DNA of 64,000 nt from Paramacrobiotus metropolitanus. Lineage: Eukaryota; Tardigrada; Eutardigrada; Parachela; Macrobiotidae. Location of the stretch: positions 620,001-684,000 of the forward strand of contig NW_026570229.1 in the NCBI RefSeq assembly GCF_019649055.1. The letters run 5' to 3'. Position numbers and translations under genes: made by a program. Positions 1-64,000 of this stretch are shown here, in pieces. The notes under the pieces were generated by a model. That model saw only the letters and a list, made by a program, of their open reading frames with translations, did no database searches and was not told the DNA's origin. Position 1 is the first letter of the stretch, and every line of letters starts with the position of its first letter.

Positions 1-1
1 G

Positions 2-796
2 GAGAACGCCAAACTGACACAAGAACTGAACGAAGAGCGGCAGGTGCGCGCGGATGGTGATGCGGAGCTCCTTCAGTCTGACGCAGCTGTACGTGAACGA
101 GTCCAAGAGGTTGACGTGGAAATGAAAGAATCGGTTGGCGCCATGGACAAAGATATCATGACGCTGCGTGAATCTCAAGGTAAACTGCAAGAAGACATCA
201 AAGAACTGAAAGACGCGAGAGGACTACTTGCCGAAGAAACAGATGTGATGGAAATCCAATATGGCGGCGAACCCGGATACAGTGGCTGGACTAAGAAATC
301 GGCGCAACCGGCTTACACGAAGCGGAGCTATGCACATGCGACTCATAGTGGACGCGAATTTTGGAACGCCAACGTCCGGAATGAACCAAAGGTGAGCGTA
401 TCGAATAAATCGGAAAATTCGAAGAAACAATGGTCAAATACCGTAAGAGGCTCGGGCAGTAACAACAGCGATGACCCACTTGCTAAAGCTTTGACTCTAA
501 ATACAGTTCCACACAGAGACTACTGTATACGTGGTTTACCCAGAGACTGTACTGTGGATTCACTAAAATCATTTCTGGAAAGCAGGAACATACGGGTGCG
601 GTTTGTGGATGTAAGAGCAAGGGGGGAAAAAGATTTGCGCCGCAGTACATTTGCGCGTGTCGGTACATTCTCAGACTGTGAGAATCTGATCTTGAACGCA
701 GATATCTGGCCGAGCAATATCTCAGTTAAGCTGTGGAGATACTTTCAGAAGCCAACTGCGTCCGCAGGTGAAAATGTTTTAAACTCGGAAAAATGA
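2..796 (+). CDS. LINE ORF1 protein, 5'-partial
   Basis: The frame is open from base 2 to a stop at 796, with no start inside the window because the true start is upstream. The N-terminal part is a charged, heptad-like coiled coil (about residues 1-75, rich in E, K, L and D). A basic and serine-rich linker follows. The C-terminal 90 residues begin at YCIRGLPRDCTVDSLKSFLE and include a WP.NI.VKLW motif, which resembles the RRM-like RNA-binding region of CR1/Jockey ORF1 proteins. Such proteins bind the element RNA and trimerise through the coiled coil. The stop overlaps the first codons of the downstream frame (ATG at 793). This frame itself shows no break. Confidence 0.75.
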   Translation, partial: ENAKLTQELNEERQVRADGDAELLQSDAAVRERVQEVDVEMKESVGAMDKDIMTLRESQGKLQEDIKELKDARGLLAEETDVMEIQYGGEPGYSGWTKKSAQPAYTKRSYAHATHSGREFWNANVRNEPKVSVSNKSENSKKQWSNTVRGSGSNNSDDPLAKALTLNTVPHRDYCIRGLPRDCTVDSLKSFLESRNIRVRFVDVRARGEKDLRRSTFARVGTFSDCENLILNADIWPSNISVKLWRYFQKPTASAGENVLNSEK

Positions 797-3763
797 AATC
801 TAAAACGACAAAGAAGCTCAACAAAAAACGACAAAGAAAAGGCAGTTCGTTAAAACTAGCAGTAAAGCTGCGTAATATTAATGGTATTAAAAAGAAATCA
901 GCCCAAGTAAAACTTTTTTCAGCAAATCAAGACGTTGTAGGACTAACGGAAACATTTGATAAACCTGATATGCCAGACAGTCTGTTTCGGGATGGGAGAT
1001 CTTTTAAGGTTTTTCGCCGCGCAAGGGTCGGGAAAAAATGTGGCGGTGTCGCTATTTTATTAAAAAAGACTTTGACAGGGAAGCGGCGTTTTGATCTCGA
1101 AAGTAAAGATTATGAATTCATTGCTGTTGAAATTAAAGATGTAAACGTCATGTAAACGTCACGTGATGTTTGGTGGGCGTGTTTTATGGAGCGCCGGATG
1201 TAATCGCTACTATTCTACCAAAATTTTTAGAGCATATCAGTGTGACATTCTCTGAAATTGATCTCGAGCGATTTTGCTTAATGGGTGATTTCAACTGTCC
1301 AGACGTTGATTGGGAAAGTTTTACCTCCAGTACGTTGCATGGAAAACTTTTGCTCAAATCGTTAAAAGAATTTAATCTCAAGCAAATTGTTACGTTTCCA
1401 ACTCGGAACGAAAATATCTTGGACCTAGTTATTGTTCCTACCCGATGGTTTATCGAAGGTATCAAAGCTGTTAGCCCACCAGCAAGTACTAACGATCATC
1501 AGGGGATATCATTTTCACTATTTCTCCCTAAGAACAATTTTCAGGATAGGAACAGAAAGGTTGTGTGGAAATTTTTAAAAGAAAACGTTATCCCGTTCCG
1601 AAATTCGCTTTACCAGATTGACTGGGCTTCAGCACTGAAAAACAAAAACTGTTCGGAGATAGCCGTTTGTATCGAAAACCAGATTGTTACATTAGCGCTG
1701 CAGTTTTTTAAAAGAAGCAAGCTCAAACCAAAAGTGTTTTCCGTGACCTTTCCCGTGTCCGTAAAACGATTAATAAGAAAGAGAGATACCGCCCACAAAA
1801 AATTCGTTAAGGAGATCAGTAATGATAGAAAAGCCAAACTACGTTCAACCTGGAAATGTTACTCCCGCCAGTGCGATAAAATCATCAAGAATTACATGAA
1901 TCGTAGTCTTCAGGATGTAGCAACTGCATCTCGTTCAAATCCGAAAAAATTTTGGTCGTACGTTCGTAAGTGTGTTGACCGGGAGGGCATACCAACACTA
2001 CGTTGTGGTGACCTCATTGCATTCACCAACGAAGAAAAAGCTGAAGCTCTGAATTCCCATTATTCAGACGCACTAGTTCCGTGTCCAATACATTGTTTAG
2101 AAGATGAACAGATTGAAAGTTTGCCTGTTGACGAAGAGAATTTTGTAAACGAAGCTGATATTTGGGGTGTAATTAAGACAGTAAATACGACAAAAAGTTC
2201 TGGGCCGTTCGTGTTTACCAATGAGCTAATTACAACCTGTGGTGCCGCGTTGATAGCGCCATTAAAAATTTTATTTAACTCTTGTCTGTCTGAACGAAAA
2301 TATCCAGTCTCATGGAAAGTATCCTATGTAACACCGGTTCCTAAACAGTCTTGCGACTTGACGATTCCAAAAAGTTGGAGACCAGTTGCTAATCTCCATC
2401 CAGTTTCTAAACTATTCGAAAGAATTCTTAATAACCGATTAACTGTGTACTTAAACAACAATAGACTTATTTCCGATTATCAGTTTGGTTACCGTAAAGG
2501 TCACTCCCCAGAACTTTTGTGTCAGATTTTTGTGCAAAAGGTTATGGATTTTATTGATAATGGTGTAGATGTAGACTGCGTTTTCTTAGACTGCACCAAT
2601 GCTTTCGACAAAGCTGATCACAACACCGTAATTTCTAAGTTACGTAAGATGAATGTTAACTGCCAGTTAGTCGAACTTCTCAGTGACTATTTGAGGGGAC
2701 GTTCACAGGCAGTTATTGTTGATGGAAAGATATCTTCATTCAGAAATGTTACAAGTGGTGTTCCACAAGGCTCAATTGTGGGACCACAAAAGTTTTTATG
2801 CCTCATGAACGATATCGGTGATTTGCCGACTGATTGCGAATTATTTGTGTTTGCTGACGATGTTTGTGTATTACGAAAAGTTGAGTGTGTAGCTGACGAA
2901 GAAGACTTTCAGTTAGCGCTGAATAAAATTTCCCAGTTTGCAAAAACCAACCTACTGACTTTTCACCCAAAGAAATCTGTTCATGTTCGTTTTACGAAGA
3001 AACGTGTCAAACTGCAGGACAGTTTATATTTTTTAAACAATGAAAGTATACCGGTAGCTGAGGAGACCAAATATCTCGGTCTTCACATTGACCGCCATCT
3101 TAGTTGGCAGTCTCATTGCTACAATTTAGCCAGTCGCATGAAAAAACGAATACGGTATTTAAACGCGCTTTTTCCGTTTCAGAATAGTGCAGCACGAAGA
3201 AGACTGTATGATTCAGTAGTAAGACCGATAACTGAATATGGCAGTACTGTTACATTTTACCAGCAAAAGTTGTTAGTTGACGCAATAGAAACTGTCAGGA
3301 AAGGTTTTTAAAAACTATTCGATTCGGACCGCGTTCTTTCGAATACACAGAAACACTTGAGAAAGCAGGGTACAAATCGCTGTTGTTCTGTCGAATTCGA
3401 AAATTGTTATTGCTAATGTACAAATTGTTGTTTGGTCTGGTTCCTTATGGAAATAGATTTTTCAAATTTCGCGAGAAGTGTTCTGCTGCTGATTGTGTTG
3501 CAGGTAGAACGAGACAGGTAACGGCCTTGGACGAGCATCCCTACGCAGTGGAGCCTACTGGAACGGAATCATCTAACGGACGGATATTTCTAAGTGAGCG
3601 GAGTTATTCCTTCTTGGCAGCCAGTTTGTGGAACGAAATAAAGTTACCCAAGGACGCATACAGGACAATCGGCTATTTCCAAACCTCTCTGGATTCCCTC
3701 AAATGGAAGGATCTAAATTGGACTAAACGTTTTTTGCATATTGATCACCATAAATTGTTGTAA
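793..3763 (+). pseudogene. LINE ORF2 (APE endonuclease + reverse transcriptase), frameshifted
   Basis: The product would nick target DNA and reverse-transcribe the element RNA. Segment 793-1155 holds the start of the endonuclease (LTETFDKPDMPDSL). A small tandem duplication of GTAAACGTCA near 1140-1160 then breaks the frame. Segment 1170-3311 continues the endonuclease (MGDFNCPDVDW, STNDHQGISF) and contains the RT: WRPVANLHPVSKLFERIL, FGYRKGHSPELL, FLDCTNAFDKADH, SGVPQGSIVGP and the catalytic FADDVCVL. A one-base slip in the T/A run near 3305 moves the C-terminal thumb and tail region into the frame that ends at 3763 (LFGLVPYGNRFF, LWNEIKLP). Apart from these breaks the domains are well preserved, so this is a fairly young dead copy. 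Confidence 0.88.
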
Positions 3764-3912
3764 AATTGGAATTTGAATATTTGTTTTACTTTGCGAAGTC
3801 TCGATCTTATCTTGGTTTACGGTAGTCTACCACCTAATGCAGGAACTTATCCTGATCGTTGTAGACGTTAAGCTGAATAAACAAACAAACAGTTCGCACA
3901 GACACTCGCAAA

Positions 3913-3993
3913 AAATCGGCCGATTGTGGGAATCGGACCCACAACCTCTATACTCCAAGGCCGATAGAGGCACCACTAGGATATTGGCAAAGC
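3913..3993 (-). repeat. tRNA-like sequence (SINE head or tRNA pseudogene)
   Basis: Read on the minus strand, the segment has a B-box-like GGTCCGATTCC within a perfect five-base T stem (GTGGG/CCCAC). A D-arm/A-box-like TCCTAGTGGTG lies upstream, and the acceptor ends pair at about five of seven positions (GCCAATA with AATCGGC). The anticodon region has a stem but an over-long loop, so a functional tRNA is unlikely. It sits just beyond the LINE tail. It may be a tRNA-derived SINE head, but I saw no second copy in the window. Confidence 0.4.
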
Positions 3994-4110
3994 ATACAAA
4001 TGGCACTGAAATAATTATTCTATCGAACGATTCTAAGAGAGCGAACGCCGCTCTGTCAATCGCTTTATTGTCGGCGTTTCATTCAGCAGGATATTCATTT
4101 AGCGCGTGCG

Positions 4111-4724
4111 TTACCATACCACTTGCTCTGTGTCGAGTGGCTTGGCATCCGGCCGCTGGAGATACGTCAGGGTATCACCAACCAACGAGACGTAGAGCAC
4201 CTCGCACTCCCAATTCAGCTCCGATTTGAACTTCTTGACGATCCGCGGTGGCTGGTTGGATATACCGCGCGCGGGCATCGGGCACGAGCGAACCATAAAG
4301 TCCCCCCTGCGCACACGCTCCTTCCCGCCCGCCCCACCCGCGGGCGATGGGCGCAGCTGCCCAGGGCAGCAACTCCTGGACGTTCCCGCCAGGCAGCTGC
4401 ACTTCCACGTATTGCGCATAATCCTACAGCAAGGATCCAACTGGAACAACGCGTCCCGGGTACCAGATCCAGGCGCCGTCGGGATGGCGGCGCAGTAGCA
4501 CCTGCACGTCCGTCATCGCACGCTTAGCCTACGTTGTGCAGTGGAGGATGCGCCCGTACTCCACCAGCTGCGCGCGCTGCGACGCGCATTCGAAATCAAT
4601 GATCAGTGACCAGTCCCTTGGCCGCCACGTTGATGACGCGGCCGTGCTGCAGCTGGCCGTCAACGAGGACATCCACGGCGTTCCACGCGTGGACGGCGCC
4701 CTCGTAGTCGCCGTAGAAGAGCAT
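4111..4724 (-). pseudogene. Broken copy of the F-box gene first-exon module
   Basis: The reverse complement from the ATG at 4724 reads MLFYGDYEGAVHAWNAVDV, which aligns with the start of the intact gene at 6213. The match continues through the GQLQHG, DF.C..QR.QLVEYGR, VEVQLPGGNVQELLPW and LTYLQR blocks of that exon. The copy is dead: there is a frameshift near 4600, stops near 4530 and 4440, and another frameshift near 4330-4350. No F-box exon follows. It is a degraded, inverted duplicate of exon 1 only, as far as can be seen. Confidence 0.78.
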
Positions 4725-5113
4725 TTTAGTGGTTGTATAATGTTAGGCTTGTTAGCACAACAGTTGTAAGATTTATCGGATCGGCATCGTAGCGGAGGCG
4801 AAAAATTCATATCGGACACAGCTCTGGTTGCAAGTTGCAACTTTAAGTTTTCACGCTGTATGTGTTCTTCCGATTTATTGGAAGTTGATTAGATGTGAGT
4901 ATCTGTTGTCTGTTGAGTACTTCTGTTTGCGCAGATTTGCTGGAAGTTGATGAGGAGATCAAACTCCTCTTTCAAAAGTTATTCTGAAACAGTTTATTCT
5001 CAGTATCAACTATCAAACACAGGGAGACATCTAACGCGCTGGTGGATGGCATTACGGGCAGCAGCCACAATAATTCTCTAGATTGTGATCACGCTGATTT
5101 CATAATCTGCAAA

Positions 5114-5193
5114 ATGCTGATTTAAGGCGAAGATAAGGACTCCGTGTGCGGGTGGAACGCCGTGGATGTTCTCGTTGACGGCCAGATAGGCTG
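5114..5193 (+). pseudogene. Stub of the F-box gene first exon
   Basis: A short segment starts at an ATG (5114), has a stop three codons later, and then reads WNAVDVLVDGQ in the same frame. It matches the opening of the intact first exon at 6213 (MLIYRDTVNAWNGVDVEVDG) and also the inverted copy at 4111-4724. Similarity ends after about 80 bases. It is a relic of a second duplication event on the plus strand. Confidence 0.65.
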
Positions 5194-6212
5194 TTTAGTG
5201 TATTATCTGACAATTTCAAAATTTTGTTGTAAACTAAGTGACAGGCGCTGCAGCCAGCTATAGTCCAGCAGAAAAAACCACTTCGTACTGATTTCCACCC
5301 GAATGTTATCCTGCGAATACATCCCCTGCACGAAGACTCTTAAAACCCTGCAGCCCTACGTCTACCTCGTACAACGTACACCACAGGGAAAAAGCTTAAC
5401 TTTTATTTCATGACAGCTGCACTCCCGACAACTGTGCCGTCTCCACAGTTGCATCAACTATATACCACATCAATATGCATACAACACGCTCATATCGCAT
5501 ACAGCCACAAAGCTATAAAACACACGCACCAATCTGACCACTGCATCCGCTCCTGCATCCTGCCTTCCTCTCATTCACACTTACTTGACCATCGGTCACA
5601 AAACACTCATGCATATAAATGCATAACACCATAAAGACATAAATGTCCCGCACAAATATGATCATAAACCATACAGCTCAGACTCGGCACAAACAAGACC
5701 ATACAGATACATACAGCCATGCAATCCACGCTATCCAGTGTCCACGGTCGTAATCCACGATCGTAACAAGACGAAAAATAACATCCTTACGATGAGAATT
5801 GTTACGCAAGAAAGCAGAAATCCAGTGTGCGTTGCGCTGCTGAACACTGCAGAGTGCAGATGCTGTCCAGCCCGCACGAGGCGGCAGTTAGCGCTGCCCT
5901 CTATTCTGTATGCCATACTAAGGCCCGTATAAGCCTTTAACAGTTTAACTGTGTGTGAGGACAAAATCTGAGTGTGACGTCTGTCGTTCGCTGGAAATTG
6001 TCAGTTTACTTTTCTTGTTGGTTTCTTATCGCTTTTCACTTGTCAGGTTTTACCTTGTAAACTGAACTGTTGACACAGTAGTCCTCGTTCAACGAATCTG
6101 TGGTAACTGCAACTGGCTGATCAGGGGTGTCTGGTGACTGGTTATACGGAAAGCATACTGACACTGTACATAATTGTATCGCGTCCGCGTAGAGGTCGAT
6201 CCTCACTGCGCC
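5194..6212. other. Spacer upstream of the F-box gene
   Basis: No gene is supported here. The stretch 5400-5720 is rich in ACA/CAT runs and cannot be read as protein over any length. The end nearest 6213 should contain the promoter and 5' UTR of the F-box gene, but I see no clear TATA or initiator element. Confidence 0.3.
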
Positions 6213-8026
6213 ATGCTGATTTACCGAGACACTGTCAACGCGTGGAACGGCGTGGACGTCGAGGTGGACGGCGGCCAGCTGCAGCACGGCAACGTCATCG
6301 GCGTGGTGGAGAAGGGCCTGCTCATTGATTTCCAGTGTGGTAATCAGCGCTCGCAGTTTGTGGAGTACGAGCGCAACATTTTCCACTACAGCGAGTACGA
6401 GCGCGCGCCCGTGCAGTGCCCGACAGCGCGTGCGCAGGTGCTATCGCGGCGGCAGTTACAAACCGACGGGCCGTGGCTGTGGTACGAGGCCAGCGTCATC
6501 CCCAATGTGTGCACGTCGTACGACAACGATGCGCTGTTCGTGGAGCTGCAGTTGCCGCAGGGCGTGGGCACCGTCCACGAGCTGCTCCCGTTTCAGCAGG
6601 TGCGCGCACCGCCCACGGACGCCCATCTTAACAAGCGGCGCGTGGAGAAAGGCCAGTTTGTGCAGCGCTGCTGCCCGCTGCCGACCGCCTTCTGGTCAGC
6701 TGCAATGCCGCAGCTCGGGACTGTTTTCAACAGGGAACTGGGCGAGCGACACAGGGTAGTGTTCGTCGCTCGACTGAAGCAGACTCTGCTTTATCTACAG
6801 AGGGCCTATAACAAAGACCAACTGGACGCTGAGAAACTGGTACAGTCCGTCATGCGTGCGTAGTCGAACGGCATGTTCTCATAAATATTATTAGCTAAAT
6901 GAGTTCTCTTGCAGGAGAAGGTATGCCAGCTGGCGACCAATGCAGCGGAAGGCAGTGGCACCACTTCCCGTTTGCCGGCGGTGCGCGCCCAGCCGATGAT
7001 GGCGATGACCGATCATGTTGGCAGCGGGAGCGGGTCCGGTGGCCGCAAACGGCGCCGAGGGGTGGATAGCGGGGCCGGGTGTCTGCAGTTGCCGGCGGAA
7101 GTGCTGCTGGAGGTCTTCCGCACGCTGGACTCCATCGAGCGCGTCCGCTGTCGGCGTACCTGCGGACTGTGGAACGGCCTGCTCACCACGGAGGCCCACT
7201 TCCCGGAGGTGCGCGTGTCGGGGGAAATTGAGGATTACGGGGATCAAGGGGTGTTCGGTGAGGAGAGCATGTACTGGGCGATGGCCTGCATCCTCAAGTG
7301 TCTCCACCGTCGCACCAAGGCGCTGGTCATCAGCAACCGACAGCTTGGCGGCTATGCGCAGCTCTTTGAAGCGGTGCAGCACCGACTGCAGAACGGCCGT
7401 CGTCTGCCGCTGGTGGTCTTCTTTGGCTGTGTTTTCGGCTGCGACCGACTGAGTCTGCCGGACATGATGGAGCTGGAGGCTGGCGTGGTCAGGAAGTGCC
7501 CGGGTCAGCGCGTGGTGTGGAAGGAATGCCGGCTGTTTGACGGGTTTCTGCAGGCCGCGATTGCCTATCACGAATTCGACGTCCAGGGCCAGTCGGCCGA
7601 GCAGATGGAGATGCAGCTGTGGGATGTGTTCGAGGGCAATCTGGTTGTGGAGGAGCCGCTGGATTTGCCGGCCCTACAGGCCATGATCGCTGCGGCCCAC
7701 CCTCCCGCGGGGATCTGCCAGTTGAGTGCGAAGCGCGTCTTCATATTGGGGCAGGTAGGTCGTAGGTTGATTGTCCCTGCAGATTGAGCTGGCGCCCGAC
7801 GGATCATCCGATCCGACGGCTGCTGACGTTCTTCTGAGGACTGTGTCCATTCCTGTAGGGTCAATACCAGGATGCAGATCCCCGCCCGACCACCACGCAC
7901 TACCGCGACTGGCACTGGAGGCTGGACGCCATGGCCGGTGTGGATGTGCGCAAGCTGACTAAGCTGACGGCGGCCTTCCTGGCCAAAGTGTACAGCGATC
8001 CGCAGTCCGATGAGTGGGACGGGTAA
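6213..8026 (+). CDS. F-box protein with N-terminal lineage-specific module
   Basis: Predicted exons are 6213-6839, 6915-7754 and 7859-8026, giving 544 residues. Exon 1 starts at the first ATG and encodes a module of unknown function (MLIYRDTVNAWNGVDVEVDG, ELQLPQGVGTVHELLPF). Exon 2 carries an F-box near its start (LQLPAEVLLEVFRTLDSIER, then RRTCGLWNGLLTT), followed by a region with no recognised repeat (WAMACILKCLHRRTKALVI). Exon 3 is a short acidic tail (HYRDWHW, VRKLTKLTAAF). F-box proteins normally bind SKP1 and present substrates to an SCF ubiquitin ligase; the substrate here is unknown. Introns 1 (75 nt) and 2 (104 nt) are both phase 0 and are supported by the paralogue at 9215-11211, which shares exons 2 and 3. 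The first donor (GTACAG) is weak and is the least certain boundary. Confidence 0.8.
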
Positions 8027-9214
8027 TCGCCGGATGCCGACTCTCTTGACCTTTGGCTGGCGCAGCTGTTTACCCAGATGGAATGCTGTGCCGGCGGAGT
8101 ACAGTATGATCCTCTTTTGCAGCTGAATTCCTGCTTAGTGTCGCGGATAAGCGTTTGTTTTTGCTTCTTGTGGATCAGTTATTTTTGGCTGGTGTCACTG
8201 TTTCCTCTATAGACGATTAATTCCCTTTCCTGCTATGGTAATTTCATTTTTCTCAGATTGTTTCCTGCTTGTAAACGTTACGGACTTGTGTCGCCGCCTC
8301 AGTTCACCGTTTCTAGAGGATTACACTGTACATGTTATTATTTTCTTGTGATTTTCTTATAATAATTGCGGTAAAGCAGGTACATAGATGCATTCGAACG
8401 TTTTGGACAATTATTGCTAAACGTGCTGTTACGTGAGGATTTCACGTTGAACAGAAATTTCCGGCTGGCTATTCGCTGTGAATAATTTCTCATTCCAAAA
8501 AGGACACGGCGCATAGTAATCCGTTGAGGTATTTGTATGCCTCTCCGGTGGGAAATGAAACCTCGTTCTGTTTTAACCACATTTACAATCACAGAAGCTC
8601 ATTGAAATTTGAAACATGCCATTTCACGGACGATTCAGTTGAATTCTGTAGAAATGGGAAAAGTCCGGCATGCACGTTCACGCCATTAATATCGTATTAG
8701 ATAAATTTCTTATGTTTTAATTCCGTATTTTCCGCCGCCGTTAGTTGTAGTTTGTGCAATGGAGCGCGACGCGACGGTCTTCTCCTGCTGCTGCAGTAGT
8801 CGCTAGTGGTGGCGTGACGCGGCGTAGTGCCATACTGAGCTGCAGCGTGGCCTCGGCGGACGACTGGAAAGGACGACTGGAAGTTGCAATATTTTTTGTC
8901 TAGAGTCGTGAATTAACCTTTAATTTTGGAAACCCAATATTTACTTTTTATTCAGCAGTAGCCAGTACATTTAAGTAAATGCCTCCGCGAAGGGACACGA
9001 AATAAAACTACTCAAATTTAAACAGAATAAACCTAAATCAGACAAGTGAAAATGTTATCTCTTTATGTGAGTTTAGGAAGTAACCACGCAACTTTTCCAT
9101 GTTTTTGAAATTTTGAAATTCCCTTCCAAAACTGAAAAAATGCCAGAATTTAGTATGGTTTAAAATTCCCATAAAATCAATCACAGATCTACACAGGCTT
9201 CCATTTGACAATAG
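8027..9214. other. Spacer between F-box genes
   Basis: This is AT-rich sequence with a GC-rich patch at 8740-8880. I searched it for a counterpart of the first-exon module of the gene at 6213 and found none on either strand. The GC-rich patch holds a 15-codon ATG frame at 8759 and could be a promoter or 5' UTR of the downstream F-box copy. That is a guess. Confidence 0.3.
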
Positions 9215-11211
9215 GAAGGCGTTTACGTGGATGCGAAGAAAGAGTTGCAGAGAGGAGAATCCCGGGAAGCGCAGCTGCTACTCTGTCAGCTGAATAGCGG
9301 AGCTAAGAAACCACGAAAGACTTCCGGACGTCTTCAACAGACCTCACCGCTGCCGGTGGAGTTGTTGGTGGAAGTCTTCCAGTCGCTGGATTCCATCGGG
9401 CGCATCCGCTGTCGGCGTGTGTGTCACGTGTGGAACACCCTTCTCACCACCGCAGCCTACTTCCCCGACGTGCGCGTCCGGATCGACCATCCGGATTTCG
9501 GTGTGCTAAACCTGGCGTACCACGGTATCTACTGGGCGGTGGAGTGCTTGCTGAAATGTCTCAACAGCCGCACCAAGATGGTCATTATCATGTCAGTCCA
9601 GAGCCATCGCCGCGAGAGTTTGACGAAGCTAATCCAGTTTATCCTCACGCCGCAGAAGATAGCGACGCTGGTGTTCTACCAGTGCGAATATTATGATGAG
9701 TGGGAGGTCCTGGAGGATGTCGTGTACAGCGTGGCTAACACGTTCCCCGGGTGCGCGCTGTGTGACCGAGTAATGTGGAAGTACTTCACCATGGGAGACC
9801 GATTTCTCGAGGCACATGTAGCGCAGTATACCTTCCGCGCCCAGTCGGGCGACGAGTTGGACAGGGAATTGTGGGAACTGTTCGAGAAGAACCTGGTTCT
9901 TAAAAAAACCCTTGGACCGGTCGGCCCTAGCGGCGTCTATTGTCGACTGCATCGCTGGCCAACCCAGTGAGCTGACGGAAGGACAGATTGTCAAGGTAAG
10001 CCCAGTATCCGACAAACCGTTCCCTCATGTTATCCCTTATTCTTAAGAGCATGTACACAGGCGTCAGGCAGTTCACTAATATCAGAAAAACAAGAAAATT
10101 TATTGACAAACGTGGCTCGGCGTTCAGTTTGTAGAACCGGGTGTTTAAGTGCTTGGTTCTGATTTCTGAAGTCACATCGGACGAGCCCATCGATTTACTA
10201 GGGCAGTAAAACCTCTCGTTACCTACACTTCCTTATTAAATATACTTCTCTGTAGCATACAACCTGTAAGGAACCGAATTGGCTTGCATGTTATAACATA
10301 GGGGGGATTCTCTTTATAACATTCACCTCTTTATAAGCCTTACATACATTTTTCCGCGGAACCGAATGCAGTTTAACTGGTGTAGAGAACCTCTGAACAA
10401 CATTCAGCTCCGGTTAAATACCGCTGCATACAGGTAGCCGGATGCAGTCTGATGTTATCTTAACATCCTCAACGAATATGGGGCAACATTAACGTTGTTT
10501 GTGTAAATGTTTGTGTAACTGCGACGCCCCTCACCCCAAATTATAGCAGCGCACCAGGGGACAGTTTCCCTTTATATAATACACCCGGGTATAACATACG
10601 AAACTGATGGAACCGTGCCTGTATTTATAGAGAGGTTTTACTGTATATTAAAACGATGCTCTTAAAGCATCTCAACTCGAATTGCTTACTCAGCGCCTCG
10701 AGGGAGCTTACGGCTGTTCAGGTTGGAAAAGGATGCAAGGTCACGAAGAAAGCTGTGATTACAATTACCAGAATCGAGAAACACCAGTTTACTGTGCGGC
10801 CAGATCCCAGGCCTAACTTTATTAGTAGGTCCCGTACGAACGGACGAAAGTCCAAAACTAAAATCAGGTTTAGAAATAGAATTGGCATCTTCCGATAAAC
10901 GTGTCTAGTCATGCTACGCTCATGGTGAGCTGGTCAGAACAGGTAGTCACACATGGTGAACCGCTTAGACAACATTCATATGCTTTAATTAGGTTGCCGT
11001 TTTTCAGGCATTGAATACTTACCAGAGTCGTGATCTGCGCCTGTCCACTTATTACCGCGATCGCACGTGGACACCGGCTAGTCTCAGCGATTTGGACACC
11101 AGCAAGCTGACCACGCTGACGGCAGCTGTCTTAAGCGAGGGCATCGATTCGGCTACCGATTCGGAAGAAGACAGTGAGACGGCTACGGATTCCGAAGCAA
11201 GCGATGAATGA
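9215..11211 (+). CDS. F-box protein paralogue; no first exon found, one-base frameshift
   Basis: Exons 9215-9995 and 11008-11211 match exons 2 and 3 of the gene at 6213-8026, with the same phase-0 junctions. The F-box reads LPVELLVEVFQSLDSIGRIR, then RRVCHVWNTLLTT. After FEKNLVL the frame shifts in a run of seven A (9902-9908). Removing one A restores KKPLDRSALAASIV, which aligns with EEPLDLPALQAMIA of the intact gene, and also makes the exon a multiple of three. So either the gene is freshly broken or the A-run is miscounted. The last exon has an acidic Asp/Ser/Glu tail. No initiator ATG or N-terminal module is visible upstream, so the 5' end is unknown. The 1,012-nt intron contains a TIR element. 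Confidence 0.7.
10204..10643. mobile_element. MITE, pogo/Tc1-like TIRs, in an intron
   Basis: The 14-base ends CAGTAAAACCTCTC (10204-10217) and GAGAGGTTTTACTG (10630-10643) are perfect inverted repeats. The start CAGT.AAACCTCT and the internal TTATAA-rich flanks resemble pogo/Tigger-type elements of the Tc1/mariner superfamily, which target TA. A TA follows the right end directly; on the left, TA lies three bases away. At 440 bp it has no transposase and is non-autonomous. It lies inside the intron of the F-box paralogue. Confidence 0.65.
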
Positions 11212-11936
11212 ATGATACGATCCGCGTTAAATTCCAAGGTAATAAAATGAATACCAGGAACCCGAGTTACCGGCGCGCCTCTCCTAAGTCAGTCTAACCA
11301 TCTATAATCGTAATATAATTTCACACGCGAATCTGCTTGTGGATGACTTCATTAAGCTTAATACCGTACTACAACTGTATGGAGCCGCACATGTAATGAA
11401 GATTTGTGACCGTTAACTGTGTTTGTACTGGTCAAATTTTGGAACTATAACTGTTGTGTTTAAATGAACAAAATCAATCAACGTCACTTTGCTGCACCGT
11501 TTGGAGCGTTTGATTCCGCAGTTTCAGTTTAAATGAGCAGGTGGCTACTGGCTGGCGATCTGGAAATCAAGGAGAGCTTCAAATAAGTAAAAGACAGGTG
11601 ATAACATATGTACTTGTGCCGTACTTGTGCCTCACGACCTTTGATCCCGGTGTACGCTGGTCTGATGTTTCGCACGATAAAATTACTGCTGAGTACTGAG
11701 TGTCTCACTCACTCTCAAACCGCCCGGTTATTACGGCGAGAGTGGACAATCATACCATGGTTAAAATGCCGTTTTACAGTTTACTGTATGATGCGTCAGT
11801 GAACTGTACTCGTACATTAGTCACGGTTTGTAAATGTAAGGTGTGGTAGTTTTGTGAATTTTGACATTACATTAAACGGAGGTGAGTTATTACTTGCGCC
11901 TTTCCAGTCCCAGGATTGGCATTTTGTATTTGGCTT
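11212..11936. other. Spacer, no gene seen
   Basis: I find no coding signal. The last part (11880-11915) has pyrimidine tracts followed by AG and may be the 3' end of an intron in the 5' UTR of the peptide gene that starts at 11937. Confidence 0.3.
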
Positions 11937-12176
11937 ATGGCTATAATGTTGGGCAGCTGCGTCTCTGGTAGCATTGGGATATTACTACTGTATACTGCGG
12001 TGATTTGCGCGACTGTAATGATCGTCTCCTCGGCGCGGATACCTCGGATGGCGTACTGTGTGGGAGGACCGTCGTGTCAGCAGGACGCGGACTGTAGCGC
12101 CTTCTGTGCTGGGCTTAACGGCGGAAAGGGATACTGCCGCGGCCAGCACGGCAAATGCTTCTGCCAGCGTTGCTGA
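11937..12176 (+). CDS. Secreted 8-Cys CSalpha-beta (defensin-like) peptide 1
   Basis: The 79-residue product has a hydrophobic N-terminal region of about 35 residues (signal peptide or anchor), then a short cysteine-rich domain at its very C-terminus. Cysteine spacing is C-x5-C-x5-C-x3-C-x9-C-x6-C-x-C-x2-C. The CxxxC ... GxC-like ... CxC core is the signature of the CSalpha-beta fold found in invertebrate defensins and related peptides, here with a fourth disulfide pair as in drosomycin-type members. Such peptides are usually antimicrobial, but function is not shown here. Start: the first in-frame ATG (11937); another follows two codons later. It is a paralogue of the genes at 13028 and 22850. 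The signal region is less clean than theirs. Confidence 0.75.
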   Translation: MAIMLGSCVSGSIGILLLYTAVICATVMIVSSARIPRMAYCVGGPSCQQDADCSAFCAGLNGGKGYCRGQHGKCFCQRC

Positions 12177-13027
12177 CAACACTTGCCTCCTTTGATAAAT
12201 CTTGGCAACCCCTTCGGCAAATGTCTACCAATTCTGATTAAGCTTTGCCAATCCCCTACGGCAACTCTACAACGTTTCACCTGAAATTAGCCTGTAAAGC
12301 ATTAACTCAACAGCTTTATTCAGTAGAAAATCATTAATGGGGTTACGTGCTCTTTTTCCTCTTTTTATTCGCCATTCATCTTTTTTCTCATGAATGTTGA
12401 TTATGTAATCCGGAAGGTGTGTGAAAGGTTACTTATTTCTCAGTTTACTTCGTGAATGTTCGAAATGAACTATGATAAAGTCTCCAGTTCGTAAATCACA
12501 ACTTCCCGTAGTAATGCGCGGTGATAATGCTGTTTTTCTTTTTTGCTGTTGATTACAGAAGCTCATGTATCTGTAGCACGCTCACCAACATTAAGTACTA
12601 ATTTTTCCTTGCCGTCAGGGTTTATGTTCTAAATTTTCGATTCGGAAAACGTGATTCGTCTGTATAAACACCTGGCTTGCTGTTTTTACCCTAAGAAACC
12701 AAGGAAAACCTCCACTACGCTGGCAGTAAGCGGTCTTAACACGGTCTTACCACACTTTTGAGTCATGACCTTTGAACCTTATATGCAACAGTTTGATGCT
12801 CCGAACGATAAAGTCACTCAAAGCACGGCATTGCTGCCGTATAAACTTCCATTTTCACTGAGCAATAATATAAACTGAACAGTGAACACCGTTACAGAGT
12901 CGGTTTGGTAGATGACTAAATCTTTGGTGCGCGAGGTTTGCAGACCGCAGTAACCGCACGTTTTAACGCGATTGCCACTCCAGTCCGTGGATTTACATTA
13001 ATTTTTGTATCGCATCCTAATGCAACA
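12177..13027. other. Spacer between two peptide genes
   Basis: No gene is seen. The stretch 12890-13027 is similar to the sequence just upstream of the third peptide gene (22700-22849): both contain CGGTTTGRTAGAT and CCACTSCAGTCCGTGG. This is either a conserved 5' UTR or promoter or simply duplicated flank. Confidence 0.4.
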
Positions 13028-13279
13028 ATGTTGGCCAGCAGTGTTTTAGGCGACAATGTTAAGCTACTGTTAATTGTCGTGTTGTGTACGGCCATGATAA
13101 CCGCATACCCGGTACTCGAAGAGACCGATACGGATGTGATGTTTTCATATCGGACGCAATGTGTGGGTGGACCACGGTGTGGCCGGGACGCCGAGTGCAG
13201 TGCATACTGCGCCGAGCGTGGCGGCGGACAGGCCTCCTGTCGGGGCAATCCCGGGCGTTGTTTCTGCCGGCGCTGTTGA
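13028..13279 (+). CDS. Secreted 8-Cys CSalpha-beta (defensin-like) peptide 2
   Basis: The product has 83 residues. The start at 13028 is chosen because the same ATG-x-x-SSVL context begins the paralogue at 22850. A signal peptide (KLLLIVVLCTAMITAYP) is followed by a short, variable, acidic spacer and the mature domain. The eight cysteines are spaced exactly as in peptide 1 (x5, x5, x3, x9, x6, x1, x2), ending CFCRRC. Likely a secreted antimicrobial-type peptide with a CSalpha-beta fold. It lies about 850 bp downstream of peptide 1 on the same strand, so the two probably arose by tandem duplication. Confidence 0.8.
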   Translation: MLASSVLGDNVKLLLIVVLCTAMITAYPVLEETDTDVMFSYRTQCVGGPRCGRDAECSAYCAERGGGQASCRGNPGRCFCRRC

Positions 13280-16200
13280 GAACATCACCTTTGCCTACAA
13301 CGTTTGCGTTCCTTTGTATACTGCATTTTCAAATGCTGGGTTTGTAGTACGTTTTTGGTGTCTGTTTTTGCGGTTGTTTGTCACGTAGTAGATTCTGATT
13401 AGAATAAAACAAAAGAGGTTGTCCATCTGCGCTTTTTTAAGTTGAGAATTTACTGGTCAGTCGGTAGCTAGTCATCACATTATTTTCATTTTATACAGTA
13501 TTCGCTTGACAAGGCGCTCGACAAATTCATTTATTTAGGTGTCTAGCCAGGCAGGTCCTTGCCTTTGATTCGTCTTCTTTTCGATTACCCGCAACGATAT
13601 TAGAGAACCCTTGTAATTCCTCATCCAGCTCTGTTGGCTGTGGTCCTGTGGGAGGGGGGGGGGGCAAATGGATTAAAGAACACCGGCACGTCTCAAGTAA
13701 AAAACATAATACGAACACGCACCAGCACAAACAGCACATACATACTTATGCACAGTAAATTGGCTATTAAAACGGTTTAGAAATGCTCTTTTAAGTTTCG
13801 TTATCTGCGATCTCACACCTACTCGTGTTCGTGTTTTCTTTCTGCTGGCGGTTACAACAAAATATACTGTAACACCAGATAATTCCCAGCGTCGTCTTGT
13901 TGTTTTTATTTCTTAAGAATACCGCTGTTTTGATGCGGCGACGAAGCACACGCCAGCACTGGACTGCTTACTGCTGAAATGCCGTACGTCGCCGCAGGTG
14001 GAAGGGTCAGTTAAATGTACAATTAATTTGTCCAAGCAATAACAGAGAGCAGTGCGAGACGGCGGTTCGGGTGTGTACACAACGTCTGTGCATGTATGTA
14101 CACAAATAGGGTGAATGCATGTAATAATTGAGTCGTATATTATGAGGTACACGGCAGTTTTCAGTGCACATATTCCAGAGGATGCGCAGAGTCAAAACGC
14201 GGACTTACATCGAGCATCTGCGACTTACACCGAAGCAAGAAATAGGCGTCCCAAGTCCCAATTGGCTGGGCTTCGATGTAAGTCGCTTTTTGCTCGATGT
14301 CTGTCGGTGAGCGTCGACGAAAACCATTACCAACATGGGCGTACCTTGTAACGGGTCTAAGCGACGCCCAGCTACTTACAAACTTCGCGTTTCTGCGATC
14401 TTGATTGGTGGGTCAGCATTTTGAGTTAGATCGAGGCTGCCCACCGCCAATGGCAAAATTCGAAACCACGTGGTCGTTTTCCCATACTTTGACTAAACGT
14501 CAAGAATCATGGCAGTAGAACAACGGGCTTTTTCTAAGTTGATTTTCCAAATTTATTAGCCTAAACTACTACTGTGGAAAATTGAAAAGTTTCTATTCTG
14601 TACTGGGTTCATGCAGCAGGGAAGCCTGCTTTTCTGGGATTCCAGTTGTAGTCGGACAAATAAACCCTGCGTGTGGCTCCTGCTTTCTTAAGTGAGTTGG
14701 GTTTGTCCAACTGCCGTGACTTGATGCCAAATTACCCGTGACAGCACTTATAATACTGCCAAGTGCATTGCAGATGGACAGAGAAAGACCCAGTGGCGTG
14801 CAAATATGCATCTGGGCTTTCTTTTAAAATCTGTAATGTTCTTGTTATTTGCTGCTACCATTGCATCGCAGGGAACCCTGCTTGCTGGCTACCCAGCTGG
14901 TGGATATGTTGACTGCGCTCTGAGCTTGTTCTTCGGTAGCGCTGCTACCCATAATGCTGGATAGCACGCGTCTGGTATGTGATAATTTTCGTTTTAAATA
15001 ACTTATTGACATAAACGATATAAACTGGGTTAGTTTTAATTTGGTTGTTTATCGTGGAAGTGTACGTTGCAGTAGAACAGTAACGTAAATTTGTTGTGGA
15101 ATTTCAGTTTGTAATACAGCGCGTTCCCGCATTGAGCTTGTTTGAACGTGCTAGCACCTTTATTGTTTATTATTTTAATATTTTTGTGGTATTCAAATTT
15201 TTAACATCACCCTGCATTCCACGCTACGTTTGTAGCATACTCGCTTGCTGGCTACCCAGCTGCATCAATTTTCGCAGTTTTGTGTTGCAGGTGCAAATAA
15301 ATTTCATATTTTATTTTGTTTCCGTACATTTTTTTTATTTTGTGTTGTTGTGTTTTATTTTTTGTTTATCAGCTGATGCATTGATATTGCTTTACAGTAT
15401 GTATAATTAATAATAATTTCTCGACTTTAATTATCGTATCTAAAGTACAGTACAGTACTCTACTTCCGGTTTAATTATATGTGCGGTCTGTATGTAAGTG
15501 CGGTGGCCATGTAGTGCGCACACGGTGTGGTTTTACACGTACAGACTTACACGGAAGCCGTGCAAAAGGGCGCGGTTTTGCTTACTTTGTATGTAGGTGC
15601 ATGGTGAAATTCGATGTAAGTAAGTCCCCGAAGCGCCTATGCGCATCTGGTCTATTATATACTGTACTGTGTACATACACACACAGCTGCGCACTTCGTT
15701 GCGGCCATAAAAAGCGAACAATAAGAGAGAGCCGTCGCGTAATGTCGATCATATGTAGGTCGTGGTCTCACTGTCTCAGGTAACGCTGTATGTACAGTGC
15801 ATGCAAGCGTTTTCCTGAAATTCAGTGTGCAAACTTTCTTTCTGAACTAATTTGTTACCAGTATTGCGGCGTTTAGACAGTCGTCCCAGACCAGTCTTCT
15901 CAAGACGCGCCATATCCGGGTTAGCCAATGGGCAGTGTGGCGCAGTAGCGTTACAAAACCGGCGTTGAGTCCATTTCATCAGCTGTGCGTATGATGATTC
16001 AGTGATGTTATAACCAGAGTTATAATCGGGATTTTTTTGCGGATTTACACGTTACGTTAATAATTATTTTTTTCGGAGTTGTTTGGGTTATGACTGGATG
16101 TCGGGATTAATTGTCTGACTAACCGTTTTATTATGGAATTCACTTACACACCGGTAAGCCACACACAACATTATCTTTCTGCAACTTCATTCTATTTTTT

Positions 16201-17908
16201 AAAGAATTTTTATTCACACAGCGATTTTTTTAAATTGCATATTAATACTTTTCCCCTTGATGTCATTTCTAATTTCCTACGATACTAGTATTAGTGAAAA
16301 AGCGAAATCGTTGACATTGAAAGGCAGTAAAGTGGTTTGCGGAAAGTGAGCTGTCGTCAACAAATTAATTCGCGCAGTCGCATCCTGCTGACCCATTTCG
16401 CTGCTCCCAATGCGTGCATAATTCAATGCCGGCAAATACTTACCGTATTTTCTTTTTATCTTGACCATGGTTGCACTGCGGATTTTGTCTCGGGTTTCAC
16501 CGTTTCACTGGAAATATGCAAGCCTTCCCTAATTAATTCGCCAGCTAGTTATCATTCCCAAATTCGAATTTATTTCCCCGTTTTTCCGGTTGTGGATGTT
16601 TCTGTAATTATCGGTCAAGGTGGACGGACGACTGCCATTTATAAACCAAACGCCGATTAGCCGAGCTAAATGCCGCTCCGCATTGCGCATGCATAATTTT
16701 ATTAGCTAATCGTCAGTAAATCAATAACTCCTTCGCGTCACGCTGAACGCAATTCATACTCGACATGCTTTCTCTGTCCGATGCCGACAGTTATAATCAT
16801 GCTTCAAGACCAATATTTCCGTAATGTTGTTTTCGGCCCCATTTACGCGTTTCCTAGTTTTCGTTCTATCGTAAATTATTTTTGGTATTTTTATCTAATT
16901 TCCAAACGAAGAAATTCGGTGATCTAAAGTAATGTTTGTACGAAAAGAAGTTATAAACAGCTCTTTGTCGGGATTCTGATATTATTATTCATTACGAAAT
17001 GTTTTCTCAGATGGACCAAAATTCGTATCGCCGTTTTGTGCTGTTGTTGGAAAAATAAGCGTCAAAACAAAAATTACCAGAAATAAATTTTTAAAATGCA
17101 GAGAACTGATATTCGTCATTTGCCAGTTCACCCGGCTAAAGAACTACGGTGGGTGGGCGATGCGACTCACAGCGCGTGGTTATGCAACCGCGATGGCGCA
17201 ATCGATCGACCCGTCCATCAGGCGCGAGAGCGATGCTGTGCTGAGTGCAGCGTGACCTGTTTCGGTGTAATCTGTCTGCTTTCTGTTTTTTCTCTCGGAA
17301 ACAGCATTACCGCAGCTGACCACTAGCTGGCCGCTGCATCCAATAAGCTGCGCAGGGTTGACGTTTCCGCAAACTTTCTTTTTTGTCGCGATGGCCCAGG
17401 CCTGGCAATCTGGGTCACTCAGATTATTATTTCAGTGTGTACCGCAGCAAGAAATGCCGGCGAAACCACACATCATTAAATTTTATTTGGTAGATTGTCA
17501 GCTTTACCTGTTCAGCCTTTAACAACTGGCTCTTAAATCGTACGCTTAACGGTTCCCTTTTTCGTGGGCTACAGAAATACATACGGTTGTTTATTATAAT
17601 TATTAATTTTGCAGCGGGAGAAAATTCTCACGGTAGTATTGCGTGGGAACATCACTTAGCATTTTATTTTTTTAGTATTAGCATTTTAAATGACCGAAAA
17701 GCCCACTGGAGAAAGAGCCAACTGTAACAAACCATAATAATTAAAATTATTTGAAAAAGTACTGGTAATATAATCCATAAAAGATATAGCTGGAAATTTG
17801 GAAGGCAATAATAACACGCCACATTAAAAATTAATAGGAAATTGTGGTATGGAAAAAAAGGGAGAACCATGCGCAGATAACTAAGAGCAGTTGGTTGTAC
17901 ATTTTCAG
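13280..17908. other. Long gene-free stretch
   Basis: No coding region is supported on either strand over 4.6 kb. Features seen: a G9 run near 13652-13662, an imperfect foldback at 14199-14312, and the sequence GCTTGCTGGCTACCCAGCTG occurring near 14879 and again near 15241. An open frame at 17096-17326 has an ATG but no homology I recognise. The first exon of the Spätzle-like gene that continues at 17909 must lie somewhere in the 3' part; I could not identify it. Confidence 0.4.
14199..14312. repeat. Imperfect foldback repeat
   Basis: The left arm contains ACTTACATCGAGCA and GCGACTTACACCGAAG. The right arm contains CTTCGATGTAAGTCGC and TGCTCGATGT, which are their near-exact reverse complements. 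The central spacer is about 30 bases. It could be a small MITE remnant or a hairpin-forming site. No target duplication was found. Confidence 0.5.
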
Positions 17909-19950
17909 GTATTAAATAAGAGGAGATCCGTGCCGCGGTCCAGCCCCACACGGGCGATCCTGCAGCTGGTTTTCATAGTCAGCAGCGGCGGATTCCTGCT
18001 GCAGCTGGTCCGCGCCGATCGTGAACCGCTGCGGTCGTCCTCCTCCAATTATTTGCCGCGCACCCGGCCGGACTTTGATCTCCACGACATTCCCTGCGAT
18101 CTCAGCCGGCCGGACACGCCCTGCACGCTGCCGGGCAAAGCCTACCCCTGGCTGGCCATCAACAGGTTGGCTTAATTAAAAATAATATAATAATAATTAT
18201 TATATCAATAATAATAATTCTTGTGACTAACAGTTACATGGAGGACAACAAGGCGCTAATCAAGCGCATGTACGGCGACCACGATGCCGGCAAGCAGGCG
18301 CGCCTGCGCGCACAGGGCCCCATGAGCCGGCAAGGACGCCTCGAGAAGGACAAGCCGGACGGCTTCGTGTGAGTGCCTCCGTCTACCTTTGACTTTCGCG
18401 TTCAGTTCTGACGTGAAAATTTAAAAACATTTATTATATGTGATGACTTCACAGTGGAATACATGTATAGCAAATCAAAAGACCCAATTATGCGGTGTAC
18501 AATTAAGAAATAAGAATTATGCAGTTATCTGCTTATTTATTAGATATTTTCTCACTATATGTTTTACTGTTTCTATTTTTTAATTTCCCAAATATTTCAC
18601 GGAACAAATTGCTGGTACACATTGATAGCGCTCGTTTATTACTCTGAATAATTTGTGTTAAAAACTAATTTTGGTAAATTCTTTATAAAAATGCGGATTA
18701 ATTTGTTAGGACACTTGATGCTACAGGAATGCGTGCCCGTCGGAGCAGTTCGTGGTGACGCCGTTCTGGGCCAACAACAGCGCCGGAACCACGCTGGCCC
18801 TCGTGAATTTCCAGCCCTTCGAGCAAGCGGTACAACAGGAAGTCTGCAAGTACGTAGCAAAAACAGCACGCACAGTTCCTTAATTTACTGGCATTATAAC
18901 CGGCTTTTTTTTATGTAGACCGGGCACTTCCGGACGCTGTCGCGACGGTTGTCGGTGCGAACAGAAATACTCATGGTACCGGCTGCTGGCTTTCGATCCC
19001 CGCAACGAATGCCGCGGCATTTTTATGGTAAAACACTATTTCTTTTTATTTACAAATTAAATTTTTGCTTGCTATATATTAATTTTGGCTTTTATTATAT
19101 ATTATTCAATATTTAGTAATTATTACAATTATTTATTACATTTTAATTATTCGCTTAACTGCTAAATGTTTATTATTAATTAATTTTATTTATTGATTTC
19201 AGTTAAATTTTTAATATTAATCCATAATTATTAATGAATGGCTTCATTTTTTCCTAATTTTTCGTGCAGGACTGGTTCCAGTTCCCGTCGTGCTGCGCCT
19301 GCCACTGCTACGAACTGGACCCGTCCACCAACGCCGAGTCCCATCCCGACCTGCCCCTCCCCAAAATGGTCACCCCCACCAGCCCCGCCCCCGTGGCCAC
19401 CTCCACCCCCTCCAACAGCACCCCGGAGACGGACTTTGACTACGAAAACGACACGGAGCCATCCGTTACCCTCCTCACCTCGCTCCCGACTACCCCACCC
19501 ACCTCCACGCTCGCCACGACCACCACCGTGACCGCCACGACAAAGGTCACGACCACCGCCACAAACACCACCACCTCCGCAACCCCACCACCGGCCCTGA
19601 CCTCCCCGGCCCCCGGGCACGCCGCCGGGGTCCTCAAGTTCCCCTATCCGCCCTCCAACCGCACCGACTACATCGCCGCGTTGGGCAGACCGTTGTCAAA
19701 CAACGCCACGGCTTTCCGACGCCGGTTGGTGGGTCGGCCGACGACCACGCCACTTCCGGCCCTTCCCCAGGCCACCGCGGACCTCGGAGGTGCGAGCAAC
19801 ACCACGACGCCGTCGTCGACCACCTCCGGTTTCGTGTCGACCACCTCCGAGGGCGCCGAGAATGTCATCCCATCCGGGCGCGACACCTACCTGCAACTGT
19901 GGAAGAGTGTCGATCCGGCGAAGCGAAAAAATCGCGTTCCTCGAATCTAA
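17909..19950 (+). CDS. Spätzle-like cystine-knot ligand with mucin-like tail (first exon not found)
   Basis: Exons are 17909-18165, 18234-18368, 18727-18849, 18919-19027 and 19270-19950; phases agree at every junction. The N-terminal part carries a hydrophobic stretch ([20 protein letters not shown]), probably the signal peptide, whose ATG must be in an upstream exon. Exons 2-3 encode a spacer ([10 protein letters not shown]). Exons 4-6 encode the knot: [19 protein letters not shown], then [38 protein letters not shown]. This matches the Spätzle/NGF-like pattern (hydrophobic-Q-x-V-x-x-E-x-C ... RLLA ... FPSCC.C.C). About 190 residues of Thr/Pro/Ser-rich sequence follow, a likely O-glycosylated tail not present in classical Spätzle. 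Spätzle proteins are protease-activated ligands of Toll receptors. The gene at 27940-29870 is a paralogue with most of the same intron positions. Confidence 0.8.
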
Positions 19951-20405
19951 TATTTTTTCTCTATTTTTATTTATTTTTTATATTTATTCTGGATTAATCT
20001 GTTAATATTAATTTTAATAAAATTTATTCGCGTTTTCGTTTTCTTGCATGATAAATTGGTTAAATTTAATTTTTAATAAAAGCCGACTGATTTATATGGA
20101 CTTTGGACTTGTTTATCGTTTTACGCGATTTTACTCTGCTTTGTGTAATGATCGGGCAAAGGTCACGCGCATATATACGATGATAACCGATAAATCAATC
20201 AGTGACAATCTGCCGCAGCCGGTGTTTGTTTTTCCTCTTAATCGGCTGTGATTACCGTGCAGTTATCCGGTTTTATCGTCGTGCGCGTATCACCACACTA
20301 TCATAAACACATGCGTTCATGAAATTATCAGGAAACTTTCATGGTCATTATGGTATTCAGCATAATAAGCAGCAGAGTGTGGTGGAGCGTCAAAGTCGAC
20401 TAAAA

Positions 20406-22212
20406 ATGCTTTCTGCACGTGTGTTGGGATTTTTGTTAGCCAGCGGTGTGCTGGCGGCGATTGCCGAGGGGAATACGCGCAGTTTCAAGGAAGACACGGT
20501 ACAGCCGCTGAAGAAACCCGCCACCTGCTTCCGGTATTTGTTTCTACAATTTCCCCCATTTGCCCGTCCATTTTTTCCTAATATTCGATTATTCTAACCA
20601 ATTTTTTAGCGCTATATTTTATGTTCTGTTTTTATGAAACCGGTAAATTATTGCTGTGCAATAAATTTATTAAGGAGCTTTTACAGTCAATTGTCATTGC
20701 ATTAAAAATTTTCTTTATACGATGGCAGGATTTTAGCTGTTTTTTAGTAAGAAATATTTCAGTCACGTTTAATTACTTTCAGATCAAAATTGAATTTGTA
20801 GTAAGTATCTACAGAGTACATATACTGGTTTTCCTTAATTCTGCCGTTATAAAGTTAGTCTGTATGTATTTTGGAAAACATTCAATCAAAAAATTATTCA
20901 GTCTGTTTTCAGAAATGTTTGGTTTGTACGCTTGACGGAATTTTGTAAACCATATGACCATTTTTAACACATCGAACAATGAATTACATTAATTTTGCTT
21001 ATTTTTTAAAAAATTTTCTAATAAAATCGTAATTACTTATATTTGTGAGCCTATTTCGTTCAAGCGACTTCGAAAAATATTGCGGATTTAAATCGTAAAA
21101 GAAAAATTCAGAATGCACATCACAAAGAAAACCATATAACTAGTTTGAAATTAATGAAGAATTTAACATGAAATTAATGTCGAATAACAAATGTATGATT
21201 AATACTCGTACAGCAGTAGAAGTAGTGAATATGATTTCCCGTGTTTTATATGCGTTTGCGTTTGCACTTTAAATTCCTGCCGTTTACCAATTTTTCTACG
21301 CGCTTTCATAATCATATTCGTCTTCGCAGTACTTAATCAAATTCCCAAATGCTGAACGTTTAACTGGCATTTTACAGATGCATTAAAACCCTGTCGTCCT
21401 TCGACAAGCAAGGCCACCGCGGCTGCCGCGGCCTCCTCCCGGAGAACACCATCGCCGCCATGCTGCACGCCCTGGACCTCGGCGTGACCACCCTGGAGCT
21501 CGACACCGTCATCACCAACGACGGTCACGTGATCGTCTCGCACGAGCCCTTCTTCAACCACGAAATCACCACCAAACCCGACGGCTCCTTCGTCCGCCCC
21601 GCCGAAGAGCGCTCCCTGAACATCTACCGCATGAACTACACCACGACGCAGCAGTACGACGTGGGGGCCCGCGGGAACCCCCGTTTCCCGCGGCAAACGC
21701 CGCAACCGGCGACGAAACCTTTACTCCGCGATCTAATCAGCAGTGTGGAAGAGTACGTAAAGGTCAACAACAACCGGACCCTCCCGCTGTACAACATCGA
21801 GACGAAATCGTTAGCGTCCACCGATGACCTGTTCCATCCGCCGCCCGCGGCGTTCGTGGAGGCGCTGGTGGGCGTGGTTTCCGCCGGAAACATTCTAGAG
21901 AGATTGACGATTCAGTCGTTTGATTTCCGGACGCTGCGGTATTTACACGACAAGTACCCGGCAATCCGGACGGCCGCGTTGATCGAGGAGGGGTCACGCG
22001 GGAATTTAACTACGTACCTAGATTCGTTGGGGTTCGTGCCGACGACGTATTCGCCTCATTATTCGCTGGTGACGCGGGATCTGATTGACGCGGTGCACGC
22101 GTTAGGGATGAAGATATTGCCGTGGACGGTGAACAGTGCGGTGACGATTAATCGGTTGATGGACGACGGTGTTGATGGGATTATCACCGACTACCCGGAT
22201 CTCTTTCAGTGA
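20406..22212 (+). CDS. Secreted glycerophosphodiester phosphodiesterase (GDPD), bacterial-type
   Basis: Exons 20406-20533 and 21378-22212 give 320 residues; the 844-nt intron is phase 2. Exon 1 encodes a signal peptide (MLSARVLGFLLASGVLAAIA). An ATG 29 codons upstream (20319) is less likely, since the signal peptide begins at 20406. Exon 2 is a full GDPD TIM barrel: GHRGCRGLLPENT (catalytic HRG, PENT), LELDTVITNDGHVIVSHEP (metal-binding E, D and catalytic H), YNIETKS, IQSFDFRTL, and the C-terminal PWTVN and DGIITDYPD. The enzyme hydrolyses glycerophosphodiesters to glycerol-3-phosphate and an alcohol. The central blocks (SLNIYRMNYT, GNPRFPRQ) resemble bacterial, Bacteroidetes-type GDPDs more than the animal GDE/GDPD proteins I know, which suggests horizontal transfer followed by gain of a signal-peptide exon and an intron. 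Confidence 0.88.
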
Positions 22213-22235
22213 CCTTTCTTTTTTTATTGTACGCA

Positions 22236-22241
22236 AATAAA
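22236..22241 (+). promoter_or_regulatory. Polyadenylation signal of the GDPD gene
   Basis: AATAAA lies 24 bases after the GDPD stop codon. It sits within a short palindrome (GCAAATAAATTTGC). The position fits a short 3' UTR. Confidence 0.5.
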
Positions 22242-22849
22242 TTTGCGCTAAATCAAGCACAAATAGAAAAAAGAATATTTTTATAACGATGTTTTTAAAA
22301 GGTAGTTATGTACAATGCTTGACTGAAAAAATCGAAGCTTGGTTTTACATGCATATTGAACAAACAAGCGCTTCTCTATTTGAACGCAGCGCTGGCTATT
22401 AACATTCGGATATGCTCTTGTTGCAGTGTTGATTAAATTTATTAAGAAATTTTTCAACCGCGAATTGACTGGCCGAATTCAACTTTTACAATGCCGAGAT
22501 GCAATTTTGGCAAAGTATAAAAATGCAAAAAAACTAATAATTTTTTTCATTTTTGTATGCAGTTCATAACATGATGGTGTATTAGGCCAGGCGATAATTA
22601 TGTTGTATCTTCTGACAAGATCAGATATTTAAAATGCCAGCATGGCACGGCGTTCTACGGCTGCACTTCCGTTTAGCCATCGTTTTCACTGCACAGCAGC
22701 TAGAACAAACGTTACCGTATCGGTTTGATAGATCTCCGGTGTGGAGTCCACACCGGTCCACACTGTGGACCGCACATTACCGAGGCATTAAGGAGAAAAA
22801 CACTGTGTGCCACTGCAGTCCGTGGTTCGACATGTTTGCTATTGCAGCC

Positions 22850-23098
22850 ATGTGGACCAGTAGTGTGCTACGCAGCAGTTTCGGGATACTATACACTGCC
22901 CTGTTTTGTTTGATAATGATAGCCGCTTACCCGGAGCGCAGTAACGACATCATGGACCTCCGTTCGATTGCGCGGTCGCAGTGCGTCGCACCTCGGTGTG
23001 CCAACAACGCCGACTGCCAGCCTTACTGCGAGCAGCGTGGCGGCGGACAGTCCTTGTGCCTGGGCTGGCCCAAGAAATGCTTCTGTCAGCGTTGTTGA
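22850..23098 (+). CDS. Secreted 8-Cys CSalpha-beta (defensin-like) peptide 3
   Basis: The product has 82 residues from the ATG at 22850; an in-frame ATG at 22832 would add six. A signal peptide (FGILYTALFCLIMIAAYP) is followed by a short spacer and the mature domain with cysteine spacing x4, x5, x3, x9, x6, x1, x2, ending CFCQRC. Only the first gap differs, by one residue, from peptides 1 and 2. The GGGQ element in the x9 loop is shared with peptide 2. The 5' flank is also similar to that of peptide 2, so this is a more distant duplicate, separated by the Spätzle-like and GDPD genes. The role is probably as a secreted antimicrobial-type peptide; that is inferred from fold alone. Confidence 0.78.
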   Translation: MWTSSVLRSSFGILYTALFCLIMIAAYPERSNDIMDLRSIARSQCVAPRCANNADCQPYCEQRGGGQSLCLGWPKKCFCQRC

Positions 23099-23711
23099 CA
23101 ACACTGGATACCCGTTTTGTCAAGAAATTCTTGGTGTTTACCTACTCATCGACGGTAATGCTGGAAAGGCCTTACAGTCACAGCAACCGAAAAAATCTGT
23201 TGTGGGTTTTCTGATTCTGTTTTCTGTAACAGTCAGAGCCTAAAATCTTCAAAATCTATGTGAGCACACTTAATTTTGCAAAGAGGGGGTATTGATTATT
23301 TGCTCTGTATTTTCATAATGGCTGACATTGTAATCACTCAGGAGATTGCACACGTTGGCAAATTTACTGAAAATTTTATGGGAATGCCTATCGGATTGGA
23401 TTCAGAGGGACGCAGGAATCCGGGTATTGCGACACGCGACACGCCCCCTTTCTAGTGGTCTCTCTGTTACAGTTACATGTGTGTGTGAATCGGTATAAAT
23501 TGGGAAATGTTAAGCGCTAACGTGTGTCACTTGCTGCGTAAAAAAATTTTCAGCATAAAAGTTGTTTTACTGTATACTTTTGTAACGTTGTGTGGTGACC
23601 CATGACCTTTAGCCTTTTGACGCCATCGTGATACCGTATGTTGACAGCAGCTTGCAGATGCCTTTGATGCATAAATCGCATGGATTTAACCATGTCTGCG
23701 TTTGTTAAAGC

Positions 23712-24092
23712 ATGTGTCGGTGTGTATGTGCTGATTGCGTTCAACCAGTTAGTAAGAAGAAGTTGGATCGCATGAACCGTCAACACGTCAACCGTCCCAT
23801 TTGTGATGTGGAAAGAAAGCATGCCCGTAACCCGAAGATGGAAAGGAAATCGGCCTTGGACCACTACTTGTTGCCACCTACTCTGCATCAGCCGCTCAAC
23901 CTTGCGGACTTGATTCCATGGCCTAAGCCTACTTGGCGGAATTCCGTCAAAGCTCCGAGCCAGGACATCGCAGTTGCCGAGCCCGTTATGGAGTTTTCGT
24001 CCACGGTCCATAAATGTTCCTTAACAGTGGAAGATGCCACCAAATTACCGCCGTACGGACTTTTCCGGGATTTCCTACGCAAACCTTGCTGA
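23712..24092 (+). CDS. Hypothetical open frame of 126 codons
   Basis: The open frame starts at an ATG and has no recognised domain, signal peptide or membrane segment. The middle is rich in Pro, Arg and Lys (LDHYLLPPTLHQPLNLADLI), and the C-terminus reads YGLFRDFLRKPC. There is no splice-site or paralogue support. It may be chance, since the region also holds degenerate repeats just downstream. Confidence 0.2.
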   Translation: MCRCVCADCVQPVSKKKLDRMNRQHVNRPICDVERKHARNPKMERKSALDHYLLPPTLHQPLNLADLIPWPKPTWRNSVKAPSQDIAVAEPVMEFSSTVHKCSLTVEDATKLPPYGLFRDFLRKPC

Positions 24093-24450
24093 AGAGATCG
24101 CCGCGCTGTTTCTTACTTCGAAACGCCGGTAACCTTTGCTCACTTTAATCACGACCTTTATGGTGTTTCCGGAGAATTACTTCTGTCTGCCTCCTACCTA
24201 AATAAAAAATTTTCCTTTGACCCGGATTCTTCGTCTTCGCTTAATTGTCTTCTGCTGCCATTGAATTCTTACCGCTTTTGCTGCCGTGACCTGTCTGCCT
24301 TTCACATTCCGGATCTTCAACCCGTTTGTTGTATTGTGCAACTTTTACGTGGCATAGATTACTTCTTTACTCCCGGAACCGTGCTGCTTGCGGTTGACCT
24401 GTGGAATTCCCAGATCTACCGAAAAGTTTTGCTTATCGTTTTCTATTAAC

Positions 24451-24900
24451 AGTAGGACGCAGTAAGAATTCCGTTGCTTCCTTTTTTGTGTGCACGCTTC
24501 TCCGATTGTGTGTACGTTCCCATGTACCGCACTGCACGGTGTGAATTCCACCAAAGCAGCGCTTTACCTTCCAGTAGTGCGTCGTTGTATTACTTCGTCT
24601 TATATGGTATCGTTTTCGTGGTTGCCATTAATTTTATTTTATTGTCGTCGTAGGATGCGACAGGAATTCCGTCGCTACCTGCTTGTGTACGTGATTCATC
24701 GATTGCGGACATCTATTTTGTGAGCCGTGCTGTACTTGACGTGATTTCCGTCGGAACAGCATTTTAACTTATTAGCAGCATCCCAATCCAGGAATCAGGC
24801 GTGAGTTTAGCTAGGTCTGTGGAAACCCCAGACCAACTAAAAGCGTTCGTCTGTGTTGCTTATTGCCGCCGGACGCGACAGGACTTCCTTGCAACCGGCT
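24451..24900. repeat. Three degenerate direct repeats, about 200 bp apart
   Basis: Related blocks occur near 24453 (GTAGGACGCAGTAAGAATTCC), 24649 (GTAGGATGCGACAGGAATTCC) and 24869 (CGGACGCGACAGGACTTCC). Each is followed by a GTTGCT/GTCGCT/TTGCAA-type stretch. Spacing is about 196 and 220 bp. No function is apparent. Confidence 0.35.
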
Positions 24901-26954
24901 TTATTATATTTTTCGTGCAAATGTACTTCGCTCGGTGGATTCCGCCCTAAGCTGTACTGATTTGCGTTTTATGTGGAGCACTTGATTTACAAATATTTTC
25001 GAGATTTGCGGAATTCCGCACCTCACTTATCGTTCTGACATAGCTGCATCATCGTTGCGACTGATTCTATCAACTAGCATCCTCATAACGCTTTATCGGA
25101 TCTTCTTCCGCCGTCTCTTTGTGTTTTGTTTTGGCTTTTGGGCTTGGGGCCGTTTCCGGCCATGTTCGGCATAACTGCCCAAAGGAAGTAAATTCCGAGC
25201 CCACCTTTGGTGTTCTCGCGTGGCGTGTAGGAGCAATCAATAAAATTGGCATTTAATACAATAAACATGAGTTGTGAGATAGTTGGAGTTGTTAGTATTT
25301 TTGTTCTAGAGTTTTGTAAGTACGACAGCGAATGTTTTTTTTCTTTTTTCGCTTCTCCCATGAGTCCGAATCGAGGCCTCGCGCGAAGCCGACGTTGCTT
25401 TTTGACCAGGAAATACAAGAAAATTAATAAAATTAAGTTATTTATTCAGAACTATTTCGGGTTTGTCAAATTTGTTCAACACTAGTATATAAAACTAGCG
25501 AAACGTTTTGTGTTGCGATTCGTTTTGCCCCGAACTCTTAACATGGCAGGGGCTGCATTGATGACCTTATGGCTGACATTCAGCAACGGTGTCAGTTTTG
25601 GACCGGGCGAACTGGTCTTTGATAAAGATTTACTAAGATAACCACGAGCTGAATCGCTAAGATATTCTAATGGTCGACTAAGATCACAAGTGCTACGAGT
25701 AGAGGCTGTAAAAATATCGCCCAGTAGAGAGATATATGCGCCAGTACCCACCACGTTTAAACGTTTTCAGTTACTGGGAGATTTGCCAGTAGACACTGGG
25801 AAAGTTTTTAAGTAACCACACTTTCTGGCGCTACATAACTCAAATGCACAATAGCGCATTGCAGCATTTGTTGAACTTAGTAATAATGCTGTTTCGCAGG
25901 GTAAATCCAAAAGCGGAAATGAGAAAAAAGTAGATCAGTAATTTCGAAAAAAGTATTCATAAATGTGGCTATTGTTTCCATTACGCAGATGGCATTCCCT
26001 ATTTAACTCTATCGGTAAATGGACAATTGTTGCTGGTACAGCCACTAGAATACCGCATGTCTAGCCGAAATGGTCGTTCTCTCAAATGACCACCAGATCA
26101 TCCCGTGAAAGTTGAAGCACACAATGCTTGTACATCAAATGACACAATCAAAGCAGTCTAATACGTGGCTTGTGTAAATTTTTAATTTTCCACCTGATTC
26201 TGCCAACTGGAGGTCAAATATAAGAACGCAGCTGTTTCTCTGAGTTCGCTGATTAAAGATTTGTTTTTCAGTATTATACGACCTTATGCACTCTACTAAC
26301 TGCGCACGAAAGACATTTATACAAATGCTATAAACAGCGCGCGTGATTTTACTACGTGCAACAGGAGCACTATTGACCATGTAAGTTATGCATCGTCAGA
26401 AGTGTGGCTACTACACTGGCTAGTAAGTAGTAAGTATAAAACATGCCGTCTGCCACATCTCCCAGTGAAAGTTAACGTGACACGCATTAGCTTGTAGCTT
26501 TTACTTGTTTTTTCGTGAAAGTTTTTGCTCTCTTAAAACAAATAAAAACAATTAGAAGCTGGTTAATTACACAGAACGGGGGAGTATTGACAATTTTTAA
26601 GCACAAGTTGCGATCTAGGTGAGCACATGCACCTTTATGTGAGCACATTTTGTGCTATGTGAGCACAAGTTTTCAGGCCCTGTTTCTGTTATCGCACACT
26701 GTACTGGTGTGAGTGGCTTCCCATGGCTGTTTATTCAGTCGAGATATCGCGTTCCCCGAATACCAAATTAAAAACAAGGAATATCGCATCCGTGCTTTCT
26801 TAAGCTATTTTTGAATTCCTGATCAGTCGGTAACTGACCACATTCAGAGCTGCCTGACAGGTCACTGGGTAAGAGGATCATTTTGGGGGACTGACATATT
26901 GGCATATCCTTACTGCTACTTCCTACCCTTCAAACGTACCCGGGCCTTCCCATA

Positions 26955-27260
26955 ATTTTAAAATAAATTTTAAAATTTTGGAAAATTCATTTTAAAATTG
27001 GAAAAAAATGCTATGGATCTGATATTGGTTCACTTTCGACTTCATGGCCAGGTGTCTTTTACAGCAAAGTTTCAAGAAGATCAGGTAATAACCAGACTTT
27101 TGGGTATTATGAACTTTCACCCATTTTAGTACGCCGGATCTCGACAACCGGATGTTGCGCGCGCAAACGCTTTTCGGAACAGTGTATACAAATCATTTAG
27201 CTTCCGAATGAAATAAAGTGTTACAAAAAAGTGATTCCGACTGCGGGAAAGCAAAACTTT
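26955..27260 (+). repeat. Dispersed repeat family R2, copy 1
   Basis: The segment includes TTGGTTCACTTTCGACTT, GCAAAGTTTCAAGAAGATC and CAACCGGATGTTGCGCGC. The same blocks recur at 50641-50960 on the same strand, in reverse at 50432-50640, and weakly at 55455-55640. The copies are diverged and non-coding, and no terminal structure is clear. The rest of 23099-27939 shows no gene I can support. Confidence 0.65.
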
Positions 27261-27939
27261 TAGTGTATGTGTTGCATTTTTGACATCATGTATCGGGCCG
27301 TTTCCCTTAAGCATCCAGTTTTCTTGAATGCGTCTCGGAAATCAACCATTTCTTCTTCTTGCTTACCGCTCAGTTCTTGTGTTAAGCGTGCTCTATGTCT
27401 TCACTCTCCAGTGAAGGTTACAGTAGTATACCATGTACCAATATTCATTTACTCCCTCTTTTTCTTACTAACCCCTCTTGCCGCATTTATCCGCAACGCA
27501 GACAATTAATACACTAATTACTGACGTGCCGCCGTAATGCCGTACGTTGCGGCCGTTGCTGCAGGTAAAACGATTTCACTCATGGAGCTCAAGAGTGACA
27601 AATAATAGAAAAGTATATGTTTTTATTTTTTATGAGAATTTGACCTGGCTGATTTTTCGTGACTCTGAACAGGCGATCTCGTAGAAGCTTTAAAACAGCT
27701 AAGGAAAAAATGAAAAATGAATTCACAAAAAAAGCAAAAATAACTAATTCCATATGATAAATGGATTTGACCAAGCCAAGTTTTTATATATCGATACAAA
27801 GGTCACATCAGATTTTAGTCGGAGATCGAACTTGTTCTTTACCTGCACCTGTATCGAACCTGTACACTTGAGCATAGCAGCAATGTATGTAACAAATTAC
27901 AGGGTATATGTACACAAACTCACAGAAACCGAGAAAATG

Positions 27940-29870
27940 CTAGAGTACAAGCGTAATGGAGTGACCTTTCCATGAAGTATGCGGCCGCGAAGCCGGTGTG
28001 CTCTGTGTGGACGTCGGCTCCGTTTTCGTGGTCTCCGGTTTCCGGCTGTTAGTCGGCCGCAGCGTGGAGGTCGTTGAGGCCTTGGTGGTGGTCAGATCGT
28101 CGAGATCGCGCTCGGCCGAGACGTGCGCCGTACTGAGCGTGGTGCTGGCCGCCGTGGTGTTGGCGGATTCGCCGCGATCGAAGCACTTGCACTGGCAGCA
28201 GCAGGGGAACTCGAACCAGTCCATGAAGATGCCCTTCTCGTCCTGTGCCGGGTCGTAGGCCACCAGGCGCACCGAGCGGTACTCCTGCATGCACAGGCAG
28301 TCGTCGTCGGGGCACTGCTGCTCCAGCTGGTCGTACGGGCTGTCCATGTCTGGCGTCGAACTGCAAAATTAATTATTACTCGAAGGCTATGAATAAACTA
28401 TTTTTTTGTAATTTGCTATCCTCATAAAGAATAGTGTTTTTTTAAAAATATTGCTACTATTACAACCATTAGCTGATATAAGATAAGATTAAAAAACTGA
28501 ACAATAAAAGTGCCCGTTATGTAATATGTACTGTGTTTTTATAATAATTATTATGCGAAGACGGCGAAAAAATAAAATTTTATAACATTGCAAACATATT
28601 TTAATTATTTTATTTGACTGAAAACATTGATACGTATTCGGATTATTTAGTGGCTGTTTGACTTTATACATTAATGCATTATGCATAGGAATACGGTTTA
28701 TTTGCATTCGCATGCTTCGTGTGGCTTGCATAATTTTCCTCAATGAGCTACGACGTACAGGCATTTCTCCAGCTGGACAAACTGCTCGAAGGGGCTGTGG
28801 TTGACGATGACGCGCAGTTGACCCTTCAGGTTTTTCGACCAGTACGGCTGCTCCAAGGCCACATCGCTGACGCAAGGATTCCTGCCAATTACCAGCATAT
28901 AATTCGTTTATATACAATAACAGCAATAACTAAGCATTGCTATTCGTGCCATGTACCGCACTGATTGTGTAAATAAAATACTAAATGCGGAAGGGCGGTA
29001 TTTTTTTTAAGTACGTACTCCCAACAAATTTCTTAATAATATTACTATGCAGCAAAGAGATGTGTATTGAGTACTTTGGCGGGAAGATCGTTTGTGCCTG
29101 CGTTATCGACTTGGATAATCATTATTGTGGTTATCATAGTATTCCACAACGCTGCAGCACAACCAAGTGTACCAAAAGAATCATTACGCATAAACCGATC
29201 CTGTCCGAATTTTTCCCGTAAATGTAAATAAAATTATGAATAAATATAGACATGAAGATCGCTCGTACACCGAGCCAGAAGTCCAAAATAAATTATTTTT
29301 CAAATTCTGAAAACAAGAATTTAAAAATTTCTGAAATGCTAGTATAATTTCAAAAAGAATTTATCGGTGTAAAAACGGTCTTCATACACGCAAATGCAGA
29401 TCAACATTATTTGATAATTATTATGTACCGTGTTACTGCCTTTATATTAGAAGCAGGCGAACAAAGTCAAATCGCTACTCGATATTCCGTACCGTAACAG
29501 CGGCTGGTTTTTCTTGGCCACCCGGTACTCCGCCATCTCCTTAACATTGAGATTTTTCAAGGGACTCAGCGGATCCGTCACGGCGCCGAACAAGCGGTAC
29601 GTCAGCCCACGGTTCTCCTCAATGTACTTGTCGATCTGCTTCCTGTTCAAATAAATCCCCGCTCCTTGTTATTGTTGAAGCCGGGTATATTAACGCCACT
29701 TACCAGGGATAACTGGCGCCCGGCTCGGTGCACATATGGTCCGTTTGCAGAGTGCACGGTGCCTCCATTTCCGGTGATATCGATACGGCAGCCGAGATCA
29801 ATAATATCACAGCACAAATCAGCCGCAGCTGAACAGATTTTAACCTTACACTCAGACGCACAATAAACAT
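27940..29870 (-). CDS. Spätzle-like cystine-knot ligand (complete four-exon model)
   Basis: Exons, in coding order, are 29870-29704, 29642-29493, 28881-28759 and 28360-27940: 286 residues, with phase 2 at all three junctions. Exon 1 begins at ATG with a signal peptide (LICAVILLISAAVSIS), then the spacer motif CTLQTDHMCTEPGASYPW. Exon 2 has a helical spacer (QIDKYIEENRGL). Exons 3-4 carry the knot: NPCVSDVALEQPYW, FEQFVQLEKC, CPDDDCLCMQEY, VRLVAYDP, KGIFMDWFEFPCCCQCKC. The tail of about 85 residues is rich in Thr and Ser and probably O-glycosylated. It is a paralogue of the gene at 17909-19950, sharing the SYPW, FEQ.VQ.E.C and GIFMDWF.FP.CC blocks, but has no intron at the GIFM/DWF point. Likely a secreted Toll-pathway-type ligand. 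It is transcribed away from the SPATA1 gene at 30667. Confidence 0.85.
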
Positions 29871-30666
29871 GACTGAAATTATTATGAAATATTTTAGTCG
29901 GAGGATGAAAAAATTAGAAAAAATTATACAAAATAGAATTTTAATTATTAAAAATATAATAATCAATATTTAAATAATTAATATTAAAAGTACATTAAGA
30001 AGATAAATAAATTAAAATAAATAACGACATAATATTTGATAATAAGGTGATAAGGAAATTCAGTGATAAGGAAAAGTAAGCGCAGTTTAACGGTGAAAAT
30101 CTAATGCAGCTGAGACTGTTTACCGAAGAAAAATAATCGCATCGTAACGTTCCACGCAACAACAACACCGACCGATGAAAACGAGCACATTACGATTACG
30201 ACGCGATGTGCATGTTAGGTGCATGCCGGGCCACTTCCGTTTGTCCGTTGCTTTGTCGGTGAGCCGCGGCGGACAAGGGCGTTGGTACAGTTAACCGGCC
30301 GATCAGCACACACATCAGCGAATGCGTGTCAGTGATAGATGCTCCGTCCATCATGCACCGCTCTTAATGGACCAGCGTTGACTCATCAACACAGCGAGAA
30401 AACACCACAATGCGCTGTGTGTTTAGGTAGATGGATCCGGCGCCGGTTAGACAAAAGCCGGCATAGAAACGGCGAATTAGGCTAGACGTCCTTGGACCCA
30501 CATTTCGCGGGGACACTGTTTGTCTACCGGTGGAGAGCGCTTCCGCCGGCAATTATCCCGTTTTGATGCTTTACAACCAGTTTGTTATAAAAACGTTGCG
30601 CGGCGAACAGCAGAGCGGTGGTTTCTTCCAGCAGGCGTTAAGAGCGCGGTGACCTTTGTGTGTTTC
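29871..30666. promoter_or_regulatory. Divergent intergenic region between Spätzle-like and SPATA1 genes
   Basis: This 796-bp gap lies between two start codons pointing away from each other, so it must hold both promoters and 5' UTRs. The left half is very AT-rich and the right half (30200-30660) GC-richer. I see no specific factor-binding site that I would name. Confidence 0.5.
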
Positions 30667-33620
30667 ATGGAAGTGCACGTTCGTGAGCTGTTCCCGGGAA
30701 GATGGATGGAGGACAAGAGCGGCACGGTGGATATAGACGCGTCCATTGAGAACGGCAAATCCGTCGGCATTGTGCGGTAATGGAATTCTTATGATTATTT
30801 TCTTTTATGATCGCCTGTTACTTGATTTAAATTATTTTGTTTTATTTCATATTTTATGTTTTAAATTAATTATCCCTTAATTATTCCAAAATTAAATTTC
30901 AATAATCATTTATTTATCCAGTTAAGTTCATGTGAACCAATGCGGGGAAAATTAGCCATTTATCAATCAAAAATATTTAGTGAAAGTTTTAAAATAATTC
31001 GCTTAACTATGTATATTTTTAAAATATTTTTACTAAATATATTTTCACAATTGTCATTAATGAATAATATTAGTACTAAATTATGCCGTTATGTTTTTGG
31101 GAATCAGTGTGCGGAAAGATTTGCACTTTGTTGTGAGGCTTTGCATTACAAGCGTTTCCAATCAGAAAAACGTTTACTTATGCATTTGTATCATGATTTT
31201 TCCAGGGTTGATTTGCAGTCGACGTTGGCGGACCTGCGTTTGGCGCTGAATCGTCAGTTTGAGGCGGAACGGGTGCCGGCTAACTACGCCTTCGTTGAAC
31301 GCCTGGGCAAGCAGCTGGTCGAGGTCAGATCAGCCGGAATTTGTTACTTTTAGTATTATACAGTACACTGAGGCTTATTTTCTTACGGCTGCTTTGCAGA
31401 TTTGGCAAGAAGAGGAAGCATTGTTGCGCGTTAAAGACTTGGTGGTAAGTGAGTTCAACGGTGACCTTTCCTTATACGATTACAGAAGCAAGCGGCCAAT
31501 GTGTTACGAAGAATAGGTTGCATATTCCAGTTTCTTAACACCCGCTTTATTTTTGTTTATTCAATTTATTTATTAATGAACAATCGGATTTTATTGGCTT
31601 GTGATCATATTAAATATTGCACCCGGTTACTAATTTAATAAACTGGAATTAATTAATTATAAAAACAAGGAGTAAAATGAAGCATGGTAATTCTTTATTA
31701 AAAAATTATTTATCAGTAAATACCTAGTAATTTAACAATTTTGTGTTTTGATTTATTAACTAAAAAAAGTAGGAAAAAAAAAATAAATTGTCAGCGTGGG
31801 TGGTGATGTTTTGCTCAACAGGGCCGGGATCCGGAAATACTCATCGTGGAAACCACGGGCGAACCGGGCGCCTCTCGTAAAGGCAAACGGCAGCGTAAAG
31901 GTCAGAGCGAAAAGCTTAAAGTCACAGAAATTTTTTATTACCTGTTCGTCCGTTACCAGCTTCCAACGCGAACGCGACGGAGCGTCCACGGTCGGCACGC
32001 GACTCCAGTCGCCGGCAGCAGCGCGGTGGCCGCAACCGCAAGGACTCCAACCAACGCCGCGACCGCCGCCCGAGCTACGCCGACTTCCCGGAGGACGAGA
32101 CACGCTTCTACTACTCGGACAACAGCCGCTCCAACCGCAACTCGGGCCGCGCACGCTGGTCGGACGAACGCGAGCGGACGGAGGACCGCAGCCGCAGCCG
32201 TCGTCGCAGCCAATCCCGGAAGCGACGCGGAGGGGGCTCCACATTTCGTCGGAGGTACTCCAAGTCGGTGGAACCGCGATTGCGACAGGACGACTCGGAT
32301 CCGGACATCCCGGAGGAGGACCGCGATCGGATGGACCGCGAACGCCCGGGGACCGTGCGGATCCGCAAGGAGCAGCGGGTGACGAAGGAAGTCATCGGGG
32401 ATGAGGGGCGCGTTGGGGTGCGGCTACCGGTAAAGCGGAGTATGTTGAAGAAGTCTGTTTCGGTGGAGGATCTGCGCAGTGCGACGTCCTCGACGGTTTC
32501 CGATTTGGATGGGTTCCGCACCGCGGATTCGGTGACTATGGACGATTATTTTCTCGATCGACCGGCGTTGTCTTATTCAGCGCTGAATCTTCGAGGTACG
32601 AATACTCATTGGGAAGTGGCCAACAGCGAAATAACTGACTAAACAGATAAATTTAATAAATGATTAAAAACAATTAGTTAGCAGATTAATTTATTAAATT
32701 TTAACAGAAAATTTAAGTAGTTATTTTGAAAAAATACTACGGAATATCCTTTGCTTTTGTCTTTTATTATAATAATTTATGTCTCATTTTATTTTAGTTT
32801 TTATTTATTAAAGTTTATTTTAAAAATTATGTATTACTTTTTCGCAGAATTGGAGAAGGATCCTGTCAACTACCGGAAGAAATTCGAAACCAGCAAAATG
32901 GAACGCCGGTTGGCTGGATTGTTCGGAAAAGTACGCGGCATCGAAGAGAAGACCGCACTTCTGAAGAACATCGGTAATTATACTCACTGTATATAAGCGC
33001 TTGATTGTGCTTTGAATAAGTCCGCTTCAGGTGAAGAGCACTGGCGCGGCCGTTTCCTGCAGCTGCGTCGCAATACGTTGCCGTTGGAGGAGCGCGTCAA
33101 AGAGCTGGAAGAGGAGGAAGCCGAACTGATGGACAATCTGGTGCGGCTCTTCGAACTGCGCAAGCCCATTCGCTATGAACTATACGGCGACTACCGCAAA
33201 GTACGTTGATGGATTCGCCTACGTTCTGCACTATATAGTGGAGCTATGTAATAAAGGTCATGACTTTTTCTAGAACGCGTATATTCTGCAAGCGCAGCGT
33301 CTGCAGAACGACATGGTCCAGCTGAATAATCAGGTTGGTCGTTATTTGCTCCGTAGGCATAGCGGCATTATGCTACAGGCTTTAAACGCAATCGTTGCAG
33401 ATTGAGAACATTGACTTGGATCTGTTGAAATATCGCAAGGTAACCGGATGCTAATTCTCCCGGATTGGGGCTGCCTATCAGTGTGTAAAGTTGATGGAAT
33501 TTTGATCATGTTGTTTAGATGCGAAAGCTGGCGGAAGAACAGACTCAGGGTCTGGCGCGGGATATCCAGCGGGAGAAGTTTCTTCGCCATCTCTTGTTAG
33601 GACGGACGTTGGCCGTGTAA
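30667..33620 (+). CDS. SPATA1: Spermatogenesis-associated protein 1 (SPATA1) homologue
   Basis: Ten exons: 30667-30776, 31206-31323, 31400-31444, 31822-31900, 31960-32595, 32848-32973, 33031-33200, 33274-33333, 33401-33439 and 33519-33620. They give 494 residues with consistent phases. The N-terminal domain (VHVRELFPGRW, GKSVGIVRVDLQSTLADLR, NYAFVERLGKQLVEI, PEILIVE) matches the ubiquitin-like N-terminal region of SPATA1. The middle is a long Arg/Ser/Asp-rich, probably disordered stretch (RSRSRRRSQSRKRR). The C-terminal 165 residues form the SPATA1 coiled coil (EEHWRGRFLQLRRNTLPLEE, NAYILQAQRLQNDMVQLNNQ, IENIDLDLL). SPATA1 is testis-associated in vertebrates and linked to sperm shape and cilia; its molecular role is not well defined. 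Introns are short (57-430 nt). The start is the first in-frame ATG. Confidence 0.85.
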
Positions 33621-34739
33621 AAGTCCCGAATTCCGTCTGCTATTACGCAGAGAAGGATCTCGGTTTTGCTGCTAATTCTTGTCCCATTTTTTCATGGTGC
33701 TTTTTTGGTCAGTGTTAAATTGTTAGTAGTGTTTGCGCAGCATATTCGGATGATTCAGTAAGCACATTACACAACAGTTCATATTTCATGAATTTTAATC
33801 GTCGCACTGTTTTGATGAAGCAGCATTAATTTCATTCTCCTCATACCGTGCATACGTATGGACCAGTATGGTTATTCCGTCAGAAGATAAGCCCCAGCCG
33901 CCCTATTTGCGCGAACTGTGTTTCGATACGCTTTGTGGAAAATAATGTTGAATTTTCATTGATCTTGCTGCTGTTATCAGAATGTATTTGATCTTTCAAG
34001 TGCTTTAACAGTTCCTGGTAGTTAAAATACCTGCATGTTGTAGGCTGTAGCTAAAATACTAATCATCGTCATCCGGACGAGAAGAATTAAAATTGTGCGG
34101 ATCATTGCACGAATACTCGTAGTTGTGCCTGCTAATTTTAGTTGCGTATACATGTCTAAATAAGCAAATGCCGGCTGCATGATATGAACCGTGACTGTTA
34201 CTCATATGTCGCGTTGTAAACATCAATAAAATAAGCAAGCAAAATGGAAGACACTGTAGTTGCTTATTAACACTTATCTTCATAAGCGAGGGTCGCTCAA
34301 TAAAACTGAAAGCTTCATGTACAGAAATCATATACATACCAGAAGTATATGCGGGATCCATCTTGGGACCAGCTCTGGCTAAATTCGATCAAAATAATTT
34401 TGTCTGTGGTTCGCTCGCTTGCTCCCGCTTTGGTGTGACAGACTCTGACTCAATGCGATGCTTGAATTTGCGATGCTTGAATTCTGGGTTTTTAACTTTG
34501 TATTTGCGTCCATAAGGCACTCTATCCAGATAAGCCCACAAATATACTAAAAATGAGATTTATCCTTGTGTACTTATCTGGTAGTTTAGCATTTAAAATA
34601 TACCTAATTAACATTTTTTATCGCCTGCCTAATTAATTTTTCTCTACGTGTAAACACGATATTTATTAACAGAATAACATCTTTCGACACATTTCGAAAA
34701 ACCACTTATCCCGGCTAATAAAACACAGAAATTTACAGC
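33621..34739. other. Spacer downstream of SPATA1
   Basis: No gene or named repeat is seen. Short frames on the minus strand near 34059-34361 have no recognisable content. The segment separates two converging units: the SPATA1 gene from the left and the kinase-kelch pseudogene from the right. Confidence 0.3.
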
Positions 34740-35571
34740 TCAAATGGGAAAATCTATTTCAGTATCACTACCTACATTAATTGCCACTGCCGATAAAAAA
34801 GCATACCGCGGCGGTATCGTTGCCTTGAAATTCGATAGCAGTTGGATATCCTTTTCCAATAAGTTAACGGACAACCATCCTGCGTCGTCCTTGGTGTCGT
34901 AAAACTCTATTGCCAGCCCTTGTTCTTGGTCAGCATAACAGCCCACCGCAGACGTATATTCTGTCTTTGATGACGCAAGTGGCATGCTGCGATCTCGGTT
35001 GCGGAAGTGGCTGTATGTTTTCCCATATAGGAGCGGTAGCATGCATGTTCAGACGGATGCAATCAGCTGTTTTCGAAAGGTGTCGTACGGAGTCATCCAG
35101 TGTTTTGAGAAAAATTCCGCCTAAAATGTAAACGTATCCGTTCACGGCAGCCATCGCAAAGTCCCATCGAATCTCTGGCAAATCCAACAGGGATTTCCAT
35201 TCTTTGTGTACAGTGTCATATCGACACAAGTGGCGCGTTGTAGCATAAAATATGTACTGACCACATTTAGTCAGTGACACTCGTTGTGGAAACCTGCAAC
35301 CGAAAAGCTTTAATGGGATCGCAAACATATAATTGCCGCTTTTGAGCAGAAAAAGCACCTGTACAACGTACCGGCATCTTTTGGGGGGAGTTTTCAGATA
35401 CATTGAACTCCCAGTTGAAGCATCGATCTCCGCAAAGTGTCCACTCTGGTCCAAAAGATAAATGTTTTTGTCATGCATTGTAATGCTGCGATAGGGGTGA
35501 TCCATGTCTCTCAACGCAGGCATCGTTACTCTAAATTTCTTTTCCACGACATTCCATGAAAGGAACACATA

Positions 35572-35573
35572 GG

Positions 35574-35604
<31 letters not shown>

Positions 35605-38600
35605 CAATGAGCAGACAAACCCTCGAGGCACTAACAAGTCTGGTCAGTAGCATATGAAATATGAAAACATCAGAATTAAGATCATTACAACAGATTCGCC
35701 AGTTTCAGTGAAGACAGGTATTCCTTAACAGAGCCACAACCAAAATACTCAACACCATTATTTTTTCCACCACCAGTAACTTTATCAAACAAAGTTTTCA
35801 GCCTCATTGCTAGGGTCGTCTTTCCAATCCGTGACCTCGCAGTGGTGTCGATGCGTGCCTCCCGGCGGAGGGCATACCTCGCGTTGGTCTCTTTAAACGG
35901 AATCAGCTCACACATGTACGACGGTACTGTGAAATTTTCCCGGTTTCGTATCTTATACAGCCACACAGCTTCGTTCTGGCGCCATCGATCGACTGCTGCG
36001 GTTATACCCAGCCGTTGGTACAGTTCCGGTGTTACCCGTTCCCTGTTATCGGTGATGGTCCGTAAGGCTGCGTGTTGCCGTTTCATCAGCTGCTCCTGCT
36101 CTCCCAAGGACGCTGCCGACCATGCCATAGCACAGTAATCTATGTATGGCTGGACGAAGGCGTGGTGAAGGGTAACTCGCTGGGAATCGCTGAGACCGGA
36201 TTTAACACGTTTAATCTTTTGGATGCCATAGTTGATGTTGCGCTTTACTTTCTGGAACTGCTTGTCCCACTTTAGGTGTTGATCCACTTCAACGCCAAGG
36301 TATGTCGCATGCTGCTTAATGGTTAACTTTTGGCCGTTAAGGATGATCGGTGGATTGGCCTCGGCTTTATTTTTCTTTTCGGTGCATATGAACATTCCCG
36401 CACATTTCTTCACGTTCAGTGCTAATCCGTTGTCATCAAACCATTTAGCCGCCTCCGCCAACGCCTTGTTCAACTTTTCGGCGGCCGCTGCTTTGGTTTT
36501 CCCGCGACAGTGGATTATAGTGTCATCCGCAAAGGCTTCGATCTCGCACTGAATAATCTGCAACAAATCGTTCAAGAATATTATGAACAGTATAGGGCCA
36601 AGCACGGTGCCTTGGGGAACGCCGGAAATGACTGGTAACCAGCTGGATGTCTTTCCGTTGATCTTTACACGTTGCTGACGATCGGTCAGGTACGAATGGA
36701 ACCATGCCAGAACTACATCGCCAATACCACTGCGTTTCAGCTTCGATAACAGTTGTTCGTGGTTCACGGAATCAAACGCTTTTTTCAGATCAAGCATAGC
36801 GACTGCTGTGACATCACCTTCATCCATCGCCCGTTTCCAAGTTTCAGTGACTTTAACCAGTAGTGTTTCACAAGAGTGTCCTTTGCGAAAACCAGACTGC
36901 CGCTGTGACAACAGGTCATGCTCCTTCAGAAAGGCGGTTAGTTGAATCTGAACACAACGCTCGAAGATTTTAGAGATGTTGCACAATAGCGATATCGGTC
37001 GGTAATCATCGACACTTTTCGCATTGTTTACTTTCGCCAAGGGACATACATCAGCCATTTTAAAGACTGAGGGGAAAACGCCTTCCCTCAGAGACTTGTT
37101 AACCATGCGGGTTAACGGGGGTACCAGCATAGAAGCGACGGCTCCTAATACTCCTGAAGGTATCCCAAATGGCCCGCATGCTTTCTTTTTCGCTCTAATG
37201 TCTTGCACAATTGACATCACCACTGCTTCCGAGACTTCTGAAAATCTACAAAACAAACTGTTAGCGGTATCCGCCCCGACGGGGGCTGCTGGTGCGACAT
37301 GCGGGAATCCATGTTGGCCCATAGATACAAAATGCTGGTTCAAGGAGTCCAGATTAACTGCACATTCTGCTTGATGTTTTGTTTTGCGTAACATTCTGCC
37401 CAGTTCTTTCCACAGACGCGAGGTCTTTTTTTGATTTTCATAAAAATAGCGCTCTTTGGCAAAACCAATGTGCTTGCGTACCGCTGTCCGAATACTGCAG
37501 TATTCCTGATGGAGTGCAGGATACTGATCTGTTCCTCTCGCTTTACATTTCCGCTTGTACAAATCATTCTTTTTTCTGATGTTTCTGCGTATTTCTTCAG
37601 TTATCCAAGGGGCTTCTTTCTGCTTCACACGCTTCGTACGAGTTGGAAAACAGTGATCAACAATGTCAGAAATGCCCTTCACGAAGCTGCTCACCTGGGC
37701 GTTAACGTTAGCGTTTGCGTCTTGGAACTCATCTTTCATCGTGAAACATTTTACTTGCGCTGCAAAGTCTTCTTCTTTCGTATGCTTCCACAAACGGTAG
37801 GAAACTGTTTTGTGACGTGGCACAGCTGATTTGTATTTTGCTGTAGTACGACACATGCGGTGATCGGAAATATCGATGTCTTCTGCTGCACTGCTGGTGT
37901 AACTAACAGGGGGGTGGCATAACATAACATCAATTTTCGAGTTGGTCACATAAGGGGAATTATCGGACTTTTTTCGGCGATTTGAAACGCGTGTACCACC
38001 AATAACCATATCTTCGAGATCGAATTCATTGCAGATATCAACGTAATGACGATAAAATGGGGAGCTGGCATTGTTGGCGTTAATGTTTAAATCCCCTGTT
38101 ATAACATAGTCACAACTAGGGTACCTACAGAGAACATCACGGATATGGTCGAATAAAGCCTCCGTACTGCGAGCGTTGGTGTCAGGAGCTCTGTATACGG
38201 TACCCAGGAGAACTTCTTTATTTCCGAATCGAAGCAATAACCACAGGCTTTCCACATCCACATTATCAGAGGAAACATCAACAACAGAATAAGTAACGTG
38301 GGAAGGAAGGTAAACAAGGATGCCACCACCACTGCGCTTACGGTACTGAGTAGAACGGTCCTTGCGGATAAACGTATAGTTCGGGATTTCATACAACTGC
38401 GAAGGATCATTTACACAAAGATGGGATTCCGTTACACAAAAAATCTTCACTAAATTGTCATCACAAGACAAAATTTGCTGCACTGCATCGACTTTTTCGC
38501 TGTTCATACGCTGTATATTAAGATGATGGTACACAACGGTCCCGAGTGGTGATGATTTTCTGGCCCGCATTTTTGAATTACTTACTGTATCAACACAAGC

Positions 38601-38730
38601 ATGAACTCAAAAGATGTAGAAAAGAATAAAGAATAGTTCAGTACGAAAACAATCTACAATTTATGCAACAGAATTGAAGAAAGTAGAGAAAACTTTGTTG
38701 GCTAGACGGAGCTAAATTTAGCCCGCCAGC
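35572..38730 (-). mobile_element. CR1/Jockey-like LINE inserted in the kinase-kelch pseudogene, ORF2 intact
   Basis: The 3' end (minus strand) is TTGAATAAAC followed by about five copies of the pentamer TAAAC (35572-35602). The 5' end lies near 38730, about 160 bp before the ORF2 start, so ORF1 is missing (5' truncation or a single-ORF element). The insertion splits a kelch-region coding stretch whose two halves align with the uninterrupted paralogue at 52,700-52,800. No clear target-site duplication is visible. Confidence 0.88.
35685..38570 (-). CDS. LINE ORF2 protein: APE endonuclease + reverse transcriptase, intact
   Basis: This uninterrupted 961-residue frame starts at ATG (38570). Residues about 10-240 form the APE-type endonuclease, with catalytic blocks CVTESHL, VITGDLNINA and the C-terminal ISDHRMC. 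The reverse transcriptase spans about residues 470-750: DYRPISLLCNISKIFERC, QSGFRKGHSCETLL, MLDLKKAFDSVNH, SGVPQGTVLGPILFIIFLNDL-type block and catalytic FADDTIIHC. A thumb/C-terminal domain follows (YIDYCAMAWSAAS, RVTPELYQRLGI). All catalytic residues I can check are present, so the protein may be active, although the element lacks ORF1. Related 3' fragments lie at 51013-51594 and 53803-54612. Confidence 0.93.
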   Translation of the reverse strand: MRARKSSPLGTVVYHHLNIQRMNSEKVDAVQQILSCDDNLVKIFCVTESHLCVNDPSQLYEIPNYTFIRKDRSTQYRKRSGGGILVYLPSHVTYSVVDVSSDNVDVESLWLLLRFGNKEVLLGTVYRAPDTNARSTEALFDHIRDVLCRYPSCDYVITGDLNINANNASSPFYRHYVDICNEFDLEDMVIGGTRVSNRRKKSDNSPYVTNSKIDVMLCHPPVSYTSSAAEDIDISDHRMCRTTAKYKSAVPRHKTVSYRLWKHTKEEDFAAQVKCFTMKDEFQDANANVNAQVSSFVKGISDIVDHCFPTRTKRVKQKEAPWITEEIRRNIRKKNDLYKRKCKARGTDQYPALHQEYCSIRTAVRKHIGFAKERYFYENQKKTSRLWKELGRMLRKTKHQAECAVNLDSLNQHFVSMGQHGFPHVAPAAPVGADTANSLFCRFSEVSEAVVMSIVQDIRAKKKACGPFGIPSGVLGAVASMLVPPLTRMVNKSLREGVFPSVFKMADVCPLAKVNNAKSVDDYRPISLLCNISKIFERCVQIQLTAFLKEHDLLSQRQSGFRKGHSCETLLVKVTETWKRAMDEGDVTAVAMLDLKKAFDSVNHEQLLSKLKRSGIGDVVLAWFHSYLTDRQQRVKINGKTSSWLPVISGVPQGTVLGPILFIIFLNDLLQIIQCEIEAFADDTIIHCRGKTKAAAAEKLNKALAEAAKWFDDNGLALNVKKCAGMFICTEKKNKAEANPPIILNGQKLTIKQHATYLGVEVDQHLKWDKQFQKVKRNINYGIQKIKRVKSGLSDSQRVTLHHAFVQPYIDYCAMAWSAASLGEQEQLMKRQHAALRTITDNRERVTPELYQRLGITAAVDRWRQNEAVWLYKIRNRENFTVPSYMCELIPFKETNARYALRREARIDTTARSRIGKTTLAMRLKTLFDKVTGGGKNNGVEYFGCGSVKEYLSSLKLANLL

Positions 38731-39749
38731 CAACCAATCTCAACTGAAGAACTCGTACCATCTCTTTCTTGTTGTAATACCACCGTTTCTCTTTTTTCCC
38801 CTCCTAAAACGTCACATAACCGAGCCAATGCTGACGGTGGGCTGAACAAGTGTTGAATATCAAACGCTCCAGAATCGGGTTCGAATATTAGCACATCCTT
38901 CAAGGTCCAGTCGTCAAAGCAGAACGGGAATAGCACTATAACATGCTTCTTTTGTTTCCTAAAAGCTCGTGCGCCGACGTTCTGCTTATACTAACCGGAT
39001 GCAGACATTGTCGGATGAGCCGCGCCAACTTTTCTTCAATGCCATCGCTCACCAATGGCACAAAACCGTCGATGATCAGATTGATATACTGTGAATTCGA
39101 AACACGGTTTCCAGCTTCCACAATTTTGGTGCCATTAACGAGTCTCTTTTCGATTACCCTGTGAAGTTTTTCAGCCATTTCCAGAATGATGCAGCCCAGA
39201 CTCCAAATGTCTGTTTTCCTGCCTGGTGACTCTATCGCTGTTTGGGCAAATTTCCTCAGCATTTCTGGTGACATGTATCGTGTTGTGCCGCGGATCTGCA
39301 ATATATCTGCGGAACAGGTTGCGCTTCCACGGATTTGAACTAAATCGTCTAAATCGCCGATCAGAAGCGTTTCCCGGTCGTCATCGACGGTTTTTACAAG
39401 GATATTCTCCGGCTTTAAATCGCCATGAATTATGCCATTCCGATGCAGGAACTCCAATCCACGAGCGATGTGGAGCGTGAACCTAATAACCTTTCTGCGA
39501 GTATAACGATTCAGCAAGCCTTCATTTCGCGTATTTTCCTTCAGAAGAGAGGCGAGATCACCTAAGGAAAAGCGCGAACGCCTTACTAAACAATTGGATG
39601 GAAAACAACTTTGCCATCTTAAAACCAACGAACTTTGAAAGCGTCAAAACCCACGGGGGGTAATGGCGAATCTAGGCGGGTTTGGACGGGGGGGGGGCTA
39701 AAAACCCACACAAAAGGGAGGAAGGGTATTCTTTCGCTTTTTCGGCGAC

Positions 39750-39808
39750 CTCGGGCGTAAAAAAATTCGCAACGTACCCCCCTCTTGAGAATTTTTTTGA
39801 CGCCCGAG
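39750..39808. repeat. Long perfect hairpin in a foldback insertion
   Basis: CTCGGGCGTAAAAAAATTC (39750-39768) is matched by its reverse complement, with one extra base, at 39789-39808, around a 20-base loop. An outer, less perfect pair surrounds it: GGTAATGGCGAATC near 39660 with AAATTCGCCACTGG near 39845. Runs of G and C (up to ten) flank the hairpin. It looks like a foldback MITE inside the intron of the kinase-kelch pseudogene. Confidence 0.6.
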
Positions 39809-40797
39809 TTACAGGGGGGTCATTAGCCCCGGGAGCCCCCCCTTAAATTCGCCACTGGTGAGTGCGGCTGTATCAGCGATGTACGTTATGTATCACCGGT
39901 ACGCACTGATTTTAAAAATAATCTGAATGTGATGTATGTCAATGCACACAGCCGCATCGGTCCCATTCTCTGTAAGGCTGTATGTGGTTGCCACATCCTA
40001 TATTTTCATCTCTGCGCTAAAAATATCCGATCGGACTGTACTAACTCGCAACCGTATCATTTCCATACCAATGTTAATAGCTATGCACTCCCCGCGGCTC
40101 GCAGTAGCATTAGCAGGGCCAGCCAGGTCATCACAAACGCTCGCGAGTTATTTGGTGGTGTTACCCCTTATTCCGTTATTTATTTAGGTACCCGCAGGTG
40201 GAACACTTGCTGCATAAAACGAATCCGCAGTCTATTTTTTGTGTACGGGTTCGTAAGTCCTGACGGTTACAGCTCAGGCAGTCAGAAGGTGCATACATTC
40301 TACCCAATGAGCTAGTGCCTACAGTTACAATTGTTTAAAATTCGTTCGACTTTAGAACGAAAGGATAGAGATGTCGAAATATGTAACAGTATATTAAAAT
40401 AACCTTTGAGATGATCCATTGCCAGCTCCACGGTTGCTCCTCCGGGAGCTGTGAAGATGGAAATTTTGGGGTAAACCACCAGATGTTTATGAGTCAGTTC
40501 CGTGAGTCTTGTCAATCTTGTCAAGGCATCCATCCAGCTTTGCTCCCCATCAGCAGCTGCGGTTTGTATCACTTTGACAGCGATAGCGTTCTCTCCCGTG
40601 TAAGTGCCGGGCTGCGTAACTTTGGCTCTATAAACCGTACCAAAGGTTCCTCTGCCAATGAAGTCCATGTGCGAATAGCGGTACTGCATATTGCAGCCAA
40701 TGACTGCCACTGCGGCGCCATCGTTAAGCGTTTCGGTAGCGTAGCCGCTGATCGTTTTGTTAGCTGCGGTGTCTGTGTTGGGAGCAGTATTAGCCAC

Positions 40798-41821
40798 CTA
40801 CCTCAGTTAAAAAACAAAAACAGATTTATAAAACAGTTACCGACCTCCACAGTTTAACATTTTCACCAACCATGATAATTAGCGGTCCGGATTAATTCCG
40901 TCGATATGTGAATAACATTCGTTCCAACAGCAACCTTCCAATATTGCTAACAGCACATTATGACTGGCTTGTAATATCACGGTGCTTGTTCCGCTTGTGA
41001 GAAATGGGAAGGTCCTCATTGTAATGTAAACAGAGTGCTGGATTTTTCAAATAACGCTGTCTTTGAAGATAACATAACACGAGCAACAGAGGGACCCGTA
41101 AACATACGCATACTCTGTGGAAACAGTGCAACAAATATTTGCTGAGCATACAAGACTGTCGCCGGTTTCGGAAATTCTACCAAAATTTGGCCAGGCGACC
41201 CACTATTATTGCCACCTGAAACGAGAACTCCCAACTAATATGATTTTGGGTTTTGCTACATGTAATGTTGTAGAATTTCTTGTAGCTTTGGCCTTTCCAT
41301 TGAGAAACCAAAAACAGCAGTGATGGAGAACGTTGCAAGGGCAATTTTAGTGCAACCATTACTGTTACCATCTTTGTAACCGCTGATCAGCTGTATAATA
41401 CGTTATTCACAGGATTTTTCAGCTACGACCTTATGAATGGCAGTTATGGCACTAGCATCACTTGAAAGTTTAGCTTCGTTTATAATACTACATTTTCACT
41501 CAATAAATCATTCTGGTTACACAGGGTAACGACTTCGGCACTGAACTTCACAGTCTGCAATCTCCATTTAGCCGCGCAAGTCCAGTGCATGCATTTACAT
41601 CGTACAGTTTATGACAAAAAAGACGCATAATCCCATCCACAGCATTTCGAACGCATGCGGCGCAGTGCGCTGTACGACTCAGCTGAAATATTATGATCAA
41701 ACATCCGGTTGTAGAAAAGTGCACTTGCCACATGCGTACGGATATCTGGGTGTGGGGTTATGCGTCTTTTTAGTCCTAACCGGTAAGCTGTATCTGCACC
41801 GTACAAAACCTCCAGATATTA
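40798..41821. other. Spacer, possible first exon of the kinase-kelch pseudogene
   Basis: Apart from a possible minus-strand first exon near 40879-40846 (ATG, then GTAACT donor) belonging to the kinase-kelch pseudogene, I see no gene. Confidence 0.3.
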
Positions 41822-43014
41822 GCTAGACTCGAAAGGCACTTTAAATGAGTTCTGTAAGATACAGAGCCGGAAGTTCTGTAATTTTTCGATCACACCCCCC
41901 TACCGCTGATTGGACGGCAGAGTTAAAGTGTTCTGTATCTAAAAGGAACTCTCCTGCTCCGTTACGATACAGAACTCGCTTTTTTTCACCACAAGTCAAA
42001 ATAATAATTTGTCAAAAGAATTCGTTGTGAATTTTTCATGTGCCAACTGTACGCAGAAAATTGAGTTTTGAGTTTACCTTTGAGTTTTGATTTAAATTGA
42101 GTTCAGTTTACCTAAGAGTTTTGAATTAATACGTTTTGAGATACGCTATTAGATAATAGAATAGTGTAGATTGAGCACGCTTCCAGTTATCAGAGCAAAA
42201 GCAGTAACGGTTACCAGCAATAATGCGACAGAAAGTGATGGCACCAAGGAGAAACCCAAGCGAAAACGAAGACCCCGCTTTAGTTGGAAGAAAGAATGCG
42301 CAGACTTGTTAATTGCATGGCTTACGGAGCCTGGCAATTACGACAGGTGGAAGTCCACTGCTGTGCCTACTGGTCCGGGAAAGACTAAACGTGTGTAAAT
42401 ATGATCGCAAATAAGATCGTAAATTCTTTTAAATCCTCGCGTAACTCGGACTTCAGCTCGGTACGTAGTATCAAGCGACTCCCAGTTTTTCCATACAGTC
42501 ATGCCTCTTCGGTACAACGGTTCGGTCCATAAGAAATCGTTTACTGGATAAAAAGGCAGTGAATTCTAGAATCTCATCCGTTTCGCTCTCCGACGATTCA
42601 CTGGAACTCTCAGATGAGTCGTCGCTACTGCTGCTCGAAGACTCATCGAGCGCTTTTTCAACAATCTCCAGCTCACATAGGTTTGCAAGTCGCAGAGGAG
42701 TTTTTTACGAGAACTCATATTCGAACACTTCTGTTAAAAATCTTACAAATGGGGAATGGAAACCGTACTTGTCAAAAAAGAAGTGTCAAAAAGCAAGACA
42801 TAGAGAGTGTGACTATCTGAAATCACCGACACATGGTGAAAAATAAATTAAAATTAATTCGACTTAACAGTACGGGCACACATTTTGAGTGAGTGGTCTC
42901 GCTGCTCTGTAACGCTCTGTAAGATTCAGCGGTGCACGATTGGTAAATTCACTTTTACAGAACTTCCGGCTCTGTATCTTACAGAACTCATTTAAAGTGC
43001 CTTTCGAGTCTAGC
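41822..43014. mobile_element. DNA transposon with perfect 60-bp terminal inverted repeats, TA-flanked
   Basis: The first 60 bases (41822-41881, starting GCTAGACTCGAAAGGCACTT) are the exact reverse complement of the last 60 (42955-43014). A TA dinucleotide flanks each end, fitting TA target duplication. The 1,193-bp element has no complete transposase. It contains a remnant frame at 42171-42398 encoding a basic segment and a Trp-spaced helix region (FSWKKECADLLIAWLTEPGN, YDRWKS), which resembles a Myb/SANT- or trihelix-type DNA-binding domain. A Ser-rich frame lies at 42559-42846. TIR identity suggests recent movement. Confidence 0.85.
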
Positions 43015-43016
43015 TA

Positions 43017-43939
43017 TTGTACAGTATTATACCGTCATTAACACCAGAGAGACTTATAATTAATTGTGCCGACTGGCAAAGGTTATGTCAGTGCTACAGT
43101 TCGTTGCTGGTGTTGCGAAGAGATGGAGATAACAGCGTTCAAGACAGTACAGGCGGTATGCGTTTCTTGGAACATACATATTCTGACCGCGGGGCAGCAG
43201 ATTGAAAAGACTTCTTCTCTTACCAGAGCGTTTATAAGCATTCGCCGTTATCCCAAACAGCATCTCGAATCCGAGTGACCGAGAGCGTGACAGCCCAAGT
43301 GGTCGCGGGACATTTCGCCCCACGTTTTTCGTCGCAGCGGCACATTTGTTTTTGGATAACTCGTTTTGAAACCGTTTTCTTTTCTGACAATAGGTCGCGC
43401 AACTTTCGCGGAGTCGAAAAAATATCGACTAGTTTATATGAAAGCTTACCAGCTAAAAATTGCATAAACAGCTTGCCAGCAAATGGTTTTGATAGAAAAC
43501 AGACAGTAATTTGTCTGTTGCTAATTTTTTTAATATGCAGTGAATAGAAATTTTTATAGTGCAGCTTATGAGCAAATGCAGCCTTTTTCCGTGACAATTT
43601 TGGCGACTAATATGATATAAACTACAAAGCCATTTTTGCTTTTTGATCTTTTTCCGGAAGATCCAAACCCTCAAAAAAGCACTGTTTTCCGCGATTTTAA
43701 AAGAATCAAAGCACAAGCTTTTTAGGTTAAAACGATTTCCAAGGGTTACATAACTGTTGTCTACCATCCGCCATGACAAGCGTTGAAGATCAATAATCCT
43801 CCGTTGTGGTGCTGCAGGGAACGCCCTGCCGGCGCAGCAGCTATCCAGCCGGCCGTAAATGGTCTGATGTGTGGTTTTTATTTCACAAAATGCGGTGACA
43901 TCACAGTTTCAAAACAATAATTCAAAGTAACAAAGTTTC
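43017..43939. other. Spacer, no gene seen
   Basis: There are short overlapping frames on both strands without recognisable content. From about 43790 the sequence resembles 55735-55800 (AGGGAACG, GCGCAGCAG, ATCCAGCCGGCC), which is the 3' flank of the LRR exon relic. Confidence 0.3.
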
Positions 43940-44110
43940 ATTTAACGCTGCCGTTAAATGTTCGTAATTCTTCGACACTGCGTGCTGGATGAATAGAGCG
44001 GCTTTTTCTCCAGCTTTAGACGCGGCCGTTCCGTGACCGGCGCGACGCATGGCAGAAAGCGACCGTCGACGCCTGTGAAGTTATTGCTCGTCAGATCCTA
44101 GACATCATCT
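43940..44110 (-). pseudogene. Relic of the last exon of the secreted LRR gene family
   Basis: The reverse complement reads DLTSNNFTGVDGRFLP and then RPRLKLEKKPLYSSSTQC. This aligns with the last-exon sequence of the LRR pseudogene at 55796-56766 and, more distantly, with LAGNRLTRIDDSLL of the gene at 58220-60065. A stop precedes it and no first exon is found nearby. The sequence match extends into the 3' flank (43790-43870), so a genomic segment was duplicated. Confidence 0.6.
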
Positions 44111-44789
44111 TGCATCCAAATTACCGCGAAAACCGTTCGTACTATACAAGCTCGACCGATTTTCCCGGGCATTCGGGCGTAGACAGAAGATGGCTTGCAG
44201 CTCTAGGAAAGGCGTCAAATTAAGGCTCCATATGGCATTTTTCTTGCAACCACAACCCTTTCGGCTCCGGTGAGCAAAATCATGGTTAAGAAACGCATTA
44301 TCATTACGGCGTTATGCGGTTCCTAACCTGGATATTGTCGAGCGCAGGGTGTGAGTGCCGCTTCTGGATATGGCACACTTCGAACACAACAATTTTTTAT
44401 GACCGCACTTCCAGGTCGTAGTCCAGTAGCCACCGTAGTAACCTGTAAACTTCATATTCTGTTTGTCGACTTCCGAAAATACTACTACTTATTTCATGCT
44501 GTAGCTGGGTGCCTTCAAAGGAAAACATAATTTATCAACACAAAAGCAAGAAAAAAACCATACGCAAAAATTGCATAAGAGCTGTGCAGTCAGATTACAA
44601 TTACCCGCTCAGATTTCCTCTAGATATCAGCTTTGCATCTGGATTAAGTACATTTTCTACAAGAGCTACAAACTATGTTTTGCCAAGGAAACTACAAATC
44701 CTTCCGGGACAATTGATATGCAGATACAGGTGGCTGCAGAAGGCTGACTCGTAGTATGGACAAATATCCTACGAAAGACGACCGAGACC
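44111..44789. other. Spacer upstream of the minisatellite
   Basis: I see no gene or repeat that I can support in this stretch. Confidence 0.25.
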
Positions 44790-46480
44790 ATTGGTATCTA
44801 TAAACGACTATAAGACTACAGGCGCCTACGTATACTACAAAGACTTTAGACACTACTGGGAGCCACAAAGAAAACAAAACTACAAGCGACTACGCAGGCT
44901 ACATGAGCTAGGGTTATTACAGAAAACTGCACAGGCTTCGAGACTACTGGTAGTGGTGACTACCAAAAACTACATAACCTACCAAGACTACCGAGACTAC
45001 AGAAAACTATGCAAATTACCGAGACTGCAGGAAACTACAGAAAACTACGCAAACTACCGAGACTACAGGAAACTACACAAACTATCGAGACCACCGAAAA
45101 CTGCATAAACTACCCAGACTACAGGGACTACGGTAAACTACACGAACTACCGACACTAGTGAAAACTACAGAAACTACCGGGACTACTGAAGACTACACA
45201 ACCTAGCGAGACTACCGAAGACTACACAAACTACCGAGACTACCGGGACTACGGTAAACTACACGAACTACCGAAACTACTGAAAACTACAGAAACTACC
45301 GGGACTACCGAAGACTACACAACCTACCGAGACTACCGAAGACTACGCAAACTATCAAGACTACCGAGACTACAGAAAACTACGCAAACTATCAAGACTA
45401 CCGAGACTACAGAAAACTACGCAAACTACCGAGACTACAGGAAACTATAGAAAACTACGCAAACTACCGAAACTACAGGAAACTACACAAACTACCGAGA
45501 CTACAGGAAACTATAGAAAACTACGCAAACTACCGAAACTACAGGAAACTACACAAACTACCAAGACTACAGGAAACTACAGAAAACTACGCAAACTATC
45601 AAGACTACCGAGACTACAGAAAACTACGCAAACTACCGAGACTACAGGAAACTATAGAAAACTACGCAAACTACCGAAACTACAGGAAACTACACAAACT
45701 ACCAAGACTACAGGAAACTACAGAAAACTACGCAAACTATCAAGACTACCGAGACTACAGAAAACTACGCAAACTACCGAGACTACAGGAAACTATAGAA
45801 AACTACGCAAACTACCGAAACTACAGGAAACTACACAAACTACCAAGACTACAGGAAACTACAGAAAACTACGCAAACTATCAAGACTACCGAGACTACA
45901 GAAAACTACGCAAACTACCGAGACTACAGGAAACTATAGAAAACTACGCAAACTACCGAAACTACAGGAAACTACACAAACTACCAAGACTACAGGAAAC
46001 TACAGAAAACTACGCAAACTATCAAGACTACCGAGACTACAGAAAACTACGCAAACTACCGAGACTACAGGAAACTATAGAAAACTACGCAAACTACCGA
46101 AGCTACAGGAAACTACACAAACTACCGAGACTACAGGAAACTATAGAAAACTACGCAAACTACCGAAACTACAGGAAACTACACAAACTACCAAGACTAC
46201 AGGAAACTACAGAAAACTACGCAAACTATCAAGACTACCGAGACTACAGAAAACTACGCAAACTACCGAGACTACAGGAAACTATAGAAAACTACGCAAA
46301 CTACCGAAACTACAGGAAACTACACAAACTACCGAGACTACAGGAAACTACAGAAAACTACGCAAACTACCGAAACTACAGGAAACTACATAAACTATCG
46401 AGACTACCGAAAACTGCACAAACTACCGGGACTACGGTAAACTACACAAACTACCGAGACTACAAGTTACTACAGGCCAC
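44790..46480. repeat. ACTAC minisatellite with higher-order 141/207-bp units
   Basis: The basic unit is a variable 8-11-base motif ending in ACTAC (GAAACTAC, GCAAACTAC, CGAGACTAC). From 45388 it is organised in long units: the marker ACTATCAAGA recurs at 45388, 45595, 45736, 45877, 46018 and 46225, giving periods of 207, 141, 141, 141 and 207 bp. The longer unit is the 141-bp unit with an extra 66 bp that is itself a partial copy. Units are almost identical, with one A/G difference near 46100. The flanking parts (44790-45350 and 46320-46480) are more degenerate. Short frames through it are by-products of the repeat and are not called as genes. Confidence 0.92.
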
Positions 46481-46814
46481 CGCACAAAATAATGAAAATG
46501 CTGGTAACTACGGGCATGGCGGAAAAATTTTGCCATTGTATAAACATCCTTCGCGAATACATAGGCTACAACGGAAAGGTGCACTACATCGTCTAAGAAT
46601 GGCCTTAAAAAAATGTCGTGTTCGAAGTGTGCCATAGGTGGCTGCTTCGGTCTTCTATGTCGATAAAACAAGTCGATAAAACAAGTGAGTAAAAGTAGCC
46701 TCTGCAAATGGGAAAAATACAGCACATACAAGCCATCGCGCTGTTTATTTTGTTTAAACTGTGCAAAAATTTCCGCTCTGGCCTTTCCGACTTGGCAGTA
46801 TATATAGTAACTTT

Positions 46815-47346
46815 CTTAAGTGGCTTAGGCTCGGACACGATCGCCTTGCTGGCTGCTGGTTGCTCAGTTGCATATCCTATGATATTTACAGTGTTACACA
46901 TATTGCTGACTGCTGCAAAAAAGCACTTCTCTTCAAGCGCTTGAAAAAATGTAAATACGCAGCTAAAATTTTACCGACGATGCTCGTTGCCTCAAAGCTG
47001 AATGTGCAAGTGTATGTTGTTGCCGAAGAGGAAGCAAGGCTGTCACACCGAAAGCGCCATTATCGCTGGAAAAGCACTTGGACCGCGCATTGCTCGCAGA
47101 ATGCTGATGCTGCAGCAGTATGAGTGCTGCTGATTAGGCTTCTAGAAGCGTGCATGATTCCCGGCAAAACGTTTTCTGTGTTGGCCTTAACTGTAAAACA
47201 GATGACACTAAAACATCTACCGCTACATGCAATTTCGCCATCATCGGTAGCAACTTCCGCGATGGATGTAGCAAGGTCAAGCAAATTTTGAAACCACTAT
47301 TTTGCCAATGCGCGAGGAAAATGTCCTCAGTGGATAGAAAGAATTC
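46815..47346 (+). repeat. Dispersed repeat family R1, copy A (left part)
   Basis: This part aligns over more than 500 bp with 54611-55170: shared blocks include GGCTGCTGGTTGCTCA, TGGAAAAGCACTTGG and GTTGGCCTTAACTGTAAAAC. Copy A is interrupted at 47347 by a TTAA-flanked element and resumes at 48653. It is non-coding as far as can be read. Confidence 0.8.
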
Positions 47347-48652
47347 TTAAGAAGAGGTTCTACCATGTCGGGTTACCAAAATTTTAATTTTCGAAGCTTT
47401 TGTAACTGCAATCAACATGGCTTGGCCTACCTCCAGACGAAAGTTCGGTTAATCAAAATTGCAACTTAAAATGATATAAAATTTTTTGTGATAGCTGCGC
47501 TTATTCTTTTGGCGGACTGGCGATCTTTTCTGCTGCCACCTGTGGCAATAAGCGCACAGCCGAATGAATGACCATAACTGGCAAGGATAACAAGGAGAAT
47601 CTAAAATAACAGTCGAATGGCAAGTGCAATAGGAAGCAGACCAAAATCATGTGTACTAAGTGAGGACACCCAGCCATAACATCTCCCGCGAGACAAAGGG
47701 ATAGGCCTGAGTCCCAGACCTGTGCAGTTATTTTAACTATTTAACGTAACGCGAGTTATTTTCGAGTTATCGAGTTATAACGTAACTCTGAAGCGTAACT
47801 CGTCCCCCCGAAAACTTAACTCTAGCGTAACTCGCTCAAAAAATTGTATCTATTGTCTATGGTAGCGTAACTCGCTGAATAACTCGAAACTCGGTTTACT
47901 TGCATTAACAGCGTAACTCGTAGCGTAACTCGCACGCTCCCTATAACTCTTAACTCTAACTCTGGGTCAGTTTTCCATAACTGCACAGGTCTGGGCCTGA
48001 CACCGTTCTGTGAGCGCCAGTGGTCATTCTCCGCTCATATAACTGGCGGCACTGCAGGCGCAAAAGTGAAGCATTCCGAGAAGGGGACAAAGAAAGTTCT
48101 TCGCCGAATACTGAATCTTTGTAGAAAAAAGAAAGTTCTTCGCCGAATACTGAGCAATTTCATAAATTTAATCTGTAAAATCTATAACTAATTCAAAAAC
48201 CTAAGAAAATTCCAAACTTTGATCAGTACGTGAAAAAAACATTTGCTATAACAACTTTGTGGAGCGTTTTTATAGATTATTGTCTCCCAACCCCGTATTT
48301 AAAAATGAAAGTGTCATCGCGTGTAAAAAAATGCAAATTTTAAACGCATTTTAAACTATATTGAAAAAAGCTCTTCACAAAGCTTTTCCTATTCCAGTGT
48401 ACGCTGCTTTTGCGTTAAAAATAAATTTTTTTTTTAAAGCAATGAAATTTTTTATAACGTTTTAAAAAATCATAGTGAATAACCGCAGTTTTTTCGCTTA
48501 AAACATACAAACAATTTTTTTCTTTCATTGAATTGCGTAGTATAACCATTTTGTTTGTTATTAATTGCATCGGTTTTGCTATCAGCGTTTCGCGCATGGT
48601 GCGCAAGCGATTCTACCGCTCAGATAGCGAACACGGTAGAACTCCTTCTTAA
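47347..48652. mobile_element. TTAA-flanked TIR element (piggyBac-like MITE) with an empty-site paralogue
   Basis: TTAA stands at both ends (47347-47350 and 48649-48652). The terminal about 22 bases are inverted repeats: TTAAGAAGAGGTTCTACCATG on the left, and TTAAGAAGGAGTTCTACCGTG when the right end is reverse-complemented. The element splits repeat family R1. In copy B (near 55170) the same sequence is continuous (GAGTTCTAAAGGTTTC), which serves as an empty site and fixes the borders. TTAA duplication is the hallmark of piggyBac-type transposition. No transposase is seen. The interior has a cluster of GCGTAACTCG motifs. Confidence 0.82.
47740..47955. repeat. Cluster of short GCGTAACTCG-type repeats
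   Basis: About ten irregularly spaced copies of GTAACTCG, most as AGCGTAACTCG, with related GAGTTATCGAGTTAT inversions, occur inside the TTAA-flanked element. They might be transposase-binding subterminal motifs or a decayed minisatellite. Confidence 0.6.
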
Positions 48653-48850
48653 GGTGGCAACGGAACTTATATCACCAAAGCAATTTTGTTTTTCGATTGG
48701 CCAATTCAAGAAACCACCAGGCCACAGGCTCGGTTTCCAAGTTTACACCATGCTTTAAATTTCAAAATGGATTTCGACATTTTTAAAAAAAACTTCGTTT
48801 ATACGCCGAGCAGATTTATTCAAATATCGAGAGAAAAATCATAAAATTTA
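48653..48850 (+). repeat. Dispersed repeat family R1, copy A (right part)
   Basis: This continues copy A beyond the TTAA element. TTTTGTTTTTCGATTGGCC, ATTCAAGAAACCACCAGG and TTTCAAAATGGATTTCGACA match 55212-55316 of copy B. The stretch 48850-49314 shows no further feature. Confidence 0.75.
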
Positions 48851-49314
48851 TGGTTTTTTGACAATTTTCAGTCAAAAAATTTGTATAGTGCACTAACGTT
48901 ATCCGATGCGGATAAAGTGGCTCCTTAGAATGCGTCGACAAAGGCAGACAGCATTTGTATGTTTACAGACGCGTACTGCTAAACCATGACTATAATATTA
49001 TTGCTGCCGCTTCTGTGCTGCCGAAGTTTTGTGGGGTTCCAAAGCCGACGGCATTCACGTATGACAAGCCAAGTACTGCACGATTTCGCAGTTTTTCCGT
49101 ATGATTATGTATTCTTCTGTCGTGTGGTCGTGTTATCTCGTTACCTGTTATCTTATCAGAAGAACTGAGCACTAAGTTAATGCTACTCTGAAGACCATGC
49201 GTTTCATGCTAGCGAAAGATACCACCACTCTAAATCTGCTGTCTGTATTAGCTACAGCAGATAGTAAATACCGTCAGAAATTTATATTAAACGCTTTTTT
49301 ACGTGGTCAGTAAA

Positions 49315-52300
49315 ATGGCTTGGCTAGGAAAAATAATAAAACGGGTTAGTAATAATGGCGTAAAGTTAATAACCGGTAGGCAATTTTCTAACGAATTTTT
49401 TTCATCTAACCAAGATAGGGAGCAATGCGAGCACTGCTACCACAACGGACACTACACGAGACGGACTTATACACTACAGGGAGCCAACGGCTACCACAAC
49501 GGACACTACACGGAGCGGTGGCGCAGCCGAACCAGTTAACGATGAAGGCGCAGCGGAGATCATTGGCTGGAGTATGCAGTACCGCTATTCACACGCCGAC
49601 TACATTGGCAAAGGAACCTTTGGTACTGTTTACAAAGCCAAAGTTACGCAGCCCGGCAGTTACACGGGAGAGGATGTTGTCGCTGTCAAAGTGATACAAA
49701 CGGCTGCGGCTGATGGGCAACAAAGCTGGAAAGACGCCTTGGCAAGATTGAGAAGGCTCACTCAACTTTCTAACAAATATTTGGTGGCTTATCACAAGAT
49801 TTCTATCTTCACAGCTCCCGGAGGAGCTACCGTGGAGCTGGCAATGGACTACCTCAAAGGTACCGTGGCACTACTACACAGTACTGCGTAATTTCGTCAT
49901 GACTTCAGTACTCGTATCGTATGAAAGGGAAGTTTGCGGACACATTCATGACGTAAAGTGTGCAAACTAAAAACTTTTCGTTTTCGTGCAACCCGAAACT
50001 CTTTTTCCGTTAACTTATGTCACCACCATGTAACCCAATAATTACCCACTGGCGTGAAAACCGTCAGTGTACGAAACATCTGGTTAGGAAGTTGTTGATG
50101 CAAAGCCTTCCTTATGTTTATTCAACAGACGTTTACCAAAAACAGTCTCATTACGAACCGATTCTGTCAAAAGCGCACACGTACTTATGAAGAGCTTTTA
50201 CACCGAACTAAGGTTCTAGCTTTTTCACATTTTTTAATGGAGTTCAAAAATTTTAACAATCATTTCAAAATTTGAAAAACCGGTGGAATGACTGGAATCC
50301 TGATTGGGCTTAAGGAAAATGACCCGGTGCATAGCGTCAAAAATGGGAAACATGCACTAAGACTCTCGCGTTCGCGCACTCCGAATCGCTTTTTGTATAC
50401 TTTATACTAAATCTGAATAATTTGTATTTATTGTTTTGAAAACCGTTTGCGCGCGCAGCACCCGGTTTCCGGGCTATGCCGTACTAAACTGAAAGAAAAG
50501 TTTAAATGCATTGGTTGTGTACCGAAAGTCTGGTCATTGCCCGATCTTCTTGAAATTTTCCAGTAAAAGACACACAGCCATGAAGTCGGAAGTGAACCAA
50601 CTTCAGATCCATAGCATTTTTTTCCGATTTTAAAATGAATTTCAAAAATTTTAGAATTCATTCTAAAATTATGGGAAAGTGCTATGGACCTGAAATTGGT
50701 TCACTTTCGACTTTCTGGCCATGTGCCTTTTGCAGCAAAGTTTCAAGAAGATCCGTACACAACAATGCATTTACAACTTTTCGCCCATTTTAATACACCA
50801 TATTTCGGCAACCGGATGTTGCGCGCCCAAACGGTTTTCAGAACAATGTATACAAATAATTTAGCTTTCGAAAGACATAAAGTATGGCAAAATATTGATT
50901 CGGAGTGCGCGCAAGCGAAAGTTTTAGTGTACAGATATGTATCCCATGTTTGATGCTATGTACCGTTCCATTTCCTTTAAAAACGACCTTCATAAATATA
51001 TGCCGTTTCTATTCATGTATCAGGAGCAGACAACCCGGTAAACGGGACTGCAATGTCTGGTCGGTAAAGAAAACAAACAGCTAACTATTACCAAGGAGAT
51101 TATTAAAACAGATCAACAGTTTTCAGAGCGAACTTAAAAAAGCCGACACCGATAACATTGAGTATCTCTGCACTAACTTTTTGAATCCGTTCAAAAACGT
51201 TCTTCAATCGCATAGCAAGCGTGCCTTCTCCGATTTTCTGTTTCGCTCTGGCTTGGATTCGTTTCGGCTTCCGGAGATTGTACTGGGATGACAGGTCCTT
51301 GAAGTCGATCATTTCAACCAGGTACGGCGGAGGTTCGTACACTTCATGGTTGTAGATCTTGTACAACCAGACGGCTTCCGACTGTTTCCAACGGTTAAGT
51401 AGCGGCAGGATGCGCAATTTCTGATACAGCTCGGGGGTTACCCGCTCCTTGTAATCAGTAATGGCCTGCAGTGCTTTCCTTTGGGCTCTGGTCAGCTTGT
51501 CGCGCAGAGTCGAAGATGCTGGTGACCACGTATCCGACCCATAGTCGAAATGTGGCTGCACGCAGGCATGGTAAAGACTCCTACGTTGTGACATGTCCAG
51601 GCCTTCCTTCGCTGCGTTTTAAAAGGTGGAGTGGATCGGTTCCCAGTAGAGTATGAGTTTCGGTATAACTCGATGCCGTCATACATTTTGGAAGCTTATG
51701 TCCCCAAAAACAACCAAACGGTTCTTTTAACATTGAAGACACAAATCGCTTGACTGCAGAACGTTAAAACACAATTAAAAAATTAATAGTGTTGTTTGTG
51801 CGCCTGTGCGTGAAAACAAAAAGTTGGCGTGTATGTGCTCGTATTTGGTACAACCTAAAAGCATACTTCCCGCTCTTTACCCTCTATTTGTTTATATGTT
51901 AATGAGGCTGTACACCTTTCTGTATGTAGGTGATCTTGCGTCCTTTCTGAAGGAAACTATGCGAAATGAAGATTTACTGAACCGTTATACTCGCAGAAGT
52001 ATCATTAAGTTCACAATCCACATTGCTCGTGGACTGGAGTTCCTACATCGGAATAGCATAATTCATGGCGATTTAAAGCCTGAAAACATCCTCGTGAAAG
52101 TGGTGGGAAACGACCGGGAAAGGCTTCTGATCGGCGATTTAGACGACCTAGTTGAAATGCGCGGAAACGCAACTTGTTCCGCAGATATATCGCAGATTCG
52201 CGGCACAACACGGTACATGTCACCAGAAATGCTGAGGAAATTTACGCAAACAGCGAACGAGCCACCAGGAAGGAAAACAGATATTTGGAGTCTGGGCTGC

Positions 52301-53611
52301 ATCATGCTGGAAATGACTGAACGCCTTCACAGAATCGAAACAAAGCGACTCGTCAAGGACAAGGAGATTGTAGAATCTGGAAGCAACATTTCGAACCAGC
52401 TATATGCCAGTTTAATCATCGATGGTTTCGTGCCACTGGTGGGAGATGAAATTGAGAAAAATTTGGCGCGTCTTATCCGACAATGTCTATTTCCAGTTAG
52501 TAAAGACAGAATTCGGGCGGACCAACTACTGCAGACTTTTAGGCAACAAGACAACAAGCAAGTAATAGTGCTGTTCCCGTATTCCAGAGACGGTTTCACC
52601 CTGAAAAATGTTGTTTTATTTGATGTTTTATCCGGCTCGTTTAATATTCAAGATGTGCCTAAACTGCCATCAGCATCGGTGGATTTCTGTGCCGTTTTAA
52701 AATGGAAAAAAACAGAAATGGTGTTGGTACAACGAGAAAGGATCGATAAGCACCGTACGGTTGCAAATTATGGGTTTCTTTTCTGGAATGTTGTGCAAAG
52801 GACATGGCGCAACACAATGACTACTTTGAGATATAAGAAACTCCCTCCAAGCTGTATTATAACGAACGCCAAAAAAATTTATTATTTGGATGAGAGAGGG
52901 AACTTCGAAGAAATCGACGGTTCTAATGGCAGCAGACAACCTTTGGAAAGCGCTTTCAATCATATGAGGTAACCTGCACCGATGATTTTTCTTATTACAA
53001 TGTTTGGCAGCTGTCAGTCAACGACTCCAGCAAAGATTTTCGGTTGCAGTTTTCCAGATCAAGTTGCAGTGACTAAATGTGGCCAGTACATATTTTACGC
53101 TACAAAGATCGGCTTGTGTCAATATGACATTGTGAACAAAGAATGGCGAATGCTGCCGGATTTTCCCAAGCCACGAGGGGGCTTTGCAATGGCTGTGGTA
53201 AACGAATACGTTTACGTTTTAGGCGGGTTTTTCGCTTTGACAGATGGCAACCCTGGCCGTCAAGATTTTAATGAAACAGCTGACTGCATTCGTCTAAGCG
53301 TGCATGGACATTCTAGTGCTCGTGCATGGAAGAAGATAAAGCCGCTTTCGCAACCGAGGTTTTATCATGCCGCTTGCGTCGTCAACGATAGGATATACGT
53401 GTGCGGTGGCAGATACGCCAATCTAGAGCACGCGTTCGTAATAGAGTCTTATGACACCAAAAACAACGCAGGATGGTTCTCCGGTAACTTGTTAGAAAAT
53501 GATATACAGCTGTTGTCGAATTTTGTTGCAGAGATAAAGGAATGGTATAATCACATATCGGCAGTGACAGTTAGTGTGGATAATGAAACTGTAATCGAGT
53601 TTGCCGGTTGA
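49315..53611 (+). CDS. Protein kinase-kelch fusion protein
   Basis: Model: 49315-49344, 49415-49859, 51930-52968 and 53011-53611, giving 704 residues; the first small exon (MAWLGKIIKR) is tentative. The second exon has a Thr-rich leader with an internal duplication and the kinase N-lobe (IGKGTFGTVYKAKV with the Gly loop; VVAVKVI with the ATP-binding Lys). The third exon gives the C-lobe: IIHGDLKPENILV (HGD instead of HRD), LIGDLDDLVEM where DLD replaces DFG, TTRYMSPEML and DIWSLGCIMLEM. After a linker the C-terminal third carries kelch-type repeats (KCGQYIFYAT, EYVYVLGGFF, PRFYHAACV, RIYVCGGRY). Kinase-plus-kelch in one chain is an unusual architecture; the propeller-like part probably recruits partners. 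The substrate is unknown and the DLD variant may lower activity. The 2,070-nt intron holds an inverted repeat and a LINE fragment. The paralogue at 34740-40797 is dead. Confidence 0.82.
50432..50960. repeat. Large inverted repeat of family R2, in the kinase-kelch intron
   Basis: The left arm (50432-50640) is the reverse of family R2 and the right arm (50641-50960) is the forward copy, meeting head to head near 50640. Both arms carry the GTTCACTTTCGACTT, TTTCAAGAAGATC and ACCGGATGTTGCGCGC blocks in opposite orientation, with moderate divergence. It could fold into a hairpin of about 200 bp in the unspliced transcript. Confidence 0.7.
51013..51594 (-). mobile_element. 3' fragment of a CR1/Jockey-like LINE
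   Basis: The frame at 51594-51103 encodes the C-terminal part of a LINE ORF2 (SLYHACVQPHFDYGSDTWSP, RVTPELYQKL, AVWLYKIYN), similar to the end of the intact element at 35685-38570. The 3' UTR ends near 51013 at GTCTGCTCCTGATA (minus strand). It is 5'-truncated and inserted in the intron of the kinase-kelch gene. Confidence 0.85.
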
Positions 53612-53802
53612 ATTCCACATTTTCATCTAGCAGTTCACTTGTGAAATGCGTCGGAAAATGTCATTCCGTTAGTAAATATGTCTAAAGGTTCGAAAGCACA
53701 GAGTAAATTGACTTAAAAGTGCTACGGTTTGAGGAAGGGCGTGCTTGCAAATTCATTTTGCCCAACAGGATTCAATTATTATTATTAATTATTATTATTA
53801 CA

Positions 53803-54612
53803 TCAGGAGCAGACAACCCGCTAAACGGGGCTTCAACGTCTGGTCGGCGCAAAAACCAAACAAAAAAAAATTACTAAGACAGATCAACAATTCGGAGAGC
53901 AAATGTGAAAAATCCAACATCATCAACACTGAGTATACGCAAGTTAACTTTTTGTATGCGCTCAGAGATGTTCTTTAGTCGCGTGGCCAGCGTGCCTTCT
54001 CCGATCTTCTTCTTCACTCTGGCAGCAATTCTCGTTGGGTTCTGCAGGTTGTACCGCATTCCAAAATCCGTGAAGTCGATCATCTCGACCATGTTCCTCA
54101 GCGGATGGTATGCTTTGTGGTTGTAGATCTTGTACAACCAAACCGCTTCCGACGGCTTCCAACGGTCGTACACCGGCAGGATGCGCAGTTTCTGATACAG
54201 CTCGGGTGTAACCCGCTCCTTGTAATCATAAACCGCCCGCAGTGCTTTCCGCTGTGCCCTTTCTATCTTGCCGCGTAATGCCGAAGATGCCGGCGACCAC
54301 GTACAGTACCTGACCGGAGTCAAGATGTGGCTGTACACAGGCATGGTAAAGGCTCCTACGCTGAGGCAGATCCAGGCCGTCTTTCGCGCGGTTGATCATT
54401 GCTATGCCGTAGTTGACTTTCCGCAGTACGTGATCGTAGTGCACGCTCCACTTCAGGTTGCGGTCAATATAAACACCAAGATAATTGACTGACTGTTCCG
54501 CGTCCATCTGGTATCCGTTGATCATTACAACAGGACAGTGTGGCTGTTCGTTCCTTCCGAGCAGATGTACATTAGCTTGCACTTCTTCTCGTTGATATCT
54601 GTCAAACACCTG
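53803..54612 (-). mobile_element. 3' fragment of a CR1/Jockey-like LINE (same family as 51013-51594)
   Basis: Frames at 54609-54226 and 54344-53874 together encode the RT thumb and C-terminus (NYLGVYIDRNLKWSVHYD, RRSLYHACVQPHLD, RVTPELYQKLRILP), with a frameshift near 54310. The 3' end TTGTCTGCTCCTGATG is followed on the minus strand by an ATT/TAA simple repeat (53775-53802), a likely 3' tail. It lies just beyond the stop of the kinase-kelch gene. Confidence 0.83.
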
Positions 54613-55345
54613 TCTTTAGTGGCTTAGGCTCCGACACGATCGCCTCGCTGGCTGCTGGTTGCTCACTTTCACGTCCTATGATATTTACACGTGTTACACG
54701 TGTTGCTGACTGCTGCGAAGAAGCACATCTCGTCAAGCGCTTGAAAAATGTAAATACACGGCTGAATTTCGCAGACGATGCTGGTTACCGCGAAGCTAAA
54801 TGCACGAGGGTATGATGTTATCGAAGCAGCAGCAGTCGAATAATGCTGACTAGCAGAAAGCGGTATTATCGCTGGAAAAGCACTTGGCCGCGCACTGCTC
54901 GCAGAATGCTGATTCGGCAGTAGTCGAGTGCTGCTGAGTCGGGCTTAGTGCTGACTACTAAGGCATCCAGGAAGCGTGCATGATTCCCGACAAAATGTAT
55001 TCTGTGTTGGCCTTAACTGTAAAACGGATGAAACTAACGTAATTAACGCTTCATGCAATTGCGCCATCATCGGAAACATCTTCCGCGATGAATGTAGCAA
55101 GGTCAAACAGATTCTGAAACGTCTATTCTGCCATTGCGCGAGGGAAAAATTAATTTCCTCAGTGGAAAGAAAGAGTTCTAAAGGTTTCAAAGGAGCTAAT
55201 AGCAACAAAGCAGTTTTGTTTTTCGATTGGCCGATTCAAGAAACCACCAGGTCACAGGCTCGGTTTCCAAGTTTCCACTCTGCTTTTACAATTTCAAAAT
55301 GGATTTCGACATTTTTAAAAAAAAATTCGCTTGATATTTGAATAA
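54613..55345 (+). repeat. Dispersed repeat family R1, copy B (uninterrupted)
   Basis: This copy matches 46815-47346 plus 48653-48850, without the 1.3-kb TTAA-flanked insert. It abuts the 5' end of the LINE fragment at 54612. Confidence 0.8.
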
Positions 55346-55454
55346 ATCTGCTCGGCGTATAATTTAAACGGTCTTCATAATGTCAGTTTTCTGTCAATTA
55401 ATTTTGAAGATGTTTAATTCTTAATGGGACTTTTGGTACACATTTGTGAGAACA

Positions 55455-55640
55455 CCTTTTTTCAATTGGTTCACAAGCAACTCTGAAACCGGGTGTTGCG
55501 CGCACAAGCTGGTTTCTTGCCAGTGTATTCCCATTAGTCAGCCACAGAATGCCATGAAACAAAGCAAAAATGCTTTGGCAAGGCGCGAAAGCGAAAGTTT
55601 CCGCACATATACGTACACGAATTTTCAGTTTTGTACTATG
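55455..55640 (+). repeat. Dispersed repeat family R2, diverged copy
   Basis: A weak match to the R2 family: CAATTGGTTCAC, AAACCGGGTGTTGCGCGC and GGCGCGAAAGCGAAAG line up in order with 50694-50930. It is more diverged than the other copies. Confidence 0.4.
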
Positions 55641-55795
55641 TTCTGGCAGACTTCCCTTAAAATGAGTTGAGCAGCGAAAATGACATCGTATTACACAGTT
55701 TGACCCGCATCCGCGAAGATATCAGATTGTCAATACTCCTCTGTTGTCGTGCTGAAGGGAACGTTTTTATTTGCGCAGCAGTGATCCAGCCGGCC

Positions 55796-56766
55796 TTAAA
55801 TACTCTTAATCCTTCGACACGGCGTGCTGGATGAACAGAGCGGATTTTCCTCCAGCCGCAGACGGGCGGTCCGTGGCCGGCGAAACAGACCTCAGAAACC
55901 GCCCATCGACGGCCCAGTGAGGTTGTTGCTCGTCAGATGTCAAATCTACCGCCTCTACGCCGTGCAGAACGAAGAAGCGACTGAGAAAGATATGCTGGAT
56001 ATTATTCATTCGCAGGGTAATTTTCTGCAACACAGAATACAACGTCGTCGTATTTGACAGAACTAGGGTAACGGCAGGATACCTTGACGCTGCTGAGTGG
56101 TTTGATAACGGTGAAATCCAGAGTAGAGATGTTATTCCCCTGGATGTTAGGGAGCTCAGTTGGGCAGCGCTGATCCGGGTGCATCGCCCAACGCGGCAAA
56201 CGCGTTGACGTCAATGGATACCATGCGGTTTCCTATGAGATCTAAATAGTCTAGCGCGACGAACCCGCCCAACGTGTGTCGCGTCAGCGTGGGCAGGTGA
56301 ATGAACCACAGTTGCAGCAGAGTCAGCGTCGGCTTGACATTGACCAGGTACTCCGCCACGGGGAAGGACCGGTCGGCCGGCGCAGCCCAGATATGGACCA
56401 GCCGCACCTCGAAGGCGTTGGAAAGTGCGGGAGGGGCGTGAAGATGTCCAGTAGACAGCTGGGCCGGCAATGCGGCATGAACAGGTCGATGTGTGTCGCG
56501 TTAGCCGAGATGCTGCTGAGGTTGAAGGCGGGTCTGCTGCAGGCGCAGTATTCCCATTGGTCGCTGCAGCCCGACAGGACGTAACTGACGCAGGGCGCCG
56601 GCGTTGTTGTTTTCCCCTTCTCGCCAGACGGGTCAGAATACCCATACACTTTGGGCCCGGGTCCGTATTAGGTTGGGAAATTCTGGTACGGTTTAAACGC
56701 GTCGACGCTCAACCGGAGAAACAGCAAAACCCAGAGGAAAAGCCAGTAACATGCACATCGATGCAT
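55796..56766 (-). pseudogene. Secreted leucine-rich-repeat protein, multiply disabled
   Basis: Two exons in coding order: 56766-56083 and 56034-55796, with a 48-nt intron. It starts at ATG with a signal peptide (WLFLWVLLFLRLSVDAF). A stop codon interrupts the frame at 56670-56668. Then comes the Cys-rich cap (CVSYVLSGCSDQWEYCACS) and, after a one-base shift near 56430, LRR-type sequence (LPTLTRHTLGGFVALDYLDL, GNRMVSIDVNAFAAL). Further shifts occur near 56170 and in exon 2 (RFLRSVSP, then LRLEENPLC in another frame). The gene at 58220-60065 is its paralogue, with the same intron position after a Lys codon. The two are head to head. With a nonsense codon and at least three shifts it is dead. 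Confidence 0.8.
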
Positions 56767-58219
56767 GGTTGATGCTTACGCAAAGTGGCTGTGTACAACT
56801 TTGATGGCAGTGATTTCTGCTGTGGTTAATTGGAAAGTGCTGCAGTCGAGCCGGCGATGTTACTGAATAATTTACCACGCACGGAAGAGCAGTATTGAGT
56901 CGTTTGATTAAGCCCGAGGCGTGCTTGAGTGCGAGCAGTTCGGCGGCAGCAGGATCTTGTCGAATGATGATGCATGGATTCGTTTTTCTTTGCATGAAAA
57001 TTAGTAGAAATGACGATTTTTAGTTATAATGCCGATTACCGACCTCGTCGCTGAATTGATCAGCCTAATCTTTTTTTAGCTGGGAACAGACCATCCATTG
57101 TGCATATGGCATAAAACGCTTGTCGCAGACGAGCACTGTACTATTCTAATAGGTGTGCAGATATACAGATACTGGCTGTGTGTCACGTGAATCATAACAA
57201 TGTTTTGTCACCTACGAGTAGATTTTATTTCCGTCACCATATGCCATATTACGTCATCACGCTCGACGCCACATTTCGAGCCAATGGAAAAAATTCTTGT
57301 TCTATTCTTGGAAAAAATAAGAAGGTCCGTGTTCTTCCACACCCAGATTTATCCGTATTTCAAGGGGGTGTTAGTCCTTCCTCGTGACACCACGTATCTT
57401 AACGTATCTCTGCTGCATGCGTCGAGTACCTTTCAAGTATACGGATAGTTTTCAGTTAGATTTCCTTGTAGAATACGTTCAGAATACTGCAGAGATACGG
57501 TGGGATGCGGCAGTGATTAAAAAACGTAGAAGATTTGGAGGATACACCAAGGATACGTAGTAGATACCGTGAAATACGATGGAATACTGTGGATACATGC
57601 CTAAACATATGCCCGAAAAAAATCAACGTGTACTAACCGTGCCATAGGTGATATTTTTACAAGAATTTCTATCACTGTAACGATTACTAACTGCTTATTA
57701 GCGTGGGTGAAGCAGCCGGTACTGTTGTGCCACAAAGATTGCGACAGCCGATTGAATTGGGTAAAACGTGTGCAGGGTAGTTCCAGCTGTATGCCAGCGT
57801 TGAGTGCCGGAACAAATGAAAAGAAAAACAGTTATCGGTGATTAGTAATGTAAAGATGGCTCACCACGGCCACCCTAGTGAAGAGCAAGTTTTCACTGGC
57901 TGTTGCGGAGAGGCAGCCACACCGATTGTGTTGTGTGCATAGTACGTATGACACACTGCCAGGCATCGCTGCAGCAAGCCACAGAAACCTGTTCTCGGGA
58001 ATATGTACTGAGTGCAATTTAGGTACAGAGCGATCGCACTTCGCACTACAACTTGAGCCGATAAGTGTTTCTGTGAGGCAGACCGGTTTTTACTCTTCGG
58101 AAGTTACTGGTCTGACACGAAGTGGCCGATATGCTGCTCATCGACGTTTCCACGTTGCACTGACATAAGCACGTATCTTCCTGATGGCTTAATCTAGGCA
58201 TTCCACGATCTGTACTGCG
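56767..58219. other. Spacer between divergent LRR genes
   Basis: No gene is seen. It contains the promoters of the two head-to-head LRR genes. A stretch at 57440-57600 has loosely repeated ATACG/GATAC words (AGATACGG, GGATACAC, GGATACGT), possibly a decayed minisatellite. Confidence 0.35.
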
Positions 58220-60065
58220 ATGGGATGTTTAGTCGTTCCCATGCCTATGTCGCTGAACGTGTTCGTCACCTTGCTGGCAGTACTGGCCGGCTACACTTTG
58301 CCGATGACGGGAGTTTTTCTCCGCCCGAATTCAGATGAATTCATTCTGGGTAGTGCCGTGGAGAAGGGCGGATCATACACCGGTCGCGACCCACAAAAGC
58401 GCTTATGCCACAGCTACGTCTTGCCAGCGTGCAACGACGAATGGGAACGCTGCGGCTGCGACAAGCGGGAGTACAATGTCAGCGCCATTTCGCGCGCGGT
58501 GCAGTTCGTCAAGATCGGAGGGTGGGACCGCGTGTGCGGCGGTAGTTGCATGCTCAGCAGTTACCTACCGTTGCCGCATCTGCCCAATTTGACCAGCATC
58601 TGGATCTTCGATGTGTGGGTGGCGCCGGACGATCAGCCGTTCCCGCTCGGCCGCTTCCTTGTCAACGTTAGACGCAGCGTAACAGAGATGCGCCTTGCCG
58701 GCATCCACCTTCCCACACTGACGCGGGACACCTTCGCGGGCTTCGCGGCATTGACGGTATTGGAGCTTCTGGCCGACCGTGTATCGGCGATTTCACTCGA
58801 CGCTTTTGTCCCGCTGATGACGCTGCAGGGTCAAGCGTCTCCCTCGAAGTTAACCCGTGTCACCATTGCCGGAGGAAATTTCACCAAATTCGATTGGTCA
58901 GTGTTTGCACCGGTGGGGGAAACGTTGAAGGTATAAGTAGAATTTATTCCTTGGCGCTTACGTACGTAATTCAAAATGCCACGAAATACGCTTTTTATGC
59001 TGTTTGGAAAACTGTTTTCCTCGACAGCTGTCGCCCCTCTGTTGTCAAACTGTATGATATTTATTATGTAGCGCCGGTACCGATACAGTATCATAATACT
59101 ATTTCATACAACACTGCACTAAAAGCTATTGTACCCGGTAATGGTAATTAGCAGCAATTAGGAGATGCACTACAGTGCGATTCAAATTTACGTATGGCTT
59201 TCTTCAACGATTTATCACCACCCGTCCCTTGTTGTAACACGTAACGCTAGCGCGACAAAATTATCACCGCACAAGTAGCAGAAAGCCCAACCACTCCTTA
59301 TAAAATTAAATCTAAACATATTAAGTAAGTTCATATTATGTATTACAGTTGCTCATTAATTTTTCATAGTAAAATTTGAAAATGATTTCTCAACCTCTAC
59401 GGTCGATGGACATCTTCAAACTAACATAAACGAAAACAAATTATAATCAATATGATTTTACAACATTCGAGAACCTTACAAACAAAGAGAATGATGAAAG
59501 AAAGTACAGATGCAAGCAGCCGAACACCCACATAATTATGAAATTTTTTGCTGATTTAATGCCCATGTAAAGCGTTGTCATTATTTACAGACGGCGTCCT
59601 TGACACGGAGCGGCATTGAGGAAATTTACTTAAGTCAGTTCTCTGCAATGTCTGCAGTGGAAACTGTCTCACTGGCGGGCAACCGTCTGACGCGCATCGA
59701 CGACAGCCTCCTGTCCAGCGTGTCCACGCCCTGGGTGCGGCCGTATTTAGACCTCCAATCCATTGTGGGGCAACGATGCCGACTGTCGCTGCCCTGGCCT
59801 GCGTAATCTGTGGCAGTGGTTCGGGAAGCCGCCGCGTCGCTATATACCAATCATGCCGTGCTGCTCTGTCTACGACGGTTTAACCTGTGATAACTACACC
59901 GCGGAGACGGCCACGCCTAGCTGGAGAAACCCGTCAACCGTGGTGACCGGCACCGCAAGAGGAAAGCATTTCCAAGGACAAGCGGTAACCGATCTGGCTG
60001 CTGCTAGACTGGGCCACAAAAAAGCGCTAAATCAGCAGCTTGTCTCCGCAAACGTGAAAACGTGA
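58220..60065 (+). CDS. Secreted leucine-rich-repeat protein with Cys-rich cap; frame break in the last exon
   Basis: Exons are 58220-58930 and 59591-60065, joined in phase 0 across a 660-nt intron. There is a signal peptide (MPMSLNVFVTLLAVLAGYTL). An N-terminal cysteine-rich cap follows (CHSYVLPACNDEWERCGCDK, CGGSC) and then LRR-type units (MRLAGIHLPTLTRDTFAGFA, LTVLELLADRVSAISLDAF, VETVSLAGNRLTRIDD). In the last exon the frame from 59591 runs into a stop at 59806. The expected C-terminal LRR cap (NPLWGNDADCRCPGLRNLW) continues in another frame up to 60065, so a small indel is likely near 59757. Either the last exon is mutated or there is a sequence error. Such proteins are extracellular binding modules; the ligand is unknown. 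The paralogue at 55796-56766 is a pseudogene. Confidence 0.72.
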
Positions 60066-60770
60066 TCTGATTTCATGTACAACCAGCTGGGCAACCCGAA
60101 CTGAGGCGATATATAGTATCTGTAGAAGTATTTCATCTGACGTCCAGTTTATGTCTTAGTTTTCTTAATTTATCTGTGCCCAAATCGAAAGTAAAAAAAT
60201 TATGCTTGGTCAAAACGGAAAAAAAATTTTATCAGAGTTTATTGGATTTTATAAAACGCATTTTGTGGAGGACGAACGGAATGATAGAATAATTGTAACC
60301 ACACAATATCTCAACCTATCAGGCCCAAAGAATTTTTACACAGTGCTAAAAAAGTTCAAGGTCCCAATATTGCATTGCAATTTTATTCTTAAAGTGCGAT
60401 GATAGTACGTATCTGTAAGACCTTGTTCTCGTCTAACAAGAAAATACTTTCGACAACCTCGGTAACAGAAGCGGCATTTCCCCGCTGACTTGCTCCAAAC
60501 AACGGTTTGGAAAGTCGCTCAGTTCAGTTATCTGGATGGCATTGCCAGCCTGCCAGGTCACCGAAAGCCAGTTAAAAAAGAAATAGCAGTGAGAAGTTTA
60601 TATGACAAGGGACGGAGGAGCAACAAAATCACGCATCGCGCCTTCCCCCGTCCAGTTGCTAAACAGTATTTTAAGCCGCAAGAGCAACAAGCACGCATAG
60701 CGGGTTTTCAAACAGATTAAGCGTACGGTCGAGGCTTTTTGAACAGACCTGCGGATCTATATCGCTAAGG
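60066..60770. other. Spacer between convergent LRR and astacin genes
   Basis: No coding region is supported. The stretch holds the 3' ends of both converging genes. Open frames at 60202-60402 and 60490-60720 have no recognisable content. Confidence 0.3.
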
Positions 60771-63451
60771 CTAAGCGTACGGAGTATAAGTGAACATGGT
60801 GTCCCAGTCCTGGACCAGGTAAGTCGTCACGCGGGAGTCTTTCGCCGGAACGAAATTCTCCCAGCGCGAATACAGCTGACACTGGACACGGCCGCTATTG
60901 TCGCTGGCCGTGGCGGCCACGCAGACGCCGGGCAGCAGTTGGCACAGCATCTGGCATTCGCCCGGGCGCAGATCGGCCAATGCCGAGTCGTCCACCTGCT
61001 CCACGCGTCGCGTTGCGTCGGTCCGCGTCTGCATGCGGGTGTTCTCGAAGGTCCGCAAGATGCGGTTGCTGCGCAGAACGACGGCCATCGTATGGTTGGC
61101 GGAATGATGCGGTGTGTACTGGCAGTCCTGAATGCTGGTCAGCACTTCGCAGACTTGTCGCTCCAGATCCACATTGGCCAGCACAGCGTGTTGCTCGTCC
61201 ACGAGCGCCGCGCAGGCGTTAATCATGGACGTCTCGGTAATGTCACCGGCCGGCATCTGGCCCGCCAGTTGAAACCGCAGACCATCGCATTCCACCTTCC
61301 ACTGGAACAGGACACCGATCTTTCTCGATTCTGAAAGGGAAGAGTCAGTTAAGTGAAATAACAGCGATCGAGGTGTGTTTTTGCAGTGAAATGCGGGCCA
61401 AAGTATAAAAGTGCATAAGCCACAAATAAACGCTGGCATAAAAACGATTTCCAACTAAGTTGCTTGTCATATATAAAATACGCTGGTTGAACAACAAGGG
61501 TGACTCACACAACTACGTGGTTAGCACTTATCTATAAAATATTTTTTTTTAACAGCTGCATAAATGCTTCGTTCGATTAGCTGCAAAAAACTTGTTTAAT
61601 AAATAATATCAGACTAAAACAGCCGCATAAATCACCCGGTACTAGTGTTACGGTACAGATGCAGCTGAAGCGTGCTGAAACTAATTAAATGCAGAACATG
61701 GACTGACATTCTGTGCGTGAATTAGCGTGACTGTCTTACCGGTGCGGGACTGTGGATTGTCTCCAGTACACTGATAACGGGAGCGCATCTTGGCAACGTC
61801 AAAATACCCCAGACACGGTTGCGGTCCCCACGGACCAATGTACCAGTGCTTCGGCATTCCAGACTGCATGAACAGCGTATACAGGGTGTTGTTTCTCTCA
61901 TCAGGTCCACGGGAATAGTCGGTACCACTGGCGTGCATGATGCTGTTGGGATCGTAGGGAAAGCGCATATCCGTTGCGAAATACGGCGCCTGCAGGTCGT
62001 TCTTCTCGAAGGCAGCGGCGTTTTCTTCTACAAAATGGAAAACAATCGTATGATCTCTAGTGTGAAGGAGAGAGCGGTCGCCCGTGACAACGTACGGCAC
62101 TTGAGATTGTCCAGCAGCGGCTTGACGTACTGGTCCCGGTCGCGTCGAGCGTGTTCGTGGCGTAGATCGAACACCGCGTGCAGCAGCTCGTGCATAATCA
62201 CGATATGCAGCATCGCATCCGGACGTTGGTGTTCGTTGAATGGTACCGTGTTGATGTAGATGGCGTTGTCGCCATAGTCGTTGTATCCATATTGTTCACT
62301 GTGTGGAGCCCTAAAAGAATACGGTACTGTCTCTTAGATAGTGTCATAATTGCACTTAACGGCGGTGTAATTCTTGTTAAAATGACCGGCTCGTTACGGA
62401 GCAGTAATGCTATCGGTTGACACTTACCCGCCGTTACAGCTCTTGGAATCGGATACGTCTTGGTAGATGTGGATGCTGAGCACATGACAGGTATCAGCGT
62501 CACCAGCAGGGCGCATCTGGAAGCCCGTGCAGTCGATCATGGCGGCGTTGATCATGTCGATCGCCCGTTCAGCACTCAACACAAATCTGTCAGCGCCACG
62601 ATCGTCGCTGTCCCTCACTGCAATTCGATTTTAGATATACAAACAAACCAGGGTTATACAAGGTGACAAGGAACGCGTGGAATGCACCGATTTTATAAGG
62701 AATTCCGCGGTTCTCGACGTTCGGCCAAATATGCGGCTGGCCAAAAGGTTGCCCGTTGGGGAAGAACGGCTGACATCGGCTAGCGGCCAAACCCGGCAGG
62801 CCAAAATTCACGCCGGGAAGGCCGCCGCCGAAATTCACGTTGGGAAGGTTTGGCATACCGGAGAAGAACGGATATGGTGGCATGTTAGCGTAGTTCCCGT
62901 AAACCGGGTGACCATTCATGAAACCGGGCAGTCCTACAGAAACAGCACCCCGGCACAAGCGGTGATTTTTACAACATGGCTATAGGTAGCGCGGATGGCA
63001 CTAACCTTCCCCGTCCTGTCTGCCTTCACGGCCGTTGTGGTCCGGAGCGACGGTCGTGGTGGCTGTGTTCACCGGCCGGCGTTTGGTTGTTGTCGGCCGG
63101 GGTTTTGGCTGCTTGGTGGTTGGGCCCGCCGGCTTCACGGAATGCTTGGTGGTTGCTATTGCAGCGGGATGGGGTGGTTGCCTCGAGGTAAGTGGCGGCG
63201 AGGATCTGGGGAATCGGCAAAACCCGAAATCGGGAGTGGTATAGTCGCACTGCAGTCCCAGGTCGGTGCAGCAAAGGATGTCGGCCCTACATCCTTCCTC
63301 TCGGGTCTGGCAGGCGAGAGTCACCTGTTAACAGAGAGCACAAATGGTGACCTTTTGTCTCCATACATACGACATCAGTATGTAAAGTCCCTACCGCAAC
63401 CAGGGTAACACTCCAGATGCCGGCACAGGCTAACAGAGCTATATACCGCAT
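60771..63451 (-). CDS. Secreted astacin-like metalloprotease with variant zinc motif
   Basis: Seven exons in coding order: 63451-63395, 63324-63006, 62933-62688, 62617-62428, 62310-62096, 62027-61740 and 61330-60771, giving 624 residues with consistent phases. Signal peptide (MRYIALLACAGIWSVTLVA); a small Cys-rich domain (GCRADILCCTDLGLQC); a Thr/Pro linker; a Gly/Pro/Asn-rich stretch. The astacin domain begins at NRGIPYKI and contains DCTGFQM, HELLHAVFDLRHEHARRDRD and the Met-turn FPYDPNSIMH. Astacins are extracellular zinc endopeptidases. The usual motif is HExxHxxGxxH; here the third His comes one residue later (six residues after the second His) and the Gly is absent, so zinc binding may differ. 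The C-terminal 190 residues are Cys-rich (GECQMLCQLLPGVC, VQCQLYSRW) and recall a PAN/apple module; that call is weak. Confidence 0.85.
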
Positions 63452-64000
63452 AATAAGTTAGGAATTCCTAATGACAGAACGCTACTAACTTTTTTAACTT
63501 GGTTTCGCGCCGTCGGTAGTTAAAATTCCGTTAGTGTTAGTTATACATAATCAGCGTCTTTTATACCTGATGTCCGGACAAGTGTCGTGTCCTCAAGTGC
63601 ATCCAGGTGCAAGCCAGTGATGTGGACGTCAAGTGTTTGCTCTGTCTGGCTGTTTCCTCCACACGTGACTGACTAACCAAGTTTTGGCATCCTCCCGCTT
63701 ACAGTATGTACTAGAAAACAAACTGGAATTTGCAGATTATTGCTGATTGTTGTGGATTGTCTGCTGCACTTCAATTCGTGTCCGCCCTCGAGACAAACGA
63801 CCACATGATGCCGCGCTTGAAAAACTGGATATGGAATTGCAACCCAAAGCAGCTTTTTGAGAGCTTGCAAGCCTGGACAAGTGTGTGACTGCCGTGTGGG
63901 AAACGTGGCGTTCGGAAAAAACACATTGTTATTCACGGCGAAACACTTGGGACGTGCATGCTTCCACGGATGCTGAATTCGCATCGACGAACCATTTTTC
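63452..64000. other. Upstream region of the astacin gene to the window end
   Basis: This should hold the astacin promoter. A minus-strand open frame at 63673-63984 has no ATG-supported homology I can name, and nothing else is supported. Confidence 0.3.

Follow-up and report, generated by a model that had tools for sequence, protein, structure and literature searches.

The locus considered here raises the question of whether a tardigrade genome encodes a protein kinase and a kelch propeller in one chain and, if so, what a kinase with an altered active site might do there. In the window, the 64,000-nucleotide stretch of DNA that was analysed, three exons on the plus strand (49419-49859, 51930-52968 and 53011-53611) join in one frame, with GT..AG splice borders at 49859/51930 and 52968/53011. 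The joined exons encode 713 residues, not the 704 of the preliminary description. That description had claimed kinase and kelch repeats in one spliced frame and called for a Pfam search of the model; both domains were matched, Pkinase with an E-value of 5e-35 over residues 78-369 and Kelch_1 with 7e-13 in two stretches, and together with the splice borders and the single frame these matches bear the claim out.

49373-49859, plus strand: open frame holding the N-lobe exon of the kinase, with Gly loop and VAVK; donor GT at 49860; true 5' end uncertain
49860-51929, plus strand: phase-1 intron with repeat debris inside; 59 of the 70 spliced models share a phase-1 intron at this point
51930-52968, plus strand: exon for the kinase C-lobe (Pfam); the propeller's first blades, in degenerate form, are probably encoded here too (hhalign)
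52969-53010, plus strand: 42-nt phase-2 intron; an intron lies near here in 66 of 70 models, phase 2 being commonest
53011-53611, plus strand: kelch exon including the stop codon (53609-53611); all 55 homologous exons that were scanned contain Kelch_1

The 5' end had been placed at 49315, which requires a 43-nt intron at 49376-49418. The nearest paralogue (L001 with its upstream piece L108) aligns straight through this putative intron (window 49345-49448; 74% over 110 nt). It carries an in-frame ATG where the window gene reads ATA, and does not support the 49315 start exon. The first in-frame ATG in the kinase exon is at 49574, upstream of the Gly loop, so the kinase domain is complete with either start. 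At the other end of the domain, the tail of the C-lobe exon resembles degenerate kelch blades with an hhalign probability of 90, yet taken alone it matches no PDB chain at E below 0.05; the first propeller blades are probably encoded there, and with the two Kelch_1 stretches they make up the recognised blades of the gene. A kelch propeller closes its ring with five to seven blades. Pfam matched neither BTB nor BACK in the window protein. The long intron also holds inverted repeats at 50355-50929 and, by eye, a reverse-transcriptase-like frame on the minus strand at 51103-51618.

The same arrangement recurs throughout the genome. An N-lobe query finds at least 150 matching places, and at least 127 loci of the window kinase type lie on 63 contigs, several of them sharing a contig in places (10 on C41, for example). 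At 82 of the 127 a kelch exon lies downstream on the same strand, no more than 3.5 kb away; the controls give 7 loci for an upstream kelch exon and 2 for the other strand. In one locus, L017, the C-lobe and kelch matches fall inside a single open frame of 532 codons, and its model matches Pkinase at 1.3e-32 and Kelch_1 at 3e-14. The Pfam E-values of the window model, and the recurrence of its exon order in many paralogues, exclude chance, and the kinase–kelch gene of the window is real. The 71 kinase–kelch pairs merged into 70 regions, from which the window's own and C7:749363-754307 were omitted to leave 68 sequences; with the window gene and its broken neighbour added, the tables have 70 rows. 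Among these 70 models, 48 have no stops over the core, a count that includes the spurious model of the broken neighbour. Stops occur in 18, several at the uncertain third junction and others, L010, L049, L050 and L058 among them, within the kinase or kelch part; pseudogenes or errors of assembly may account for the latter. The preliminary description had proposed a lineage-specific signalling family: the large family stands, and that it is lineage-specific we infer. Close bacterial or viral relatives were rejected: the 80 prokaryote loci listed and the 7 viral loci that a C-lobe profile matched are all generic kinases, with no more than 38% identity in the best segment.

The active site is altered at several positions, listed here with their conservation among the aligned loci.

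49688-49690, plus strand: VAIK-type Lys (VAVK); Lys in 63/65
49745-49747, plus strand: Arg at the alphaC-Glu position, as aligned to the alphaC Glu of ULK1; Arg or Lys in 59/62, Glu in 0
52064-52087, plus strand: HGDLKPEN catalytic loop; Gly in 65/67, Asp in 66/67, Asn in 67/67
52136-52147, plus strand: DLDD replacing DFG; first Asp in 67/68, Leu in 61/68, second Asp in 65/68

The HGD for HRD, the DLD for DFG and the missing alphaC Glu noticed in the window gene are thus real and common to the family, with Arg or Lys in place of the Glu, and a degenerate single copy is rejected on this ground. The Pkinase profile was matched in all 43 family C-lobes scanned. Membership of the eukaryotic protein kinase superfamily stands on the profile match over the whole catalytic domain and the retained key residues; the alphaC Glu, HRD Arg and DFG Gly are absent in nearly all copies, but these positions vary among known kinases and their change leaves membership standing. 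Loss of the catalytic Lys, the catalytic Asp or the Mg-binding Asp, by which a pseudokinase is recognised, is not what the aligned family loci show. The preliminary description had suggested reduced or unusual catalysis: motifs that are altered yet constant across the family support "unusual"; "reduced" finds no such support, given the retained catalytic residues and the mostly purifying selection on the kinase, though it may still hold.

Selection differs between the two halves of the protein. The kinase part of the family is mostly under purifying selection, with omega of ∼0.3. Many close pairs give a dN/dS of ∼0.2–0.35 for the kinase against 0.5–1.3 for the propeller half, and in L003/L024, L004/L024 and L003/L004 the propeller is the slower of the two. 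For the window gene and L001, omega is 0.33 for the kinase and 0.53 for the propeller half. Site models, in which gap columns were dropped (columns used: kinase 276/310, linker 98/128, kelch exon 141/172), show that the kelch exon of one tandem clade is under diversifying selection and the kinase much less so. For the 11 tandem paralogues, the kelch exon gives 2dL 33.8 for M1a-M2a (p 4.5e-8) and p 1.1e-8 for M8a-M8, against a maximum 2dL of 6.5 in 55 null simulations; the linker gives p 6.6e-4; and the kinase gives p 0.34 for M1a-M2a, 0.002 for M7-M8 and 0.007 for M8a-M8 (0.0053 for M8a-M8 in the reduced clade). The signal persists with two members removed (p 3.5e-5), and in the nine that remain it is present in two of three sub-pieces, each with its own tree. 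Three of the eight high-posterior sites in the kelch exon (columns 569, 630 and 631) sit immediately after the conserved Arg in two repeats that succeed one another; in KEAP1, pocket residues follow the repeat Arg. In the clade of the window gene, diversifying selection was not found (7 members; M1a-M2a p 0.94, M8a-M8 p 0.31), with omega of 0.38 for kelch and 0.36 for the kinase, whose own M8a-M8 p is 0.027. A third clade has a weak diversifying signal (p 0.19 and 0.014). Unequal dS between the domains in L013/L016 and L007/L023 suggests gene conversion, which is able to inflate site tests.

On balance we favour, though not firmly, a reading in which the window gene belongs to a large kinase–kelch family whose propeller picks the target and whose unusual kinase gives the output. 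The propeller would bind a particular partner and the kinase would phosphorylate either this partner or itself, which would make each paralogue a kinase with its own target-picking surface. Judged from sequence, the altered active site keeps those residues that ATP, magnesium and phosphotransfer require. The HGD loop has no Arg for an activation-loop phosphate and alphaC presents Arg or Lys, suggesting that some other contact, perhaps with the propeller, switches activity in place of the usual Lys-Glu bridge and loop phosphorylation. The propeller is diversifying in at least one clade, as recognition proteins often are.

Two readings concern the window gene itself. That two neighbouring genes, or an artefact of gene prediction, were mistaken for a fusion is conceivable for a model drawn from genomic DNA with an uncertain 5' end, but the C-lobe exon probably continues into blade-like sequence, the exon order is the same at 82 loci and L017 holds both domains in one open frame; adjacent genes were rejected on these last two grounds, and we regard this reading as extremely improbable. 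Decay of the window copy, with its start codon changed and its intron full of repeat debris, is unlikely but deserves more weight. The ATA in place of the paralogue's ATG is in its favour, as is the state of the inverted neighbour, in which ∼3.2 kb of extra DNA (38763-35572) separates the C-lobe exon from the kelch part:

34740-40749, minus strand: inverted paralogue, disrupted, with part of the N-lobe exon at 40749-40402, the C-lobe exon at 39564-38764 and the kelch part at 35571-34740

The window copy itself, however, retains ∼2 kb of open coding frame, intact splice borders, the constraint measured against L001 and an ATG at 49574 that preserves the whole kinase domain.

Two further readings accept the gene and assign it other work. 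Pseudokinase scaffolds, in which the kinase fold does not phosphorylate and is a binding or dimerisation module for the propeller, would fit the near-universal absence of the alphaC Glu, HRD Arg and DFG Gly. Six related loci that do not belong to the kelch-paired group (L101, L102 and L104-L107) have another residue in place of the Glu as well, and loss of the Glu could leave weak or no catalysis. Yet nearly every copy retains Lys, Asp, Asn and the Mg-binding Asp and kinase omega is low, and in a family so large drift would be expected to erase some of these residues in a dead enzyme, and we consider scaffolds rather doubtful. We are similarly hesitant about recognition receptors, that is, a variable repertoire of proteins that would sense pathogens, mobile elements or mates inside the cell, with the exchangeable C-terminal domain as bait and the kinase as alarm. 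High copy number with several loci on some contigs, the diversifying propeller sites of one clade and the presence in some relatives of HSP70, a second kinase or a hydrophobic helix in place of kelch all agree with this, but selection is clear in one of three clades tested, the window gene's not among them, and reproductive proteins can show the same signature.

Kinase and kelch in one chain have been reported from other eukaryotes. The Entamoeba Src-like kinases EhSrc and EiSrc resemble the window gene in carrying KELCH motifs on the same protein as a kinase domain (PMC5648430; PMC2939887); the cited passages present a Src homologue and mention no large family, and the likeness drawn here is between the described domain contents. 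Tb927.5.3150 of T. brucei also has both domains in one chain, as a membrane kinase with two Kelch/Kelch-like domains, predicted transmembrane domains and a signal peptide (PMC8519429); on inspection by eye, the window protein gives no evident sign of either of the last two. Plant kinase fusion proteins (Sr43, Lr9, Pm4 and tandem kinases), proposed to be a decoy joined to a signalling kinase (PMC10260397), likewise pair a kinase with varied second domains, by analogy alone. An animal counterpart, namely intracellular recognition kinases with one non-canonical module, exchangeable sensors (kelch, HSP70, second kinase, membrane anchor) and a diversifying kelch binding face, serving defence, self/non-self or mate recognition, is a speculative proposal.

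KEAP1 and KLHL12, which share the kelch propeller, are among the PDB chains matching the family profile; in BTB-kelch (KLHL) proteins BTB/BACK, the CUL3 adaptor part, lies N-terminal to kelch, where the window protein has its kinase. With the C-lobe profile, the PDB chain matched best is ASK1 (MAP3K5), and with the N-lobe profile ULK1, TAO2 and CDKs match weakly; compared with ASK1 and other Ser/Thr kinases, the family has HRD, DFG and alphaC Glu all changed. MNK1 and MNK2 are also among the C-lobe matches. MNK (DFD) and WNK (DLG) kinases are active with an altered DFG, but differ from the window family in other motifs. We found no paper describing the kinase–kelch family in the open-licence literature. 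If the favoured reading is true, this genome has a very large intracellular kinase family with neither alphaC Glu nor HRD Arg, coupled to a recognition domain that diversifies in one clade; how a kinase with Arg or Lys in alphaC works would become testable, as would the existence in tardigrades of a large variable sensor repertoire beyond known immune receptor families.

The relatives in which kelch is replaced bear on the order of events. We lean towards kelch as the ancestral partner, exchanged later in some relatives, on the basis of a tree of 94 kinases, all of the same genome, from which the broken neighbour and short or stop-holding C-lobe segments of kelch loci were left out; with a support of 0.369 for the common ancestor of all kelch-fused members, this is a leaning and not a result. 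A torsin-like C-terminus guessed by eye in L071 was rejected, with no Pfam or PDB support and a weak P-loop signal (best E 0.035). L098 is ASK1-like by eye. L080 nests in an 11-leaf node of otherwise kelch-bearing loci (support 0.979), and L069, L070, L071, L074 and L075 share with three kelch-bearing loci an 8-leaf node (0.93), which in turn belongs to a node of 70 leaves (0.931).

The window gene joins a protein kinase to kelch repeats within one spliced reading frame, as the preliminary description had proposed. The frame runs through three exons, and an inverted paralogue lies upstream in the same window:

49419-49859, +, N-lobe exon, joined in frame to the next exon across a GT..AG border
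51930-52968, +, C-lobe exon (exon 3), with GT..AG borders and the frame of its neighbours
53011-53611, +, kelch exon, in the same frame as both kinase exons
34740-40749, -, inverted paralogue, kinase exons 77-83% identical to those of the window gene

A Pfam scan of the spliced model finds both domains in the product: Pkinase at 5e-35 over residues 78-369, and Kelch_1 at 7e-13 in two stretches. While these exons of the earlier gene model stand, its first exon at 49315 is doubtful, because the nearest paralogue (L001 with its upstream piece L108) aligns without interruption across the supposed 43-nt intron and carries an in-frame ATG where the window gene has ATA. Within the kinase exon, an in-frame ATG is first found at 49574, upstream of the Gly loop. 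The 2,070-nt intron contains repeat debris, including, by eye, a reverse-transcriptase-like frame at 51103-51618 (-); a second such copy lies just past the stop (53874-54395, -), and the two are 77% alike over 300 nt. The inverted paralogue is a broken copy, its C-lobe exon containing roughly 3.2 kb of additional DNA, part of which resembles a non-LTR reverse transcriptase by eye. Elsewhere in the window, a tandem peptide repeat forms a long open frame (45258-46637, +).

A custom spliced protein-to-DNA aligner was run on 70 loci of this kinase type. The phase-1 intron at the N-lobe/C-lobe border is present in 59 of the 70 models, and the core is free of stops in 48, a count that includes a spurious model of the broken inverted copy. 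At locus L017, the C-lobe and kelch matches fall within a single 532-codon frame, and Pfam matches both Pkinase and Kelch_1 in its model. The tail of exon 3, between the kinase and the kelch exon, aligns to a kelch profile with a probability of 90, which argues that exon 3 by itself probably joins kinase to propeller; the tail alone returned no PDB match below E 0.05.

The genome searched, in which the window occupies C9:620001-684000, comprises 169,799,020 bases in 533 contigs, the contig C1 accounting for 4,484,719. Among the best candidates scored, the N-lobe, C-lobe and kelch exons of the window gene match at least 150, 117 and 144 places, respectively. Of the 117 C-lobe places, 71 are followed on their own strand by a kelch match no more than 3 kb away, vs 6 with one upstream and 2 with one on the opposite strand. 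With a divergent query and a few Pfam kelch matches added, and the distance limit set at 3.5 kb, the count rises to at least 127 separate C-lobe loci, spread over 63 contigs; at least 82 have kelch downstream, at 80 distinct places (controls 7 and 2). All these family counts are lower bounds. The domain architecture of the family, its copy number and its motif set are firmly supported at the level of sequence.

The altered catalytic motifs noted earlier in the single gene prove to be family-wide. With the denominator at each position being the number of the 70 loci that align there, the VAIK Lys is kept in 63/65; HGD replaces HRD, with Gly in 65/67, Asp in 66/67 and the following Asn in 67/67; and the DFG position reads Asp (67/68), Leu (61/68), Asp (65/68). 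At the αC-Glu position, Arg occurs in 50 of 62 loci, Lys in 9 and Glu in none, the Arg being placed on the αC Glu of ULK1 when aligned to that kinase. Decay of a single copy is ruled out as the cause, since the same changes occur at nearly all aligned loci. Outgroup kinases from the same genome show a graded series of motif sets:

L098, ASK1-like: HRD, DFG and αC Glu all present
C5, C16 and C205 (L094/L104, L081/L105, L087/L107): HRD; DLG or DIG; αC Lys, Arg or Thr
C12 and C72 (L096/L102, L089/L106): HTD; DLDD or DVDD; αC Asn or Lys
C82 (L090/L101): HGD, DLDD, αC Lys

The series nests in the same order in the C-lobe tree, with support of 0.991 for the HGD group plus L090, 0.943 on adding the HTD pair and 0.875 on adding the HRD group. 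The outgroup C-lobes come from 20 hand-picked loci and the N-lobes from 7, of which L103 gave no usable match and L101 and L107 aligned weakly. Further kinases with HRD/DLG, HTD/DLDD or DFG motifs, several of them clustered, lie on C16, C69, C104, C205, C72, C12 and C5, and judged from sequence are a broader kinase expansion.

No kelch match lies nearby at 45 of the 127 C-lobe loci. Inspection of 11 of these, together with the N-lobe-only place L076, revealed other C-termini:

L070 (C85:93300-96300): kinase and HSP70 in one 680-residue frame (Pkinase 2.8e-24, HSP70 2.5e-89)
L072 and L073: run on into a second kinase-like stretch, L073 with two Pkinase stretches
L075: a further N-lobe at the C-terminus
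L077 and L080: by eye, a hydrophobic helix close to the C-terminus; possible tail anchor
L069: long tail, no Pfam match
L071 (C55): module with a weak P-loop signal, no Pfam match
L079: blade-like sequence retained

At C150:133352-135099, kinase and HSP70 matches stand in register, each reporting a 450-residue frame, and this is likely a second kinase–HSP70 fusion. The L071 tail finds 43 places in the genome, pieces counted. Most of the loci listed above are placed among kelch-bearing members in the tree; L077 lies outside.

In many close pairs, dN/dS is 0.2-0.35 in the kinase part and 0.5-1.3 in the propeller half. The propeller is the slower part in L003/L024, L003/L004 and L004/L024, and the two are nearly alike in L006/L012 and L013/L016. 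Unequal dS between domains in L013/L016 and L007/L023 suggests gene conversion between some copies, which may exaggerate the outcome of site tests and so weighs against the selection signal. Site models (our own GY94 code) were applied to 11 tandem paralogues, where the kelch exon gives M1a-M2a 2dL 33.8 (p 4.5e-8) and M8a-M8 p 1.1e-8, with omega 4.8 at 8% of sites; the top value among 55 finished null replicates simulated under M1a was 6.5. The linker gives M1a-M2a p 6.6e-4, and the kinase p 0.34, yet M7-M8 p 0.002 and M8a-M8 p 0.007. Without L011 and L017 (n = 9), the p values are 3.5e-5 and 4.4e-6 for the kelch exon and 0.13 and 0.0053 for the kinase, and three sub-pieces of these nine, each on its own tree, yield M8a-M8 p 0.0053, 0.0031 and 0.097. 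The same site models found no diversifying selection in the window gene's own clade (p 0.94 and 0.31), and the signal is weak in a third (p 0.19 and 0.014). Kelch-exon sites with posterior >0.8 at n = 11 are model columns 545, 567, 569, 630, 631, 650, 653 and 674, numbered from 0, of which 569, 631, 650 and 674 are left at n = 9. Columns 569, 630 and 631 come immediately after the conserved Arg of two successive kelch repeats, and 567 before the Arg; residues of the KEAP1 Nrf2 pocket are presumably likewise placed right after the repeat Arg. In that pocket, Ser508, Ser555, Ser602, Asn414 and Arg415 are ligand contacts (PMC6891428).

The best reading is that the kinase–kelch protein is a putative active, target-picking kinase. 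That the family forms a candidate recognition repertoire we consider possible though rather unlikely, a reading drawn chiefly from a single clade and from the swapping of C-terminal domains; plant kinase fusion proteins offer an analogy only (PMC10260397). In the open-licence literature searched, we found no paper combining kelch, protein kinase and tardigrade, and those naming both tardigrade and kelch seem to concern other topics. Of the tardigrade-only clusters with congruent architecture in a Hypsibius/Ramazzottius comparison, 27 are kinase clusters, and kelch goes unmentioned in the portion available (PMC5531438); a term search of a P. metropolitanus transcriptome paper returned neither kinase nor kelch (PMC11191345). 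Proteins that pair a kinase with kelch have been described from Entamoeba (PMC5648430, PMC2939887) and T. brucei (PMC8519429).

Kelch repeats also occur apart from this kinase: among the 150 matches scored from 990 Kelch_1 candidates in the genome, many do not adjoin this kinase type, examples being C7:1.58-1.67 Mb, C72, C50 and C155.
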